This document shows, in pieces, positions 1 to 64,000 of a stretch of DNA of 64,000 nt; within the stretch, counting starts at the first letter, position 1; each line of letters starts with the position of its first letter. The DNA comes from Persephonella sp. IF05-L8 (GTDB lineage: Bacteria; Aquificota; Aquificia; Aquificales; Hydrogenothermaceae): NCBI RefSeq assembly GCF_000703045.1, contig NZ_JNLJ01000001.1:773501-837500 (forward strand). The letters are read 5' to 3'. The notes under the pieces are model-generated. The model was not told the origin of the DNA. It worked only from the letters and a program-made list of their open reading frames with translations, and ran no database searches. A program made the position numbers and the translations under genes.

Positions 1-1235
1 CTTATGCTGTTTTTAATATGAATATTTTTTATCTCAGAATATAGATTATAAGTATAAACTGAATATGCTGTTTTGTACCCAAATGTTACACATTCAAGGA
101 GGGAGTTGCTTGCCAGTCTGTTTGCACCGTGAATACCTGTGCAGGATACCTCCCCAACAGCAAAAAGTCCCTGAATATTTGTTTTTCCGTTTGCTGTAGC
201 TTTTATTCCTCCTATTGAGTAATGGGCTGCCGGGCTGACAGGAATTTTTAAAGTGTCCTGAAAACCAAACTCTGTAATAAGAGCATATATTGTTGGAAAT
301 CTTTTTGCTATATCTATTCCTTTTTCTTTGAGGGGATTAAGGTCTAAAAATACTTTATGTCCCTGTTTATACTGGTCAAAAATCGCCCTTGAAACTTCAT
401 CACGGGGTTTCATCTCATTTATAAATCTTTCCCCTTTTTCATTGGTAAGGAGAGCCCCTTCTCCTCTAAGGGCTTCGGTTAGGAGATATGCTGGATGCCC
501 TTCAACATAAAGTGCTGTAGGATGGAATTGAACAAACTCAAGGTCTCTCAGGATACATCCTGCTCTATAAGCAACAGATATGCTATCTCCTGATATGTTA
601 TATGCAGAGGTGTTTCTTTTGTATATAGGACTATAGCCTCCTGTTGCAAGAACTAAGGATTTGCTTCTTATTAGTTTTTTTTCCTTTCCGTTGCTGATTA
701 TTATTCCTGTATATATGTCATCTACTGTAAGAATTTCCTCAAGATAATAGCCGGTATAGAAATCAAGCTGGTCTTTGACAAGGTTATATATTGTAGAGCT
801 TATCTGTGCACCTGTTTTGTCTTTTATATGTAAAACCCGTCTATGGGAATGGGCTCCTTCTCTGGTAAGAAGGATTTTTCCGTTATATTTATCAAAGGGA
901 ACACCAAGATTAATAAGGTCTATAACCCTTTCCAGCCCTTCTTCAACCAGTACCCTTACATTTTTTTCTATACACAATCCTTTGCCTGCTTGAATTGTAT
1001 CCAGATAATGATATTCAGGGTCATCATCTTTGCCGATAGCGGCTGCTATTCCACCCTGTGCAAGAAATGAGTTTGATATATCTGGAGGTTTTTTAGTTAT
1101 AATTAAAGGTTTAATACCAAGGCGTAAAAGCTGGTATGCAACCGTAAGCCCTGCCAGACCGGCTCCAACTATTACTGTATCTGTCTTTATTTCTGGTAGT
1201 GTTCTGGTATCAAATTCTGAAAGATATCTATTCAT
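1..1235 (-). CDS. nadB: L-aspartate oxidase, 3' end outside the window
   Basis: FAD-dependent oxidation of L-aspartate to iminoaspartate, the first step of de novo NAD synthesis. About 411 codons are visible; the C-terminus lies left of the window. The N-terminus has the dinucleotide-binding motif VIVGAGLAGL (residues 21-30), then LAQGGIAAA, the active-site block LRGEGALLTNEKGERF, and AHYSIGGIKA followed by GANRLASNSLLE, all typical of NadB rather than SdhA/FrdA. The ATG overlaps the yvcK stop by one base (TAATG), so translation is probably coupled to yvcK. An SdhA-type flavoprotein is the only serious alternative and fits the motifs less well. Confidence 0.93.
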   Translation of the reverse strand, partial: MNRYLSEFDTRTLPEIKTDTVIVGAGLAGLTVAYQLLRLGIKPLIITKKPPDISNSFLAQGGIAAAIGKDDDPEYHYLDTIQAGKGLCIEKNVRVLVEEGLERVIDLINLGVPFDKYNGKILLTREGAHSHRRVLHIKDKTGAQISSTIYNLVKDQLDFYTGYYLEEILTVDDIYTGIIISNGKEKKLIRSKSLVLATGGYSPIYKRNTSAYNISGDSISVAYRAGCILRDLEFVQFHPTALYVEGHPAYLLTEALRGEGALLTNEKGERFINEMKPRDEVSRAIFDQYKQGHKVFLDLNPLKEKGIDIAKRFPTIYALITEFGFQDTLKIPVSPAAHYSIGGIKATANGKTNIQGLFAVGEVSCTGIHGANRLASNSLLECVTFGYKTAYSVYTYNLYSEIKNIHIKNSI

Positions 1236-2218
1236 TAAACAATGCTTTTATGTTTTATCTGGTTAAATATTTTAACAAGAACAGAAGTCAGTTTCTCAGG
1301 GTCGTGTCTTACATAATCACCTATTTTTAGTAAGTCCTCTGCATAAACGGTAATTCCCATTCTTGATATATTACCTGCATCAGCTGTAACAGGTTCGGCA
1401 TTTTCTTTTAGATATTTTTTAAGCAGGTTGTCTGGAGGAATTTTTGTGTTTATTATTGCAGCATTTATAAAAGGTTTTCCTGCAGCTTTATGGATTGCTT
1501 TTATATGGTCTGAAGCTGTAAACTGGTCGGTTTCTCCATACTGGGTCATTACATTACAGATATAAATTTTGTAAGCCTTGCTTTCAAGTATTGCGTTTCT
1601 AATATCCTTTACCAGTAGATTTGGAATTATGCTTGTGAACAAACTACCAGGTCCCAGAATTATCACATCGGCATTTTTGATTTCTTTAATTGCTTCTTCA
1701 GGAGCTTTTACATCGGAAGGTTCCATCCAAATTTTTTTGATTTTTCCTTTCAGCTTTTTACCGTATTCAGTAATCTGGGTTTCTCCTTTTATAACAGTTC
1801 CATCAGTAAACTCTGCAACTATATCAACAATCTGGTCTGTAGAGGGAATGATTTTGCCTTTAATCTTAAGGATGTCTGATGTTATTTCAACGGCTTCAAG
1901 GAAATCTCCTGTTATCTTGGTTAAAACAGATAAAAACAGATTTCCAAAACTATGCCCTTTTAGACCTTCACCTTCAGAAAATCTATACTGAAAAACCTTT
2001 GCCAGAATATCTTCATCTTCAGCAAGGGCTACAATACAGTTTCTTATATCTCCAGGAGCAGGTATTTGCATCTCCTCCCGAAGTCTTCCGGAGCTTCCAC
2101 CGTTGTCTGCAACGGTTACTATTGCAGAAAGCTCCTTTATTGTATCTGGAACCAAATCTTTTATTCCTCGAAGCAATGATGATAAACCTGTTCCACCACC
2201 TATGGCTACTACTTTCAT
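1235..2218 (-). CDS. yvcK: YvcK/CofD-like gluconeogenesis factor
   Basis: Member of the CofD/YvcK family, cytosolic proteins that bind UDP-sugars and, in Bacillus, affect cell shape and growth on gluconeogenic carbon. Visible motifs are GGGTGLSSLLRG near the N-terminus, ADNGGSSGRLREE (about residues 36-48), PGDIRNCIVAL, and ILGPGSLFTSIIPNLLV in the second half. The 327 aa length is usual. I start at ATG 2218, which has AGAGGT upstream; an in-frame TTG two codons earlier overlaps the mtnA stop. It sits between mtnA and nadB in an apparent operon with near-zero spacing. Confidence 0.92.
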   Translation of the reverse strand: MKVVAIGGGTGLSSLLRGIKDLVPDTIKELSAIVTVADNGGSSGRLREEMQIPAPGDIRNCIVALAEDEDILAKVFQYRFSEGEGLKGHSFGNLFLSVLTKITGDFLEAVEITSDILKIKGKIIPSTDQIVDIVAEFTDGTVIKGETQITEYGKKLKGKIKKIWMEPSDVKAPEEAIKEIKNADVIILGPGSLFTSIIPNLLVKDIRNAILESKAYKIYICNVMTQYGETDQFTASDHIKAIHKAAGKPFINAAIINTKIPPDNLLKKYLKENAEPVTADAGNISRMGITVYAEDLLKIGDYVRHDPEKLTSVLVKIFNQIKHKSIV

Positions 2219-2220
2219 AT

Positions 2221-3279
2221 TCAACCTCTAAACTTTAAGAATTTTGTAATATGCTCTTCATCTATGTGGGAAATTATTCCCTTTTCGGTAATTATAGCTG
2301 TAATGTTAGCTGCTGGAGTAATATCAAAAGAGTAATTAACAGCTTTTGTTTCTTCTGGAGCTATATCACATCCCCCACATTTTTTGACCTCATCTTCTGA
2401 CCTCTCCTCTATAACTATATCCTTTCCTGAGGCTGTTTCAAGGTCAAATGTGGAAGTTGGAGCAGCAACATAAAACGGGATGTTGTGTTCCTTTGCTAAA
2501 ACGGAAAGTGAGTATGTTCCAATTTTATTAGCGACATCTCCATTTCTGGTTATTCTGTCTGCACCTACAATAATCGCCTCTATTTTATTCATCGCCATCA
2601 AAAAACCGGCAGAGTTGTCTGTAATTAAATAATGGGGAATTCCTTCATAAACCAGTTCCCATGCTGTTAGTCTTGCTCCCTGTAGATAAGGTCTTGTTTC
2701 GTCAACAAAAACGGTAATATCCTTTCCTTCTTCATAGGCACTTCTTATTACCCCCAGTGCTGTTCCCCAGCCAGATGTGGCAAGTGCACCTGTGTTGCAG
2801 TGGGTCAGGATATTTGCCTTTTGAGGAAGTAAAACCTGTCCGTAGCCTCCTATAGACTTGTTGGCATGGTAATCTTCAAGCTCTATCCTGTTAGCTTCTT
2901 TAAATAATAGTTTTACAATTTCTTCTGGGGATTTATTCTGGCTTAAATATTTCTCAAATTTATTCCATATTCTATCCAGTGCCCAGAAAAGATTTACAGC
3001 AGTTGGACGGGTATTTTTTAGGGTATCAAGGATTTTCTGAGCCTCTGAAAAATCTTTTCCTTCATCCACTAATTGTTTTATTCCAATTGCAAAACCATAA
3101 GCCCCAACTATTCCAATTAATGGAGCTCCTCTTATAATCATATCTTTTATTGCTTTTGCAACATCCTGATAGGTTTTGAGCTCTTCCCATTTAAGCTCTT
3201 TTGGGAGAAGTAGTTGATTTATTGCATAAAGGGTGTCATTTTCAAACTTTATAGGTCTAAGGTCTTTTATCTTTCTCAA
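2221..3279 (-). CDS. mtnA: S-methyl-5-thioribose-1-phosphate isomerase
   Basis: Isomerises methylthioribose-1-phosphate to methylthioribulose-1-phosphate in the methionine salvage pathway. The 352 aa protein has the family's [13 protein letters not shown] block (about 50-62), the catalytic cysteine in [10 protein letters not shown] (Cys161) and the catalytic aspartate in [18 protein letters not shown] (Asp241). Start is a TTG preceded by an AGGAGG ribosome-binding site; no ATG fits as well. First gene of the mtnA-yvcK-nadB run. The eIF2B-like homologues lack this Cys/Asp pair, so MtnA is the safe call. No other methionine salvage gene is visible nearby. Confidence 0.95.
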
Positions 3280-3338
3280 TAACTCCTCCTGAAATATCTA
3301 AAATTCGCTGAAAATTTTACATTTTTTACAGATAGATA

Positions 3339-4637
3339 TCAATCTATAACCTCTCCTACAGTATCAACAACATCCACAACATCCTTTATTTTTACTCTCA
3401 CAAACTCTCCTGGTTTTACAGGCTCTGTGGTTTCAATATATGTAATTCCATCAATATCAAATGCTGACCTGTAGGTTCTACCTACAGGAAGGGTTTCCCA
3501 TTCTTCAGAAAATCCGTCAATAAGAACTTCTATCTCTTTTCCGATAAACTGTCTATTTTTTTCTTCTGTTATTTTTTCCTGCACAAGATTTATCTCATTT
3601 TTTCTTCTTATTTTTTCTTCTTCAGGAACTATATCCTTAAATTGTTTATAAGCAGGCGTTCCCTCTTCATGTGAATATGTGAAGACCCCAAGCCAGTCAA
3701 ATTTAGCTTCCTGTATAAATCTTTTCATATTTTCAAAATCTTTTTCTGTTTCTGTTGGAAATCCAACTATAACAGCAGTTCGTATGGCTGCTTCTGGTAT
3801 ATATTTTTCCTTCCATTCAAGGATTTTTTCTATTCTGTTTTTTCTGTATCCTCTCATCATGTCTTTCAGGATTTTGTCCTCTGTATGCTGGATAGGCATT
3901 TCAAGATATTTAACAACTTTCTCACTGTCAGCCATTCTTTTGAAAAACTCTTCATTTACCGTTGTAGGATATAGATAATAAAGCCTTATCCACTTTATAT
4001 TTTCTATTTTTTCAAGTTGTAATATAAGCTCCCATAACATTGGTTTTCCATACAGGTCAATACCGTAGAAACTTGTATCCTGGGACACGATATTAAGCTC
4101 TTTTACTCCTCTATCTGCTAAAGCCTTGGCTTCATTAACTATACTCTCTATTGAACGGCTTCTATGTTTTCCCCTTATTGAAGGAATTGCACAGAAAGCA
4201 CATGTATGGTCACATCCTTCCGATATTTTCAGATAGGCTGTGTGGGGTGGAGTGGTTATAACTCTGTTTTGGTAAAGGTCTATATTTTTCTCAGGTTTTA
4301 ATCCTAATTTTTCAGGTATAAGTAATTCTTCTTTAAGGTCTATAAACATATCAACTTCAGGAATTTCCTTTTCCAGCTCATTTTTATATCTTTCCACAAG
4401 GCAGCCTGTAACTACTAATTTTTTGTTTCCTTTTTCCTTTAGCTGTGCCACTTCAAGAATTGTGTTTATAGATTCTTCCTTAGCAGCATCTATAAATCCA
4501 CAGGTATTTATAAGAATTACATCTGCTTCTTCTAAATCAGGTGTTATTTCAACTTTAGATGCATTTAGCTTACCTAAAACAAGCTCCGTATCAACCAGGT
4601 TTTTAGGACAGCCAAGACTGATTACTCCTATTTTCAA
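3339..4637 (-). CDS. rimO: Ribosomal protein S12 methylthiotransferase (radical SAM)
   Basis: Adds a methylthio group to an aspartate of ribosomal protein S12. Counting from TTG 4637 (432 aa), the N-terminal cluster-binding cysteines are Cys10 (SLGCPKNLVDTE, the RimO signature), Cys46 and Cys79; the radical-SAM motif CDHTCAFC gives Cys142, 146 and 149. A TRAM domain ends the protein. I chose TTG 4637 because GGAGG lies 9 bases upstream; a longer in-frame form starting at another TTG (4658) adds seven residues that include that site. MiaB is the closest paralogue but its signature differs. Confidence 0.94.
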   Translation of the reverse strand: MKIGVISLGCPKNLVDTELVLGKLNASKVEITPDLEEADVILINTCGFIDAAKEESINTILEVAQLKEKGNKKLVVTGCLVERYKNELEKEIPEVDMFIDLKEELLIPEKLGLKPEKNIDLYQNRVITTPPHTAYLKISEGCDHTCAFCAIPSIRGKHRSRSIESIVNEAKALADRGVKELNIVSQDTSFYGIDLYGKPMLWELILQLEKIENIKWIRLYYLYPTTVNEEFFKRMADSEKVVKYLEMPIQHTEDKILKDMMRGYRKNRIEKILEWKEKYIPEAAIRTAVIVGFPTETEKDFENMKRFIQEAKFDWLGVFTYSHEEGTPAYKQFKDIVPEEEKIRRKNEINLVQEKITEEKNRQFIGKEIEVLIDGFSEEWETLPVGRTYRSAFDIDGITYIETTEPVKPGEFVRVKIKDVVDVVDTVGEVID

Positions 4638-4760
4638 AATGTTGTAACCTCCAGCCAATCATTTTTCTGTAAAATATATAAACTATACACTAAATTTCTA
4701 ACCAGATTATTATATTTGCCGAAAAAAATTGCATATATTGTATTTAACAGGGAGGTAAAA

Positions 4761-5453
4761 ATGAAAAAATATTTGATTTTGCTGCCTGCTGCAGTTGTAA
4801 TTATTTCAGGATGCGCAAATAAAGAAGAGATAGACACTCTCCAAAGGGAGCTAATAGAAATAAGGCAGGAAGTGGCTCAATTAAAAGAAAAACAGTCAAA
4901 GATGGAAAATGATGTTTCTAATCTTTCCAGAAGAGTAGATGAGGTTTCTAAAGTGGCATCTCAAAATGCCATAGAAATCCAGAAAATGAAAACATTTGAA
5001 AAGCCAACAGGTGTTCCTATTGAAAATATTCCAGCAGAAGGTGAGGAAAAGGTAAAACTGCCACAAACCCCAGATGAGTTATATAAATATGGACTTGATA
5101 ATTATTACAAAGGGAAAATAAAAGAAGCCAGAGAGGCATTTCAGGAATTTGTTAAAAAATATAAAAATTCAGAACTTTATGATAATGCGCTTTTTTGGGT
5201 TGGTCAGACTTACTATATAGAAGGGAAGTATGAAGAGGCTATTAAAAGATTTGACCAGATAATCAAAGGATGTGAAACTGGAGAAATAAAAGATTGTAAT
5301 AAACTTCCTGCAGCAATGCTCAAGAAAGGATTTTCCCTTGAAAAATTAGGAGAGATAGACAAAGCTATTGAGCTTTATAGACAGATTATTCAAAAATTCC
5401 CAGACACAGAGGAAGCAGAACTGGCACGTAAAAAATTAGAGGTAGTTCAATAA
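4761..5453 (+). CDS. CpoB/YbgF-like TPR lipoprotein
   Basis: Probable periplasmic, lipid-anchored TPR protein of the CpoB (YbgF) type, which links the Tol-Pal system to peptidoglycan synthesis. The 230 aa protein starts at ATG 4761 behind GGAGG. It has a lipoprotein signal with lipobox ISGC (Cys18), a coiled coil of heptad-like Glu/Gln/Val residues (about 20-75), a linker, then about three TPR repeats (from LYKYGLDNYYKGKIKEA onward). Upstream of uppS with one base between. No tol or pal gene is in view, so the Tol link is by family only. Confidence 0.82.
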   Translation: MKKYLILLPAAVVIISGCANKEEIDTLQRELIEIRQEVAQLKEKQSKMENDVSNLSRRVDEVSKVASQNAIEIQKMKTFEKPTGVPIENIPAEGEEKVKLPQTPDELYKYGLDNYYKGKIKEAREAFQEFVKKYKNSELYDNALFWVGQTYYIEGKYEEAIKRFDQIIKGCETGEIKDCNKLPAAMLKKGFSLEKLGEIDKAIELYRQIIQKFPDTEEAELARKKLEVVQ

Positions 5454-5454
5454 A

Positions 5455-6153
5455 ATGGAAAATCTGTATAAAATCCCTGAACATGTTGCCATTATAATGG
5501 ATGGAAATGGGAGATGGGCAAAAAGAAGGGGATTACCACGGGTTTTTGGACATAGGGAAGGTGCTAAACGGGTTGAGAAAGTTATAGAATTTGCCAGAGA
5601 TGTTGGAATAAAATGGCTGACAGTCTTTGCATTTTCAACAGAAAACTGGGGCAGGCCTAAAGAAGAAGTAGAGGCTATAATGTCCCTGCTTGTTGAGTAT
5701 ATAAATAAAAAAGTTCCAGAACTAATAAAAAGGGATATAAGACTTCGCTTTATGGGGAGAATTCATGAACTTCCAGAAATGATTAGAAAATCTGTGGAGG
5801 AAGGAGAAGAAGCTACAAAAGGATGTAGTTCAATGAATTTTGTTGTTGCCCTGAACTACAGCGGGAAATCAGAAATAATTGATGCAGTAAACAAGGCTAT
5901 TAAGAGCGGAAAACAAAATATAACAGAAGAGGATTTCAGGCAGTTTTTATATATCCCTGAAATGCCAGAACCGGATTTATTAATCAGAACAAGCGGAGAA
6001 GAAAGAATATCCAATTTTATGCTCTGGCAGACTGCATATACCGAGTTTTACTTTACAGAAACACTCTGGCCTGATTTTGACAGTGAAGAATTCCTAAAAG
6101 CACTTTACGAGTATCAAAGCAGAGAGAGAAGATTTGGAAAGGTTCTGACTTAA
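5455..6153 (+). CDS. uppS: Isoprenyl (undecaprenyl) diphosphate synthase
   Basis: cis-Prenyltransferase that builds the polyprenyl diphosphate carrier for cell-wall and LPS synthesis. The 232 aa length is normal. The substrate-binding block IIMDGNGRWAKRRG (catalytic Asp near residue 16), FGHREGAKRV, TVFAFSTENWGRP and the C-terminal DLLIRTSGEERISNFMLWQ with TEFYF are all present. It overlaps cdsA by one base and follows the CpoB-like gene closely, so the three envelope genes likely form one transcript. Confidence 0.96.
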   Translation: MENLYKIPEHVAIIMDGNGRWAKRRGLPRVFGHREGAKRVEKVIEFARDVGIKWLTVFAFSTENWGRPKEEVEAIMSLLVEYINKKVPELIKRDIRLRFMGRIHELPEMIRKSVEEGEEATKGCSSMNFVVALNYSGKSEIIDAVNKAIKSGKQNITEEDFRQFLYIPEMPEPDLLIRTSGEERISNFMLWQTAYTEFYFTETLWPDFDSEEFLKALYEYQSRERRFGKVLT

Positions 6154-6920
6154 TGGGTGATTTAGCTGTAAGAACCATATCCGGTATAGTTCTGGCTGCA
6201 ATTGCAATTGCAGCCGTTTTATATCTGCCTGTCTGGGCTTTTAAGATGGCTATTTCTGTGATTGCTTTAATTGGCACATGGGAGGTTTTTCATCTTTTAT
6301 CAAAGAAATATTCTGAATTAAATCCTGTTGAAGCTGCTGTTGTTGGATTTTTATCATCAATTACTTTACTTTTTGTTTCTGTTTATCTGTCCTTATTTAT
6401 CATTTTCCTTTATGGGTTTTATGTGGCAAATAAGGTCTATAAGCTGGAAACCCTTGGAGTTTCTATAACAGGTTTTATATATGCTGTTTTTTTTATCTCT
6501 TCCATAGCAATGCTCCATCAAGAAAACCGATATCTAATATTTGTTCTGTTTGCAACTGTGTGGGCTGGAGATACAATGGCTTATTTTGTGGGAAAAGCTA
6601 TAGGAAAACATAAACTTGCTCCAAGGCTTTCCCCTAAAAAGACATGGGAAGGGGCTATAGGTAGTTTTATAGGTTCGGTTGTTGCCGGTGGACTGGTAGC
6701 TTACTTTTTTGGGTTGATAGGCTTTATTATTCCTGTTGTTCTAACAGCTATTTTTATGCAAATAGGAGACCTTTTTGAAAGTTTTATAAAAAGACAGGTT
6801 GGAGAAAAGGATTCATCACATCTTATTCCTGGACATGGGGGGATTTTAGACAGAATAGATGCCCTTATATTTGCTTCTGTTGTCTTTGTTTCTTATATAG
6901 AAATTGTTAGAAATATTTAA
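6153..6920 (+). CDS. cdsA: Phosphatidate cytidylyltransferase
   Basis: Integral membrane enzyme making CDP-diacylglycerol from phosphatidic acid and CTP. The 255 aa protein has about seven hydrophobic helices and the CDP-alcohol signature near the C-terminus: SPKKTWEGAIGS followed by DSSHLIPGHGGILDRIDAL. The start ATG shares a base with the uppS stop (TAATG). The 3' end overlaps the convergent mqnC gene by 14 bases, and no terminator lies between them. Confidence 0.95.
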   Translation: MGDLAVRTISGIVLAAIAIAAVLYLPVWAFKMAISVIALIGTWEVFHLLSKKYSELNPVEAAVVGFLSSITLLFVSVYLSLFIIFLYGFYVANKVYKLETLGVSITGFIYAVFFISSIAMLHQENRYLIFVLFATVWAGDTMAYFVGKAIGKHKLAPRLSPKKTWEGAIGSFIGSVVAGGLVAYFFGLIGFIIPVVLTAIFMQIGDLFESFIKRQVGEKDSSHLIPGHGGILDRIDALIFASVVFVSYIEIVRNI

Positions 6921-8010
6921 CAATGTTGTAATAAGTGTCCCTCTGAGCAGGTTTGAAACCGGCTTTTTTTATTATATCTGCCATTTTTTCAGGTCTCGGT
7001 GCTGCAACTTTCCATCCGGTAGAGGCCACCACATTTTCTTCTATCATAGTACTACCTAAATCATTTGCACCAAAGTGTAGACCTACAGCTCCTACTTTCA
7101 TTGTCTGGGTTACATGTGATGACTGGATATTCTCAAAATTATCCAGATATATTCTTGAAACTGCCAGAACTTTTAAATAAAAAACTGTAGTAGCTGTGTC
7201 TATATGGTCAAGCTGTGTTCCACCTTTCTGGAACGTCCAGGGTATGAATGCTGTGAAATAACCTTTGTGGTTTTTCAAAGATTTATCCTGTAGTTTTCTT
7301 ATATGGCTTAAATGCTCAATTATATGCTCAGGTTTCTCTATATGTCCGAACATCATTGTTGCTGTGGTTTTCATTCCAAGTTCATGGGCTTCTCTGTGAA
7401 CCTGAAGCCACTGTTTTGCAGATACTTTGCCGTATGATATCTGCTGTCTTATTTCATCAGAAAGTATTTCTGCACCACCTCCAGGGAGGCTATCAAGACC
7501 AGCTTCATGTAAAATTTTTAAGACTTCTTTTGTGGTCATCTTTTCAAGTTTTGAGATATATAAAATCTCAGCTGCAGATAAGGAATGAACCTGTATTTGT
7601 GGGAATTTTTCTTTAATTCTGCTGAACATTTCCACATAAAAATTCAGCCTTAAATCAGGGTTAAGTCCACCTTGCATTAATAGGGTCGTCCCTCCCCAGT
7701 CCACAAGCTCCTGTATCTTTGCAAAAATCTCATCCAAGTCCAGAGTATAGGCATCAGGAGCGTTTCTTTTTGTCTGGAATGCACAGAATTTACAGCCTGC
7801 AACACATACATTGGTATAGTTGACATTTCTATCAACAACAAATGTGACAATATCATCAGGATGTTTTTCTTTACGAATATAGTTTGCCAGTCTTCCCAGA
7901 GTGAGTAAATCTGCTTCTTTTAGAAGAAGAAGAGCATCTTCCTCCGAAATTCTTTCTTTATTTAAAACTTTTTCAAAAATTTCATCTATCCGATAAGATA
8001 TTGTAGCCAT
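6907..8010 (-). CDS. mqnC: Cyclic dehypoxanthinyl futalosine synthase (radical SAM)
   Basis: Radical SAM enzyme of the futalosine route to menaquinone. From ATG 8010 (367 aa), the cluster motif CVAGCKFC gives Cys69, Cys73 and Cys76. The block SLPGGGAEILSDEIRQQIS and the later TATMMFGHIE are typical of MqnC rather than MqnE or CofH. I prefer ATG 8010 over an in-frame GTG four codons upstream because that GTG lies inside the AGGTGGAG ribosome-binding site. Its presence says the organism respires with menaquinone made by this pathway. It stands alone, converging on cdsA. Confidence 0.93.
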   Translation of the reverse strand: MATISYRIDEIFEKVLNKERISEEDALLLLKEADLLTLGRLANYIRKEKHPDDIVTFVVDRNVNYTNVCVAGCKFCAFQTKRNAPDAYTLDLDEIFAKIQELVDWGGTTLLMQGGLNPDLRLNFYVEMFSRIKEKFPQIQVHSLSAAEILYISKLEKMTTKEVLKILHEAGLDSLPGGGAEILSDEIRQQISYGKVSAKQWLQVHREAHELGMKTTATMMFGHIEKPEHIIEHLSHIRKLQDKSLKNHKGYFTAFIPWTFQKGGTQLDHIDTATTVFYLKVLAVSRIYLDNFENIQSSHVTQTMKVGAVGLHFGANDLGSTMIEENVVASTGWKVAAPRPEKMADIIKKAGFKPAQRDTYYNIVKYF

Positions 8011-8123
8011 CTTTAACTCCACCTTTGTTTTAGAGGATTTACATAATTATATAATTTAATTTTTGCAAAACAATTTTTTTATATTAGAATTAAAAAATTA
8101 CATAAAGGGAGGCTTTATAATTC

Positions 8124-8423
8124 ATGGATCCACTGGATATATATGGTGATAAAAAGCATTTAAAGAAAGCTTTCAGTGGCTTTATAGAAGAAAAAAAGAA
8201 AGATTTTAAAGAGTATGTAAAAAAGATACTTCCTCCTCCTGCAGATAAAATGGTGGATACTCCTGAAGGAAGCTATACCTTAATAGCAATTGCAGTAATG
8301 ATATTTATCCTCTTCCTTAAATTTGCAGGGATGACTTTAAGGTTTTTTTCCAGGTTAATATTTGTTCTGGCTTTAATAGCAGCGATATACTTTGGATATT
8401 TATACTTCACCACTTATCACTAA
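8124..8423 (+). CDS. Small membrane protein of unknown function
   Basis: Not recognised. The 99 aa product has a charged N-terminal half (lysine-rich, ending LPPPADKMV near residues 37-45) and two hydrophobic segments (about 51-70 and 73-95), so the N-terminus or a short loop is probably cytosolic. ATG 8124 follows GGGAGG at a longish spacing. The 3' end overlaps the convergent comEC-like gene by 17 bases. The overlap and clean ribosome-binding site argue for a real gene. Confidence 0.7.
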   Translation: MDPLDIYGDKKHLKKAFSGFIEEKKKDFKEYVKKILPPPADKMVDTPEGSYTLIAIAVMIFILFLKFAGMTLRFFSRLIFVLALIAAIYFGYLYFTTYH

Positions 8424-10086
8424 GCTGAACTTTGACCCAGTAATTCTCATTCTTCAGCTTTATTAATTTACCATTTATCTCTATTGTGTTTTTAAGCACT
8501 TTTATATCTGTGGTAGTTTCAGCAAATTTTAAAAATCTGTAAGAATATATCTTTTTGCAACCATTTTTATTGGCTACTGAAAAAATATCTCGGGATTTTT
8601 TACTTACGAAACATTCACCATAGGGCGAAATAACTATCCAGTCAGGCTTTTTTAGTTTTTTAAAAACAAAAATTCTGTAGGAGTTTTCTTTTATATAGCT
8701 TAGGTCTACGAATATGAAAAACGAAAAAACCAATAATAAGGCTTTAATAAAAGCTGGAATTTTCACAAATCTTATTCCTGTTATAAAAATAAGAAAAATA
8801 ATTACCATCCACAAAGATGGAGCAAAGCCATTTTGTGCAAGTCCCAGTTCTGCAAAGAAATCATTAGTTTTTAGAAATAAATACCCAATTAAATCCATTA
8901 TTTTTACAAGGGGAGTAAAACTAAAAAAGGTTAAAAGATTAATAATTGAGAAAAACAAGTATGGAAACAAGATTAGTATCAGCACAGGTGTTGCCAGAAT
9001 TGTTGCAATAGAAAATTGACCGAAATGATACATAACCACAGGAGCAGTAAACATTGTAGCAATAATAGAAAGCATAATGGACTGATAAATCCATGTGATA
9101 TATCTGTTTTTAAAATTTTTTAGTATCAATTCCAGATAGAGAATAATTCCTAAAACAGCAATAAAAGAAAGCTGAAAACCCGGCTGGTATATGGCATCTG
9201 GGGAAAATATCAGAACCAGAAAGCCAACAAAAAATAAGATATTAATTGGTTCCACCTTAAGATATTTAACCTTAGATATCAGATAAAGCACACCCATTAT
9301 TGATGCTCTGATTACTGGAATATGAAGACCTGTAAAAAACGGATATACCGAGAGCAGACCAATTCCTATACCATAGGATAATCGCCGATTAAATGAAAAT
9401 AAAAAAAGTATTAGAGACAAAATAATCCCAATATGCATTCCTGAAATTGCAAGTAAATGAGATGTTCCTGCATTTATAAATCTACTTTTTTCTTTGTAGC
9501 TTAGATATCCCTTCTCTCCAAATATCAGAGCAAGTCCCAGATTATAAGTTCTGTTGTTCAAAGAAGACAAGCTATATTTGTCTATTAGAAAATTTTTTAG
9601 TTTTGCAAAAAGATAAAAGTTGTTATTTCTAATTTGAATAAAATCTTTATAGGCAATAGCTTTGATTTTGTTATTCTCAATCAGAACTTTACCAAAAAAG
9701 CTAATCTGTGAAAAAAGAAAAATCTGCCTGTTTTCTTCCCTTAGATAGACAGTGATTTTTTTATTTTTTAGAAATTCTTTATCACTGTTAAAGGTAAAAC
9801 ATGGAAAAACACTGAATTTATCGGACGCATAGGGAATTGATGAGACTTTACACTGGATAAACACAGGTTTTAGATATTTATCCTGTAGTTTAACAGGTTT
9901 GCTCAACGAAATACCTAACAAAAATATTGAAATAAAAGTGATAATCTGCCCGATTTTCACACTTACAAAAATAGATAAAATTAGCAAAACAACAGGTATG
10001 TAAAAAGGAATATAGACAGGACTAAAGGGAGAAAGGATAATACCTGCAGCTAAAGAAAAAAAAGCAAAAATAAAAAAATAATACAT
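8407..10086 (-). CDS. ComEC/Rec2-type DNA uptake channel, lacking the metallo-beta-lactamase domain
   Basis: Polytopic membrane protein of the ComEC family, the inner-membrane channel for transforming DNA. The 559 aa product has N-terminal helices, a short soluble OB-like stretch, then the competence core with SHLLAISGMHIGIILSL (about residues 210-226) and many further helices. Many ComEC proteins are 700-800 aa and end in a beta-lactamase-like nuclease domain with HxHxDH; here only about 100 residues follow the last helix, without that motif. The start ATG has no convincing ribosome-binding site, and a hairpin lies just upstream. Function as a channel is inferred. Confidence 0.85.
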   Translation of the reverse strand: MYYFFIFAFFSLAAGIILSPFSPVYIPFYIPVVLLILSIFVSVKIGQIITFISIFLLGISLSKPVKLQDKYLKPVFIQCKVSSIPYASDKFSVFPCFTFNSDKEFLKNKKITVYLREENRQIFLFSQISFFGKVLIENNKIKAIAYKDFIQIRNNNFYLFAKLKNFLIDKYSLSSLNNRTYNLGLALIFGEKGYLSYKEKSRFINAGTSHLLAISGMHIGIILSLILFLFSFNRRLSYGIGIGLLSVYPFFTGLHIPVIRASIMGVLYLISKVKYLKVEPINILFFVGFLVLIFSPDAIYQPGFQLSFIAVLGIILYLELILKNFKNRYITWIYQSIMLSIIATMFTAPVVMYHFGQFSIATILATPVLILILFPYLFFSIINLLTFFSFTPLVKIMDLIGYLFLKTNDFFAELGLAQNGFAPSLWMVIIFLIFITGIRFVKIPAFIKALLLVFSFFIFVDLSYIKENSYRIFVFKKLKKPDWIVISPYGECFVSKKSRDIFSVANKNGCKKIYSYRFLKFAETTTDIKVLKNTIEINGKLIKLKNENYWVKVQLSDKW

Positions 10087-10095
10087 AGGAGGAAA

Positions 10096-10112
10096 GGGGA
10101 CGGTCTGTCCCC
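10096..10112 (-). terminator. Hairpin between the OmpA-like gene and comEC
   Basis: GGGGAC-GGTCT-GTCCCC forms a 6-bp GC-rich stem with a 5-base loop, 9 bases past the OmpA-like stop codon and just before the comEC ATG. On the minus strand it is followed by only a short T run, so termination may be partial and allow read-through into comEC. Confidence 0.45.
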
Positions 10113-10121
10113 TGAATAAAA

Positions 10122-11213
10122 TTATTTTATGATTTTAACAATGACCCTTCTGTTTTTAGCTCTTCCTTCAGGAGTATCATTTGGAGCTATTGGCATAGTT
10201 TCTCCGTATCCTTTTGCGATTATCCTGTCTGGAGAAATACCGTATTTTTTGACAAGTATATCTTTGACTGCTTCTGCTCTCTTCTGTGATAATCTGAGAT
10301 TGTATTTGGCTGAGCCTATGCTGTCTGTGTGTCCCTGAATTTCGATTTTTACATCTGGATTTTCTTTGAGATATTCTGCAACCTTTTCAATCTCTGGATA
10401 ATAAGCTGGTTTTACCACAGCTTTGTCTGTATCAAAGTATATTTCCAGCCTTACTTCCATCATACAACCGTTTGCATCTACTTTGGCACCTGCTGGTGTG
10501 TTTGGACATTTGTCCATATAGTCGGCAACGCCATCATGGTCGCTATCAAGTGGACATCCTGCAGCATCAACTTTAACACCTGCTGGTGTATCCGGGCATT
10601 TATCCTGTACATCAATAACACCATCACCATCACTGTCCAATGGACAACCATTTGCATCGACTTTTACTCCTGCAGGAGTATCAGGACATTTGTCTTTATA
10701 ATCAGCTACACCATCGTGGTCACTGTCTAAAGCACATCCTGTTGCGTCAACCTTAACACCGGCAGGTGTATTTGGACATTGGTCTTTATCATCAGTCACT
10801 CCATCGTTGTCGCTATCTACAGGACATCCTTTTTCATCTACCTTAGCCCCTGCTGGTGTATTTGGACATTTATCCAGTGCGTCTGGAACACCATCATTAT
10901 CACTGTCAGGAGCACAACCATTTGCATCAACTTTTAGACCTTCTGGAGTATTAGGACATTTATCTTTATAATCTGGAACCCCATCTTTATCACTGTCCTT
11001 TGGACATCCATAAGCATCAACAGGTGTTCCTTCAGGTGTTCCTGGACAGAGGTCTCCATAATCATCAACTCCATCCTTGTCTAAATCACCATCACAACAG
11101 TTCATAAGAGCAACTTTTTCATACTGGGAAAACTCCTGGGCACTGGCACTATTTCCCAGAAAAAGTAAACTTCCCCCCAGTAAAATAGCACCTACTAACT
11201 TCCTTTTTTTCAT
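10122..11213 (-). CDS. OmpA-family protein with seven thrombospondin type 3 repeats
   Basis: Exported peptidoglycan-associated protein. The 363 aa product has a signal peptide (cleavage after NSASA, about residue 25), then seven calcium-binding thrombospondin type 3 units of about 30 residues (pattern DSDxDGVxDxxDKCPNTPxG..VDxxGC, residues 42-250), then an OmpA C-terminal domain (about 255-363) with IEIQGHTDSIGSAKYNLRLS and RAKNRRVIV, which binds diaminopimelate in peptidoglycan. There is no N-terminal 8-strand barrel, so it is not a classical OmpA porin. Each repeat has one Cys pair, suggesting disulfides. Calcium could stiffen the rod. Confidence 0.9.
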   Translation of the reverse strand: MKKRKLVGAILLGGSLLFLGNSASAQEFSQYEKVALMNCCDGDLDKDGVDDYGDLCPGTPEGTPVDAYGCPKDSDKDGVPDYKDKCPNTPEGLKVDANGCAPDSDNDGVPDALDKCPNTPAGAKVDEKGCPVDSDNDGVTDDKDQCPNTPAGVKVDATGCALDSDHDGVADYKDKCPDTPAGVKVDANGCPLDSDGDGVIDVQDKCPDTPAGVKVDAAGCPLDSDHDGVADYMDKCPNTPAGAKVDANGCMMEVRLEIYFDTDKAVVKPAYYPEIEKVAEYLKENPDVKIEIQGHTDSIGSAKYNLRLSQKRAEAVKDILVKKYGISPDRIIAKGYGETMPIAPNDTPEGRAKNRRVIVKIIK

Positions 11214-11326
11214 TTTGACTTACCCCCAATTGATAATTTATTTATTACTAATTTTTTATTAACAACTTTGAGCAATAATTTTAAAACTAAAATTAAAAAA
11301 TAACAATGACAATCTATTTTTCTCTT

Positions 11327-11355
11327 GATATATTTGCATGTTTTCAGTATAAATA
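11327..11355 (+). promoter_or_regulatory. Sigma-70 type promoter
   Basis: TTGATA, a 17-base spacer and TATAAA, ending 33 bases before the ATG of the small secreted protein at 11389. Both hexamers are close to consensus and the spacing is ideal. Confidence 0.6.
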
Positions 11356-11388
11356 AGCTTATAAATACTATATTTTTGAGGGAAAGTT

Positions 11389-11622
11389 ATGAAAAAAATA
11401 TTGGCTGGAATTATCTTGATAGCTTTACCGGTAGTTGCTCAGGAAAAAACGGTAAAACTCAGCTCTATAAAAGATAAAGAAATGATTAAATGTCTGTCGG
11501 AGTATGTTAAAACCCATAAAACACACATAAGAATGGTTATCAAAGATGGTAAACAGGAATTGTATATCCCTGAAAGCTATGTAAAGTATTGTGAAAAAAC
11601 TTTGTTGAAACAGAAAAAATAA
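11389..11622 (+). CDS. Small exported protein of unknown function
   Basis: Not recognised. 77 aa with a signal peptide (Lys-rich start, hydrophobic core LAGIILIALPVVA, cleavage after VVAQ or nearby), leaving a roughly 60-residue basic mature protein with two cysteines (in KCLSEY and KYCEKT) that could form a disulfide. A well-placed promoter (11327-11355) and GAGGGAAAG upstream support it. The next gene begins 45 bases downstream. Confidence 0.72.
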   Translation: MKKILAGIILIALPVVAQEKTVKLSSIKDKEMIKCLSEYVKTHKTHIRMVIKDGKQELYIPESYVKYCEKTLLKQKK

Positions 11623-11667
11623 AGTATATTTTGTTAACTCATATAAAAACACATTAATTAAGGGAAA

Positions 11668-11892
11668 ATGGAAGGTATAGGAAAGACACTTATTATTATA
11701 GGGCTTTTTATAGTTGTTTTAGGTCTAATCATTATGTTTTTTGAAAAACTGCCCTTTGGACTTGGGAAGCTACCAGGGGATATTTATATAAAACGGGATA
11801 ATTTTGTGTTTTACTTCCCGATTACCACATCAATTTTAATCAGCGTTGTTTTATCCCTAATATTCATACTACTATCTAAAATATCACGATGA
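11668..11892 (+). CDS. DUF2905-family small membrane protein
   Basis: 74 aa protein with two hydrophobic helices (about 6-27 and 48-70) around a loop LPFGLGKLPGDIYIKRDN, which matches the DUF2905 family pattern (glycine-rich PGD loop between two helices). Function is unknown in that family. It often sits next to queA and ruv genes in bacteria; here its stop overlaps the queA start (ATGA), fitting that habit. Confidence 0.83.
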   Translation: MEGIGKTLIIIGLFIVVLGLIIMFFEKLPFGLGKLPGDIYIKRDNFVFYFPITTSILISVVLSLIFILLSKISR

Positions 11893-12902
11893 TAAAACTA
11901 TCAGAATTTGATTACCATCTTCCACAAGAGCTTATAGCAAAGTATCCTGTAGAGCCAAGGGATAGCTGCAGACTTATGGTTCTGGACAGGAGAAACCAGA
12001 AAATAGAACATCGGATATTCAGGGATATTGTAGATTATCTAAAAGAGGGGGATTTACTGGTTCTAAATGATACAAAGGTTATACCTGCAAGGCTTATAGG
12101 CAGAAAAGCTACAGGGGCAAAAATAGAGGTTTTGCTTTTAAGACCTTATACAGATAATGAGTGGGAAGTTTTAATCAAAAATATCAAAAGATTAAAGCCA
12201 GGGCAGGAAGTTATATTTGGGGAGGATTTTAAAGCTGTTCTACTGGAAAAATATCAGGAAGGAAAAGCCAGAGTAAAGCTAATCGGAAATAATATAAAAG
12301 GGCTTATAAACAAATACGGTCATATACCTTTGCCTCCTTATATAGAAAGGGAGGATGAGGAGAAAGATAAAGAAGCCTATCAAACAGTTTTTGCCAGAAA
12401 GGAAGGAGCTGTGGCATCTCCAACAGCCGGACTTCATTTTACAGAGGAGCTTTTGAAAAAACTTGAAGAAAAAGGAATAAAGAAAGCCTTTTGCACTCTC
12501 CATGTTGGACTGGGAACGTTTAGACCTATACAGACAGAAGATATAACAAAACATAAGATGCATGAGGAGTATTACCAAATTCCAGAAGAAACATTACAGG
12601 CTATAAGAGAAACAAAAGAAAGAGGCAAAAAAGTTATAGCAGTTGGAACAACAGTTGTTAGAACTCTGGAAACTTATGCCCAAACAGGCAAAAAGGAGGG
12701 CTTCAGTGATATATTCATATATCCTCCATATCAATTTAAAATGGTAGATGCTCTAATAACTAACTTTCATCTTCCTAAATCCACATTAATCCTTCTTGTA
12801 TCTGCCTTTGCAGGCAAAGATTTTATTTTCAAAGCTTACAATGAAGCTATTAAGCAAAAATATCGCTTTTTTTCCTACGGAGATGCAATGCTAATACTCT
12901 GA
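11889..12902 (+). CDS. queA: S-adenosylmethionine:tRNA ribosyltransferase-isomerase
   Basis: Transfers and rearranges the ribose of SAM onto preQ1 in tRNA, giving epoxyqueuosine. The 337 aa protein begins with the family's LSEFDYHLPQELIAKYP and contains LLVLNDTKVIPARLIG, EGAVASPTAGLHFTEELL, LHVGLGTFRPI and NFHLPKSTLILLVSAF. It overlaps the DUF2905 gene by four bases. The tgt gene for the preceding base exchange is also in this window (20497-21636), so queuosine-type tRNA modification is likely complete. Confidence 0.96.
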   Translation: MIKLSEFDYHLPQELIAKYPVEPRDSCRLMVLDRRNQKIEHRIFRDIVDYLKEGDLLVLNDTKVIPARLIGRKATGAKIEVLLLRPYTDNEWEVLIKNIKRLKPGQEVIFGEDFKAVLLEKYQEGKARVKLIGNNIKGLINKYGHIPLPPYIEREDEEKDKEAYQTVFARKEGAVASPTAGLHFTEELLKKLEEKGIKKAFCTLHVGLGTFRPIQTEDITKHKMHEEYYQIPEETLQAIRETKERGKKVIAVGTTVVRTLETYAQTGKKEGFSDIFIYPPYQFKMVDALITNFHLPKSTLILLVSAFAGKDFIFKAYNEAIKQKYRFFSYGDAMLIL

Positions 12903-13253
12903 CTAATCCTCTTCTTCTTTCCTATACTCAAAGATAATTTCTATTACAAGCATAACTATAGAAATCACATTGGCTACAGCAGCACCTATTGCAAGCCCAA
13001 TAGCCAGTGGAACATGAGTTCCTGTGAAATAAAGAATAGTTGCAGGTATAAGATGTAGGTCTGCAACCAGGGCAGTTGCCAGCAGCTCTGCTGCAAGTAT
13101 CTTTTTAGCTCCAAATTTAAGAACTGTTGCCAGTAGGTTAACACCTATTGCAATAACAAGCTGATACGGGTCATGACTGAATATAAAACCAACATTACTG
13201 GTAAGAGCAAGGAATATAAAAAAGTCTGACCATACTTTTCCCCAGTTAATCAT
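12903..13253 (-). CDS. Small membrane protein next to a K+ channel (DUF6394-like)
   Basis: 116 aa with about four hydrophobic segments and a charged tail (EYRKEEED). I think it matches DUF6394, a family of unknown function, but that is from memory and not certain. The gene overlaps the upstream K+ channel gene by 8 bases, so the two are co-translated and may work together, for example as an accessory membrane subunit. The stop codon abuts the convergent queA stop. Confidence 0.75.
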   Translation of the reverse strand: MINWGKVWSDFFIFLALTSNVGFIFSHDPYQLVIAIGVNLLATVLKFGAKKILAAELLATALVADLHLIPATILYFTGTHVPLAIGLAIGAAVANVISIVMLVIEIIFEYRKEEED

Positions 13254-14412
13254 GTGCCTTTACCTCTTTGTTTTCTTCTTGTAAATGTTCTTCAAAGAAA
13301 ACTTCAGCCCTTTTAAGAGCCTTAGGATGTCCTAAAACTATTAAAGCGTCTCCCTCTTTAATTTCCGTATCTCCTGAAGGGGCTATCTTCATTTTTCCAT
13401 CTTCTCTAATAATTGCCACTATTGTTGCCCCTGTTTCCTGTCTCATATGTATATCTTTGAGTTTTTTGCCTATCAGGTCAGAATTTGGTTCAACCCTTAT
13501 TTCCATAATATCAATATCGGTTCTTTCTCCATAAGCAATCTTTTCAAGGAAACCAGAAAGCACAGGAGAAGGTGGATGGAGAACAAAAGAGGTTAATCTC
13601 CTTCCTACAGCTACATCTGGGACTATAACCTCATTGGCTCCCAACAATTTCATTTTTTCGGCTGCCCCTTCCGTTGTGGCAGTGGCAAAAACATAAAAAC
13701 TATCTTTATCTGGTCTAATAAGCCTTGCTGTAACTATAACTGATATATCCTGTGTATTTTCCTCAAAGGCAGTGATTAATCCTTTAGCTTTCTCTATCCC
13801 AACGCCAAGTAGAACAGACCTTTTATGTGGTTCATCAATCACATAAAATTCAACACCAAAATCTATTATCTCTTGCTCTTTTGCAGGGTCAGGTTCAATC
13901 AGGACAAATTTAATTTTTCTTCTTTTTAGATTTTTCATAACTTCTCTGGTAATTCCATTAAAACGGCAAATTATATAGTGGTCTTTTAGTTGCTCCATCC
14001 TTCTATACATCCTCCAGTATCTAAAGATTTCATTTATATTGCTTGATAAAAATACATTAACAGTCATAACAAGACCATACATATAAACAAGGGGTATTGT
14101 GATTATGATAAAGATGGTTGCAAAAAATCTATTTATCATAAGATGTTCAGGGTCAACATCATATCCCTCTGTATAGCCAACAGTAGAGAATGTGATTACT
14201 GTATGGAAAAAGTAATTAAGAACGCTTCTTCCGTCGCTTTTGTTGTTTATAATCATAAGCATTAATACGCCCAGGGTGGTAAAGAAGATAACAGTCATTA
14301 AAGGATATCTTAGCTGGAAAAGGATGTTGTAGAACTTTTCTTCGTATATGGCTCTGTAGTTTTTAGGTTTTACATTACCATAAGGTTTTTGTTTTTTCTT
14401 TTTTTTAGCCAT
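13246..14412 (-). CDS. Two-helix potassium channel with cytosolic RCK (TrkA-N/TrkA-C) domains
   Basis: MthK-like K+ channel. The 388 aa protein has a basic N-terminus, helix 1 (about 37-55), the selectivity filter TVGYTEG (77-83), helix 2 (about 95-122), an RCK N-domain (about 143-265) and a TrkA-C domain (about 300-375, with IGKKLKDI and EGDALIVLG). The usual GxGxxG nucleotide motif is degenerate here (CRFNGITREV), so ligand control may not use NAD. The start lies one base after the ribE stop; the downstream membrane protein overlaps by 8 bases. Confidence 0.9.
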   Translation of the reverse strand: MAKKKKKQKPYGNVKPKNYRAIYEEKFYNILFQLRYPLMTVIFFTTLGVLMLMIINNKSDGRSVLNYFFHTVITFSTVGYTEGYDVDPEHLMINRFFATIFIIITIPLVYMYGLVMTVNVFLSSNINEIFRYWRMYRRMEQLKDHYIICRFNGITREVMKNLKRRKIKFVLIEPDPAKEQEIIDFGVEFYVIDEPHKRSVLLGVGIEKAKGLITAFEENTQDISVIVTARLIRPDKDSFYVFATATTEGAAEKMKLLGANEVIVPDVAVGRRLTSFVLHPPSPVLSGFLEKIAYGERTDIDIMEIRVEPNSDLIGKKLKDIHMRQETGATIVAIIREDGKMKIAPSGDTEIKEGDALIVLGHPKALKRAEVFFEEHLQEENKEVKAHD

Positions 14413-14413
14413 T

Positions 14414-15040
14414 TTAGAAGTTCTCTAAGAGTTTTTCTAAATTACTCTGTCTAATTTTCCCTAAAATCCTGTTTACATACTTTCCAAGTATATCAAACTC
14501 AATATTTACCTTATCTCCTGTTTTTTTATACTGGAGAGTTGTGCTCTGTAATGTGTGGGGAATTATGTTTATAGAGAAACTATTTTCGCTGATTTCATTT
14601 ATTGTAAGACTGATACCATCTATTGCTATTGAGCCTTTTTCCACAATTAGATTTGAATACTCAGAAGGAAATGAAAAAATAAACTCTGTATGTTCTCCTC
14701 TGGGGATAATATTTCTGATATCCCCTACAGTATCTACATGACCCTGAACTATATGCCCTCCAAGTCTGTCTGAAGGTCTCAGAGCTCTTTCCAGATTTAC
14801 ATAATCGCCTATTTTCAGATATCGAAATGTTGACCTGTTCAGAGTTTCTGGGGATACATCAAATTTGAAATAATTATCTCCCATCTCTGTTATCGTTAAG
14901 CAAACCCCATTTATTGCAATACTATCTCCTATCTGTGAACCTTCAAGGATTTTTTTTGCAGAAACTTTTATTTCTATACCACTGATTTGGGGTTTTATTT
15001 CCTGTATTTTACCAATTTCCTCAATCAGTCCAGTAAACAT
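14414..15040 (-). CDS. ribE: Riboflavin synthase alpha subunit
   Basis: Makes riboflavin from two molecules of 6,7-dimethyl-8-ribityllumazine. The 208 aa protein starts MFTGLIEEIG, the family hallmark, and has two lumazine-binding repeats (about 1-97 and 98-190). GHIVQGHVDTVG and the paired GDSIAINGVCLTI / KGSIAIDGISLTI blocks are visible. The ATG overlaps the transglycosylase stop by one base. No FMN riboswitch is seen upstream, as expected inside an operon. Confidence 0.95.
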   Translation of the reverse strand: MFTGLIEEIGKIQEIKPQISGIEIKVSAKKILEGSQIGDSIAINGVCLTITEMGDNYFKFDVSPETLNRSTFRYLKIGDYVNLERALRPSDRLGGHIVQGHVDTVGDIRNIIPRGEHTEFIFSFPSEYSNLIVEKGSIAIDGISLTINEISENSFSINIIPHTLQSTTLQYKKTGDKVNIEFDILGKYVNRILGKIRQSNLEKLLENF

Positions 15041-16824
15041 TAGTTATTCCTGTATAAAGTTTCGTAAGCCTTAAAATGTCTATAGACATATTTTACATAA
15101 TACCTTGTTTCTCTGTAAGGTAAAAGTTCCACAAATTCCTCAATATTTTTGATTTTGTATCTTTTTAAGGTTCTTCTCACTGTTCCATCACCACCATTAT
15201 ATCCACCGGCAATATAAAATATATTGCCTTCAAATATTCTATCTAAATATTTTATGTACCATATACCGTACTCTATATTTTTAGAAGGTTCAAAAAGCTG
15301 GACAACATCAAAATTTTTGTCCTTCTTCTGCTGAGCTATCCATCTGGCTGTGGGGGGAATTATCTGCATTAGCCCAACAGCATTGGCAAAAGAAATAACA
15401 TAAGGGTCAAAGAAACTTTCCTGTCTCATTATTGCATAAACGAAATTATCCTTAGTGTATTGTGTAAATGGTTTAGGATATGAGTAGCGAACCAGATATT
15501 TTTTACTTGCAAATTTTCTGGCTGCCAGTTCGGGAAATACATCAACTATGAATTCTACCCCTTGCTTTTTCATGTAATATCTGGCTTCTATATAAGCCGC
15601 TTTGTAATCTATCTGCTTAAGCTTTGAAATCATATTAAGAGTTTTGCTTTTATGGGATTTTACCAGAACTGTTTTTTCTTTAAATAACGGGAGATTTAAT
15701 TTTTCCCTTGCTCTTATAACATAAAAATCCATCTTCTGAATAGAAGCAGCTTTTTTTAGATATTTGTATGCTTTTGCTCTATTTATATCTTTGTAAGATA
15801 AATATAACCAGTAGTAGATTTTAGGTTTTTCTGAAAAAAGATTTATATTTTTTTCCAGAAGATTGGCAGCCTGCAATTTTTTATTGTTTATATATTTATA
15901 CAGGAACATAAACCATATTCTGTTGGAATAGTATGTGCTGTTTTCTGGGATGAAACGGGAATAGTAGAAAAAGTCGCTGTAGTTCTGGAGATAAAAACTT
16001 TTTTTCATTAAATAGTTAGCTGCTTTGTGAATAAGATTTTTATCATTAAGCTGTAAAAGTTCCTTAAAGTATCTTTTTTTGTCTGACATTTTTCTCTGAA
16101 AATATATATACGAATAGATTGCAGAAGCTTTATACTTGTCTTCCAGCATAGAAATAAAATGTTCGGCTTTATGGTAATTTCTTTTTTTCATATATAAAAG
16201 TGCACTATAGAAATATTTTTTCTGGCTATTATCTAAATAGGGCAACAGATATATTCCTTTTGTATACATTCTTTTTGCAGCAAGTTTATCTATAATTTTA
16301 AATATCTCATCCGAAGACAGTTTTTCTATATTTTCAAATATTACCGGATATCCATAATACCGATTATATGAATAATTAAGAGTTATCTGTTTTATAATTT
16401 GGGTTGTGTCTAAATTTAACTCCCTGCCGATTTCGTATCTCAGATAGTAATAGAATGGAATATCATCCTTAAAAAGTGCTTCTTTATCTATTTTTGTCCA
16501 GTATTCAAGGGCAAGCTCAGGGTTTTTAAACCTGTTTATAGAAGCAAGATATAGATAAAAATAGCTATAAACAGCTGTATCTTTGAATTTTTCTATTTCA
16601 GGCAATAAATCTGAATAGTCCTTCTCTGCGTAAGCTCTGGTTCTAAGCAGATAATAAAGTGCATAAGGATACAAAGGGTCTGCCTGATTTATCTGAGAAA
16701 AGCACTGTTCAGCCTGTAAATACTTTTCTTTTTTAAAAATTTTTAAGCAATTTTCAAAAGCAAAAGATATATTTGTGATGATAAGCAGCAAAATAAATAT
16801 CTTTTTCATCAATAGTATGTCCAT
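15040..16824 (-). CDS. Soluble lytic murein transglycosylase
   Basis: Periplasmic Slt70-like enzyme that cleaves peptidoglycan glycan strands. The 594 aa product has a signal sequence (MKKIFILLLIITNISFA, starting at an in-frame ATG 16809), a long helical superhelix of TPR-like repeats, and a C-terminal SLT domain (about 450-590) with the catalytic glutamate in MRQESFFDP, then GLMQIIPPTA and AGGYNGG. The upstream ATG 16824 adds five residues; either start is possible. It lies between murE and ribE. Confidence 0.92.
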   Translation of the reverse strand: MDILLMKKIFILLLIITNISFAFENCLKIFKKEKYLQAEQCFSQINQADPLYPYALYYLLRTRAYAEKDYSDLLPEIEKFKDTAVYSYFYLYLASINRFKNPELALEYWTKIDKEALFKDDIPFYYYLRYEIGRELNLDTTQIIKQITLNYSYNRYYGYPVIFENIEKLSSDEIFKIIDKLAAKRMYTKGIYLLPYLDNSQKKYFYSALLYMKKRNYHKAEHFISMLEDKYKASAIYSYIYFQRKMSDKKRYFKELLQLNDKNLIHKAANYLMKKSFYLQNYSDFFYYSRFIPENSTYYSNRIWFMFLYKYINNKKLQAANLLEKNINLFSEKPKIYYWLYLSYKDINRAKAYKYLKKAASIQKMDFYVIRAREKLNLPLFKEKTVLVKSHKSKTLNMISKLKQIDYKAAYIEARYYMKKQGVEFIVDVFPELAARKFASKKYLVRYSYPKPFTQYTKDNFVYAIMRQESFFDPYVISFANAVGLMQIIPPTARWIAQQKKDKNFDVVQLFEPSKNIEYGIWYIKYLDRIFEGNIFYIAGGYNGGDGTVRRTLKRYKIKNIEEFVELLPYRETRYYVKYVYRHFKAYETLYRNN

Positions 16825-16827
16825 ACT

Positions 16828-18315
16828 TTATTTTGTTAATAAATTATAACCTGTTTTATTTTTTAAATACTTCTTTGCCACTTCTTTATCATCAAAATGG
16901 ATAGTCTTATTTCCTATTATCTGGTATGTTTCATGACCTTTCCCTGCTATCAGAATAATATCCCCTTTTTCTGCCATATTAATTGCCTTTTCTATAGCCT
17001 TTTCCCTATCAATTTCAACAAAAATATTTTTTTCAGAAGTTAATCCTGTTTTTATATCCCTGATAATATCCATAGGGTCTTCTGAACGGGGATTATCCGA
17101 GGTTATAACTACTATATCTGATAGTCTTTGTGCTATCTTTCCCATTAATGGTCTTTTTTCCCTGTCCCTGTCTCCACCTGCACCAAAAACTGTGATAACT
17201 CTTTTTTCTTTTATTTTATTTATGCTTTTTAAAACATTTTCCAGAGCATCTGGGGTATGGGCATAATCAATAATAACTTTAATGCCATTTCCTTCTACAA
17301 CCTCAAACCTACCCCTTACAGGTTTTATAAAAGGCGCTTTTTCAATTAAAAACTCAATAGGTATTCCTATCTCTATAAGCGTCAGCAATGCAGCTGCCAT
17401 GTTGTAAACATTAAAATCTCCAAGTAGTAAGCTTTTAATACCAAATCGTTTTCCTTTATACTCAAAATCTATACAGGTCTGGCTATCACATAGTTTATAA
17501 TCAACTATTCTTAAATCTGCATTAGGGTCTTTACCGTAAGAAACTGCATTTTTAAACTCTTTGATTAGTCTTTTACCATACTTATCATCTGCATTAATAA
17601 CGGCTGGTTTTTCTAAAGATAACTGTTCAAACAGCCTTCTCTTAGCCAGAAAATATTCCTCCAGTGTTTTGTGGTAATCCAGATGGTCATGGGAAAGATT
17701 TGTAAAAACTGCAGCATCAAACTCAGTGCTATATACTCTATACTGGTCTAAGGCATGGGAGGAAATTTCTGCAACCACAAACTCTGCACCTTTTTTCCTG
17801 AACCTGTCCAGTAAACTAAACCACTGAATAGCATCTGGGGTGGTTCTACCTTCTGAGATTACTTTATCCCTAATCTTATAGCCGGTTGTACCGATAATAC
17901 CTGTTGTTTTTCCATAAAACTCTAAAAAGTAGGCTATTATATGGGAAGTTGTTGTTTTCCCGTTTGTTCCTGTTATTCCGATGATTTTTAAAGCCCTGTC
18001 AGGATAACCATAAAATTTCCGTGCAGTTTCGGCCTGGGTTATTCTTGTGTTTTCCACCAGGATAATGTTTATCTGTGGATATCTGCTTTTTATATCCTCT
18101 GCAATTTTTCTATCCTGAACAACAACTGTTGTAGCTCCCTTTTTTATAGCATCAGGGATAAATTTATGTCCATCGGCAGTTATTCCTTTAATGGCAAAAA
18201 ATACAGAGCCTTTTTTTACATTACGGGAGTTATTTTCCAGAGATAAAACAGGTTTATCATTACCCTTATGAAAAATCTGTTTTTCTTCAAAAATTTCTTT
18301 TAGTTTCTTTTCCAT
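16828..18315 (-). CDS. murE: UDP-MurNAc-tripeptide synthetase
   Basis: Cytosolic Mur ligase adding the third residue of the peptidoglycan stem. The 495 aa protein has the P-loop GITGTNGKTTTSH (about 113-125), SSHALDQYRV, TNLSHDHLDYH, DYAHTPDAL and the substrate-selecting SDNPRSEDP. The DNPR motif marks meso-diaminopimelate-specific MurE, so the cell wall should contain meso-DAP, in line with a Gram-negative. It is the first gene of the murE-slt-ribE-channel run; spacing to slt is 3 bases. Confidence 0.96.
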   Translation of the reverse strand: MEKKLKEIFEEKQIFHKGNDKPVLSLENNSRNVKKGSVFFAIKGITADGHKFIPDAIKKGATTVVVQDRKIAEDIKSRYPQINIILVENTRITQAETARKFYGYPDRALKIIGITGTNGKTTTSHIIAYFLEFYGKTTGIIGTTGYKIRDKVISEGRTTPDAIQWFSLLDRFRKKGAEFVVAEISSHALDQYRVYSTEFDAAVFTNLSHDHLDYHKTLEEYFLAKRRLFEQLSLEKPAVINADDKYGKRLIKEFKNAVSYGKDPNADLRIVDYKLCDSQTCIDFEYKGKRFGIKSLLLGDFNVYNMAAALLTLIEIGIPIEFLIEKAPFIKPVRGRFEVVEGNGIKVIIDYAHTPDALENVLKSINKIKEKRVITVFGAGGDRDREKRPLMGKIAQRLSDIVVITSDNPRSEDPMDIIRDIKTGLTSEKNIFVEIDREKAIEKAINMAEKGDIILIAGKGHETYQIIGNKTIHFDDKEVAKKYLKNKTGYNLLTK

Positions 18316-18351
18316 GGCATAATTATCTTAAAAAATATACAGGAAAAATTT

Positions 18352-18963
18352 ATGAACTTTCTTTTTCATATCTACCTTTCGAAAGATGACCCTGAAGAAA
18401 TGATAGGAAATTTTCTTGGGGATTTTGTAAAAGCTGGTCAGGAAGATATTTTTCCGGAAAAAATTAAAAAAGGAATTCTGCTCCACAGAAAAATAGATGC
18501 TTTCTCAATGAGAAACAGCATTTTCAAAAACAGCAAAAACAGATTTCCCAAGGAAATAAAAAGATATTCAGGAATAGCCGTTGATGTGATATATGACCAT
18601 TTTTTAGCAAAACATTTTTCTAAAGTGGCAGGTAAAGATTTACTTGAATTTACCCAAAATTTTTATGAGCTTCTTTTACCAATTGAGCCAAAACCAGGGC
18701 GTCTAAAGGATATATTTCCATTTTTAAAAAGTGAAAACTGGCTTTACAGATACAGAGAGCCTGAATATATAGATTTTGTTTTCAAAAGAATATCAAACAG
18801 ATTTAAAAGGGATAGCAATCTAAGCCACTGCTACCCGATTTTCAGGCAAAACTATGACAAATTTGAACAGGATTTCTGGCAATTCCTACCACAAATAGAG
18901 GAATATGTTAAATCTCTAAGAGTTTCTCAATCGTCAGTTTCACACTCTCCCCTAAGGCTATAA
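18352..18963 (+). CDS. AcpH-like (DUF479) phosphodiesterase family protein
   Basis: 203 aa member of the AcpH/DUF479 family, all-helical HD-like proteins; the E. coli member removes 4'-phosphopantetheine from acyl carrier protein. Supporting segments are MNFLFHIYLS, MIGNFLGDFVKAG, GILLHRKIDAFS and DVIYDHFLAKHF, with the metal-ligand His/Asp residues of the family. Activity on ACP is by homology only. The last 56 bases overlap the convergent deacetylase-like gene. Confidence 0.85.
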   Translation: MNFLFHIYLSKDDPEEMIGNFLGDFVKAGQEDIFPEKIKKGILLHRKIDAFSMRNSIFKNSKNRFPKEIKRYSGIAVDVIYDHFLAKHFSKVAGKDLLEFTQNFYELLLPIEPKPGRLKDIFPFLKSENWLYRYREPEYIDFVFKRISNRFKRDSNLSHCYPIFRQNYDKFEQDFWQFLPQIEEYVKSLRVSQSSVSHSPLRL

Positions 18964-19828
18964 TGTTGTATCCACCTTCCAGCATAAACAGGAATGGAAC
19001 GTTTGCAGTTTTTAAAATATTCTCAACAATCTTTCCTATTCCTTCTGTGGAAACTTCAAGAAGTGTCAATGGGTCGTCCATATGAAGGTCATATCCAGCA
19101 GAAACCAGTATTATATCCGGATTAAATTCCTTTACCAGTGGCGGTAGTTCTTCTGAATAAACTTTTAGATAAACATCATCCCCTGTTCCTGCTGGCAGAG
19201 GAACATTATATGTATATCCGTATCCTTTTCCTTTACCTTTTTCCTCTTTTGAGCCTGTTCCTGGATAAAATGGATATTGATGGGTTGAGAAATAAAAAAC
19301 CGTATCATCTTCATAAAAAGCTTTCTGGGTTCCATTTCCATGGTGGGCATCAAAATCAATTATAAAAACCTTTTCAAATCCCTGTTTCTGTGCATATCTG
19401 GCGGCAATTGCTATATTGTTGAATATACAAAATCCCATTGCCTTGGCATACTCAGCGTGGTGTCCCGGTGGTCTAACAGCAGCAAAAACCCTTTCAACCT
19501 CACCATTTTTTATTCTGTCTATTGCTTCCAGCCCTGCTCCTGCCGCATACATTGCAGCTTCATAGCTAAAAATTGAACATCTTGTATCAGGGTCTAAATA
19601 AGTTCCACCTGCAGAGCATAAATCCATAATCTCCTGTGGATAATACGGGTCATGAATTAGGGCAATATCTTTTGCTGTAGCTTTTCTGGGTTTTATATGA
19701 ATTAGCTTGTCCTTTATTAAATCCACATACTCATTAATTGCCTCAAGTCTGTGGTGGTTTTCAGGATGTCCTTCCCCTGTATCATGTTTCAGATAAATAG
19801 GGTCGTATATATATCCTACCTTTCTCAT
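18908..19828 (-). CDS. Histone deacetylase-fold (AcuC/HDAC superfamily) protein
   Basis: Zinc-dependent deacylase of the arginase/deacetylase fold. The 306 aa protein has RPPGHHAE (catalytic His pair), DFDAHHGNGTQKAFY (Asp/His zinc ligands), FSTHQYPFYPGTG, SAGYDLHMDDPL (second Asp ligand) and MLEGGYN. Bacterial members act on acetylpolyamines or acetylated proteins such as acetyl-CoA synthetase; the substrate here is unknown. It overlaps the upstream NYN gene by four bases and the convergent AcpH-like gene by 56 bases. Confidence 0.93.
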   Translation of the reverse strand: MRKVGYIYDPIYLKHDTGEGHPENHHRLEAINEYVDLIKDKLIHIKPRKATAKDIALIHDPYYPQEIMDLCSAGGTYLDPDTRCSIFSYEAAMYAAGAGLEAIDRIKNGEVERVFAAVRPPGHHAEYAKAMGFCIFNNIAIAARYAQKQGFEKVFIIDFDAHHGNGTQKAFYEDDTVFYFSTHQYPFYPGTGSKEEKGKGKGYGYTYNVPLPAGTGDDVYLKVYSEELPPLVKEFNPDIILVSAGYDLHMDDPLTLLEVSTEGIGKIVENILKTANVPFLFMLEGGYNIIALGESVKLTIEKLLEI

Positions 19829-20487
19829 TTTTTGCTCCTTTTAAAAAGCTTTTTAAAGAATTTTTTAAGTTTATCAATAAGTTTTTCAGGCTCCTGTTTT
19901 TTCTCCTGATATAAAGGCACAGAGAATTTATGTTTTATATTGTCCAGCAGTATAAATTCATCACTTACCCTTCTAAGTTCATAGGAGCTTGTTTTTTTAA
20001 ATGCTGCTGTTTCTACCCTTTTCCCAAGCTCCTGTATTTTTTCAACAACAGGGACAAAATCGCTATCCCCACTTACCAGAATAGCTGTATCATAGCCATC
20101 TTTGAAAGCAAGACTTATCATATCTGTTGCAATTAATATATCTATTCCTTTTTCTATATATCCTTCTGGAGTTTTTTTAAGTGGAATAGTTTTTACCTTT
20201 ATTCCCAGATTTTGTAGTTCATTTAAAAATCCCTGCTGTTTTTTTAGTTGTTCTCTAATTTCTTTAGGTAAATCTCCAGAAGGCACCCCTGTATAAAAAT
20301 AAGCCCTTAGCAACCATCTATCTTTTTTCAGGATATCAATTAGCTTCTTATAATTTATCTTAATTTTCATTGCATTAATGGCATGGAACATATTTCCACC
20401 ATCTATAAATATAGCAACCCGTTCGTTAGGATATCTGTAAACAATCTTTTGATTTTTTTTCTTTTTTTTCTTAAACAGCCCTATCAT
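19825..20487 (-). CDS. NYN-domain (LabA/DUF88) putative RNase
   Basis: 220 aa protein with a PIN-like NYN domain (about 22-165). The acidic metal-binding residues sit in AIFIDGGNMFHAI, GIDILIATDM and ILVSGDSDFVPVV, which is the LabA/DUF88 pattern. Family members are thought to be metal-dependent RNases; the target is unknown. Both ends are very lysine-rich, which may help RNA binding. It lies 9 bases after tgt and overlaps the deacetylase-like gene, so RNA-related tgt and this gene are probably co-transcribed. Confidence 0.88.
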   Translation of the reverse strand: MIGLFKKKKKKNQKIVYRYPNERVAIFIDGGNMFHAINAMKIKINYKKLIDILKKDRWLLRAYFYTGVPSGDLPKEIREQLKKQQGFLNELQNLGIKVKTIPLKKTPEGYIEKGIDILIATDMISLAFKDGYDTAILVSGDSDFVPVVEKIQELGKRVETAAFKKTSSYELRRVSDEFILLDNIKHKFSVPLYQEKKQEPEKLIDKLKKFFKKLFKRSKK

Positions 20488-20496
20488 CTTTCTGCT

Positions 20497-21648
<1,152 letters not shown>

Positions 21649-21765
21649 TTAAGTAGTGTTTCTATTTTAAAATAATAATATTATTTAAAATAATAATGCG
21701 TTTTGAAATTTTTAACCTGCATGTTAATATCAAATAGCTTGTTTTAAAAATGGGGAGAGACGGCA

Positions 21766-22179
21766 ATGGAAATCTTAAAATGGGATAAGGAATTTGAACT
21801 TGGAATTCCTGAGATTGATGAACAGCATAAAAAGTTAGTGGATATATTAAATAGCTATTATACAGAGTTATCGCATAACACAAGTAAGGAAGAGGCGGTA
21901 GAACATTTTTTTGAAGATTTAGAAAATTACCTTATATCTCATCTACGATTTGAAGAGGAATTTATGGAAAAAATGGGTTATCAGGATTTAGAAAACCATA
22001 AAAAAGTCCATGATATGTTTATGAAACTATACTACGAAGAAAAAGAAAAATATTTAAAAGGAGATAAAAAAGCCCTTAATGAGCTTGTAGCTTTATCTTT
22101 ATCCTGGCTTTTAAACCATATTGCAAAAACAGACAGAAAATATGCTGAGTTTTATAAAAAACTAAACAATCAGACCTGA
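21766..22179 (+). CDS. Bacteriohemerythrin
   Basis: 137 aa single-domain hemerythrin, a four-helix bundle with a non-haem di-iron site that binds O2 reversibly. Ligand motifs are visible: DEQHKKLVDIL (His21), HLRFEEEFMEKMGY (HxxxE), ENHKKVHDMF (HxxxH) and NHIAKTDRKY (HxxxxD). The family's role is O2 storage, delivery or sensing in microaerophiles; none of these is shown here. It overlaps hisS convergently by 10 bases. Confidence 0.95.
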   Translation: MEILKWDKEFELGIPEIDEQHKKLVDILNSYYTELSHNTSKEEAVEHFFEDLENYLISHLRFEEEFMEKMGYQDLENHKKVHDMFMKLYYEEKEKYLKGDKKALNELVALSLSWLLNHIAKTDRKYAEFYKKLNNQT

Positions 22180-23405
22180 ATTTTGTCTTTCAAAACATCT
22201 ATAAGGTCGTCTATATTTTCAAAAATCTCCTGTTCCCCTGTTTCCATATCCTTTAGCTCAGGTTTTTCTGATACAAATACAACAAAACTTCCACCAAGTT
22301 TATTTGCTGTTTTCATTTTTGATTTTAGGCTTCCTTCTTTAAGAAGTAGCTCTGTTCTCATTCCATTATTTCTTAGCTTTTCTGCTGCTCTTAATGCCTG
22401 AATATTGAATTCGGAAATGACCGGTATCACAACCACAAGAGGTTTATCCTCTGGTAAGTTTTCCACCAGAAGCATTAATCTTTCTATCCCTGCTGCAAAT
22501 CCCAGTGCAGGGGTGTCGGGACCTCCAAGCTGTTTCACAAGGGTGTCGTATCTGCCGCCTGCAGCAACAGTTCCCTGTGCTCCAATTTTGTCTGTGATAA
22601 ACTCAAAGACCGTGTCTGTATAATAGTCCAGGCCTCTAACCAGTCTTGGATTTTCAACAAATTCTATGTTTAAGGCTTTTAAATATTCCTTTAGTTCTTC
22701 ATATCTTTTTAAACTCTCTTCCGAGAGGAAATCCATAAGAGCTGGTGCTTCTTTTGTGATTTCTTTACAGCCTTCAACTTTGCAGTCTAAAACTCTAAGG
22801 GGATTTCTTTCTATTCTGCTCTGGCAGTCTTCACATAAAAACTCCCTTTTACTTTCCAGAAATTCTCGGAGTACTTCCATATATTTTTTTCTACTTTCAA
22901 AATCCCCAAGTGTGTTAATCTCAAGTCTTACAGAAATCCCAAGGGCTTTCAGTATATCGTTTACCATCTTAATCAGCTCTGCATCTGCCATAGGGGAAGA
23001 AACCCCGAAAATCTCTGCACCAATCTGGTGAAACTGTCTGTATCTTCCTGCCTGAGGTCTTTCATATCTGAACATAGCACCTTCATAAAATAGTTTGTGG
23101 TATCCTCCCTGTGCATACATTCTTTCTTCAATATAGGCTCTGACTGCACTTGCTGTTCCTTCAGGTCTGAGGGCTACCTTTCTACCTCCTTTGTCTTCAA
23201 ATACATACATTTCCTTCTGAACTATATCTGTAGCTTCTCCTACCGACCTTACAAATAGGGAAACATCCTCAACATAAGGAAGAATTATTTCGCTGAAATT
23301 GTATTTCTCAAATATTTTTCTGGCAGTATCAACAACATATCTATATTTTTTTGCATTTTCTCCATATATATCCTGAAATCCTCTAATTTTTTTTATCTCA
23401 GACAA
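22170..23405 (-). CDS. hisS: Histidyl-tRNA synthetase
   Basis: Class II aminoacyl-tRNA synthetase, 411 aa. Motif 2 is YEGAMFRYERPQAGRYRQFHQIGAE in part (FRYERPQAGRYRQF), and the histidine-specific loops LVRGLDYYTDTVFEF and the motif 3 block PALGFAAGIERLML are present; an anticodon-binding domain follows (about 320-411). The gene stands alone between the hemerythrin and the decayed cassette. Confidence 0.97.
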   Translation of the reverse strand: MSEIKKIRGFQDIYGENAKKYRYVVDTARKIFEKYNFSEIILPYVEDVSLFVRSVGEATDIVQKEMYVFEDKGGRKVALRPEGTASAVRAYIEERMYAQGGYHKLFYEGAMFRYERPQAGRYRQFHQIGAEIFGVSSPMADAELIKMVNDILKALGISVRLEINTLGDFESRKKYMEVLREFLESKREFLCEDCQSRIERNPLRVLDCKVEGCKEITKEAPALMDFLSEESLKRYEELKEYLKALNIEFVENPRLVRGLDYYTDTVFEFITDKIGAQGTVAAGGRYDTLVKQLGGPDTPALGFAAGIERLMLLVENLPEDKPLVVVIPVISEFNIQALRAAEKLRNNGMRTELLLKEGSLKSKMKTANKLGGSFVVFVSEKPELKDMETGEQEIFENIDDLIDVLKDKIQV

Positions 23406-23435
23406 GTTTTCTCCTCCAGAGCTATTTTTACAAAA

Positions 23436-23630
23436 TTATAAACCAATTGCTGCTTTTACTTTTTGATAACAGACAGAACAGAAGAAATAACTCTTGCGGT
23501 CTGTATCAACTATTGAGTTTGAAAAATGCATCACACATTCAGGGTCAGGACAATGTCCAAGACCAAGGGTATGCCCTATTTCATGGACAGCCTCTTTAGT
23601 TATTCTACCAATAAAAATGAAAATCTGACC
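23436..23630 (-). pseudogene. 3' fragment of an archaemetzincin-like zinc protease gene
   Basis: A 60-codon open stretch without a start encodes the C-terminal part of archaemetzincin: [16 protein letters not shown] carries the HExxHxxGxxH zinc site and the extra Cys, followed by the conserved [12 protein letters not shown] and a CSVC pair. The N-terminal two thirds are missing; upstream this frame meets a TGA (23633-23631). The upstream ORF overlaps it in another frame. This looks like the remnant of a deletion rather than a working gene; it could be a frameshifted fusion with the upstream ORF, but that ORF does not resemble an archaemetzincin N-terminus. Confidence 0.75.
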
Positions 23631-23941
23631 TCAAATTTTGCAAGTGTTTCTCCCAAGGCTTCTTCAGGTGGATTACCTTCTCTTATTTTTTCTTTATATG
23701 CTATATATGATAGTGCTATATCAGCAGCTATGAATTTTCCCTGTAAAGCATTCCTTAAAGCTCTTGTGTCTATTATGTATTTTTCCCCATTTAACTCAAC
23801 ATAACCCCAATCTGCAAGTTCATTGAAAAAGGTTTGTACCATCCCTACGAAGTCATTGACATCAATTTCTCTTAATCTTTCCCATAAAGATTGATTATCA
23901 TTAGTGCCAACTGGTTGATTTTGGTTTGCATTTGCCGCCAT
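23600..23941 (-). CDS. Hypothetical protein, probably with an altered 3' end
   Basis: Not recognised. 113 aa, starting ATG with a strong GGGAGG site. The first 105 residues look like a folded acidic protein ([20 protein letters not shown], then [14 protein letters not shown]). The last few residues (RFSFLLVE) lie over the archaemetzincin fragment in a different frame, so the natural C-terminus may have been replaced at a deletion junction near 23615-23635. It follows the broken PH-like gene by 22 bases and is the best-preserved member of the decayed cassette. Confidence 0.55.
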
Positions 23942-23963
23942 AAATACTTACCTCCCTCTTTAG

Positions 23964-24562
23964 TTAGAATATATTTAAATCCCACATACTATCTTTATTT
24001 TTTTTAAATTTCTTTGTAAAAGTAACTATCCCAAAAGCTGCAAAAAGATTTTTTGACCTACCTGATTTTTGACTTAAAAACTCAGCAACTTTAGATATAT
24101 CCTCCCGTGGTAAAAACATTATAGGAAAAATTATCCCTCTTAGAGCTTTTAAAAACCTACAATTACAAATAAGTATCCCAAAACTATTGTGTGCATAATA
24201 CGCAGTATCAAAATATACTACCTTATCTCCAAAAATAGGTAGTTTTTTAAAGACTTTTACTTTTTTTCTATCCTATCTTCATATACTTCAAATTTTTTTG
24301 TATTTAATGCATCTACATATATATATAGATAGATAAATACAAAAAACCAAAACAGAATTTTAGTAAATAAATATTCATAATAGCTTTCATTAGGCTACTG
24401 AGTATAATAAAGCGCTGCCGAACCAAACAGAAATAAACCAAAGGCTAAAAAAACAAACCAAGCTACTAATTTTTTCTTATGGTATCTTACAACCAAAACA
24501 GGTTTATCATGCTGGATTTCTTGATTATTATTTTCTGCTTTTATGTTTTCTTTGTTTTCCAT
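23964..24562 (-). pseudogene. Broken two-helix membrane protein with a PH-like cytosolic domain
   Basis: Reading from ATG 24562 (GAGG upstream), one frame gives a charged N-terminus, a helix (VAWFVFLAFGLFLFGSAA), then an in-frame TAG at 24397-24395. The same frame continues with a second helix (ILFWFFVFIYLYIYV) and KKFEVYEDRIEK, then shifts at a run of seven A (24267-24261) into a frame running to TAA 23964. With one extra A and no TAG it would be a single 199-residue protein. EVYEDRIE and the strand-rich region after it resemble a bacterial PH domain. I infer one original gene with two lesions. Confidence 0.65.
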
Positions 24563-24583
24563 TATATTCCTCATTTATTAGTG

Positions 24584-24951
24584 TTAATTCGCCAGATATC
24601 CCCCAAGAGAATGCCCTACTGCATAAACATTATCGCTTTCGCTTATTAATCCGTTATCTTTTAAATCGTTTATCCATTCCTGTGCTACTTTTAACTGTTC
24701 AGGAGCTTTTCCCATTAAAATATCAAGATCATTTGCTAAATCTTTAATATTTCTTTTTCCTTCTGTTCCTCTAATAACTATGTATTTATTCCCCTGTCCA
24801 TCCTCAGCTAAAAATGCATATGCCCCTGTCTCCGTGTCGTTTAGAACCTTTTTTACAGTAAAGGTTTTGTCTCATAAGTAATTGTATTATCAGTTTTACT
24901 TTTTTCGCTACTATTTGGGTTCAGATTAAAATATACGGTATATATATTTAT
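24584..24951 (-). pseudogene. Fragment of a lipase/alpha-beta hydrolase-like gene, frameshifted
   Basis: A start-less stretch encodes a segment with YIVIRGTEGKRNIKDLAND and a nucleophile elbow VGHSLGGYLA, as in class 3 lipase/DUF2974-type hydrolases, then stops (TAA 24586-24584) right after the elbow, so the rest of the catalytic domain (Asp, His) is missing. Near 24865-24868 a run of four A needs one more A to join the upstream frame (NPNSSEKSKTDNT) to TVKKVLND. No start codon is visible. It is therefore truncated at both ends and frameshifted. Confidence 0.65.
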
Positions 24952-24991
24952 GCCACCCCTATATATAAAAATATATTTGATTATAAAAACT

Positions 24992-25020
24992 TTGATTTTT
25001 CCAGAAAAACCCTTTAAAAT
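24992..25020 (+). promoter_or_regulatory. Sigma-70 type promoter for the fumarate reductase/succinate dehydrogenase pair
   Basis: TTGATT, 17-base spacer, TAAAAT, ending 40 bases before the ATG at 25061. It lies between the decayed cassette and the first gene of the pair. Confidence 0.55.
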
Positions 25021-25060
25021 TAAACAATCACTGCTTATTTCAAAAGGAAGAGGTGGGACA

Positions 25061-26125
25061 ATGGAAAAGTTTAAACTTAAAGTGTTCAGATATGACCCTA
25101 CGAAAGATACCGAACCTTATTACAAAACCTATGAACTTCCTGTTGAAAAAGGAATGACTGTTCTTGCTGCACTCTTTAAAGCAAAAGAAGAACAAGACCC
25201 AACAATATCTTTTCGTTATAACTGTCGTGCTGCTATCTGTGGTTCCTGTGCAATGAGAATAAACGGCCATGCAACACTGGCATGTAAAGTTCAGATTACA
25301 CATCTCCTTGAAAAATATCAGACAGATACAATTACAGTTGAGCCTATAGGAAATGTAAAACCACTTAAAGACCTGATTTATGATATGGACTGGCTTGTGG
25401 ACAAACTCAAAAAAGTTAAACCATGGTTTATCCCAAAAGAACCACCTCCAAAAGACGGAACAGAATACAGACAAGACCCTTATGACCATCACAGAATAGA
25501 TTTTGCCTCAGATTGTATTCTATGTGCTTCATGTATGTCTGACTGTAATGCATTAAAAGCCAATAAAGATTTCTTAGGTCCTATGGTTCATTCAAAGGCT
25601 TACAGATTTATAGCAGATACAAGAGATGGTGAAAAAAAGGCAAGATTTGAAGCAATATTAGAAGATTTCAACCTTGAATGGTGCGTCAGATGTATGGAAT
25701 GCACAACAAGATGTCCAAAAGAAGTTCAACCTTATGAAAACATAATCAGACTTAGAATAATGGCAGCAGAAGCTGGATACAAAACGCCAGGAGAAATCCA
25801 CGCAGAAATATTTGAACAGGATATATACAATAGAGGTCTTTTAAATGAAATGCTGCTACCAATGAGACAGGAAGGAATTCTTGGTGCTATCAAAAGGGCA
25901 CCATTTGGTATAAAAATGATGCTCAAAGGGAAAGTTAATTATGCAGATTTCTTTGGAGGACATAAAATAAAAAGACTTGATGAAGTTCAGAAAATATATG
26001 AAGTGGCTAAGCAAAAGGAAAAAGAGGTCAAAATTAGACTTCCACAGATTATGGGTGTTATTTATGAAGATAAAAGAAAAACAAGAAAAAGACTTAACTA
26101 TGCAGAAACTGGAGGTAATGAGTAA
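25061..26125 (+). CDS. Fumarate reductase/succinate dehydrogenase iron-sulfur subunit (non-classical)
   Basis: Electron-transfer subunit of a fumarate reductase or succinate dehydrogenase. From ATG 25061 (354 aa; GAGGTGGG upstream) it has a 2Fe-2S ferredoxin domain (Cys55, 60, 63, 75), then Cys152-155-158-162 and Cys208-211-214-218. The third set is CxxCxxCxxxCP with four cysteines, so it should hold a second 4Fe-4S centre rather than the 3Fe-4S of classical enzymes. A C-terminal extension of about 130 residues follows. The SdhE-like gene overlaps its stop by one base. In Aquificota this type serves the reductive TCA cycle. No flavoprotein gene is adjacent. Confidence 0.9.
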   Translation: MEKFKLKVFRYDPTKDTEPYYKTYELPVEKGMTVLAALFKAKEEQDPTISFRYNCRAAICGSCAMRINGHATLACKVQITHLLEKYQTDTITVEPIGNVKPLKDLIYDMDWLVDKLKKVKPWFIPKEPPPKDGTEYRQDPYDHHRIDFASDCILCASCMSDCNALKANKDFLGPMVHSKAYRFIADTRDGEKKARFEAILEDFNLEWCVRCMECTTRCPKEVQPYENIIRLRIMAAEAGYKTPGEIHAEIFEQDIYNRGLLNEMLLPMRQEGILGAIKRAPFGIKMMLKGKVNYADFFGGHKIKRLDEVQKIYEVAKQKEKEVKIRLPQIMGVIYEDKRKTRKRLNYAETGGNE

Positions 26126-27009
26126 TGGCTGAATTAAAATATGCATTTTATACAGGATGTTCTGCAAAAGGTGTAGCTCCTGAGCTTTATAATTCCACAA
26201 AGCTTGTGGCAGAAAAACTTGGAATGGAGCTTATAGAACTGGAAGCTGCAACATGCTGCGGTGCTGGAGCTGTTCAGGAGAAAGATGAATTTCTGGCACT
26301 TACAATAAATGCAAGAAACCTTGCCCTCGCTGAAGAGCTTGGTCTTGATATGCTTACTATCTGTAACACATGCACACTTATGCTTAGAGAAACAAAATTC
26401 AAACTGGATAATGACCCAGAACTAAAAGAAGCAGTTAATGAAGTATTAAGAGAAGCAGGACTTGAATACAAGGGAACTTCAGAAGTTACTCACTTCCTCT
26501 GGGAAGTTATTGATGGTGTTGGACTGGATAAAATTAAAGAGATGGTTGTAAGACCACTTAAGGACTTTAATATAGCACCATTTTATGGCTGTCATATCAT
26601 AAGACCTCCGTATCTGATTGGATATGAAGACCCAGATAATCCAAAATCAATAGAAATGATAATAGAGGCTTTAGGTGGAAATCCTGTAGACCACACAGCA
26701 AGACTTGCCTGCTGTGGTTTTCACTCATTCTGGTCAGCAGAAGACAAAGTAACCCTTAAACTTACAGCAATGGATGCAGCATCTGCAAAAGAAGAAAAAG
26801 CAGACTTTATGGTAACACCTTGTCCACTCTGCCATACACAGCTTGATGCAATGCAGGAAGAAGCAGAAGAAAGAATTGGAGTTAATATAGGAATGCCAGT
26901 ATTGCACCTTCCCCAAATGATAGGACTGGCAATAGGGTTTAAACCCCATGAACTTGGACTTGATAAGCATGTAATATCTACAAAAGAAATCATCAGAAAA
27001 GTAGCATAA
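26125..27009 (+). CDS. CCG-domain subunit (SdhE/HdrB-like) of fumarate reductase/succinate dehydrogenase
   Basis: 294 aa with two cysteine-rich CCG domains. The first has YTGCSAKG (Cys12), ATCCGAGAV and CNTC; the second has YGCHIIRP, ACCGFHSFW and CPLCHTQ. This is the HdrB/SdhE pattern, known to bind an unusual iron-sulfur centre and to replace haem b membrane anchors in non-classical succinate:quinone reductases, or to form thiol-linked fumarate reductases. It is translationally coupled to the iron-sulfur subunit and ended by a good terminator, so the two genes are a complete unit. Confidence 0.9.
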   Translation: MAELKYAFYTGCSAKGVAPELYNSTKLVAEKLGMELIELEAATCCGAGAVQEKDEFLALTINARNLALAEELGLDMLTICNTCTLMLRETKFKLDNDPELKEAVNEVLREAGLEYKGTSEVTHFLWEVIDGVGLDKIKEMVVRPLKDFNIAPFYGCHIIRPPYLIGYEDPDNPKSIEMIIEALGGNPVDHTARLACCGFHSFWSAEDKVTLKLTAMDAASAKEEKADFMVTPCPLCHTQLDAMQEEAEERIGVNIGMPVLHLPQMIGLAIGFKPHELGLDKHVISTKEIIRKVA

Positions 27010-27010
27010 A

Positions 27011-27030
27011 TAGAGGGCTTGAGCCCTCTA
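27011..27030 (+). terminator. Rho-independent terminator after the CCG-domain gene
   Basis: TAGAGGGC-TTGA-GCCCTCTA, a perfect 8-bp stem directly after the stop codon, followed by a pyrimidine-rich stretch. Confidence 0.75.
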
Positions 27031-27132
27031 CTATCCTATTCTTTCTAAGAATATATCAATAACATCTTTATTTATACAACAATTTGATATATAATTATTC
27101 TAATATAATTACGTATATAGGTGGAGAGTAGC

Positions 27133-27444
27133 ATGGAAGAAATAGTTTATGATGAAAAAGAAAGATGGAAAGATGAGGAATTTTTAGAAGAAAACGCAGA
27201 GCTTTTAAAAGCCCTGGCACATCCAAACAGACTTAAAATTATAGGATTTTTAAGCTCCGGTAAAAAATGTGTAAAACATATCTGGGAGGCACTGGATTTA
27301 CCACAGCCAAATGTATCTCAGCACTTGTCTGTTTTGAGAAATAAGGGTATATTAGGATATAAAAGACAGGGCTCTATCGTTTGTTATTACATAAAAAACA
27401 AAAAAGCTCTGGAAATATATAAGCTACTACTAAAGGAGGATTAA
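27133..27444 (+). CDS. ArsR-family transcriptional regulator
   Basis: 103 aa winged-helix repressor. ALAHPNRLKIIGFL starts the ArsR fold, the recognition helix region is PQPNVSQHLSVLRNKGIL and the wing is GYKRQGSIVCYYI. There are two cysteines, one at the start of helix 3 (KKCVKHIW) and one in the wing (IVCYYI); the classical ELCVCDL metal box is not present, so a thiol or sulfide-type signal is as likely as a metal. I use ATG 27133; an in-frame GTG at 27121 lies in the ribosome-binding site. Three bases separate it from trxA. Confidence 0.9.
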   Translation: MEEIVYDEKERWKDEEFLEENAELLKALAHPNRLKIIGFLSSGKKCVKHIWEALDLPQPNVSQHLSVLRNKGILGYKRQGSIVCYYIKNKKALEIYKLLLKED

Positions 27445-27447
27445 AAT

Positions 27448-27765
27448 ATGGCAGGTAAAGTATGCATAGTAAATGAGTCAAACTGGGAACAGGAAGTTTT
27501 AAATTCTGATTTGCCAGTGTTAGTTGATTTCTGGGCACCATGGTGTGGACCATGTAGATTAATTGCACCTATAATTGAGGAATTAGCTGAAGAATTAGAA
27601 GGAAAAGCTAAGATTTGTAAACTCAATACAGATGAAAATCCAAATATAGCCATGAGATATGGTATTAGAGCAATACCTACAATCATGGTGTTTAAAAATG
27701 GACAGGTTGTTGATACAAAAGTGGGAGTTCAGCCTAAAGAAGTTCTCAAAAGCCTTCTTGTATAA
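27448..27765 (+). CDS. trxA: Thioredoxin
   Basis: 105 aa cytosolic thioredoxin with the active site WAPWCGPCR (Cys33, Cys36), the cis-proline loop RAIPTIMVF and the [12 protein letters not shown] turn. It supplies electrons to reductases; the assimilatory APS reductase in this window (57645-58373) is a plausible client. The gene follows an ArsR regulator by three bases, suggesting redox- or ligand-controlled expression, and precedes lpxA. Confidence 0.96.
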
Positions 27766-27774
27766 GGTGGTTAA

Positions 27775-28575
27775 GTGAGCGTAGAAATACATCCAACGGC
27801 AATTGTTTCAGATAAAGCTCAGTTAGGGGTCAACGTCAAAGTTGGCCCCTTTTCCATTATTGAAGACCATGTGAAAATCGGAGATAACACAGAAATATCT
27901 TCAAATGTAAAAATCAAAAATTTCACCACAATCGGTGAAAATTGTAATATTTCAGAGGGAGTTGTCATAGGAGGTATCCCCCAGCATCTTGGTTTCAAAG
28001 GTGAAGAAACCTATGTTGAAATAGGTAATAACGTAACTATTAGAGAATATACAACTATTCACAGAGGAACTTCCTTTGATGATGGAATAACAAGAATTGG
28101 GGATAATACCTATCTTATGGCTTATGTCCATATCGCCCATGATTGCAAAGTTGGTCATGATACAATCCTTGCCAATGCTGTAACCCTTGCAGGACATGTA
28201 AAAATTGGAAACTATGTTTTCATAGGTGGGTTAACCCCTATCCACCAATTTTGCAGAATTGGGGATTATGCAATGGTAGGTGGTGCATCGGCGGTAGATA
28301 AAGATATTCCACCATTTACCAGAGCTTCAAAAAACCACGCAATGCTGTACGGATTAAATCTGGTTGGGCTCAAAAGAAGAGGTTTTACACCTGAACAGAT
28401 TAAGCTTATAAAGGAAGCTTATAGAATTATATTTAGAACAGCACCAACACTGGAAGAAGGTATCAAAGAAGTAGAACAGAAACTTCCCCAAACCCCAGAA
28501 ATAAAAATGCTGATTGATTTTATCAAAACCTCAAAAAGAGGAATAGCTCCAGAGGCTTCAAAGAAAAAAAGATGA
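27775..28575 (+). CDS. lpxA: UDP-N-acetylglucosamine acyltransferase
   Basis: First committed step of lipid A synthesis. The 266 aa protein is a left-handed beta helix of hexapeptide repeats (from HPTAIVSDKAQLG on) with the LpxA blocks GGIPQHLGFKGEET, YLMAYVHIAHDCKVG (catalytic His) and the C-terminal helical domain starting GFTPEQIKLIKEAYRI. Start is GTG 27775 behind AAGGTGG. It overlaps lpxI by four bases. Confidence 0.96.
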   Translation: MSVEIHPTAIVSDKAQLGVNVKVGPFSIIEDHVKIGDNTEISSNVKIKNFTTIGENCNISEGVVIGGIPQHLGFKGEETYVEIGNNVTIREYTTIHRGTSFDDGITRIGDNTYLMAYVHIAHDCKVGHDTILANAVTLAGHVKIGNYVFIGGLTPIHQFCRIGDYAMVGGASAVDKDIPPFTRASKNHAMLYGLNLVGLKRRGFTPEQIKLIKEAYRIIFRTAPTLEEGIKEVEQKLPQTPEIKMLIDFIKTSKRGIAPEASKKKR

Positions 28576-29387
28576 ATAAAATAGGTCTTATAGCTGGTGC
28601 AGGAGAGCTTCCTGTAGCATTCGCAAAATCAGCCGTTCAAAAAGAAAAACCTCTAAAAATATATGCAATCAAAGGTATTACAGACAAAAAAATCCAGAAT
28701 ATAGCTCCAACTGTATGGTTAAATCTTGGAGAAGCTCAGAAACTAATAGATAGTATGAAACAAGACCACATTACTGATGTGGTTATGTTAGGAAAGATAG
28801 AACATTTTCATCTCCTAAAATCTATACACAGATTTGATAAAAGGGCAAGAAGTTTTTTTAACCAGCTAATAGATAAAAGAGCAAAATCAATTCTTGAGGC
28901 AGTTTTAAATGAGCTTCAAAAAGAAGGATTTAATCCAATTGACCCAACACCATACTTATCCTCTCTTTTGGTTCCAGAGGGTTTGATTGCAGGAAAATAT
29001 CCAGAAGAGCATTTTATAGAAGATGCAAAATTTGGTTTAAAAATAGCAAAAGAAGTGGCAGAGCTTGATATTGGCCAGACGGTTGTTGTTAAAGACAAAA
29101 TAGTAGTTGCAGTAGAAGGACTTGAAGGAACAGACAAATGCATAATAAGAGGTGGAGAGTTAGCAGGAGAATACACAGTTGTCTGTAAAGTCGCCAGAAA
29201 AAACCAGAATATGAGGTATGACGTTCCTGTTATTGGAACCCAAACCCTTAAATCTATGAAAAAAGCCAAGGCAAAACTACTTGCTGTAGAAGCAGGAAAA
29301 ACATTTTTAGTGGAAAAGGAAGAATTCAAAAAATTAGCCCAAAAATACAATATTTCCATTATAGGTTTTGATTTATCAAATATTTAG
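28572..29387 (+). CDS. lpxI: UDP-2,3-diacylglucosamine pyrophosphatase
   Basis: LpxI-type enzyme cleaving UDP-2,3-diacylglucosamine to lipid X; an alternative to LpxH. The 271 aa protein starts IGLIAGAGELPVAFA, then has VVMLGKIEHFHLL and the C-terminal DUF1009 domain with DIGQTVVVKDKIVVAVEGLEGTD and VARKNQNMRYDVPVIG. Overlaps lpxA (ATGA), as in many lpxA-lpxI operons. Confidence 0.94.
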   Translation: MNKIGLIAGAGELPVAFAKSAVQKEKPLKIYAIKGITDKKIQNIAPTVWLNLGEAQKLIDSMKQDHITDVVMLGKIEHFHLLKSIHRFDKRARSFFNQLIDKRAKSILEAVLNELQKEGFNPIDPTPYLSSLLVPEGLIAGKYPEEHFIEDAKFGLKIAKEVAELDIGQTVVVKDKIVVAVEGLEGTDKCIIRGGELAGEYTVVCKVARKNQNMRYDVPVIGTQTLKSMKKAKAKLLAVEAGKTFLVEKEEFKKLAQKYNISIIGFDLSNI

Positions 29388-29416
29388 CTTTATCCCCATT
29401 AATCCGAAAAATTTTT

Positions 29417-29971
29417 ATGGCTCAAAAACTTTCAGAAACAGCTTATATTAGGGAGATTTCTACATATATAAAACAAGCAACAGGATTTAATATTAATCTA
29501 TCAGCCGCTGATAAACAAATTTTAAAAGAGTGCATAAGAAAAGAAATACCAGTTGAAGCTCTAAAAGAACTTATTAGAAAAGAAGCTTCCCGCTATCCAC
29601 CAGAAAAAAGAAAAAAAATGAATTTATCCTTTTTAAGAGAATATATTAAAAAACCTGTTAAACCCAAAGAAAAAGCAGCTAAAACTACTGTAAATGTTCC
29701 ACAAAGAAACTGGCAAGAAGTGATTTATAAATTAAATATTCCTGAGGAAGTATTGAATACAAAAGATATCCCAGAAGATTTGCAAGAAATAGCTATAGAA
29801 ACAAAAATCATTAATTATCTTTGGAAGAATATGCCAGCTAAAGAAAAGAAAGCTCTCCAACAAAAAGCTATAGAAAAACTTAAAAAAGAGTTTATATTGA
29901 CAAATATAGAGGTAGAAAAGGTTCTAAAATCAATAATCAGACAGCTAATAAAAGAAAAATACAATATCTAA
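29417..29971 (+). CDS. Hypothetical helical basic protein
   Basis: Not recognised. 184 aa, strongly helical and lysine-rich, without signal peptide or membrane segment. Two helical parts (about 1-75 and 97-184) are joined by a Pro/Lys-rich linker (KKPVKPKEKAAKTTVNVPQ). It follows lpxI by 29 bases with a weak ribosome-binding site. Codon use resembles its neighbours. Nucleic acid binding is possible from the charge, but nothing more can be said. Confidence 0.7.
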   Translation: MAQKLSETAYIREISTYIKQATGFNINLSAADKQILKECIRKEIPVEALKELIRKEASRYPPEKRKKMNLSFLREYIKKPVKPKEKAAKTTVNVPQRNWQEVIYKLNIPEEVLNTKDIPEDLQEIAIETKIINYLWKNMPAKEKKALQQKAIEKLKKEFILTNIEVEKVLKSIIRQLIKEKYNI

Positions 29972-29983
29972 AGGAGAGCGGCC

Positions 29984-30301
29984 ATGAGAAAAATAGAAAA
30001 CATTCCAGAATTTGTGAAAGAACTTGTAAAAAAAGAATATCCAGATGTTCAAAATGGCTGTGTAATGGTTTATCAACTTGGAAAGGAACATATGTTAATT
30101 GAGGTTTTTGATGAAAATGATAACAAAGCTGGAGAGATAATTATTAATCTTAAAACAGAGAAAATATACAAAGACGGTAAAGGTTATTCTATAAAAATAG
30201 AAGGAACTCCCAAGGGAATGATTAGATATTTCCTTGAGGAAGGGGGAAGAAAATTAGACGGAAAAGCAGAAAGCCTATATCCCTGTCTGCCAATTTCATA
30301 A
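29984..30301 (+). CDS. Hypothetical protein
   Basis: Not recognised. 105 aa, soluble, with alternating strand-like segments in the centre (ENDNKAGEIIINLKTEKIY) and an FLEEGGRKL turn near the C-terminus. A GGAGAG ribosome-binding site precedes ATG 29984. It lies 12 bases after the previous hypothetical gene and ends 15 bases before tRNA-Leu. Confidence 0.7.
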   Translation: MRKIENIPEFVKELVKKEYPDVQNGCVMVYQLGKEHMLIEVFDENDNKAGEIIINLKTEKIYKDGKGYSIKIEGTPKGMIRYFLEEGGRKLDGKAESLYPCLPIS

Positions 30302-30316
30302 TATAATAATGTTAAA

Positions 30317-30400
30317 GCCCGAGTGGCGGAATTGGCAGACGCGGGGGACTCAAAATCCCCTGCCCGCAAGGGCGTGCGGGTTCGACTCCCGCCTCGGGCA
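30317..30400 (+). tRNA. tRNA-Leu (anticodon CAA)
   Basis: Acceptor GCCCGAG/CTCGGGC, class II variable arm (CCCGCAAGGGC-type), anticodon stem GGGGA/TCCCC with loop CTCAAAA, T arm GCGGGTTCGACTCCCGC. CCA is not encoded. Confidence 0.95.
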
Positions 30401-30522
30401 TTAAAAAAAAACTTCAGTAAATCTTTGATTTAAGCCTATCAAATGTACAGTAGGTTGTCTATGGGAAGTTGTTAATATTTTTACTGGTAGGTGTTCACCA
30501 TGTACTGAACCGATACAAGGTC

Positions 30523-30551
30523 TTGACATATTTCTAAATTTGTTCTAAATT
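30523..30551 (+). promoter_or_regulatory. Promoter for the Lys-Glu-Val tRNA cluster
   Basis: TTGACA, 17-base spacer, TAAATT, ending 17 bases before tRNA-Lys. The other 120 bases between tRNA-Leu and this promoter show nothing I recognise. Confidence 0.6.
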
Positions 30552-30568
30552 ATTGTTCCTTTTTGAGT

Positions 30569-30644
30569 GAGCCGCTAGCTCAGTCGGTAGAGCACCGGTC
30601 TTTTAAACCGGTGGTCCTGGGTTCGACCCCCAGGCGGCTCACCA
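30569..30644 (+). tRNA. tRNA-Lys (anticodon TTT)
   Basis: Acceptor GAGCCGC/GCGGCTC, D arm GCTC-AGTCGGTA-GAGC, anticodon stem CCGGT/ACCGG with loop CTTTTAA, T arm CTGGGTTCGACCCCCAG. CCA is encoded (30642-30644), unlike its neighbours. Confidence 0.96.
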
Positions 30645-30648
30645 TGAC

Positions 30649-30723
<75 letters not shown>

Positions 30724-30737
30724 TCCATTTTTTCAAA

Positions 30738-30811
30738 GGTCGGTTAGCTCAGATGGCTAGAGCGCCTGCCCGACACGCAGGAGGTCGGAGGTTCGAATCC
30801 TCCACCGACCA
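30738..30811 (+). tRNA. tRNA-Val (anticodon GAC), with C at position 33
   Basis: Acceptor GGTCGGT/ACCGACC, D arm GCTC/GAGC, anticodon stem CCTGC/GCAGG, loop CCGACAC, T arm GGAGGTTCGAATCCTCC. The anticodon reads GAC (Val). Position 33, nearly always T, is C here. CCA is not encoded. Confidence 0.92.
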
Positions 30812-30907
30812 TTCCCTCTAAAGTCTATATCTCTAATCTGTATTGAAAATTCCTGCCACCCTCCTATCTTTATAAGAAAAAGAGAATATAATCAAGGAGG
30901 GTTCATC

Positions 30908-31294
30908 ATGAGGGTATACATTAGAGAGGAAAACGATAGATATATCTTGCTGAATGCTGTTTCTAATGAAAAAATAGCTGAATTTTCTGATATTGCAGAG
31001 GCTGTAAAATATGCTCTTGATAATGGATATCAGCTTCCTTTAAGGTCTGTGGATGGGGAATTTGTTACAGATAAAAAAGGTAATCCTGTGTACATAGATG
31101 AGAAAGGAATTCTTGAGCTTGCAGATGGAACTCTTCTTGAAGGATGTAGATTGTGTCCAAGATGTGGATGGATTGCATACTGGGAAGAAGTTCTTGATGA
31201 GGATAAGGAACCCAGAGAGTGTTTTGTATGTCCCCATTGTGGATATATATTTGAGTGTACTCCTGAAGTAGAAGATATAGGGGAAGGGGATTAA
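30908..31294 (+). CDS. Hypothetical protein with a C-terminal zinc ribbon
   Basis: 128 aa soluble acidic protein. The N-terminal part (1-75) has two short repeats ending DKKGNPVYIDEKGIL; the C-terminal part has CRLCPRCGW and CFVCPHCGY, two CxxC knuckles that should bind zinc as a rubredoxin-like ribbon. Function unknown; it could contact nucleic acid or another protein. AAGGAGG lies before ATG 30908. It ends at a strong hairpin shared with the convergent tatA operon. Confidence 0.78.
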   Translation: MRVYIREENDRYILLNAVSNEKIAEFSDIAEAVKYALDNGYQLPLRSVDGEFVTDKKGNPVYIDEKGILELADGTLLEGCRLCPRCGWIAYWEEVLDEDKEPRECFVCPHCGYIFECTPEVEDIGEGD

Positions 31295-31302
31295 TCCCCT
31301 AT
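31277..31302. terminator. Bidirectional hairpin between convergent genes
   Basis: ATAGGGG and CCCCTAT can pair around an inner perfect palindrome GGGGATTAATCCCC (31286-31299). It overlaps the stop of the zinc-ribbon gene and lies 5 bases from the tatA stop, so it can serve both strands. Confidence 0.55.
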
Positions 31303-31307
31303 CCTTC

Positions 31308-31550
31308 TCAGGCTTCTGCTTTTTCTTTTTCAGTAGCCTCTACTTTTTTATTTTCTTTTATATCAGGTTCAAGTTCTTTAGTTTTAACTATTTTTTCTTC
31401 TTTTTCTTCTTCTCCACTGAGGGAATTTTTGAAACTTCTTATACCTTCTCCAAGACCTTTTCCTATCTCAGGGAGTTTTTTTGCTCCGAATAGCAAGAGA
31501 AGTATTCCAAATATAAGTAAAAGTTCAGGAATTCCAATACCACCAAACAT
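31308..31550 (-). CDS. tatA: Twin-arginine translocase TatA/E subunit
   Basis: 80 aa: a short periplasmic N-terminus (MFGGIGIPE), one membrane helix (LLLIFGILLLLFGA), the amphipathic helix KKLPEIGKGLGEGIRSFKNSL and a charged tail. This is a standard TatA, forming the pore for folded proteins with twin-arginine signals. It is the last gene of a three-gene minus-strand run (esterase, redoxin, tatA). No tatC is in the window. Confidence 0.94.
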   Translation of the reverse strand: MFGGIGIPELLLIFGILLLLFGAKKLPEIGKGLGEGIRSFKNSLSGEEEKEEKIVKTKELEPDIKENKKVEATEKEKAEA

Positions 31551-31562
31551 GAGATATCCTCC

Positions 31563-32054
31563 TTACATTCCTTTCAATTTTTTAATAGCGTTAATTATAT
31601 CATCAATAGACTTTTCAATTCTTTTAGGCTCCCAGACATATACTATTCTACCTTGGGGATTAATAAGATATGCTGTACTTACTATTTTTTCTTTTTCTAT
31701 GCCGTGAACATTTATTTTTTCATATACACCGTAGCCTTTAATTGTTTCCATTGTAGGGTCACTGAGCATAAGGAACTTTATTCCATGTTCATGTTTAAAT
31801 TTTTTATGTTCTTGTATAGGGTCTTTATCAATCAAAACAGGAATAACATCGTATTCTATTAATTTTTCAAGATTTTCTTTTAGAGGACATCCACTTCTAT
31901 CGCATCTATTTTTTTCTTCTGTTGAAGTAAAGTACAGAAGTATATATTTGTTTTCCCCTAATAAATCACTAAGACTTATTTTTTTTCCTTCTGCTTCATA
32001 GAGGTGGAAATCGGGTGCTACCTCTCCTACTTTTTTTAATTTGTCTTTAGCCAT
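31563..32054 (-). CDS. Redoxin / peroxiredoxin-like thioredoxin-fold protein
   Basis: 163 aa AhpC/TSA-Redoxin family protein: VGEVAPDFHLYEAEGKKISL, then YILLYFTSTEEKNRCDRSGCPLKE, where peroxiredoxins of the Bcp type have their catalytic cysteine. The usual PxxxTxxC motif is altered (TSTEEKNRC), so peroxidase activity is uncertain. Cysteines at RC and GC are 5 apart. No signal peptide, so cytosolic. It overlaps the esterase gene by 8 bases. Confidence 0.82.
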   Translation of the reverse strand: MAKDKLKKVGEVAPDFHLYEAEGKKISLSDLLGENKYILLYFTSTEEKNRCDRSGCPLKENLEKLIEYDVIPVLIDKDPIQEHKKFKHEHGIKFLMLSDPTMETIKGYGVYEKINVHGIEKEKIVSTAYLINPQGRIVYVWEPKRIEKSIDDIINAIKKLKGM

Positions 32055-32625
32055 AGCGAACCTCCTTTTTACTTCTTAAATCTTCCAGTAGTTCATCCAT
32101 ATGTTGAAATCTGTGATTTCCACCTTTAAAGATTTTTACGTAAAATCCTTTAAAATATTGTGCTGTTTTTCTACTATCCAGAAGTTCATCATCCTCGTCA
32201 AGATAAATATACAGTTTATCCTTAATTTTTTGTAGTTCTGTGATGGGAATTTCTATTTTCTTTAAAAAATTTAGATATTCCTCCTTAAAATAATATTCTT
32301 CATCTGTCTTGTAATTTTTTTGTTTCCCTATTTGAGACTTTAAGTCTTCTGATGGTTTTATAGAAGGGTTTATTATTACGCCTGGAATATCAAATTTGTA
32401 AGATAGATATAGAGTGTAAGCTCCTCCTAATGATGTTCCTATTAGGAGTAAAGGCTCTTCATTTTTTAGATTTCTTATTAAATACTCCAGAAGGGATATG
32501 GCTTTTTCAGGATTGTAAGGAAGGTTTATTGATAGGACATTTTCATCACCGAAGTGTTCTTTAAGTTTGTTTACTTTATCTCCATAACCTGCTGAATTAA
32601 ATCCGTGGATATAAATAATTTTCAC
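32047..32625 (-). CDS. YqiA-like alpha/beta hydrolase (esterase)
   Basis: 192 aa small hydrolase of the UPF0227/YqiA type. IIYIHGFNSAG gives the oxyanion region, LLIGTSLGGAYTLYL the nucleophile elbow (Gly-Thr-Ser-Leu-Gly), LDEDDELLDSRKTAQ the acid region and GGNHRFQHMDEL the catalytic His. Substrate unknown; family members act on short acyl esters. First gene of the operon with the redoxin and tatA. Confidence 0.83.
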   Translation of the reverse strand: MKIIYIHGFNSAGYGDKVNKLKEHFGDENVLSINLPYNPEKAISLLEYLIRNLKNEEPLLLIGTSLGGAYTLYLSYKFDIPGVIINPSIKPSEDLKSQIGKQKNYKTDEEYYFKEEYLNFLKKIEIPITELQKIKDKLYIYLDEDDELLDSRKTAQYFKGFYVKIFKGGNHRFQHMDELLEDLRSKKEVRYG

Positions 32626-32954
32626 GATTTTAACCCTTATAAAGATTTATTCTTAAACATATATTAGTTTATTAAAGCTCATAATACAAGGTGTTTAAAG
32701 ATTTAATTGTATCTATGATATAAACATATCTTGATTTTACCTTTATTTATAATCTGTTTCTTCTAAAAGTTAAAATTAAATATATGCATAAGTATTTGAA
32801 AAACAAAAGAAAATTTGCTTAATGGTAATAACTACTATTGATAAAACTGTTTTTTTGGAAATATTAATAGTATTATGTTTAGTATCAATATTCTTAATAT
32901 TATGCTTGTTGTTATTTGTTATTCTTTATTGAAATTTAGATATGGGGGAGCTGT
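32626..32954. other. AT-rich gap before ccsBA
   Basis: About 330 bases between divergent genes, mostly AT-rich. No clear sigma-70 pair stands out among the many AT tracts, though promoters for both sides must lie here or nearby. The only coding-like item is a 36-codon hydrophobic ORF at 32822-32932. Confidence 0.5.
32822..32932 (+). CDS. Possible 36-residue single-helix membrane peptide
   Basis: ATG to TGA encodes 36 residues: a short polar start (MVITTIDKT) and one long hydrophobic helix (FLEILIVLCLVSIFLILCLL and onward). It ends 22 bases before the ccsBA start. The ribosome-binding site is weak, so it may be chance, but uninterrupted hydrophobic coding in this position could be a small subunit or leader peptide for CcsBA. 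Confidence 0.3.
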   Translation: MVITTIDKTVFLEILIVLCLVSIFLILCLLLFVILY

Positions 32955-35900
32955 ATGAGTGTGATAAGAACGGTGATAGAACTTATTTTTTCACTGAAAA
33001 CTACTGTTGTCTTATTCCTAATATTTGGGGCTGTTATTGGTGTAGCTACATTTATAGAAAATGATTTTGGTAGAGAGACATCCTATGCTCTTATATACGG
33101 TTCTAAATGGTTTGAGGTTTTACTTACCTTAATGACTATTAACTTAATAGGAAATATCTTTGTATATAAAATGTGGCAACCAAAAAAATTACCCCTTTTT
33201 ATTTTCCATCTCTCATTTGTCATTATTTTTATTGGTGCTGCAATTACCAGATATTTTGGATACGAAGGAATGATGCATATTAGAGAAAAACAAGAACAAA
33301 ACAAAATCTTTTCCCGAGACCCTTTCTTACAAATAACAGCCAAGAAAAATGGAAAAGAATTTAAACTTGAAAAACCTCTTTTGTTATCTGCTCTCCCTGT
33401 ATGGAATGTTAATAATTTTGAGGAAAATTTAGATATTGAAGGGAAAATTCTTACAGTAAAATACAAAAATTTTATTAAAGGAGTTACTACCGAAATTAGA
33501 GAAGACCCTAATGGAGAGCCGATAATTACCCTTCGTGCCTCAGCAGGTATGGATAGTATTGATTTAACCTTAAAGGAAGGCTCCTTTGAAGATTTAGGAA
33601 GTTTCGTATTTATCTTTTCAAATCCTAATAAATTTAATGAAAGATTAGAAGGAAAGGATTTTGTATTTTTCTTTATAAAAAATGGTAAGTTTTATCTCCT
33701 TTCTAATTTACCTATTAACTGGATGAAAATGGCCGATAGGTCGCAAGGAAGTATAAAGGCAGGAGATGAAGCTCCTTTAGAAAAAGGAAAACTTTATTCT
33801 GTAGCAGGACTGAACTTTGTTATCAAAGACGCACTCCTCAAAGGAAAAGAGGTTATTGTTCCTCTTCCCCGTTCTAAAGATATTTATAAAAATTCGTCTG
33901 TATGGTTAGCTCTTTTTGTTGAAGTTGAATATGACGGGGAGAAAAGAGAAGTAGCTCTTTTAGGTAGAGGAGGAAGTACTCCTGGAATTCCTCAAAAATT
34001 AAATATAAAGGATATTGAGCTGGAGCTTGAATGGGGGGCAAAAGTAATAACTTTACCTTTTAGTTTATATCTTAAAGATTTTGTGATGAGAAAGTACCCT
34101 GGTTCAAATAAACCTTCTTCTTATGAAAGTCATGTTATAGTCAAAGACCCTGTGAATAAAAAAGAGTTTGAATATAATATCCACATGAACCATCCTCTTG
34201 TTTATGGAGGATATAAATTCTTCCAATCATCTTATGACCCTGATGAATTAGGAACAATTCTATCTGTCAATCATGACCCAGGGGTAATACCAACTTACAT
34301 AGGTTATGGTCTTATGATGATAGGTTTATTGCTAAACCTTCTTAATCCTTTCAGTAGATTTGGGAGGACTTTAAAAATGCTCAATAAAGACACCAAAAAT
34401 ATAGTTCTCATAATAATAGCTCTACTTAGCTTTTCTTATAATTCTATTGCTTATCCTGGTATGGAAAAAGGTAATTCCAATCAGACAATTCCCCAAAAAC
34501 CACGTATGGAAGACATTATTAAGACTGTAAAGAAGATAGATAAAAACCATGCAGAAAAATTTGGAAGTTTGGCTGTCCAAGGAGGAGAAGGTAGGATAAA
34601 ACCTGTAGATACTCTGGCTATAGATGTCGTAAATAAAGTTCATGGAGGACCTTCTGTATTAGGGTTAACTCACAATCAGGTTTTATTAGGGATGTTCCTT
34701 ATGCCAGGACCCTGGCAATATGTAAAGATGATAAAGGTCAAACATCCTGCAATAAAGAAAATGCTTGGAATTCCTATGGAAGATAAATATTTTGCATTTA
34801 TAGATGCATACGATGAGAAAGGAATGTATAAACTTGCCAATGCTGTAGAAGCTGCAAGGAGAAAAGACCCTTCCCAGCGAAATCAGTTTGATAAAGAGAT
34901 ATTAAAGATAGATGAAAAACTTTATATCTGTTATCTTGCTTTTACCGGTGAAATTTTAAGATTATTCCCTAAAGAGAATGACCCTAATAATACTTGGTAT
35001 GGTCCACGTGATGCTCTCAAAATATTCCCTGAAAAACAAAGGGAAGAAGTGGCAACTATACTGTCAAAATATATACACGGAGTGCAAAAAGGTTTACAGG
35101 AAGGTAATTGGGAAGCCGCGAACTTAGCAATTGAAGATATCAAAGATTTTCAAAAGAGATATGGGTATAAAGTACTCCCATCTGAAACAAGATTAAAAGC
35201 TGAAATTTTGTATAACAGACTTCTGGTATTTGAAAGATTAACTCCTTTTTATTTTCTTATAGGTTTATTATCTATAATACTAATTTTTGTAAAGATATTT
35301 AAACCAAAAGCTAATGTTGACAGATTTGGTAAATTTATAGTTATTCTTCTGATAATTGCTTTTCTTATACACACAGCAGGTCTCGGACTTAGATGGTACG
35401 TTGCTGGACATGCTCCATGGACTGATGCTTATGAGTCTATGCTATTTATATCATGGGCTGTGGCTTTAGCAGGTATAGTTTTTGCAAGAAAATCCCTTTT
35501 TGTTCTGGCATCTGTTGGAATGTTTGCAGGTGTTTTCCTTTTTGCAGCCCATCTTGGATGGCTTGACCCTCAAATTACCACTATTGTTCCTGTATTGAAA
35601 TCTTACTGGCTTCTTATCCATGTGTCTGTATTAACTGCAAGCTATGGATTTTTAGGATTATCTGCAATACTGGGTCTTATATCTCTTATATTCTTTGCAA
35701 TAAAATATGAAAAACTTCTTGGACGGGAAAGGGTATTAAATCTGGAGAGCGGGATAAAAGAAGCAACAAAAATATCTGAGCTTTCTCTGATTATTGGATT
35801 ATCTCTTATCATATCAGGTAACTTTTTAGGAGCTATTTGGGCAAATGAAAGTTGGGGAAGATACTGGGGTTGGGACCCTAAAGAAACCTGGACAGCTGTT

Positions 35901-36158
35901 TCTATTGCCGTTTATGCTGCTATAGTTCACCTAAAGTATATACCTCAATGGTATTCATTCTATAAAATGGCTGTATTCTCCGTTTTAGGTTATTTCTCTA
36001 TATTAATGACATATTTTGGTGTTAACTATTACCTTTCAGGACTTCACTCTTATGCTGCAGGAGACCCTGTTCCAATACCAACCTGGGTTTACTGGGCAGT
36101 AGGATTTCTCTTAGTTCTTATAATTGCAGCTTATAAGAACAGAAATATGACAAGATAG
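32955..36158 (+). CDS. ccsBA: Fused cytochrome c haem lyase CcsBA (System II)
   Basis: 1067 aa inner-membrane fusion of ResB/CcsB (about 1-460) and CcsA (about 755-1067), which exports haem and attaches it to CxxCH motifs in the periplasm. Visible are three N-terminal helices, a large periplasmic ResB domain, a helix near 445, a periplasmic insert (about 480-750, with EKFGSLAVQGGEGRIKPVDTLA as in epsilonproteobacterial CcsBA) and the haem-binding tryptophan-rich WWD motif WGRYWGWDPKETWTAV, with histidines in nearby loops. It stands at the head of the multiheme cytochrome island it must serve. Start ATG follows GGGGGAG. Confidence 0.95.
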   Translation: MSVIRTVIELIFSLKTTVVLFLIFGAVIGVATFIENDFGRETSYALIYGSKWFEVLLTLMTINLIGNIFVYKMWQPKKLPLFIFHLSFVIIFIGAAITRYFGYEGMMHIREKQEQNKIFSRDPFLQITAKKNGKEFKLEKPLLLSALPVWNVNNFEENLDIEGKILTVKYKNFIKGVTTEIREDPNGEPIITLRASAGMDSIDLTLKEGSFEDLGSFVFIFSNPNKFNERLEGKDFVFFFIKNGKFYLLSNLPINWMKMADRSQGSIKAGDEAPLEKGKLYSVAGLNFVIKDALLKGKEVIVPLPRSKDIYKNSSVWLALFVEVEYDGEKREVALLGRGGSTPGIPQKLNIKDIELELEWGAKVITLPFSLYLKDFVMRKYPGSNKPSSYESHVIVKDPVNKKEFEYNIHMNHPLVYGGYKFFQSSYDPDELGTILSVNHDPGVIPTYIGYGLMMIGLLLNLLNPFSRFGRTLKMLNKDTKNIVLIIIALLSFSYNSIAYPGMEKGNSNQTIPQKPRMEDIIKTVKKIDKNHAEKFGSLAVQGGEGRIKPVDTLAIDVVNKVHGGPSVLGLTHNQVLLGMFLMPGPWQYVKMIKVKHPAIKKMLGIPMEDKYFAFIDAYDEKGMYKLANAVEAARRKDPSQRNQFDKEILKIDEKLYICYLAFTGEILRLFPKENDPNNTWYGPRDALKIFPEKQREEVATILSKYIHGVQKGLQEGNWEAANLAIEDIKDFQKRYGYKVLPSETRLKAEILYNRLLVFERLTPFYFLIGLLSIILIFVKIFKPKANVDRFGKFIVILLIIAFLIHTAGLGLRWYVAGHAPWTDAYESMLFISWAVALAGIVFARKSLFVLASVGMFAGVFLFAAHLGWLDPQITTIVPVLKSYWLLIHVSVLTASYGFLGLSAILGLISLIFFAIKYEKLLGRERVLNLESGIKEATKISELSLIIGLSLIISGNFLGAIWANESWGRYWGWDPKETWTAVSIAVYAAIVHLKYIPQWYSFYKMAVFSVLGYFSILMTYFGVNYYLSGLHSYAAGDPVPIPTWVYWAVGFLLVLIIAAYKNRNMTR

Positions 36159-36202
36159 TTACGAACTTTTCTTATATAATATATAAAAATATATTAAATG
36201 TA

Positions 36203-36231
36203 TTGACATATATATTACTTTAGTATAAATT
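36203..36231 (+). promoter_or_regulatory. Possible promoter for the tetraheme cytochrome
   Basis: TTGACA at 36203-36208; the -10 is either TATAAA (36224-36229, 15-base spacer) or TAAATT (36226-36231, 17-base spacer). It would give an unusually long leader of about 80 bases. Confidence 0.4.
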
Positions 36232-36313
36232 AAAAGTAGGGGAAAGGGGTAAAATTTAAGTAGATTAAGGAAATTTTTGTCTTTATTTATTGATACATTT
36301 GGGGGGTGGTGTT

Positions 36314-37033
36314 ATGAAGAAAAAGTTAGCAATTATTGCTGTTTTGGGAATTACAACTTTAGGATTTTCAGCCACCGAGGATATTAGAACCACAGCTCAT
36401 AACTTATCTACCTACAGTGACCCTGCACAGGGTGGTACAAATGAAATTTGTGTGTTCTGTCATACTCCTCACGGGGCAAACTCAGATTTTAATGGGGCAC
36501 CTTTATGGAACAAACCTATTGATACAACTGTAACGTTTCAAGTGTATGGTGGAGGGCAGACAACAGCTGGGACAGAAGTTGGTCAACCTGGTGATACATC
36601 AAGAGCCTGTCTTTCCTGTCATGATGGTGTAAGTGGAGTAAATGTTATTATTAATGCCCCAGGGGATAATTATGACCCTAATGGAATTTATCTTGACTAT
36701 AGAGGTTCAACTCAACCATGGAAAATGCCTCTATCTTTTGCAATCGGAAGAAATGCTGCAGGTGGTTATTATGATTTAAGAGACGACCATCCAGTTGGGG
36801 TTGTATATACTGAAGGTAGAGCAGACCTCAGACCTCCAAGTACTCCTATAACAGGCTGGAACATTTCAGGGGATAAAGATGGTAGTGGCGGACCGTCTAT
36901 CGGTGACCTTTTAAGGAATGGAAAGGTTGAGTGCGTTAGCTGTCATAACCCACATCTTAACGCGCCCAGATTTTTAAGGTCTGGAGACGGTAATACTAAT
37001 AGCAATCTATGTACAACTTGTCATAATAAATAA
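36314..37033 (+). CDS. OmcE/OmcS-like tetraheme cytochrome c
   Basis: 239 aa exported cytochrome with a signal peptide (cleavage after LGFSA). Four CxxCH motifs: CVFCH, CLSCH, CVSCH and CTTCH. The protein has exactly eight histidines: four in the motifs and four others (AHNL, TPHG, DHPV, NPHL), just enough for bis-His ligation of four haems. The order AHNL...CVFCHTPHG...PLWN...CLSCHDG...DHPV...CVSCHxPH...LCTTCH is the pattern I associate with Geobacter OmcE/OmcS-type cytochromes. Start is ATG 36314 behind GGGGGGTGG. It closely resembles the 47010-47720 protein. A strong terminator follows, so it is a single-gene unit. Confidence 0.9.
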   Translation: MKKKLAIIAVLGITTLGFSATEDIRTTAHNLSTYSDPAQGGTNEICVFCHTPHGANSDFNGAPLWNKPIDTTVTFQVYGGGQTTAGTEVGQPGDTSRACLSCHDGVSGVNVIINAPGDNYDPNGIYLDYRGSTQPWKMPLSFAIGRNAAGGYYDLRDDHPVGVVYTEGRADLRPPSTPITGWNISGDKDGSGGPSIGDLLRNGKVECVSCHNPHLNAPRFLRSGDGNTNSNLCTTCHNK

Positions 37034-37035
37034 TT

Positions 37036-37059
37036 AAAAGCCCCCTAAAGGGGGCTTTT
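37036..37059. terminator. Bidirectional terminator between convergent cytochrome genes
   Basis: AAAAGCCCCC-TAAA-GGGGGCTTTT, a perfect 10-bp stem with A and T flanks, 3 bases after the tetraheme stop and 7 bases past the end of the convergent monoheme gene. Confidence 0.9.
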
Positions 37060-37066
37060 AACGTTT

Positions 37067-37387
37067 TTAATATTTTAGTATATAATCAATTAATGCTTTT
37101 AATTCTTCCTCACTCATTGCTTTGAACTTGCCCATTTGTGTTTTCATCATGTCAAATCTATCTGGCCACACTATTGGGTCAGTCTGCCCTTTAAAGAACT
37201 GCATAAGTTGTTTAGGGTTATTTTTATAAAATTCTGATATTGTCTTTAGAGAAGGTCCGATAGCATCTTTAGTTTCTTTATGACACATAGGACAGGAATT
37301 TTCTTCAAATATTTTTTTTCCGTCTATAGCAGCAAAAGATGTCATACTCAAACACAGTATAGTTAACCCTGCCGTCAACTTCTTCAT
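37067..37387 (-). CDS. Monoheme class I cytochrome c
   Basis: 106 aa periplasmic electron carrier. Signal peptide (MKKLTAGLTILCLSMTSFA), haem motif CPMCH in GKKIFEENSCPMCH, IGPSLKTI, and a likely distal methionine in the MMKTQMGKF segment, then the closing helix LKALIDYIL. It is the last gene of the ten-gene minus-strand operon, overlapping its neighbour by four bases. It may act as a soluble shuttle among the multiheme partners; that role is inferred from position. Confidence 0.9.
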   Translation of the reverse strand: MKKLTAGLTILCLSMTSFAAIDGKKIFEENSCPMCHKETKDAIGPSLKTISEFYKNNPKQLMQFFKGQTDPIVWPDRFDMMKTQMGKFKAMSEEELKALIDYILKY

Positions 37388-37899
37388 TCTTTATCCTCCT
37401 GGCTTTGTTTTTCTTCAAGAACTTTTATTTCAGATATAAGCCATTTATTATTTTTTTGAATAAGATTATACCTTACCTTGTAAAATATACTGGTTTCCGG
37501 TTTTACTATTTTGTTTATTCTTCTATCTAAATACTTATATTTCCAGTATTCTTCTGTAAAAACCTGGGCTTTTTTACTATTTATTTTTATTTTTACAAAT
37601 TTTATCTTTTCAAGGTGGGAAATCATAAAAAGGCCATTCTCATGCCATGATTGTATCCATATATACAGTTTGCGAGCTACATCTTTTGTTGCAATATCTT
37701 CCATCATTTGTATAAAAGTTGTTATATTCCTATGTCTATCTGCTTTTGCCTCCTCCATAATGATACGGTTATACATTTTTATAGTTCGTTTAATCTGACT
37801 TATCTCCTTCTCCTTTTTGATAGTTTCATTAGCAAAAGCAAAAGCATATAAGCCGTATAAGAAAACATGAATTAATAATATCTTACGGATAGGTATCAT
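37384..37899 (-). CDS. Exported small protein, possible NTF2/IMS-like domain
   Basis: 171 aa from ATG 37899, which has GGAGG before it; longer in-frame starts lie within the upstream cytochrome gene. It has a signal peptide (KILLIHVFLYGLYAFAFA) and then a helical part and a strand-rich C-terminal half (IKFVKIKINSKKAQVFTEEYWKY...VRYNLIQKNNKWLISEIKVLE) like NTF2-type or ARC6-IMS-like domains used in protein contacts. I cannot name it. No haem motif. The 17-base overlap with the 12-heme gene and the 4-base overlap with the monoheme gene tie it to the operon. Confidence 0.75.
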   Translation of the reverse strand: MIPIRKILLIHVFLYGLYAFAFANETIKKEKEISQIKRTIKMYNRIIMEEAKADRHRNITTFIQMMEDIATKDVARKLYIWIQSWHENGLFMISHLEKIKFVKIKINSKKAQVFTEEYWKYKYLDRRINKIVKPETSIFYKVRYNLIQKNNKWLISEIKVLEEKQSQEDKE

Positions 37900-39952
37900 A
37901 GCCTCCTGCATTAGTGTTATGACATCTACGACCACCACCACAAGATGGTGCATAGGCATCTGTATTTCTCATTATATTATTCCACTTAAATCCTCTCATC
38001 TTAAGTTGGAGGACACCATTATAGCGATAGTTATAAGGTTCTGGCATAGTTTCATAACCTATAAGTCTGGATACAGGTGAACCGTGTGGTACAGCAACGT
38101 GACATTCCACACAGGCTATTGAACGCATAGGCATTGGTCTCCACATCATATGAACTTCTGCCTGAGTTAAATCATGACAGTTTACACAAAATAGTCCATC
38201 GGTTGTTCCGTTTTTTACATCTCCTGTGGTATACAGTGTACCGTCAGGTTTGGTAGGCCAGTTGGTATTAGGTCCTTTTAGCATAAATTTAATGGATGAA
38301 CCATGAGGTCCTCGTGGGTCAATGCCATCCTCGGCTTCCGCTCCATGACAATCTGTACAGTACATTGTTTGATTTCCTACATTTGTATTCCAAGGAGGAA
38401 GTAGTTGATTGGCTGTTAGAGGGTCAGCGTATCTTCCTCCCAGAGCAAGCATATCATTTGTTGACATAACAACAGGATGAGCTGACCTATTATAAGGATT
38501 AAATTCGCAAGCCTGGTCTGTTAAGGTTATATTAGATTGTTCGGATATGAATTGGGTTAGGCAATCTCCTGTAGGGGAATCCCCAAGTGCCCATTTTGAA
38601 TGACACTTCATACATACCTGATACTCTTTTTGAGCCTCTGCCATAGTATTAAAATTAGAGGGTTGTGTCCATCTTGCAGCAGGCCATACTGGTTCTATAC
38701 CATAAACCCCTGCTAATACATTTGATACAGTGTTTGTAGGATTTTGAGGATACCATCCGGAAGGGTCTGCGTTCTGGGCATGTGTTCCTTTACTTGCTCT
38801 ATGGGGGTTATGGCAATCAACACATTCAGAATGTTTAGAGTCTGAAAATTTGATAGTATATGTTCCTGCTGGGTCATTTTCGTTAGAAGTAAAGCCATAT
38901 AAAACATCAAGAACAGTATGTATATCTGATATAGTCTTAACTGGGTGCCCATATGTCCTGTTAGGAGGTAGAAGGGAATCTATATCCTTTGCACCTCCTG
39001 AACCATGACAGGGGGCAAGATTGCTCTGACTTGCTGCACCTGAAAAACAGGTCTGTTCTTCAGGTTTTCTTAAAAGGGGTTTACCAGAGGGAGGATATGG
39101 GGGAACATTGTGTGGTTTATGACAATTACCACAACCTAAATCTGCTACCGATACTGGAGAACCTTCTCCATAGTGCTGGTTTACACCAGTGTCCGTGTAA
39201 GTTCTGGTATCTGTATTGTGGGCACTGGTTGTCCATCCAGGTTTATCATGACAGGAAATACATGTTTTTTTAAAGTCCTGTGCAAGGTTTCCGACATCCA
39301 CCCTCAAAAATTGTTTATTTTCTTTATGTGGGTCGTGGCAGGAAGTACATTCAACATATTTTTTTCCGCCATAATTATAAAGTTTAATAGGTGGGTCAGG
39401 AAGGGGATTTTTTAGTTCAATAGTTTTTATGCTACCATCACCAAAGGTTTTTTGTATATCGGGGTTGTATTCAATGGCAACAGGGTGATGCATGGAAAGG
39501 TCTGTACCTATAAAAGTTCTTAAGTTAGATGGTAATGTTCCATCAGGATTAACATTTTGCATTTGTATTACAGTGTTGCCAAGCTCTGTTCCTCTAACTA
39601 TATAAACAGCACCAATGGCAACAGTCCCATCATGACAGGAAAGACATTGTCTTGAAATAATTCCAGGCTGTCCTTCTACCTCAGAAGGTTGCTCAGGTGC
39701 AGGATATTCTATACGGTTGATAAATTCACTATCATAAAGAGTATAAACAGAAGTGGGCATTTTTCTGTTCCAGAGGGGAGTTCCTTCTCTTTCGTTGTGA
39801 GGAATGTGGCAAAATACACATATTTCTGTTTCAGAAACAGCTTTTATTGTCCCAGGTCCAGTTACTGAAAGATTATGCTTTGTATTAACGATACCAGCTT
39901 GTGCCGTAAATAATATTCCCAGTAAAAACATAAAAGCTCTATTTAAGAACAT
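37883..39952 (-). CDS. Large exported multiheme cytochrome c (10 standard and 2 unusual haem motifs)
   Basis: 689 aa with a signal peptide. The start (TKHNLSVTG...CVFCHIPHN...PLWNRK...CLSCHDGT...HHPV) matches the OmcE/OmcS-like pattern of the smaller cytochromes, so it may be an extended relative. Ten CxxCH motifs are present (CVFCH, CLSCH, CTSCH, CISCH, CGNCH, CVDCH, CMKCH, CTDCH, CVNCH, CVECH). Two further candidates have wide spacing: CX12CH (CFSG...LAPCH) and CX5CH (CGGGRRCH) near the C-terminus. Two extra cysteines may form a disulfide. It follows an NHL gene by 2 bases. A role in extracellular electron transfer is inferred. Confidence 0.9.
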   Translation of the reverse strand: MFLNRAFMFLLGILFTAQAGIVNTKHNLSVTGPGTIKAVSETEICVFCHIPHNEREGTPLWNRKMPTSVYTLYDSEFINRIEYPAPEQPSEVEGQPGIISRQCLSCHDGTVAIGAVYIVRGTELGNTVIQMQNVNPDGTLPSNLRTFIGTDLSMHHPVAIEYNPDIQKTFGDGSIKTIELKNPLPDPPIKLYNYGGKKYVECTSCHDPHKENKQFLRVDVGNLAQDFKKTCISCHDKPGWTTSAHNTDTRTYTDTGVNQHYGEGSPVSVADLGCGNCHKPHNVPPYPPSGKPLLRKPEEQTCFSGAASQSNLAPCHGSGGAKDIDSLLPPNRTYGHPVKTISDIHTVLDVLYGFTSNENDPAGTYTIKFSDSKHSECVDCHNPHRASKGTHAQNADPSGWYPQNPTNTVSNVLAGVYGIEPVWPAARWTQPSNFNTMAEAQKEYQVCMKCHSKWALGDSPTGDCLTQFISEQSNITLTDQACEFNPYNRSAHPVVMSTNDMLALGGRYADPLTANQLLPPWNTNVGNQTMYCTDCHGAEAEDGIDPRGPHGSSIKFMLKGPNTNWPTKPDGTLYTTGDVKNGTTDGLFCVNCHDLTQAEVHMMWRPMPMRSIACVECHVAVPHGSPVSRLIGYETMPEPYNYRYNGVLQLKMRGFKWNNIMRNTDAYAPSCGGGRRCHNTNAGGYDTYP

Positions 39953-39954
39953 GG

Positions 39955-40941
39955 CTACTTACCCCCTTTTAAATACCTGAAAACCTGTATCCTCATGTTA
40001 TAAGAATCAGAAACAAATATATAATCGTCTGGGGATATTGAAATATCTACAGGAAAGGCAAATTCCCCTTTGTTTGTTCCATAATGACCTATAACCAGAA
40101 GGAGTTCTCCTTTTTTATTAAATACCTGTATAGCTGACAAAAGAGTATCAGCAATATATATATTGCCATCACTGTCAACAGCTATACCTCTTGGATTTGC
40201 CAGACTTCCTATCGTTGTTCCTCTTTCTCCAAACATTGTTATAAACTTTCCTTCAGGGTTGAAAATTTGAATGCGGGCGTTCATAGAATCGGAAACATAT
40301 ATATTCCCTTCTTTGTCTATAGTTAAAAATGTTGGTCTGTTAAACTGTCCAGGTTCATTTCCAATTTTTCCTATTTTCATAATGAGCTTTTTGCTTTTTA
40401 GGGAAACCACATAAATTTTCCCTTTTAAAGTATCAACAATATATAATCTTTTTCTCTTGCTATCTAAGGCAAGGCCAGTTGGTCTTACAATTAAATTTGA
40501 ACCTATTTTACCTAAAAAATCTCCATCCTCATTTGTTATAAAAACTGTTCCTAAGACAGAGTCAGATACATATATTTTCCCTTTATCATCAACAGCAACA
40601 TCTATCGGAGAAATTAGCTGATAATCTCCTATATGGTCTATAACAGAAAATTTCTTTTCTTTAAAATCAAATATAAAAACAGATTTTGAGCCTGTATCTG
40701 TAAAATATAGTTTTTCTCCTTTTATAAAAGAACCAAAAGGTTTTACCATCATCTTTTTTTCTTCACCAAAAAGCAGGTCTGCCAACTTGGAAAAGAAACC
40801 TTTTTTAGCTCCTATATCTTCTAATTTTTCTATAGACCTGACCCATTTTATTTTTGGTTTTTCTGGAGGAGGAGGCCAGACAAGTTCTGTTGCATTTACA
40901 ATCCAGCTAAGAAGGAGCATAAAAAGGATAATTAATCTCAT
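39955..40941 (-). CDS. NHL-repeat beta-propeller protein, exported
   Basis: 328 aa with a signal peptide (cleavage near IVNA) and about six NHL blades, e.g. PIDVAVDDKGKIYVSDS, PTFLTIDKEGNIYVSDSMN, PRGIAVDSDGNIYIADT and PVDISISPDDYIFVSDSYN. The mature N-terminus LVWPPPPEKPKIKWV is shared with the other two NHL proteins of the operon. Six-bladed propellers usually bind proteins or ligands; here I infer a structural or assembly role for the adjacent cytochromes. It sits between the barrel and the 12-heme cytochrome with gaps of 10 and 2 bases. Confidence 0.9.
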   Translation of the reverse strand: MRLIILFMLLLSWIVNATELVWPPPPEKPKIKWVRSIEKLEDIGAKKGFFSKLADLLFGEEKKMMVKPFGSFIKGEKLYFTDTGSKSVFIFDFKEKKFSVIDHIGDYQLISPIDVAVDDKGKIYVSDSVLGTVFITNEDGDFLGKIGSNLIVRPTGLALDSKRKRLYIVDTLKGKIYVVSLKSKKLIMKIGKIGNEPGQFNRPTFLTIDKEGNIYVSDSMNARIQIFNPEGKFITMFGERGTTIGSLANPRGIAVDSDGNIYIADTLLSAIQVFNKKGELLLVIGHYGTNKGEFAFPVDISISPDDYIFVSDSYNMRIQVFRYLKGGK

Positions 40942-40951
40942 ATTTTATACC

Positions 40952-43282
40952 TCAAAACATTCTATAGACCTTAAACATTGTTATGTAGTTGCGTCTTTCC
41001 CCATAATTATCATTGTTTTCATAAAAGTATTGTAAATCCCATTTGAAATGAAGGCTCCTATACTTATAATCAAGACCTGATTTTAGGATGGCATAGTCTG
41101 CGTTATAATAGGAATCTCTATAAACATCTATTGACATTTTATAAAGTAGATTTCTTGCGAATTTATAATTTATAGTAAGATTGCCAAAAGGATATGTTCT
41201 TTCAGTTCTATTTTTTCCTGTATAGTATTTTATCCCTAAACTTGCATTTAGTTTTCCTTTCCAGCCAAGCATTCTGTAGTATCTGATGGCATTGGATATT
41301 TCCAGGTTGTCGTAAGTTGTTTCAGAAAATCCACCTGTGGTTCTGTAATATTTGCTATCCTGGTAGTAATAGTTTATATAATGTTCAAACTGAAAATTGT
41401 TTGTAAGATAAGCTAAAAATCTTTCATTAAAATTGTAAGTATTATTCCTATCATTTTTGGAAGATTTATACTGGGATGTAGAACCACTTAAACTGAAAGA
41501 GGAATTGAGAAAATCAAATCTTTTTACAAGGCCAGCGTGAAGGGATACAGTTCCTCCAACCCTATTTATATTACCTGTTTCAGCCTGACTTGAAACCCCT
41601 GCACCTCCAAAGTAAGAAAATTTTTCACTGACTGCTTTATTGTAATTTATGTTTACACCTGTATTAATAAGTTTTTGCTCTGTATTTGTGCCGGAAGATG
41701 TAAATAAGATGAGGTTATGGCTGAGGTTCCAGTTGTCATTCATTTTGTAGTTTAAATTTTCATTAAAAGAGAAAAAAGTTAGGTTATAGTTTGTACCTTC
41801 TGACCTTGTAGCAGAAAAACTGAAATTTGTATTAAGTTTTTCAGAAGGGCTCCACTGGTAATTAACATTTCCTGTATAATCTTTCAGATTTGTGTAAGAG
41901 TTGGAATAATACCTTGCATTTGCTAATAAATTGGATTTTTCTCCTGTTCTCCATCTGTAATTTAAGAGAAAGTTATTGATATCCTGATATACATTTCTGG
42001 TAGAAGTTGTGTATTGCTGGGTGTAATCATCAATATTTTTTTTGAGGGATATATTCAGGTTTTTGTTTGAAAGTGTTCTTCCATATGCAAGTAAATACTC
42101 TTCACTTTTTCTGTCCTCTCTAAAATCTAAACCAATTGATTTAGATTTGGTATGTCTGTATCCATAATTAAAATATGAGATATCAAATCTAACATTTCCA
42201 TAAAATCCATAACTGTCTGTTTTTCTTTCTACATAAGATGTTCTGTCGTAATAGGTATACCATAAAGGAGCTTCAGATTTTTTAGCATATAGATTTATAG
42301 GAAATCTGCTTGATTTAAGAAAGTTCAGTTCAATATCATAGCCTAATAATTTTGATGTGGTCTCTGATTTTAAATCTTCATATTTGGTAGTAGAGTCTTC
42401 TCTGGAAAAATTACCTCCCAGTTTATAGGTAAGAAGGCGGGGACTATAAACATAACCTTCATAATTAAGTTCGTAATACTGTCTGAAAGAATTTCTTTTA
42501 GTTTTTCTGTATTTGTCGTTATAGTCTTCTATTTTGTATGTAAATTCTACTTTTCCCCAGAAACCTCTTTGCTTGTGTGTAATCATGTAAGCAGGAATAA
42601 ATAAGAGGGCACCAGCAATTTTTTTGTAAAGTGGTATTTGGGGTTTTTCTTCTTCAAATATACTTATATCTTCTTCTTCAAATTCAGGGACTATTTTTAC
42701 CTCTTCCTCAACAGGCTTTTCTTCCGGAGTTTTTATTTTTTTCTTTTGGGTAATTTCGGTTTTTTTCTTGTCTGCTTTTTTTACAACAGGTTTTTCTTCT
42801 ATAATTCTTGATATATCAGTTTTTACTATAATTGAGTTTATACTGATTTCCTTCTGAACATCTTTTAGTAATTTATAATTATCAAAAAGACCATATCTAA
42901 CAGTGTAGTATCCTTCATCTGTAGGGTATATAAAAGCATTTTCCCTTATCTCAGGAGGTAATTTTTGAAGAAATTGCTGAGCGTATTCTTTTTTCTTAAA
43001 AGTACCAAGCTGAAGCGAATAGTAAAAATCTTTTACTTTTGTTTCAAATTTTTCTTTAGCCCATGATTTTTCAGCCTGAGCAAGAATAGCTTTTACTCTA
43101 TAAATATCTTCTTTATGAACGACTTTCTTTTTTGCTATAGGTGTGGGATTTTCTGGCTTACTTTTTTCTGGTTGATAACTCTGTACAGATGCAGAGGCCG
43201 CCGTAGCAAAGTAATTCAAAGTAGTTATATTTGCCAGTGCCGCACCAGTAAAGATTGCAGTAATCAGATATCCTTTTTTCAT
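40952..43282 (-). CDS. Outer-membrane beta-barrel with periplasmic SPOR domain
   Basis: 776 aa. After an N-terminal signal come a SPOR-like peptidoglycan-binding domain (about 85-165, with FYYSLQLGTFKKKEYAQQFL and YYTVRYGLF), a Lys/Glu/Pro-rich linker (about 165-235), then about 540 residues of alternating amphipathic strands rich in Tyr, Asn and Ser, ending in Phe (KVYRMF), the C-terminal residue recognised by the Bam machinery. Size and pattern resemble large porins such as MtrB/PioB, but no CxxC motif is seen at its start. Flanked by cytochromes, an NHL protein and a parvulin chaperone, it is the likely outer-membrane conduit. Confidence 0.82.
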   Translation of the reverse strand: MKKGYLITAIFTGAALANITTLNYFATAASASVQSYQPEKSKPENPTPIAKKKVVHKEDIYRVKAILAQAEKSWAKEKFETKVKDFYYSLQLGTFKKKEYAQQFLQKLPPEIRENAFIYPTDEGYYTVRYGLFDNYKLLKDVQKEISINSIIVKTDISRIIEEKPVVKKADKKKTEITQKKKIKTPEEKPVEEEVKIVPEFEEEDISIFEEEKPQIPLYKKIAGALLFIPAYMITHKQRGFWGKVEFTYKIEDYNDKYRKTKRNSFRQYYELNYEGYVYSPRLLTYKLGGNFSREDSTTKYEDLKSETTSKLLGYDIELNFLKSSRFPINLYAKKSEAPLWYTYYDRTSYVERKTDSYGFYGNVRFDISYFNYGYRHTKSKSIGLDFREDRKSEEYLLAYGRTLSNKNLNISLKKNIDDYTQQYTTSTRNVYQDINNFLLNYRWRTGEKSNLLANARYYSNSYTNLKDYTGNVNYQWSPSEKLNTNFSFSATRSEGTNYNLTFFSFNENLNYKMNDNWNLSHNLILFTSSGTNTEQKLINTGVNINYNKAVSEKFSYFGGAGVSSQAETGNINRVGGTVSLHAGLVKRFDFLNSSFSLSGSTSQYKSSKNDRNNTYNFNERFLAYLTNNFQFEHYINYYYQDSKYYRTTGGFSETTYDNLEISNAIRYYRMLGWKGKLNASLGIKYYTGKNRTERTYPFGNLTINYKFARNLLYKMSIDVYRDSYYNADYAILKSGLDYKYRSLHFKWDLQYFYENNDNYGERRNYITMFKVYRMF

Positions 43283-43303
43283 TCCTCCCCACCGTTTGCT
43301 TAC

Positions 43304-44269
43304 TTATTTTTCATAAATCACAACTTTCAAATCCTTCTTGGCGTCATTTATTAGTTGTTCAAATTTTTCTTTACGGTATTTTTCTTCAAGTTCTTTTTTC
43401 AGTTTGTCTTTGATTTTTTCAAAAGATACTATGCGTTCAGGCCTTTTATCTTCTACTTTTACAATATGGAAGCCGATATCTGTTTCTATTATTTCACTAA
43501 ATTGACCTGGTTTGAGTTTATAAATAACATCTTCAACTTCTTTATCAAATCTACCTTTGTGTACAAATCCCAGGTCTCCTCCTTTTATTCTACTGAGGTC
43601 GTCTGAATAGCGGTATGCAACATCACCAAAATCTTTTCCCTCTTTAAGTTCTTTGTAGGCTTTTTCTGCTTTTTCCCGTGCTAATTTTTTTCCATTCTTT
43701 TTTGATGGGTCAATTTTTATGTATATGTATTTTACTTTTACTGATGGAGGTTCTTTGAACTTAAATTTGTTTTTTTGGTAATATTCTTTTAGTTCTTTTT
43801 CTGTTATGTTCACTTTAACATATTTTGAAAGGAGTTTTTCTATAGCCAGTCTTTTTTTAAGTTCTAATTTAAAACGGTCTAAAGTTATTCCGGTTTGCTT
43901 TAGTAATTTTTCAAGATTTTCTTTGGATTTATATTTTTTTGCCATCTGATTTATGATGTTTTCTACCTGCTCATCTTTAACCTTAATTCCTTTCTTCTTT
44001 GCTTCATAATAGAGGAGTTCTCTATTAATAAGAGCCTCTAATGCCTTTTTCCTCACATCTTTTAGTTTTTCTTCAGTAAGGGATTTGTGATAGTAATTCA
44101 TAGGGAGAATAACTTTCATGTATCTACGGACATCCATTTCTGTTATTTTTTCTTTACCTACAGTGGCAACCACCTTTTTGTCTAATTTTGGGTCAATGTC
44201 CCAGCTAAACTCCTGATAAGCGTGTGCTGTAATAAATAAAGATAGAATAAGATAGATTATTTTTTTCAT
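43304..44269 (-). CDS. Periplasmic parvulin-type peptidyl-prolyl isomerase (SurA/PpiC-like)
   Basis: 321 aa with a signal peptide (LILSLFITAHA), a SurA-N-like helical chaperone part (about 30-180, EMDVRRYMKVILPM and ALINRELLYYEAKKKGIKV) and a rotamase domain (about 165-275; VKVKYIYIKID, FGDVAYRYSDD, GGDLGFVHKGRF, IIETDIGFHIVKVEDKRP). It probably helps fold the outer-membrane barrel and/or cytochromes encoded on either side; Geobacter cytochrome nanowire loci also carry such isomerases (from memory). It overlaps the upstream NHL gene by four bases. Confidence 0.92.
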   Translation of the reverse strand: MKKIIYLILSLFITAHAYQEFSWDIDPKLDKKVVATVGKEKITEMDVRRYMKVILPMNYYHKSLTEEKLKDVRKKALEALINRELLYYEAKKKGIKVKDEQVENIINQMAKKYKSKENLEKLLKQTGITLDRFKLELKKRLAIEKLLSKYVKVNITEKELKEYYQKNKFKFKEPPSVKVKYIYIKIDPSKKNGKKLAREKAEKAYKELKEGKDFGDVAYRYSDDLSRIKGGDLGFVHKGRFDKEVEDVIYKLKPGQFSEIIETDIGFHIVKVEDKRPERIVSFEKIKDKLKKELEEKYRKEKFEQLINDAKKDLKVVIYEK

Positions 44270-45270
44270 CTTTTCTCCTTTAAATATTGGAATATTTGTA
44301 TTCTTTTGTTTAACGAATCAACTACAAAAATTCTGTCTTTATCATCAACATAAAGTCCTGCAGGTAGCAGGAATTTTGCAGGTTCGGTACCGGCTTCTCC
44401 TATATAGTAGAGAACTTCTCCCTCTATATTGAATACTTGTATATTATTAAATGCAGCATCCACTACATAGATATTTCCATCACTATCTACGCCAATTCCT
44501 TTTGGTCTGGAAAATCTTCCTGGTATGTTTCCATTCCCTCCTATTGTTAGGATATGCTCAAAATCCTTATTGAAAACCTGAACCCTGAACATCTGTGTGT
44601 CTGTAATATAAATATAACTATTGTTCCGATTAATAGCTATATTTGTGGGGAAATTAAACTCCCCATCTTTATCTCCTCTTTTTCCGAAGCTTCCTATAAA
44701 ATTTCCGTTAAAATCATATACTTTAACTTTATGACCAAAGGTATCAACTATATAAACTCTCTCTAATCTATCATCAACAGCAATACCTACAGGTTTTTTG
44801 AATTCCCCTCTCTTTCCTACTGCAAATACAAGTTTTCCATCTTTGTTAAAACCAAAAACTTTTTTAAGTTTGGCATCAGATACAAATAAAACATTTAATT
44901 TTTTTGAATAAGCCAGACACATAGGAAGTGAAAGTCTTATAGGAAAATTCAAAGTTTTAAGGCTTTTTGTAAGAAGGTTATAAGAAAGAACTATTCCATG
45001 GGTAGTGTCTGTAAAAAAAACAAAATCTTTTACAGATATAACTCCATATATCTTTCCAACAAAATCCATCTGTTCAAAGGTATCATCTTTACCTATGAGA
45101 AATTCCAGAAAACCTCCTTCTTTTTCTTGAATTTCCGGTGGTATCTGACCCAGATATTTTATTTTAGGTTTAATTCCGTCCTTAGGCTCTGGGAACAGAA
45201 GTTCTTTCCCTTTTGCTGTATAGAATAAACTTATTAATAGAAGCAGTAATAATGTTTTCTTATATAGCAT
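44266..45270 (-). CDS. NHL-repeat beta-propeller protein, exported
   Basis: 334 aa with an N-terminal signal (LLLLLLISLFYTAKG) and about six NHL blades, including PVGIAVDDRLERVYIVDT, PTNIAINRNNSYIYITDT, PKGIGVDSDGNIYVVDAAFN and PAGLYVDDKDRIFVVDSLN. The last two blades are nearly identical in sequence to those of the 45904-47025 protein, so the two arose by duplication. No haem motif. Overlaps the cytochrome gene upstream by 11 bases and the isomerase gene by four. Confidence 0.9.
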   Translation of the reverse strand: MLYKKTLLLLLLISLFYTAKGKELLFPEPKDGIKPKIKYLGQIPPEIQEKEGGFLEFLIGKDDTFEQMDFVGKIYGVISVKDFVFFTDTTHGIVLSYNLLTKSLKTLNFPIRLSLPMCLAYSKKLNVLFVSDAKLKKVFGFNKDGKLVFAVGKRGEFKKPVGIAVDDRLERVYIVDTFGHKVKVYDFNGNFIGSFGKRGDKDGEFNFPTNIAINRNNSYIYITDTQMFRVQVFNKDFEHILTIGGNGNIPGRFSRPKGIGVDSDGNIYVVDAAFNNIQVFNIEGEVLYYIGEAGTEPAKFLLPAGLYVDDKDRIFVVDSLNKRIQIFQYLKEKR

Positions 45271-45901
45271 GACAGCCTCTACAAAGCCTACTTCCCTTAT
45301 TAGTTGTTCTTAAAAACAAGGGATTAGGAGAATGTGGGTCATGACAGCTTGCGCACTGTATTCTATCGTTATAATCCTTAACCAAATCATATACAAAATG
45401 TTTTTTTCCTTCCCATCCAATTAGAGGACTATCCAAAGACTTTAAATGGTCTACGTTCTGTTTATATATGATAAATACGGGATGGCTATGAACACTGGCT
45501 CCATTATCAGATTTTCCAAAAACTATATTGGGAGCGTTTGCACCATCATGACAGCTAAGACATAACATAGATGAAGGAGATATATTCCTAAATAGAGTTC
45601 CATTTTTCGCCTGAGCATAAACAGGGAATTTCTCAACGGTTTTTTGAGGGTCCCATTTATATTCTACTCCTATAAAGGATACGTTAATGTTTTGAGTGTG
45701 ACACCATGCACAAAGAGAAAGCGGGTAGTCTTCCATTATGTTTGGATTAAGAACCCTACCATCAAACTCTGCAAGATTGTGTTTTGTGCTTCTAATCCCT
45801 TTCTCGTACTCAGCATTTTCACTAAAAGGTAATTCAGGAAAATCAACAGCGTATATTAACCCATTTAAGAAAACAAAGAAAAGAATATAAAAAGGAAGCA
45901 T
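45260..45901 (-). CDS. Tetraheme cytochrome c, divergent member of the OmcE-like set
   Basis: 213 aa with a signal peptide and four haem motifs (CAWCH, CLSCH, CASCH, CRGCH). The layout TKHNLA...CAWCH...CLSCHDG...SHPV...CASCHDPH...LCRGCH follows the other tetraheme cytochromes, but the histidine just after haem 1 (TPH in the paralogues) is replaced (TQN), and extra histidines occur (VHSHP, DHLK, KHF). One haem therefore has a different distal ligand or an open site. It lies between two NHL genes, with a 2-base gap and an 11-base overlap. Confidence 0.9.
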   Translation of the reverse strand: MLPFYILFFVFLNGLIYAVDFPELPFSENAEYEKGIRSTKHNLAEFDGRVLNPNIMEDYPLSLCAWCHTQNINVSFIGVEYKWDPQKTVEKFPVYAQAKNGTLFRNISPSSMLCLSCHDGANAPNIVFGKSDNGASVHSHPVFIIYKQNVDHLKSLDSPLIGWEGKKHFVYDLVKDYNDRIQCASCHDPHSPNPLFLRTTNKGSRLCRGCHAI

Positions 45902-45903
45902 TT

Positions 45904-47025
45904 TTACTGTTCCTTAGTTTTAGTCTTGTTAAGAAACTCCGGTTTATAAAGCTTTAATTCTTTGTATTTTTCAGGATATTTTTTCTTCCATGCTTCACTA
46001 ATATACTGAAATACCTGAATTCTTCTGTTCATAGAATCAGCCACATAAATTCTATCGGCTCTATCAATATAAAGTCCTGCAGGGAGATTAAACTCTCCTG
46101 GTCCAGAGCCAAATTTACCTATGAATAATAAGAGATTTCCTTTGTCGTCAAAAATCTGAATATTATTAAATGCAGCATCTACCACATATATATGTCCCTC
46201 ACTATCTATACCAATGCCTTTAGGTCTTGAAAATGTTCCAGGGACAATTCCCAATCGTCCAAATGTTCTTAAGAAATTACCATCTTTATCAAATATTTGA
46301 ACTCTAAAGTTCATAGTATCAACTACTGCTATATTACCATTTCTTCGGTCTATAGCAATATTTGTGGGAAAATTAAATTCTCCATCTCCTTTTCCTCTTT
46401 TTCCAAAAGCAAAGAGAAACTTTCCATCTTTTATGGAGTAAACTTTTACGTTGTGGTCAAGAACATCAACTATATAAATACGCTGATTTTTTTCGTTTAA
46501 AGTTATACCGGCAGGTCTTAAAAGTTTTCCTGGTCCCTCTGTTTCTCCTATAGCAGTAAGTAATTTACCTTTAAAATCGTAAACAAATACCCTCTGATTT
46601 TTTGCATCAGCTACATAAACTCTACCTTTTTTGTCTATATCTATACCAACAGGTATTCTTAATTTTCCCATAGGCTTGTCGCCTATGAAAGATATTTTTT
46701 TGTTTTTAGGGTCAATAACAAAGACTACTGCAGCCACAGTATCCCCAGCAAATATTTTTCCAAACCTGGCTGCTACACCGTAAGGCTTTATAAGATTTCG
46801 GGATATTTCATTATCCGGTTCGCCAAGCAGAACATCAAGTGCACTTTTACCTTTAAAGTCAGACTCACCGTGATAGCTTCCCAGGTATAGTATTCTGGGT
46901 TCTTCAGGTGGAGGAGGCCAGAACACCTTCTCTATTTTTGCAGGCTTCTTAGCCCCTCCACATGAGTAAATAATAATTCCTATAAAAAATAAGCCTATAG
47001 TCTTAAGTATTACTTGGCGTGACAT
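45904..47025 (-). CDS. NHL-repeat lipoprotein
   Basis: 373 aa from ATG 47025 (the in-frame TTG 47034 is less likely). The signal ends in a lipobox-like IIYSC-GG, so it is probably lipid-anchored. Mature sequence begins with VFWPPPPEEPRILYLG, then six NHL blades (GVAARFGKIFAGDT, GIDIDKKGRVYVADAKN, PTNIAIDRRNGNIAVVDT, PKGIGIDSEGHIYVVDAAFN, PAGLYIDRADRIYVADSMN). It overlaps the stop of the first tetraheme gene by 16 bases. Anchored at a membrane surface, it could hold or guide the cytochrome encoded just before it. Confidence 0.9.
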   Translation of the reverse strand: MSRQVILKTIGLFFIGIIIYSCGGAKKPAKIEKVFWPPPPEEPRILYLGSYHGESDFKGKSALDVLLGEPDNEISRNLIKPYGVAARFGKIFAGDTVAAVVFVIDPKNKKISFIGDKPMGKLRIPVGIDIDKKGRVYVADAKNQRVFVYDFKGKLLTAIGETEGPGKLLRPAGITLNEKNQRIYIVDVLDHNVKVYSIKDGKFLFAFGKRGKGDGEFNFPTNIAIDRRNGNIAVVDTMNFRVQIFDKDGNFLRTFGRLGIVPGTFSRPKGIGIDSEGHIYVVDAAFNNIQIFDDKGNLLLFIGKFGSGPGEFNLPAGLYIDRADRIYVADSMNRRIQVFQYISEAWKKKYPEKYKELKLYKPEFLNKTKTKEQ

Positions 47026-47720
47026 GTCGTACAAAGCTGGCTATTAGTGTTAGGAGCTCTCAGGAATGCATCATTTTCACCTTTATGAGGGTCGTGACAG
47101 GAAACACATTCAACTTTATTGTTTCTGAGAAGACTTGCTATTGTTTTGTTACTATCCCATGGAAGAGGTTCTGTTGTAGGTCTTAAGCTTGCTACTCCTT
47201 CAGTATATACTACACCAACAGGGTGGTCGTTTCTAAGGTCTGTTCCTATGTATCCTCTACTATCAGTTGGCATGGTAGCTGCAGTACCAGTTGGTATGGT
47301 AGATACTCCTCCATCCAATGTGAACGCAACAAGTTGTGGATTTGTAAATCCTCCACCAGGCATGTTGATTATAGAGTTAATCGCGTTAACACCGTCATGA
47401 CAGGAAAGACATGCCATAGAGACATCTCCTGGTTGGCCAACAGTTGTTCCAGCTGTTGTTTGTCCTCCACCGTATACCTGGTAAGTTGTGGTTGTAGTGA
47501 TTTGTTTGTTCCATAGAGGTGCTCCAACAAAATCAGTATTAGAACCGTGAGGAGTATGACAGAACACACAGATTTCACCATTCACATCATTTGGGTCAGC
47601 AGCTCTAATTTTGTTGTTAGGGTCTGCCAGGTCGTGTGCTGAGCCATCAATTACTGCCATTGATGAAGCTGTCAGAAGCCCGACAGAAGCAATGATGCCG
47701 GCCAAAATTAATCTCTTCAT
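47010..47720 (-). CDS. OmcE/OmcS-like tetraheme cytochrome c, first gene of the ten-gene operon
   Basis: 236 aa with a signal peptide (LTASSMA) and CVFCH, CLSCH, CVSCH, CTTCH. As in its paralogue at 36314-37033, there are exactly eight histidines: four in motifs and four distal (AHDL, TPHG, DHPV, DPHK). Long stretches match the paralogue (GAPLWNK, YQVYGGGQTTAGT, VGQPGD, DHPVGVVYTEG). High Thr/Gly/Asn content suits a secreted structural protein. It has its own promoter (47816-47844) and heads the operon, so it is probably the most abundant product. Filament formation is inferred, not seen. Confidence 0.92.
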   Translation of the reverse strand: MKRLILAGIIASVGLLTASSMAVIDGSAHDLADPNNKIRAADPNDVNGEICVFCHTPHGSNTDFVGAPLWNKQITTTTTYQVYGGGQTTAGTTVGQPGDVSMACLSCHDGVNAINSIINMPGGGFTNPQLVAFTLDGGVSTIPTGTAATMPTDSRGYIGTDLRNDHPVGVVYTEGVASLRPTTEPLPWDSNKTIASLLRNNKVECVSCHDPHKGENDAFLRAPNTNSQLCTTCHAK

Positions 47721-47815
47721 CTCAAATACCTCCCTAAGTCATTATATATTCTAATCTTTATCTTCCCCTTCTTCCATATTCAGTTTTGCATTTCTGTCTT
47801 CCTGATGTTAATAAT

Positions 47816-47844
47816 AATAATAACTACTAAATATAGCTTGTCAA
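47816..47844 (-). promoter_or_regulatory. Promoter for the leftward ten-gene operon
   Basis: On the minus strand a consensus TTGACA (47844-47839) is followed by a TTATTATTA tract giving acceptable -10 hexamers at 17-19 bases. About 95 bases upstream of the tetraheme ATG. Confidence 0.5.
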
Positions 47845-47929
47845 GTGTATTGATATTTTATATCTTTCTATAGTATATAGTATTTATATGATAAATGTAA
47901 AGCATATATTTAATTATAAAAACTACATT

Positions 47930-47953
47930 ATTCATTGACCTATGTCAATGAAT
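47930..47953. promoter_or_regulatory. FNR/CRP-type palindromic operator
   Basis: ATTCATTGAC-CTAT-GTCAATGAAT is a perfect 10-bp inverted repeat. Its core TTGAC-N4-GTCAA fits the 14-bp FNR/DNR/CRP-family site (TTGA-N6-TCAA). It lies 43 bases before the ATG at 47997 and about 86 bases upstream of the leftward -35, so it could control one or both operons, for example by oxygen, NO or another signal. Confidence 0.65.
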
Positions 47954-47996
47954 AAATAAAAGAAAAAATTTTAATAATACAAGGAGTGGCAGCAGA

Positions 47997-49187
47997 ATGA
48001 ATACGAAGAAAAAATCCCCTGTAATTGTACTATTCATTTTACTTGTATTTTTTTCTTCATCTGCGCAGGAGGGGAAGGAGGTAAAGGTGAAAAAAGAGGA
48101 AAAACCACCTATAGTTCCAAATATGAAAGTTCAACACCTTCCCTTTAAAATCGGACAGTGCGAGATATGTCATACCGAGAAAGACGGGAATAAATACGCC
48201 TTAAAACAGGAACCTCCAGAGCTGTGTTATATGTGTCACGAAAGAAAGGACACAAAAAGTAGAGTTCATGGTCCGATAGCTGCTGGAATGTGTACTGCAT
48301 GTCATGACCCACACCAGTCTAATACAATGAGAATGCTAAAAGCAAACTCTGTTAATGAATTGTGTTTTATGTGTCATCAAGATAAAAAACAGCAGTTTAC
48401 CTCTAAACCTTATATGCATCCACCTGTAAAAGATCAGTGTATTAATTGTCATGACCCACATCAAGGAGATCATAGATATCGGCTTTTTGCCGATAGAAGG
48501 TTTGAACTTTGTGTTTCATGCCATACAGATAAAAAAGAATGGGTAGAAAGGGTGAGAAATAAACATGGAGCAGTATTTATAAATGACAGATGTCTTAACT
48601 GTCATGACCCACATTCCTCAGAAAATGAAAAGTTTCTCAGAAAACCAACATCTATGGATGTTTGCTTAACCTGTCACAACAAGGAGTTAAAAAGGGAAGA
48701 AGATGGAGCAATCCTTATGAATATGAAAAAGCATCTTGATGAAAATCCTGACTGGCACGGTCCTATACAGTGGGGAGACTGTGCAATGTGCCACAACCCA
48801 CATGGCTCAGACAACTTTAGAATGCTTAAACTACCGTTCCCAGAAACGTTTTACGCAAGTTTTAATATAAACCAATATATATGTTTTATGTGCCATGAGA
48901 CAGAAAAATTTACAGAACCTTTAACAAAAACAGCAACAAACTTTAGAAATGGGGAGGTAAACCTCCATTACGTACATGTTAATAGTAAAAAAGGAAGGAC
49001 ATGTAGAGCTTGCCATGACTGGCACGCAACAAAAGATACACCACACCATATAAGAAAATATATGAAGTTTGGAAAAATAAAAGCACCTCTTAGATATATA
49101 CCTACAAAAACAGGTGGTTCCTGTGCACCTATGTGCCACCCCAGAAGACATTATGATAGGGAAAATCCTGTTATAAATAAACGATAA
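47997..49187 (+). CDS. Exported 12-heme cytochrome c with doubled CxxCH motifs
   Basis: 396 aa with a signal peptide (LFILLVFFSSSAQ). Eleven CxxCH motifs (CEICH, CYMCH, CTACH, CFMCH, CINCH, CVSCH, CLNCH, CLTCH, CAMCH, CFMCH, CRACH) and a final CX3CH (CAPMCH). Most occur in pairs of the doubled-CxxCH type with a following DPH or NPH that supplies a distal ligand. The C-terminal block TKTGGSCAPMCHPRRHYDR is shared with the 49926-51554 protein. First gene of the rightward operon, AAGGAG before ATG. Probably periplasmic, carrying electrons from the NapC-like protein outward. Confidence 0.9.
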   Translation: MNTKKKSPVIVLFILLVFFSSSAQEGKEVKVKKEEKPPIVPNMKVQHLPFKIGQCEICHTEKDGNKYALKQEPPELCYMCHERKDTKSRVHGPIAAGMCTACHDPHQSNTMRMLKANSVNELCFMCHQDKKQQFTSKPYMHPPVKDQCINCHDPHQGDHRYRLFADRRFELCVSCHTDKKEWVERVRNKHGAVFINDRCLNCHDPHSSENEKFLRKPTSMDVCLTCHNKELKREEDGAILMNMKKHLDENPDWHGPIQWGDCAMCHNPHGSDNFRMLKLPFPETFYASFNINQYICFMCHETEKFTEPLTKTATNFRNGEVNLHYVHVNSKKGRTCRACHDWHATKDTPHHIRKYMKFGKIKAPLRYIPTKTGGSCAPMCHPRRHYDRENPVINKR

Positions 49188-49203
49188 AATTGAGGAATAA
49201 AGG

Positions 49204-49920
49204 ATGGAACAAGAGAAGAAAAAGGAAGAAAAAAAGTCAGAAACAATAGAAAAGAATAGCAAGAAGAAAAAATTTATCCTGATAGGAGGGGGGCTCTTAG
49301 GGGTCGGCATTATTGTCGGCCTCATTATTTCATATATTACTGTTGAGGCTGTTAAGCTGACTGGAGGTGCCCAATTTTGCAAATCCTGTCATGTCATGGT
49401 TCCTATGTATAAAGCTTACTCACAGGATGTTCATGGAGGTTGGGGATATAGTGGGTTTGTTGCCCACTGTACTGATTGCCACTTAGACCATAGTTCAACA
49501 ATAAAATATCTTATGAATAAAGTTCAAGTAGGTTTACATGACTTTAAAGTTTATGTTTTTATGGACCCAGATGCTATTAACTGGCATGAAAAGAGAGAAC
49601 ATAGAAGGCATTTTGTCTATGACAGTGGATGTCTTCATTGTCATGAAAATCTTCTGGCAGCAACAATGAATAAAAGGAGGGCATTTATAGCTCATAAAGC
49701 CTATTTTTCTGGAAAATTGATTGTCAAGATAGGTGACCACAAAGATAAGGCCCATTGCGTTGACTGTCATAAACACGTAGGACATAAAGATTTAGGTAAA
49801 TATCTTCCTCCTCCTCCAGAGGAAGAAAAACTAATAGAAGAGTCAGAAAAGCTAATAGAAGAGTCAGTTAAGATACTGGAAGAAAAAGAAAAGAAAAAAA
49901 CTAAAGAAGAAAAACATTAG
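49204..49920 (+). CDS. NapC/NirT-type membrane-anchored tetraheme cytochrome c
   Basis: 238 aa: a very charged cytosolic N-terminus, one membrane helix (about 24-46), then a periplasmic domain with CKSCH (about residue 59), CTDCH, CLHCH and CVDCH, and a Glu/Lys-rich tail. The sequence around haem 1 (FCKSCHVMVPMYKAYSQDVHGG) is the NapC/NirT/NrfH pattern. Such proteins oxidise menaquinol and pass electrons to periplasmic partners, which makes this the likely entry point for the cytochrome island; MqnC in this window fits menaquinone use. The acidic tail of about 35 residues is unusual and may dock basic cytochromes. Confidence 0.92.
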   Translation: MEQEKKKEEKKSETIEKNSKKKKFILIGGGLLGVGIIVGLIISYITVEAVKLTGGAQFCKSCHVMVPMYKAYSQDVHGGWGYSGFVAHCTDCHLDHSSTIKYLMNKVQVGLHDFKVYVFMDPDAINWHEKREHRRHFVYDSGCLHCHENLLAATMNKRRAFIAHKAYFSGKLIVKIGDHKDKAHCVDCHKHVGHKDLGKYLPPPPEEEKLIEESEKLIEESVKILEEKEKKKTKEEKH

Positions 49921-49925
49921 AGAGT

Positions 49926-51554
49926 ATGAAAATGGAGAAGATAAAAAAAATTTTGGGGATGTTCAAGTTTTTAAAGAATAAGAAAGTAATACTGCTTCTA
50001 ATTATTTTAGGACTACTTCTCATTCTTCCGCCGCTTGGAATATATGCATGGAACAAAAGAATACCTCAAAAAACAGTATTAGTGTTAAAAAATATTGTTC
50101 ATAATGTATTTCTGGAAAAACATCAAGTAGGGGATATTTATGGTGTGGTGCATCTGGAAGAGATGAAAGAAATAGAATTATCAGAGTTGAAACTTCCACC
50201 TAAAGAGGAAGAAAAAGAAGAAATTAAAGAGGTTCACGAACTTGAAAAAGAAATTCAAGAACTGAAAAAAGAAGAAAAAACAGAAAAAACCCCTAAACCA
50301 AAACCTAAAAGAATTGTAGAACCTTTACCTCTTGAGGAATACCCAAAAGAATTTTTACCCTTAAAAAAGGTTCTTCACAGACCATTTAAACAGGGTGCCT
50401 GTGCAATATGTCACCAGGTGGATAATCATGGAAAAGTAATAAAGATAGGGAAAAAATATCCCTTAACCAGAGCAAGAGTAGATGAACTTTGTTATTCTTG
50501 CCACAAAGAAAGATACACTAAAAAATACGACCACAAACCTGTTAAAAAAGGCGAATGTCTCAAGTGTCACGACCCTCATCAGTCTAATACTGAAAAATTA
50601 CTTACAGCCAAGACAGTCCCTCAACTGTGTATAAAATGTCATTCCCCAGAAAACGGAAAGAAGCTTAGAATTAAGAAAGTAGTAAATATAAATGTAAAAT
50701 ACAAACATAAACCTGTAGATAAAGATTGTAGAAACTGTCATGACCCTCATACTTCGGATAATAAACACCTTCTTATTACATCTCTTGACTGGAAAATGGA
50801 TTTTTGTCTGGATTGCCATTCCAAAATAAAAGACCCAGAAAAAAGAAAGAAAATTGATATAACACCTCTTTTAAAAACTGCAAAATATAAACATGATGCA
50901 GTTTTTGATAAAGATGAATGTGCCAACTGTCATGAAATACATGGTTCTAATCACAGGATTATGCTAAAGAAACCTATGACTGAAGCCTGTTTATCCTGTC
51001 ATAATAAAGAGGTTAAACAGAAAGAAACAGGAGAAATACTTATGAATATGGAAAAACATTTAAAAGAAAATAAATACTGGCATAAACCTATAAAAGAGGT
51101 AGAGAAAAAGGGAGGCTGTGCTGCCTGTCATAATCCTCATGGTTCAAACTACCCCTATGCCCTTAAAAAGTTTTTCCCTAAAGATTTTTACCTTTCAGGA
51201 TTAAAAATAGGGGAAGTTATGTGTTTCTCCTGTCATAAGGAAAAGGAAAGATTTACCATGAAAGAAGTAACTTCAGATAAAATTACCAAATTTAGAAACG
51301 GAACAGAAAACCTTCATTGGAGGCACACACAAGGAGAAAAAGGTAGAACATGTATAGCATGTCATGACCCTCACGCTTCCCAATGGCCTAATATGATAGG
51401 AAAATATACAAATTTCAACGGAATATTATTCCCTATAAGATACAAAAAAACAAAAACTGGAGGTTCTTGTGCTCCTGCCTGTCATGACAAATTTGACTAC
51501 GATAGAATTCAGCCTGTGAAAAATACAGGTGAAATAAAAGAACAGTTCAAATAA
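49926..51554 (+). CDS. Membrane-anchored 12-heme cytochrome c
   Basis: 542 aa. An N-terminal basic segment and one uncleaved-looking helix (VILLLIILGLLLILPPLGIY, 21-40) are followed by a Glu/Lys coiled-coil-like spacer (about 78-125) and a Pro/Lys linker, then 11 CxxCH motifs (CAICH, CYSCH, CLKCH, CIKCH, CRNCH, CLDCH, CANCH, CLSCH, CAACH, CFSCH, CIACH) and a CX3CH (CAPACH). The haem part is a paralogue of the 47997-49187 protein. The long spacer could let the haem head reach across the periplasm. It follows the NapC-like gene by 5 bases. Confidence 0.9.
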   Translation: MKMEKIKKILGMFKFLKNKKVILLLIILGLLLILPPLGIYAWNKRIPQKTVLVLKNIVHNVFLEKHQVGDIYGVVHLEEMKEIELSELKLPPKEEEKEEIKEVHELEKEIQELKKEEKTEKTPKPKPKRIVEPLPLEEYPKEFLPLKKVLHRPFKQGACAICHQVDNHGKVIKIGKKYPLTRARVDELCYSCHKERYTKKYDHKPVKKGECLKCHDPHQSNTEKLLTAKTVPQLCIKCHSPENGKKLRIKKVVNINVKYKHKPVDKDCRNCHDPHTSDNKHLLITSLDWKMDFCLDCHSKIKDPEKRKKIDITPLLKTAKYKHDAVFDKDECANCHEIHGSNHRIMLKKPMTEACLSCHNKEVKQKETGEILMNMEKHLKENKYWHKPIKEVEKKGGCAACHNPHGSNYPYALKKFFPKDFYLSGLKIGEVMCFSCHKEKERFTMKEVTSDKITKFRNGTENLHWRHTQGEKGRTCIACHDPHASQWPNMIGKYTNFNGILFPIRYKKTKTGGSCAPACHDKFDYDRIQPVKNTGEIKEQFK

Positions 51555-51562
51555 GTGGAAAG

Positions 51563-52669
51563 ATGAAAATGAAAAATACAATAATACTACTTTTGATAGG
51601 GATATTTTTTTCTTTTTCAACTAAAGCTGAGCAGAAAGTTTACAGGCTTAACTTAAAAATTCCTGCTAATGAGCCTGTTGAAATAATTCAACCTGCTGCA
51701 AACTCTATACATTATGAGGATACAGCTGCATTAGTTCTTAAGATAGACCCTAAGAGAGTTGTTAAACTTGAAGTAATTACTTATTTTCAGGTTTTTCATC
51801 TTGACCCTGATGAAGAAGTAGTATACAAAAACAAAGCTCAAAAGAGAAAAAAGAAATTTGTCTTTAATATTAAAGAGGATAAGGTATATTACTGCAAAAG
51901 TATAGATTTGAGATATGGAAGAAACAAAATACAGGTCACAGCAACAACAAATAAAGGGAAAAAGATAAAAAAATTTGTAGAGGTGTATCTTGCTTCTCCC
52001 ATTCTAAGAGCCTATAAATATCCCCCTCCTAAATATAAGGAAATATTCTTCCATAAAGAGAAAAATGAAAAGGTATGTGCCGAATGCCATGATATGACTG
52101 TTAACGAGAAAAAAGGAGTTGCCTTTGAGGATGTTACAAAATCAAATTGTTATTTATGTCATAAAAAGCTTACTACAAGATATAAATATAATCATGCTCC
52201 TGCCAGAAACTGGCTCTGTGCAACAACCTGCCATACAGGGAAGACAGGGAGACTAAATAAAAGACTTGAAGGAAAATCAAAATTCATCTGGCCTGAGCCC
52301 CAAGGACCTGAATGCTATAAATGTCATAAAGAAAAGGAAAAAGAGTGGGATAATAAAAGATTTCATCATGACCCTGTTGTGGCAGGCATGTGTGATAAAT
52401 GCCACAACCCACATTCATCACCAAACAGATATTTCTTGAGAAAACCATCCTGGTATCTATGTACAACCTGCCATGAAGACAAAGTATTAAGAGGGCATGT
52501 TGTTTTTACATTTTTAGGTAAACCCCACCCTACAAAAGGATATAAAGATCCATCCAATCCTAAAAGAGAACTATCCTGTATAAGCTGTCATGAAGCCCAT
52601 AACTCAGACAACAATTTTATGCTTATCAAACCATTTAGCCAAATATGTAATATGTGTCATAAAAAATAA
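51563..52669 (+). CDS. Beta-sandwich/octaheme cytochrome c fusion
   Basis: 368 aa with a signal peptide (LLLIGIFFSFSTKA). Residues about 25-150 look like an Ig-like beta-sandwich without haem motifs (NKIQVTATTNKGKKIKKFVEVY at its end). The rest carries CAECH, CYLCH, CATTCH (CX3CH), CYKCH, CDKCH, CTTCH, CISCH and CNMCH, i.e. seven standard and one wider motif. The 52728-53702 protein has the same layout. The Ig-like part may attach it to another protein or surface. It is fourth in the operon, 8 bases after its neighbour. Confidence 0.88.
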   Translation: MKMKNTIILLLIGIFFSFSTKAEQKVYRLNLKIPANEPVEIIQPAANSIHYEDTAALVLKIDPKRVVKLEVITYFQVFHLDPDEEVVYKNKAQKRKKKFVFNIKEDKVYYCKSIDLRYGRNKIQVTATTNKGKKIKKFVEVYLASPILRAYKYPPPKYKEIFFHKEKNEKVCAECHDMTVNEKKGVAFEDVTKSNCYLCHKKLTTRYKYNHAPARNWLCATTCHTGKTGRLNKRLEGKSKFIWPEPQGPECYKCHKEKEKEWDNKRFHHDPVVAGMCDKCHNPHSSPNRYFLRKPSWYLCTTCHEDKVLRGHVVFTFLGKPHPTKGYKDPSNPKRELSCISCHEAHNSDNNFMLIKPFSQICNMCHKK

Positions 52670-52727
52670 TATTTATTGCTATAAAATATCTAAATATAGT
52701 TTAATATAATTTCCCTATGAAAGAGAT

Positions 52728-53702
52728 ATGAGAATGAAAAGGATTTTTTTGTTTTTATTTATTCCTTTTATCTCATATGGATTTGAGATACTTGCTCCAA
52801 TAAAGAACGGCATATACAAGGAAGAATTTGCCACTATATCTGTAAAATTAAGTAAAGATGAAATAGAAAAAGGAATATCTCTTGAATTTAAAACAGATAA
52901 AGATTACTTCATGTTTGGAATGAATCCAGAAAAAACAGTCTACTGCAAATCATTAAAAATAAAGCCTGGAACAAATATTGTTGAAATAGTCTATACAGAT
53001 GGAAATGGTAAACAAACAAAAAAATTTGTTGAAATTTTTAGATACTCTCTCCTTTATAAAGTATCTGAAGAACCTCCTTCAAAATTTGAAGAAAGACCTT
53101 TCCATACAAGAAAAAATGAAGATAGATGTAAAAGCTGCCATGATATGAGCTCACTTCCTGAAGATATTATTCCCAAATCTCCGGAAAAATCCCCATGCTA
53201 CTCCTGCCACAAAGTTTTAACCTCAAGACGAAAAGTCCACGCACCTTCGGCAAATTGGGCTTGTAACTACTGCCATCTTGATGTGAAGCTCTCCTACCAG
53301 AGGTATGAAACACCATTACCCATCTCAGAAAAATGTTTCTCCTGTCATGAATATAGAAAAAAAATATGGATGAACAAAAAGTATGTCCATGGACCTACAT
53401 CAACAGGTCAATGTGATATTTGCCATAACCCTCATTCCTCTAACAATATATTTTTCTTAAAAAAGCCAATATGGAATTTATGTGTAACTTGTCATGCTGA
53501 AAAAGCCAGTGGAATACACGTTCTTGCAGGATTTGTTTTTGGAAAATCCCATCCAACCAGAGGAAAACCTGACCCATCAAGACCTGGAAGGGAATTGGTT
53601 TGTTCAAGTTGTCACAATCCCCATGCTTCCAACTACAAATATTTATTTAACCATGATTACACAGGGGACAAATATCTTTGCCAAATGTGTCATAAGAAAT
53701 GA
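52728..53702 (+). CDS. Beta-sandwich/octaheme cytochrome c fusion, paralogue
   Basis: 324 aa with a signal peptide (IFLFLFIPFISYG), an Ig-like region (about 18-115, ending TKKFVEIFRYSLLYK) and eight CxxCH motifs (CKSCH, CYSCH, CNYCH, CFSCH, CDICH, CVTCH, CSSCH, CQMCH). It aligns with the 51563-52669 protein across both parts (YCKS, EERPFHTRKNEDRC, NPHSSNN, LCxTCH). The third motif here is a normal CxxCH where the paralogue has CX3CH. Last gene of the rightward operon, 58 bases after its neighbour, so it may also have its own promoter. Confidence 0.88.
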   Translation: MRMKRIFLFLFIPFISYGFEILAPIKNGIYKEEFATISVKLSKDEIEKGISLEFKTDKDYFMFGMNPEKTVYCKSLKIKPGTNIVEIVYTDGNGKQTKKFVEIFRYSLLYKVSEEPPSKFEERPFHTRKNEDRCKSCHDMSSLPEDIIPKSPEKSPCYSCHKVLTSRRKVHAPSANWACNYCHLDVKLSYQRYETPLPISEKCFSCHEYRKKIWMNKKYVHGPTSTGQCDICHNPHSSNNIFFLKKPIWNLCVTCHAEKASGIHVLAGFVFGKSHPTRGKPDPSRPGRELVCSSCHNPHASNYKYLFNHDYTGDKYLCQMCHKK

Positions 53703-53913
53703 TACTTTATACTTTAAAATTTCTCTTATTCAAGAGAAAAAATAGAATTATTTTAAGCACTAAAAAGTAGGAAATATAAGAGGCTGAAATTTAATAGGCT
53801 CAGAAAATCTATGAAAAAACAGAGATTTTAGGAGTTAAATCTTAAAGAGAGAAAAAGCCTAATAATTCAGGAAATGCCTAAAAAAATAAAAATGTCTCAA
53901 ATCAGAAGATAAA

Positions 53914-53934
53914 AAGGAGGGATAATTCCTCCTT
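53914..53934. terminator. Hairpin terminator between the cytochrome and ankyrin operons
   Basis: AAGGAGG-GATAATT-CCTCCTT, a 7-bp stem with A-rich and T-rich flanks, 3 bases past the ankyrin operon's last stop codon. It can act on both strands. The 210 bases between the octaheme stop and this hairpin show no recognisable feature. Confidence 0.65.
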
Positions 53935-53937
53935 ATT

Positions 53938-55293
53938 TTATATATGTTTTGCCTTGGCTTTCAGTAAAATCTCTTTTATTTCTGGGACTTTGGCGTAATC
54001 AAGAGGCGTTTTTCCTCTCAAATCTTTTGCATTAACATCTGCCCCTTTTTTTATTAAAAATTTAACCATTTCTGTCTGTCTTCTCAAAACTGCAAGATGA
54101 AGGGGGGTTTCTTTGTATTTTCCTTTAAGATTAACATCAGCTCCACGACTTATAAGGAGCTTGGCTACATCTAATTTGCCTGCCATGGCAGCCTTAAATA
54201 AAGGTGTCCATCCCTTGTTATTTTTTGCATTTATATCTGCCCCATGTTTTATAAGAACCTGAGCAACTTTTAAATGACCCTCAAGTGCTGCTATGTGAAG
54301 AGGCGTATCCCCGTACTCATCTTTAACATTTACTTTTGCCCCGTGCTTTATAAGATATTCTGTTAAATTACTATCTCCATTTCTGGCTGAAACATGTAAA
54401 ACATAATCCCCATATTTGTTTTCCCTTGCATTCACATTAGCGTTGTGATTTACAAGTAGTTTTACAAGCTCCAATTCTCCTCGGAATGTGGCTTCGTGAA
54501 GAGGTGTCCAACCGTCATTATCCTGTGCGTTAACATCTGCCCCATTGTTTATTAAAAATTTCACAACCTTTATGTCACTTCCAGCCAGTGCAAGATGAAG
54601 GGGAGTTTTACCTTTATCGTTTCTCGCATTTATATATGATCCTTTTTGAACAAGTATTTTAACCAGATTAAACTTTCTTTGTATTACAGCTTTGTGTAAA
54701 GGAATTTCTTCGTCTTTATCCTTTATGTTTGGGTCTGCTCCATTTTCAAGAAGTATCTTTGCAACCTCATACTCTCCTCTATATGCTGCATGGTGAAGAG
54801 GTGTCCAGCCGTTGCTGTTTTGAGTGTTGATAGGAGACCCTGCTTCTATTAGTATCTGAACTACAGTTGGGTGTCCCCCTAAAGCTGCAAGATGAAGAGG
54901 TGTATCTCCATCACTATTTTTTGCATAGACATCAGCTCCATTATCCAGAAGCAGTTTTACTATTTCTTCATAACCTAAAAATGCAGCTTCATGGAGGGGG
55001 GTCCATCCTTCAAGATTTTGCACATTAACATTTGCCCCTTTATTTATAAGCATTTTTACAAGATTAATATCCCCTTTGATTGTTGCCAGATGCAAGGGAG
55101 TATTTCCTATAATGTTTTTTACATTAACACCGGCACCCTCTTCAATCAGTTCCTTAATCGCTTTGAGATTTTCTTGAGATATTGCTTCAGTCAGTTTCTT
55201 GTTAAGCTCGGCTTTTGTCTTACCATATGCAGAGACGGCTGGAAAAGCCGTAATCAAAACCATACTTATAAACAGTTTGTAAAATCTTCTCAA
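53938..55293 (-). CDS. Exported ankyrin-repeat protein (about 12 repeats)
   Basis: 451 aa with a signal peptide (cleavage near SAYG) and about a dozen 33-residue ankyrin repeats (GxTPLHLAAxxGHxxVVxxLIxxGADVNxxN pattern) from residue 30 to the end; a final short repeat reads GKTPLDYAKVPEIKEIL. No other domain. Repeats are very regular, so this is a stiff binding solenoid acting outside the cytoplasm. Third of three tandem ankyrin genes. Confidence 0.93.
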   Translation of the reverse strand: MRRFYKLFISMVLITAFPAVSAYGKTKAELNKKLTEAISQENLKAIKELIEEGAGVNVKNIIGNTPLHLATIKGDINLVKMLINKGANVNVQNLEGWTPLHEAAFLGYEEIVKLLLDNGADVYAKNSDGDTPLHLAALGGHPTVVQILIEAGSPINTQNSNGWTPLHHAAYRGEYEVAKILLENGADPNIKDKDEEIPLHKAVIQRKFNLVKILVQKGSYINARNDKGKTPLHLALAGSDIKVVKFLINNGADVNAQDNDGWTPLHEATFRGELELVKLLVNHNANVNARENKYGDYVLHVSARNGDSNLTEYLIKHGAKVNVKDEYGDTPLHIAALEGHLKVAQVLIKHGADINAKNNKGWTPLFKAAMAGKLDVAKLLISRGADVNLKGKYKETPLHLAVLRRQTEMVKFLIKKGADVNAKDLRGKTPLDYAKVPEIKEILLKAKAKHI

Positions 55294-55305
55294 TTTGCTT
55301 CCTCC

Positions 55306-56106
55306 TTAAAAAATTTCGCTTCCCCTTTTCCCTCCCAGTTTCTGGAGCAACTTTTTCAGGTCTTCAACTTTTGCATAATCAAGGGGAGTACGTTTTCTTA
55401 TATCTTTAGCATTAATGTTAGCTCCTTTTTTGATTAAAAAAAGCACCATTTTCTTATGTTTCCTCATAACAGCAAGATGAAGGGGCGTTTCTCTTGACCT
55501 TCCACATGCGTTTATATCAGCACCATTCTCTAACAATATTTTTGCTACTTCAACCTTTCCTGTCAATGCAGCTTTGTGCAGTGGGGTCCATCTTCTGGCA
55601 TTCAAAGCATTAACATCAGCTCCCTTCTCAATTAATATTTTAACTATGTCAACATGTCCTTCAAGTGCTGCGAGATGAAGGGGAGTATCCCCATATTTGT
55701 CTTTTACATTTACGTCTGCACCTTTTTCTATGAGTAATTTCAATATTTCGGTATATCCTTTCATCGCTGCAATATGTATCGGGGCATATCCGAAAAATTT
55801 TTCCCTTGCGTTTATATCAGCACCATTTTCAATCAGAATTTTTACTATTTTTAAATTTCCTTTACTGACCGCCCTTAACAAAGGTGTGTAATTGTTCTTA
55901 TCCCTTGCGTTTACATCTGCACCTTTTTCTAAAAGTTCTTGAACAAGCTCAGCATCCCCTAATTTTATCGCTTCAAACAGTTTACGGTTTAATTTTTCTC
56001 TTGTTTCAGCAAAGGCTCGGGAAATAGTTATATTTTTTTCCATTGAAGGTAATATAGTTAATAAAGGGAAAACAAGCAGAAACATAATGATTTTTTTTGA
56101 CAACAT
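55306..56106 (-). CDS. Exported ankyrin-repeat protein (about 7 repeats)
   Basis: 266 aa with an N-terminal hydrophobic export signal (IIMFLLVFPLLTILP), a REKLNRKLFEAIKLGDAELVQ cap that is also found in the next gene's product, and about seven ankyrin repeats ending RTPLDYAKVEDLKKLLQKL. Middle gene of the trio, 8 bases after the first and 12 bases before the third. Partner unknown. Confidence 0.92.
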   Translation of the reverse strand: MLSKKIIMFLLVFPLLTILPSMEKNITISRAFAETREKLNRKLFEAIKLGDAELVQELLEKGADVNARDKNNYTPLLRAVSKGNLKIVKILIENGADINAREKFFGYAPIHIAAMKGYTEILKLLIEKGADVNVKDKYGDTPLHLAALEGHVDIVKILIEKGADVNALNARRWTPLHKAALTGKVEVAKILLENGADINACGRSRETPLHLAVMRKHKKMVLFLIKKGANINAKDIRKRTPLDYAKVEDLKKLLQKLGGKRGSEIF

Positions 56107-56114
56107 TATGCTAC

Positions 56115-56789
56115 CTATTTTTTTAATATTTTAAGGAATTCTGGATCCTGAGTATAATCCTTCGGTGTATGTCCAAACTTGTCTTTTATGTTAGGATCAG
56201 CACCTAATTTTATCAGGAGTTTAGCAACCTCCTTATGATTCCAAAATACAGATTCGTGAAGGGGTGTATCACCATCTTCATCTACAGCATTTACATTAGC
56301 TCCGTGTTCCACCAGGTATTTTACAACATCTACATGACCGTGTCTTGCTGCATAATGAAGTGGAGTTGAACCATTTTTTGTTCGTGCATTAATGTCAGCT
56401 CCATATTTTAAGAGAATTTTCACAGTGTTTAGATTACCCTGTCCAGCTGCAAGGTGTAGTGGGGTTTCCCAGTTATCATCTTTTGCATTGACATCAGCCC
56501 CGTGCTTTATTAGGTACTCTACTATTTCAACATTCCCTTTAAATGCAGCCTCATGAAGTGGAGTCCATCCGATAGCATCTTTGCTGTTTACATCTGCTCC
56601 TTTCTGGATTAGTTCTTTTATTAATTTTATATTTCCTTCAGAAACAGCTCTGTTTAAAGGAGGCTTTCCTTCCTTTTTTTTGAGCCTTTCTTTTAGTTCT
56701 TCAATAGTTTTAGGCTTTTCGGTTGCTTTAAGGGAGGAGGGCAGTATAATAAGGGATAATAGTAAAAAAAAGATGCATAAAAATCTCAT
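56115..56789 (-). CDS. Exported ankyrin-repeat protein (about 5 repeats)
   Basis: 224 aa with a signal peptide (FFLLLSLIILPSSLKA) and about five ankyrin repeats (first GKPPLNRAVSEGNIKLIKEL, last GHTPKDYTQDPEFLKIL). First gene of the trio, with GAGGGGAT before the ATG. The three genes probably arose by duplication with gain of repeats. In other bacteria periplasmic ankyrins can protect catalase or bind haem-containing partners; here no function is assigned. Confidence 0.92.
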   Translation of the reverse strand: MRFLCIFFLLLSLIILPSSLKATEKPKTIEELKERLKKKEGKPPLNRAVSEGNIKLIKELIQKGADVNSKDAIGWTPLHEAAFKGNVEIVEYLIKHGADVNAKDDNWETPLHLAAGQGNLNTVKILLKYGADINARTKNGSTPLHYAARHGHVDVVKYLVEHGANVNAVDEDGDTPLHESVFWNHKEVAKLLIKLGADPNIKDKFGHTPKDYTQDPEFLKILKK

Positions 56790-56879
56790 ATCCCCTCCTC
56801 CCTATAGTTTAATCCTCTATATTAAATTATACATCAATTTCCTAAATTATTCTTAATATTTAACTTTTTATAATCATAC

Positions 56880-57644
56880 TTAGAATATTTTTTTAGCAAA
56901 TAAAATTGCAAAAATTAGAACTGCTGAGTTCAGGGCAAATCTGAACGGCTTTTGAGGAAGATAAGGGGATATTAAAGCTCCAAAAACAACCCCTATTATT
57001 CCACCCTGGAGAAGATACATCAGAATTTTTGTATCAACACCTCCAAATGAATAATGAATGCTGCCTGCAAAAATACTCAGAATAAAACCGTGAACTATAT
57101 CTGTACCTACAATTTTTGAAGGGTTCATAGGGCACAGGGCTAAAAGAATTGAGGCAACAATGACACCTGCACCAATTGATGTAAAGCCTATATCAAAACC
57201 AACAATAAAGCCTATAACAGGTATAACGAAAGGCTTTGTTCTTATATCAAAATTTATTATTTTTTCATTTTTTGTAAACATTCTGTAGTAAGAAAAACAG
57301 CAGGAAGCAACAATCATAAACAGTATAAAAGAAGGAACTACCTTTGAGGCTAAAGATGGGTTTAACTGAAAAAAATAATGGAATGAGTAGCTTCCAAGAA
57401 AAGCCCCAGGAATACTTCCTGCTGCAAGCAGGGTGGCAAGTCTTATACAGACCAGTCCCCTTTTAAGATAAACAACTGAAGCAAAGATTTTTGTAATCGC
57501 TGAAAAAAAGAGGCTGGTTCCCACCGCAGTTGCGATAGGAACCCCCATGAGTAGAGTAAGGGCAGGTGTAGTTAACATTCCTCCTCCCACTCCTGATATA
57601 CCTATAATTAAGCCTAATACTCCACCTAATAATATAAGTTCCAT
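56880..57644 (-). CDS. TauE/SafE-family membrane transporter (possible sulfite/sulfate carrier)
   Basis: 254 aa, about eight membrane helices, with the family's N-terminal glycine motif GLIIGISGVGGGMLTTPAL and the repeat IVGFDIGFTSIGAGVIVASIL in the second half. TauE/SafE proteins move sulfite, sulfoacetate or other organosulfur anions. Lying directly after the APS reductase gene (no gap), it probably imports sulfate or sulfite or exports excess sulfite; direction cannot be read from sequence. Confidence 0.88.
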   Translation of the reverse strand: MELILLGGVLGLIIGISGVGGGMLTTPALTLLMGVPIATAVGTSLFFSAITKIFASVVYLKRGLVCIRLATLLAAGSIPGAFLGSYSFHYFFQLNPSLASKVVPSFILFMIVASCCFSYYRMFTKNEKIINFDIRTKPFVIPVIGFIVGFDIGFTSIGAGVIVASILLALCPMNPSKIVGTDIVHGFILSIFAGSIHYSFGGVDTKILMYLLQGGIIGVVFGALISPYLPQKPFRFALNSAVLIFAILFAKKIF

Positions 57645-58373
57645 TTATTCTTTTTGGGTAAATGTGTGTAATCCGCACTCCAATTTTCCTTTTCCAGCCC
57701 ATCTACCAGCTCTTTCATCTTCTCCGTCTAAAACAGGTTTTGTACATGGAGCACAACCGATACTTAGATAGTTTTGGTCATAAAGAGGATTATAGGGGAG
57801 TTTATTTTCCTCTACATATTTCCACACATCTTTTCTTGTCCAGTTTGCTATCGGGTTAACTTTGAGTATTAGTTTTCCGTCTGGAAGTTTATGGGTCTCA
57901 ACCTTGCCTATATTTGCCCTTGTTGGAGATTGGTCTCTTCTCATTCCTGTAATCCAGACATCAAGTTCTTTTAATACTCTTTTTAGGGGTTCAACCTTCC
58001 TGATTTCACAGCATTTGTCTGGGTCTTTTTCGTAAAGTTTCTCGCCATATATTCGCTCCTGTTCCTCAACAGATATAAGGGGTTTTATTATTTTCAGGTT
58101 TAAATTCCATTCTTTTTTAAGCTTTTCAACAAGCTGGTAAGTTTCTGGAAAATGGTAATCTGTATCAATAAAAATAATAAGGGCATCAGGTTTTATCTGT
58201 TTTATCATATGGATTATTGATACATCATCTGCACTGAATGATGAGGTAAAACCTACATTCCTGAAGTTTTGGAAAATCCACTTTAAAAGTTCCTGTGCAG
58301 GTAGATTTTCAAAGTAGTCGCTTTTTTCCTTTACAAACTCTTTTGTAAACATTTTTTCCTCCTTAAAGTTCAT
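57645..58373 (-). CDS. cysH: Assimilatory adenylyl-sulfate (APS) reductase
   Basis: 242 aa CysH-family enzyme reducing APS to sulfite with thioredoxin. The PP-loop-like core FTSSFSADDVSIIHM and FIDTDYHFPETYQL bind the nucleotide. The pair CCEIRKVEPL and GCAPCTKP provides the four cysteines of a 4Fe-4S cluster, which marks APS-specific rather than PAPS-specific enzymes; RRDQSPTRAN and the C-terminal ECGLH hold the substrate and catalytic Cys. It overlaps the TrpD-like gene by 11 bases. The product sulfite is used by the enzyme at 60758-63046. Confidence 0.94.
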   Translation of the reverse strand: MNFKEEKMFTKEFVKEKSDYFENLPAQELLKWIFQNFRNVGFTSSFSADDVSIIHMIKQIKPDALIIFIDTDYHFPETYQLVEKLKKEWNLNLKIIKPLISVEEQERIYGEKLYEKDPDKCCEIRKVEPLKRVLKELDVWITGMRRDQSPTRANIGKVETHKLPDGKLILKVNPIANWTRKDVWKYVEENKLPYNPLYDQNYLSIGCAPCTKPVLDGEDERAGRWAGKGKLECGLHTFTQKE

Positions 58374-59376
58374 ATATATTTTTGTAGTTCAGGTATTCTG
58401 AGTATCTCTGGATATTTTTTAACACCTGAAAGTAGTCGTATTTCCTAAAAAGCTCTTTTGACAGTTCAAAGCCTTCCTGAATATCATTTACAACATCTTT
58501 GAGATATAAAAGAAGTCCGCTGTTTATGTGTAGCAGAGGTTCATACTCAGGTAGTTTTTTACCTAAAAGAGCTTTTATAAAGTCTATATGCTCAGACAGT
58601 TCAAGTTTTTTATGTAAAAATGGTTTTCCACCCAATGCAGATATGTCTATCTCTATTAATTCTTCTTTATCTCCAAAGATATAAATATTTGTTGAAGAAG
58701 TTATGTCAGGAAATCCTTCTCTCTCTTCAATTAGGGCAAATCTTTTGTATCTTCCTTCTAAAAGTTTTTTATAAAAAAGAAGTTGTTTTTTGCTCTTTAC
58801 TCCACCTACAGCATAGTTTGAGGATACAGGGTTGTGATACTTTTCAATATAATGGAAAATATCATTTATATTTAGTTCTGCTCTTATAGAATTTAATGCA
58901 GACACCTGGGGTAAAAAAAGTTTTCTATTAAAAAATCCAATATTTAAATTTTTTAGTATATCAGCACTATCATTATTTGAAATTGGTGCTATATTCAGGT
59001 AATCAAAAATATCTTTTGTTGTAGGAGTAGATAAATTTTCTCCATGAAAAACTGTTTTTATGCTGCTGTCTGGAAGAAGTGAAAGAATAATGCTGGCAGC
59101 TATCAAAAAGTAAGGAGAAAAATTTTTTCTTCTATAGGGGTAGGCTATTTCTATAGAGTTTCTCTCTTCATAAAATATTTCTTTATATTTATCAACTATT
59201 ATTAATGCTTTTTTATAGGAAGCGGGAGATTTATTGTATTTCAGGCAGACAAGAGCCGCCGATATCCTTATATCGGAATAATTGCCATCCAATATGTTTT
59301 TAATTATCCCAGAAGTTCCAGAGCATAATCTTTTATTTTTTCTTCTTTTTTTTAACCTGTAAATAAAATTTTCCAT
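58363..59376 (-). CDS. TrpD-like phosphoribosyltransferase-family protein in a sulfur operon
   Basis: 337 aa with the two-part layout of anthranilate phosphoribosyltransferase: a small helical domain (ILDGNYSDIRISAALVCLK near 28-46) and an alpha/beta domain (VFHGENLSTPTTKDIFDYLNI, then LPQVSALNSIRAELNI and AVGGVKSKKQLLFYKKLL). The glycine-rich PRPP loop KHGNRSxSSxxGS of true TrpD is changed to FHGENLSTPT, so tryptophan synthesis is unlikely. It resembles the TrpD2/YbiB-like branch. It leads the cysH-tauE operon behind a sigma-54 type promoter, so a role in sulfate assimilation or its control is inferred. Confidence 0.75.
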   Translation of the reverse strand: MENFIYRLKKRRKNKRLCSGTSGIIKNILDGNYSDIRISAALVCLKYNKSPASYKKALIIVDKYKEIFYEERNSIEIAYPYRRKNFSPYFLIAASIILSLLPDSSIKTVFHGENLSTPTTKDIFDYLNIAPISNNDSADILKNLNIGFFNRKLFLPQVSALNSIRAELNINDIFHYIEKYHNPVSSNYAVGGVKSKKQLLFYKKLLEGRYKRFALIEEREGFPDITSSTNIYIFGDKEELIEIDISALGGKPFLHKKLELSEHIDFIKALLGKKLPEYEPLLHINSGLLLYLKDVVNDIQEGFELSKELFRKYDYFQVLKNIQRYSEYLNYKNIYEL

Positions 59377-59411
59377 ATCACTACCTCCTTTTGAGCTGCA
59401 GATTATTCAAA

Positions 59412-59427
59412 AGCAAACAGTGTGCCA
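59412..59427 (-). promoter_or_regulatory. Sigma-54 type promoter for the leftward sulfur operon
   Basis: Minus strand TGGCAC-ACTGT-TTGCT, matching the sigma-54 consensus with GG and GC exactly ten bases apart. It lies about 36 bases before the TrpD-like ATG. Confidence 0.75.
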
Positions 59428-59495
59428 TTTTTATAAAGGGTTGAAAAATAAGGAAAATTGAAAAGATGGTTCGCCTGTGTGGTTAAAAAATAAAC

Positions 59496-59523
59496 ATTTG
59501 TGGATTACCATTTGACCACAAAT
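59496..59523. promoter_or_regulatory. Palindrome, candidate activator site shared by two sigma-54 promoters
   Basis: ATTTGTGG, 12 bases, CCACAAAT: a perfect 8-bp inverted repeat centred about 60 bases upstream of the rightward and 82 bases upstream of the leftward sigma-54 site, where an enhancer-binding protein would be expected. Confidence 0.55.
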
Positions 59524-59568
59524 ATTCACGTCCTTAAAAAAAGCATTAATTTTCAGGAACTTAGGATT

Positions 59569-59584
59569 TGGCACATCTGTTGCT
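59569..59584 (+). promoter_or_regulatory. Sigma-54 type promoter for sat and sulfite reductase
   Basis: TGGCAC-ATCTG-TTGCT, with GG (59570-59571) and GC (59582-59583) ten bases apart. It lies 28 bases before the sat ATG. Confidence 0.78.
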
Positions 59585-59612
59585 TAAGTTCTTTAAAAAA
59601 GGAGGTAAAAGA

Positions 59613-60761
59613 ATGATACAGCCCCACGGAGGAAAACTTATAAAAAGAATTGCAGACAACGAAGAAAGGGATTTCATTCTGTCCCTTAATTTAAAAAGGA
59701 TATACATAGAAAAAGATGAGGCGTTAGATGCGGAAAAAATAGCGATAGGTAGTTTTTCACCTCTTGAGGGCTTTATGGACAGGGAGGATTTAAAATCTGT
59801 CTGCAGTCATTTAAGCCTTAAAAATGGAATTGTTTGGTCTATTCCTATTTTGCTCCAGATTGATGATCCTTCCCACTTAAAAATTGGTGAAAAGGTTTTG
59901 CTTGTGGACAAAACAGATAACAATCCTGTAGCTGTTATGGACATATCAGACATCTACAAACTGAACAAAAAAGAAATCGCCAACACAGTCTTTGGAACAC
60001 TTGATGAGAACCATCCGGGGGTAAAAAGGCTTTTCTCAAAAGGGGACTACAGCATCGGAGGAAAGATAAAACTTCTAAACAGACCATCTTTCCCAAATAA
60101 AGAGTACGAACTTGACCCTGAAGAAACAAGGGAGATATTCAGGGAAAGGGGGTGGAAAACTGTTGTTGCCTTCCAGACAAGGAATGCACCCCACAGAGCC
60201 CATGAGTATCTCCACAGGTTAGGCATGGAAATAGCTGAGGGACTTTTCATTCACCCGATAATAGGATTAAAAAAAGAAGGGGATTTTGACAGCTCGGTTA
60301 TCTTAAAGGCATACCAGATTTTAATAAACAGCTACTACCCGCACAGAAAAGTTTTACTTGCAGGGCTGTCAACATCTATGAGATACGCAGGTCCAAGGGA
60401 AGCTGTTTTCCATGCAATAGTCAGAAAAAATTACGGCTGTACCCATTTTATGGTAGGTAGAGACCACGCAGGTGTAGGAGATTATTACGACCCTTTTGCT
60501 GCCCACAAGATATTTGATGAGATACCTGATATAGGTATAAAGATAGTCAAGTTTTACAATGTGTTCCACTGCGACAGATGCGGTGGAATAGTATCAGAAA
60601 ATACCTGCTCACACCCTGAAGAGATGATAACAAAAATCAGCATGACAAAAATAAGAAAAGCCCTCTCTGAAGGGAAAAGACCTCCTTCAACAATGCTCAG
60701 GGAGGAGGTTGCTGACTTTTTAATTGAAAACTTTAATCTTGTAACGGAGGATTACAGATGA
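59613..60761 (+). CDS. sat: ATP sulfurylase (sulfate adenylyltransferase)
   Basis: Makes APS from sulfate and ATP. From ATG 59613 (AAAGGAGG upstream) the protein has 382 aa. It shows SFSPLEGFMDREDL, AFQTRNAPHRAHEYLHR (the QxRNxxHxxH active site), GRDHAGVGDYYDPFAAH and the zinc-type cysteines/histidine of FHCDRCGGIVSENTCSHPEE. This is the single-domain bacterial/archaeal form, used for assimilation or sulfur oxidation. With APS reductase and sulfite reductase beside it, assimilation is the clear context. It overlaps the sulfite reductase gene by four bases. Confidence 0.96.
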   Translation: MIQPHGGKLIKRIADNEERDFILSLNLKRIYIEKDEALDAEKIAIGSFSPLEGFMDREDLKSVCSHLSLKNGIVWSIPILLQIDDPSHLKIGEKVLLVDKTDNNPVAVMDISDIYKLNKKEIANTVFGTLDENHPGVKRLFSKGDYSIGGKIKLLNRPSFPNKEYELDPEETREIFRERGWKTVVAFQTRNAPHRAHEYLHRLGMEIAEGLFIHPIIGLKKEGDFDSSVILKAYQILINSYYPHRKVLLAGLSTSMRYAGPREAVFHAIVRKNYGCTHFMVGRDHAGVGDYYDPFAAHKIFDEIPDIGIKIVKFYNVFHCDRCGGIVSENTCSHPEEMITKISMTKIRKALSEGKRPPSTMLREEVADFLIENFNLVTEDYR

Positions 60762-63046
60762 TAAAAAACGGCATTTACAGAGATTACCTAAAGGATATTG
60801 AGGAGTTCAACAGGCTATACAGGGATTTTAAGGAAGGAAAAGCATTTGAAAGTGATTTTAAAAATTTCAGACTTGTGAACGGCATCTACGGTCAGAGACA
60901 GAAAGAGTTTCATATGGTAAGAATTAAGATACCTGCTGGCATATTAACAGCTGAACAGATAAATGAGATAGCAGATATTGGGGACACTTTCTCAAACGGG
61001 GTTGCCCACGTAACAACAAGACAGGATATACAGTACCACTGGATAAAATTGGAAGATGTTCCCCAGATAATAAAAAGGATAAACGAGGCAGGTCTTACAA
61101 CAAAAGATGCCTGCGGAAATGCTCTTAGAAACATAACAGCAAGTTATTTATCAGGGGTGTGCCCAAATGAGATAATAGATGTGGGGAGGGTAGCCCAGAA
61201 ACTTACTGAACTGCTTATAGGAAAGTACGAAAATCTTCCAAGGAAATTCAAGATAGGTTTTGCCTGCTGTGAAGAACACAGCTTTCTTGTGCCTTTTAAT
61301 GATATAGGTTTTTTACCAGTGCTAAATCAGGGAAAACCTGCATTCAGGGCTTTTGTAGGAGGCGGTCTGGGGGACAGACCTAAATACCCTTACGAATATC
61401 CTGAGGTTATACCTCTTGAAGACCTTGTCCTGTTTGTAAGGTCGGTTATGGAACTTTTTGACAGATATGGGGACAGAAAAAATAAAAGACACAACAGGCT
61501 AAAATTTTTAATCCAGAAATTGGGAATAGATGAGTTTTTTAGACTGCTGAAGGAGGAGATACAGAAAAATTCGGCAGAATATGAAAAATTCCAGTGTGAT
61601 GCTGTATACGTTGAGGAGAAAGAGGAAAATATCCTTCCAGAAGGAAAAAATCCCCAGCATCAAATCTGGATAGAAACAAACGTTATTCCCCAGAGACAGA
61701 AAGACCTTTTTGCTGTCCTTATCAGGCTTCCACTTGGAAATATAACGACAGGAAAATTGAGAAAAATAGCCGAAATATCACGGGATTATTCAGTTCAGGT
61801 AAGGACAACTCAGGATCAGAACATCGCCCTGATAAATGTTCATAGAGAGATGCTGGATAAGATTTATCATTCTCTCAAAGAGGCAGGATTACAGGATTAC
61901 GGTGCATCAACATACCTTGATATAACATCATGCCCTGGGTCTGAAACATGTAGTCTGGGAATAACCTCATCAAGAGATTTATCAAGGGCTATTTATGAAA
62001 AACTTCCTAAAGACCCTGAAACTGTAAGGAAACTAAAAAACATTACAATAAAGGTAAGTGGGTGTCCCAACGCATGTGCCCACCATCATGTTGCATCAAT
62101 CGGACTTCACGGCATAGCTGTGAAAATTGAGGATACACTGATACCTGCTTATGTTATACATCTGGGAGGAAACGGAACCCTTCACAACCAGAAAATCGGA
62201 TATACAGGGATAAAAATTCCTGCAAAGAATGTTCCTGATGCAGTAATAGAGCTTCTTAATTTTTATCTTGAAAACAGCTATCAGAACGAGAATTTTGAAG
62301 ATTTTGTTGAGAGGATAACACCTGAGAAAATAAACAAACTTCTTGAAAAACACAAAGAGCTTTATAAAAAAGTGGAATACAATGTTGACTGGGGTTCAGA
62401 TAAACAGTTCTCACTTGAAGACCTCGGCACTGGAGAGTGTGCAGGTATAATCGCAGACAGGGTTGAAGAAGCCTTAAAAGAAGGTGAAAGACTTATAAAA
62501 CAGGCTGAAACACACATAAACAGGGGGCTTCCTGAAGATGCAGTCGTCCATATAGAAAAGGCTGTTGATATTATATCATCAGGTCTTCTTATTCCATTTG
62601 GTGTAAAAGCAGAAGGAAAAGATGCCAGAGAAAAGTTTACAGAACAGATAATAGGCAGAAAACTTGTTGATGAAAAATTTATAAAGCTCCTTGACAGGCA
62701 GATAAAAAATCCCCATGAACTGGTAAATACAGCAAAAGAGTTTTATACCGTATGTAAGGAAACATACCTGAAGCTCAGGAGGGAAACAGAAGAAAAAAGA
62801 AAGGAGAAAAAAGAAGAGAAAGGAAGAAAAGAGTTTTTAGACCTGAGAGGAGTAGAATGCCCCTTCAACTTTGTTAAGGCTAAGTATAAACTGAAAGAGA
62901 TGGATGTAGGCTCAATACTTGTTATAACTATTGATGGAGAAGAAGCGATTAGAAGCGTTCCACAGAGTTTAAGAGATGAAGGACATGAGATTATTGATAT
63001 ACAGGAGGAGAAAGATTATTATACTGTTGTGGTAAGAAAGAGGTAG
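60758..63046 (+). CDS. Sulfite (nitrite/sulfite-type) reductase fused to a helical region and a TusA domain
   Basis: 762 aa. Residues 1-560 are a sirohaem/4Fe-4S reductase with two repeats (NGIYGQRQKEFHMVRIKIPAG; GVAHVTTRQDIQYHWI; RTTQDQNIALI) and the cofactor cysteines in CPGSETCSLG (about 392, 398) and SGCPNACAHHH (about 435, 439). Residues about 570-690 are helical, resembling a HEPN domain, ending in a Lys/Glu-rich linker. Residues about 690-762 form a TusA-like sulfur-carrier domain with CPFNFVK (Cys about 701). Reduces sulfite to sulfide, perhaps handing sulfur to the carrier. Nitrite reduction is possible, but context favours sulfite. Confidence 0.9.
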   Translation: MIKNGIYRDYLKDIEEFNRLYRDFKEGKAFESDFKNFRLVNGIYGQRQKEFHMVRIKIPAGILTAEQINEIADIGDTFSNGVAHVTTRQDIQYHWIKLEDVPQIIKRINEAGLTTKDACGNALRNITASYLSGVCPNEIIDVGRVAQKLTELLIGKYENLPRKFKIGFACCEEHSFLVPFNDIGFLPVLNQGKPAFRAFVGGGLGDRPKYPYEYPEVIPLEDLVLFVRSVMELFDRYGDRKNKRHNRLKFLIQKLGIDEFFRLLKEEIQKNSAEYEKFQCDAVYVEEKEENILPEGKNPQHQIWIETNVIPQRQKDLFAVLIRLPLGNITTGKLRKIAEISRDYSVQVRTTQDQNIALINVHREMLDKIYHSLKEAGLQDYGASTYLDITSCPGSETCSLGITSSRDLSRAIYEKLPKDPETVRKLKNITIKVSGCPNACAHHHVASIGLHGIAVKIEDTLIPAYVIHLGGNGTLHNQKIGYTGIKIPAKNVPDAVIELLNFYLENSYQNENFEDFVERITPEKINKLLEKHKELYKKVEYNVDWGSDKQFSLEDLGTGECAGIIADRVEEALKEGERLIKQAETHINRGLPEDAVVHIEKAVDIISSGLLIPFGVKAEGKDAREKFTEQIIGRKLVDEKFIKLLDRQIKNPHELVNTAKEFYTVCKETYLKLRRETEEKRKEKKEEKGRKEFLDLRGVECPFNFVKAKYKLKEMDVGSILVITIDGEEAIRSVPQSLRDEGHEIIDIQEEKDYYTVVVRKR

Positions 63047-63111
63047 AATTGAAAAAGTTTAAGTTATACTTTATATATAATAATTATCATTTAAAACTGG
63101 AAGTTAAAATT

Positions 63112-63426
63112 ATGAGAAAAATATTCCTTTTACTTTTTGCTTTTTATTCAAGTACTTTTGCCTTTCCTTTTGACCATATGAGTGGAGGGCAAAATCAACA
63201 AATGTTAGGCTGCATAGGAGATTGTGCAGCCTGTCATTCATTAACCCCCATAGAAGCTCAGGCAATCTTAGGGCAAAAGTTTGACGTTAAAAAAATACTT
63301 AAAATAGATATAAAAGATGGTTTCTTTGAAATAGAATATGAGACTTCCAAAGGAAAAAAGGAGAAGATAAATTTATTTTTTAGCAAGGATAAAGCCTGCA
63401 AAGAAATTATAAATCTTAATGAGTAG
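63112..63426 (+). CDS. Small exported protein with one CxxCH motif
   Basis: 104 aa from ATG 63112, chosen because a signal peptide begins there (KIFLLLFAFYSSTFA); an upstream in-frame TTG at 63049 would bury it. The mature protein has CIGDCAACHSLTPIEAQAIL, with four residues between two of the cysteines and one CAACH haem motif, then a DsbC-N-like strand region (VKKILKIDIKDGFFEIEYE) and a late Cys (KACKE). I have the impression that similar CxxCAxCH segments precede DsbC-type domains, but no thioredoxin domain follows here. It may be a haem or thiol-redox protein. Confidence 0.72.
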   Translation: MRKIFLLLFAFYSSTFAFPFDHMSGGQNQQMLGCIGDCAACHSLTPIEAQAILGQKFDVKKILKIDIKDGFFEIEYETSKGKKEKINLFFSKDKACKEIINLNE

Positions 63427-63436
63427 GGTAAGAGGC

Positions 63437-63877
63437 ATGATGGATATTCTCTCTTTTATTAAAAAATCTATAATTAACAGAATTCTTTTTATCACTATTT
63501 CTGGTGCAGTTGTTGTTTCTGTATTGTCTTTTTTTATTTTTTACTTTATTTTTGCGAAAGAGGGAACTTATCACTTTCTTGAAAGTATCCTGAACTATGC
63601 AAAAACTCACCCGTTTACATTTGCGTTGTTCTTAGGCTTTCTAACATTTCAGGCAGCTCTAATTCCTATAATTATGACATACTTCCTTCTGAAAAAAGAA
63701 GTGATAGACCCATTACAGGATATATCTGAAAGAATGGAAAAGATATCTATGGGTGAGCTTGAACAGGAAATTCCTGTTGAAAGGGAAGATGAGATAGGAC
63801 AACTTCAAGAAGCATTTGATAGGATGAGAATGAGCCTAAAAGTTATAATTGAAAAACTGGAAAATGAGGAACTATGA
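63437..63877 (+). CDS. HAMP-domain membrane protein without an output domain
   Basis: 146 aa with two membrane helices (about 14-36 and 57-82), a very short periplasmic loop (about 20 residues) and a HAMP domain (about 84-137: KEVIDPLQDISERMEKISMGELEQEIP...DEIGQLQEAFDRMR). It stops soon after the HAMP, with no kinase or methyl-accepting part, so it may relay to a partner or be a truncated receptor. I start at ATG 63437, with AGAGG close upstream; an ATG at 63419 overlapping the previous stop is also possible. Confidence 0.78.
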   Translation: MMDILSFIKKSIINRILFITISGAVVVSVLSFFIFYFIFAKEGTYHFLESILNYAKTHPFTFALFLGFLTFQAALIPIIMTYFLLKKEVIDPLQDISERMEKISMGELEQEIPVEREDEIGQLQEAFDRMRMSLKVIIEKLENEEL

Positions 63878-63897
63878 TAAAAATTTAATCATTATGC

Positions 63898-63914
63898 TGG
63901 TTAAAATTTAACCA
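63898..63914 (+). terminator. Weak AT-rich hairpin after the HAMP gene
   Basis: TGGTTAAA-A-TTTAACCA, an 8-bp inverted repeat 20 bases after the stop codon. The loop is only one base and the stem is AT-rich, so its strength is doubtful. Confidence 0.3.
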
Positions 63915-63926
63915 CTTAAAATTTTT

Positions 63927-63985
63927 AGAGTTGTTATTTTACTTATTTTTCAACAACTTATAGATTGGCACACCTTTTGAATATA
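63927..63985 (+). promoter_or_regulatory. Degenerate copy of the sigma-54 promoter region
   Basis: This stretch matches the leftward sulfur promoter (59460 down to 59403 on the minus strand) through CTTATTTTTCAAC, TTATA and TTGGCACAC, then rejoins at TTTTGAATA, but lacks about six bases that carry the -12 GC. The spacing leaves GG-N10-GA. It points to a gene starting beyond the right edge. Confidence 0.45.
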
Positions 63986-64000
63986 ACCTCCTGAAAAATT

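Follow-up and report, generated by a model that had tools for sequence, protein, structure and literature searches.

Elsewhere, cys genes are usually under CysB-type or riboswitch control. What controls them in the heat-loving Persephonella sp. IF05-L8, in which two sets of sulfate-assimilation genes point away from each other across a gap of 236 bp? The gap lies within the 64,000-nucleotide stretch of contig NZ_JNLJ01000001.1 (positions 773,501 to 837,500) that was analysed here and that is referred to, as a whole, as the window. A preliminary description of this DNA saw in the gap two sigma-54 promoters around a palindrome, and proposed that one sigma-54 activator switches on both arms together, perhaps on sulfur limitation. 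It asked for the gene of the activator and its binding motif, and for both promoter sites to be sought in orthologous intergenic regions; a genome with no rpoN would have spoken against it. Is there such an activator? If so, where does it act and what might it sense? From the sigma-54 promoters and the neighbouring activator described below, we consider it very probable that sulfate assimilation is served in this organism by a dedicated sigma-54 regulon.

Divergent promoters and the genes of the two arms

Each strand of the gap carries a perfect match to the sigma-54 consensus TGGCAC-N5-TTGC (Table 1), as had been claimed, with GG-N10-GC spacing in both. The ATG at 59376 is 36 nt from the minus-strand site and that of sat, at 59613, is 29 nt from the plus-strand site, in agreement with the 28–36 bases given in the preliminary description. 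The predicted sat leader is ~18 nt long. There are six perfect matches in the 1.83-Mb genome, and two of these six face outward from this one gap. Three of the remaining four (loci L014, L015 and L018) are 36–55 nt 5' of genes that were named by eye from their translations as FlhF-like, type IV pilin-like and LpxC-like; flhF, pilin and lpxC genes are of kinds known to be under sigma-54 control. No gene lies at a fitting distance from the fourth. With one mismatch allowed, the count in the genome rises to 67, and the reversed control pattern then gives 12.

The genome contains a single copy of rpoN (E 7.8e-59), so that the refutation by its absence falls away. Orthologous intergenic regions were also compared: each of the eight genus genomes read at the region has both divergent sites, and no site departs from the consensus by more than one base. 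The search for a sigma-70 promoter gave just one weak sigma-70-like match, which is below chance expectation, and there were zero Rfam matches to a known riboswitch in 56000–64000.

Table 1. Features of the divergent region and of the adjoining activator operon. Positions are those of the window except where a prefix is given.
Feature	Position	Strand	Sequence or basis
TauE-family transporter	56880-57644	-	Pfam/NCBIfam-based gene naming
cysH, APS/PAPS reductase	57645-58373	-	Pfam, NCBIfam
TrpD/Glycos_transf_3-like gene, first of left arm	58363-59376	-	weak Pfam and NCBIfam matches below cut-offs
Sigma-54 promoter, trpD-like/cysH/tauE arm	59413-59427	-	TGGCACACTGTTTGC, perfect consensus match; predicted start ~59401
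Dyad 1	59480-59496		TGGTTAAAAAATAAACA, conserved; centre -107 from sat start, -87 from left start
8-bp inverted repeat of the preliminary description	59496-59523		real, chance level, not conserved
Dyad 2, weaker	59502-59518		GGATTACCATTTGACCA; centre -85 from sat start, -109 from left start
Sigma-54 promoter, sat/SiR-TusA arm	59569-59583	+	TGGCACATCTGTTGC, perfect consensus match; predicted start ~59595
sat, sulfate adenylyltransferase	59613-60761	+	Pfam, NCBIfam
Nitrite/sulfite reductase-type SiR fused to C-terminal TusA domain	60758-63046	+	Pfam, NCBIfam
Small CxxCH protein	63049-63426	+	ORF; orthologues in cluster
HAMP-domain membrane protein without kinase	63419-63877	+	kept in cluster
Upstream dyad, activator operon	63875-63891		TGATAAAAATTTAATCA; centre -109
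Second dyad, activator operon	63898-63914		TGGTTAAAATTTAACCA; centre -86
Third sigma-54 promoter, thioredoxin-like gene and activator	63966-63980	+	TGGCACACCTTTTGA, kept in eight genus genomes; predicted start 63992
Thioredoxin-like gene, first of activator operon	C1:837522-837971 (L011:6022-6471)	+	weak likeness, C-x-C; past window end
Sigma-54 activator (bEBP), second gene of short operon	C1:838020-839411	+	past window end

Several features of the genes themselves deserve mention. The TrpD-like gene heads the left arm in the genus and in genome G014, and is missing from L106 and from the Aquificaceae. The SiR-TusA fusion gives full-length alignments in relatives within the Hydrogenothermaceae and in one genus of the Aquificaceae; in other Aquificaceae the match is to the reductase part alone. 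The fusion may pass sulfide on as bound persulfide. The annotated start of the CxxCH protein is uncertain, and an internal ATG at ~63112 suits its orthologues. Together with the HAMP-only and thioredoxin-like proteins, it is kept between sat/SiR and the activator in the genus and G014 only, and these three are possible accessory sensors. A second sat, outside the window (G000:C1:740934-742070) and 47% identical to that within it, is of the kind found in most other Hydrogenothermaceae, cysH-less genomes included, and probably has a role in sulfur oxidation. Elsewhere in the window there are three ankyrin-repeat genes in a row, apparent paralogues with signal peptides, on the minus strand at 53938–56789, and three multihaem (CxxCH-rich) cytochrome-like genes in a row at 49926–53702.

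A conserved pair of dyads and a neighbouring activator

The palindrome of the preliminary description is present and is indeed a perfect 8-bp inverted repeat, ATTTGTGG at 59496–59503 and CCACAAAT at 59516–59523, with a loop of 12. The importance given to it does not stand. In a region of the same size and composition 0.2–0.4 such repeats are expected by chance (about 0.22 per 236 bp of this DNA), one occurs in 18% of Markov resamples of the region, and there is no counterpart in six other genus genomes. Being at chance level and not conserved, the repeat is ruled out as the operator. It partly overlaps two other dyads that are conserved.

Alignment of seven orthologous regions gives three conserved blocks, which are the left -12/-24, the right -24/-12 and, in the centre, TGGtTAAAAAATAAcCA. 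The centre forms a 17-bp dyad of the TGGTTA-N5-TAACCA type, and a weaker second copy follows 20–23 bp further on (22 bp in the sat region of the window). Dyad 1 is likely the activator site common to both arms. Dyad 2 of the sat region is degenerate; alone it ranks 16th in 98 kb with the matrix described below, and the tandem-pair test gives p<0.01.

Where is the activator? A candidate bEBP gene is found ~3.8 kb downstream of the SiR-TusA start. The protein has an AAA+ domain (PF00158, E 2.7e-75) in which GAFTGA is present and a Fis-type HTH (PF02954, E 4.6e-14), and is one of five full sigma-54 activators in the genome. Its operon is preceded by the same type of promoter and the same tandem dyads as the sat region, which supplies a candidate for the motif that had been asked for along with the gene. 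The second of these dyads is the sole perfect TGGTTA-N5-TAACCA of the genome. A pattern search of the genome that allows up to two mismatches gives 81 matches against 58 for the reversed control, which is a modest excess. A matrix is more telling. It was trained on the activator-operon promoter from seven other genomes, with the genome studied here and all sat regions excluded, and was run over 98 kb of the genome. Its top three matches are the two home dyads, with 25.4 and 15.3 bits, and the sat dyad at 59480, which ranks second with 17.2 bits; the best score at any other place in the 98 kb is 11.4 bits. Of all the ties of the activator to the divergent region, this recovery of the sat dyad is the strongest. 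With one rpoN, an activator gene nearby, the same operator at both places and the recurrence across the order described below, the proposal that one sigma-54 activator serves both arms is strongly supported.

The placing of the dyads is nearly fixed. Measured from the predicted start, taken as 12 nt past the -12 C, their centres are at about -107/-85 in most regions; in the window the two arms have -107/-85 and -109/-87, and the activator operon has -109/-86, all within the -80 to -150 or so expected of sites for an enhancer-binding protein. Departures are mostly near one helical turn (-119/-98, -120/-100 and -97/-77), with -116/-94 not so. In 26 regulatory regions the best tandem pair is spaced by 20–23 bp, and 25 of the 26 beat resampled sequence at p<=0.02, in a test whose dyad core was picked after the sequences were seen and whose genomes are related. 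The exception is the weak tandem pair before SiR in G014 (p 0.12). Such geometry is what would be expected from a looping enhancer that keeps to a fixed face of the helix. In their sat regions, G009, G005 and G008 (L099, L097 and L098) have dyads 20 bp apart and the remaining genus members 22–23 bp apart; at the activator-operon promoter the spacing is 20 bp in G009 and 23 in G005.

Recurrence of the system across the Aquificales

Where genus genomes have sulfate assimilation, the cluster of nine genes is conserved to the extent that their contigs cover it. Among 112 Aquificales genomes, 31 have cysH. A strict cut-off gives 20 activator orthologues, and every one of them is within these 31 (Fisher p 1.3e-14, with kinship ignored). 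Eleven cysH genomes have no strict match: G041, G054, six Aquificaceae, G049, G052 and G067. In G041, which is of the same species, the contig ends inside sat, and the contig of G054 is too short. In the six Aquificaceae, where the match is below the E cut-off, the activator, promoter and dyads stand beside SiR-cysH-tauE, and beside sat as well where the contig reaches it. A first reading, that ten cysH Aquificaceae had no activator, was overturned in this way, as six of the six fetched with enough context have it (G049, G052 and G067 being outside this check). On these comparisons the activator appears to occur in Aquificales only with sulfate-assimilation genes, with promoter and dyads at nearly the same distances.

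The lineages differ in gene order, while the regulatory logic appears to stay. G014 keeps the divergent promoter pair and the activator-operon promoter. In L106 and L198, where the sat belongs to the other lineage, cysH-tauE-sat is divergent from SiR-TusA-activator and each of the two has a sigma-54 site as its promoter. In Aquificaceae the activator is divergent from SiR-cysH-tauE-sat and there is a sigma-54 site before SiR, which in three genomes, all from one genus, has two mismatches. No sigma-54 site was found immediately before sat in Aquificaceae, since their operon begins with SiR and has its promoter there. Their tandem dyads have the form TGTTTA-N5-TATACA and adjoin the activator start.

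The recognition helix of the HTH reads NRATL or NRSTL where the dyads are of the TGG/TGA type, and NRITL or NRLTL where they are of the TGT type (L011, L198 and L199-L205). This covariation is a lead to the residue that gives specificity, although it may reflect a single historical change.

A candidate sensor, the proposed mechanism and its rivals

What might the activator sense? Its N-terminal 120 residues look by eye like a receiver domain, for which there is no Pfam match in the activator. Among the orthologues, either D or N is found at the phospho-acceptor position, and the acidic pair and the Lys are missing. Phosphorylation by a partner kinase is therefore unlikely. Directly before the AAA+ domain there is a C-x3-C motif (CQYLCS, CKELCS or CEELCS), which is present in 20 of the 20 orthologues compared and also in the six added Aquificaceae activators. 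None of 68 other activators among the species-genome loci fetched, and none of the four paralogues in the same genome, has it at this place. Relatives outside the order were drawn from 84,980 species genomes as the best 80 loci; L106 apart, none of these 80 has C-x3-C before the AAA+ domain or stands beside sat or cysH, and only a HAMP match (L112) and a 24%-identical reductase (L120) were noted. In a model of the L106 orthologue, in which N-terminal confidence is low, the cysteine pair is near the end of a long linker helix.

The presence of C-x3-C in all orthologues and its absence from other activators make a thiol, sulfide or metal-cluster switch the leading idea. Because the receiver-like domain has no conserved phospho-acceptor, we infer that the motif senses sulfide, thiol or redox state. 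A switch of thiol or metal/Fe-S type might thus control the AAA+ ring, a suggestion in which our confidence falls a little below even. In the same tentative spirit, we propose that this family of activators, found here in Aquificales only, could be a master switch that reads reduced-sulfur or redox state through the linker C-x3-C and not through phosphorylation. It would be active when sulfide is scarce, as a mirror image of FisR, the sulfide/persulfide-responsive sigma-54 activator of Cupriavidus and Acinetobacter, which has a TauE gene among its targets (PMC7315123).

In the mechanism that we envisage, sigma-54 RNA polymerase would sit as a closed complex at both divergent -24/-12 promoters. 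The bEBP would bind the tandem 17-bp dyads midway, loop to either promoter and open it by ATP hydrolysis, so that trpD-like/cysH/tauE and sat/SiR-TusA would be switched on together. By binding the like dyads before its own operon, the same bEBP would amplify its own production. With reduced sulfur at hand the activator would be held off; with sulfate as the only source it would be released, assemble on the dyads and open the three promoters. Since reduced sulfur is also an energy source that these organisms oxidise, a tight switch between environmental sulfide and the ATP-costly sulfate route would make physiological sense. Judged by the genes controlled, the trigger named in the preliminary description, sulfur limitation, is plausible.

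Might the regulon instead answer sulfide or sulfite stress, or redox, with reactive sulfur turning the activator on as it does FisR? The regulon includes a TauE-family transporter, as do FisR operons (PMC7315123), the N-terminal fold is uncertain, and C-x3-C could be an on-switch or an off-switch. However, every step from sulfate to sulfide is in the regulon, which suits biosynthetic demand, and extra sulfide under sulfide stress would be counterproductive. We regard this reading as unlikely, while giving it some weight.

It is improbable that the sulfate genes are activated by a different bEBP, such as an NtrC-type nitrogen regulator, and that the neighbouring one serves something else. There are four further full bEBPs in the genome, and bEBPs can cross-activate, yet the one whose occurrence matches that of the pathway across the order is the neighbouring bEBP, and its own promoter carries the dyads of the sat region. 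In addition, pattern searches gave no good dyad match near any other perfect sigma-54 site in the genome. We also give little credence to a reading in which an unrelated regulator, such as a repressor or another activator, binds the dyads and the sigma-54 activator works without them. A repressor position would be possible in Aquificaceae, where the dyads adjoin the activator start codon, but the placing at -85 to -120, the tandem layout and the shifts of about one helical turn are typical of enhancers. Moreover, the dyads accompany this bEBP in every lineage, and its HTH helix goes from A/S to I/L where the dyad goes from TGG to TGT. Finally, consensus matches alone are weak evidence and TGGCAC-like words occur inside genes too, but with both sites, the dyads and their distances conserved over the order and no good sigma-70 match, it is hardly credible that the sites are chance matches and that ordinary sigma-70 promoters are used.

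The preferred reading, a sigma-54 regulon with its own neighbouring activator, can be set beside systems that are already known. In the sigma-54 control of the glnA type, an NtrC-family bEBP acts with tandem upstream activating sites. The present system is like it in its -24/-12 promoters, GAFTGA AAA+ domain, Fis-type HTH and paired dyads ~85–110 bp upstream. It is unlike it in that the target is sulfate assimilation, in a receiver-like domain without the conserved phospho-aspartate, in the C-x3-C of the linker, and in having one dyad pair between two divergent promoters. Within the Aquificales, NtrC4 sites precede lpxC in Aquifex aeolicus.

Compared with CysB-type or riboswitch control, the target pathway is the same and the class of regulator is another, no known riboswitch having been found here. 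SfnR of Pseudomonas is a sigma-54 activator for the use of dimethyl sulfone and is part of the CysB circuit. As with SfnR, sigma-54 would here preside over sulfur nutrition, but SfnR serves organosulfur scavenging and the targets here are the core sulfate pathway, for which we know of no case of sigma-54 control. In the available passages of a 2025 survey of sigma-54 targets, sulfite reductase (COG0155) is among the enriched targets in Aquificia, and those passages are silent on an activator, an operator, a divergent arrangement and a sensor (PMC12316311). A dedicated activator, an operator, a shared divergent enhancer or the cysteine motif was found neither in these passages nor in the other open-access papers searched. 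If the regulon is as proposed, the core sulfate assimilation of a whole bacterial order is under all-or-none sigma-54 control. With activator, operator and candidate sensor motif named, each step is open to in vitro testing on thermostable proteins, and Aquificales proteins already serve as structure models for bEBPs.

As in the case of FisR, a sulfur operon that has a sigma-54 promoter is accompanied by a dedicated bEBP, and tauE is among the targets. The cysteines of Cupriavidus FisR are located in its regulatory domain, and here C-x3-C is in the linker just before the AAA+ domain. Cysteines have been implicated in sensing by Cupriavidus FisR, and Acinetobacter FisR lacks them (PMC7315123). 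FisR drives sulfide oxidation (SQR and PDO) when sulfide is present, whereas the targets here are sat, cysH, SiR and tauE. These targets make sulfide from sulfate, and the sign of the signal should therefore be opposite to that of FisR.
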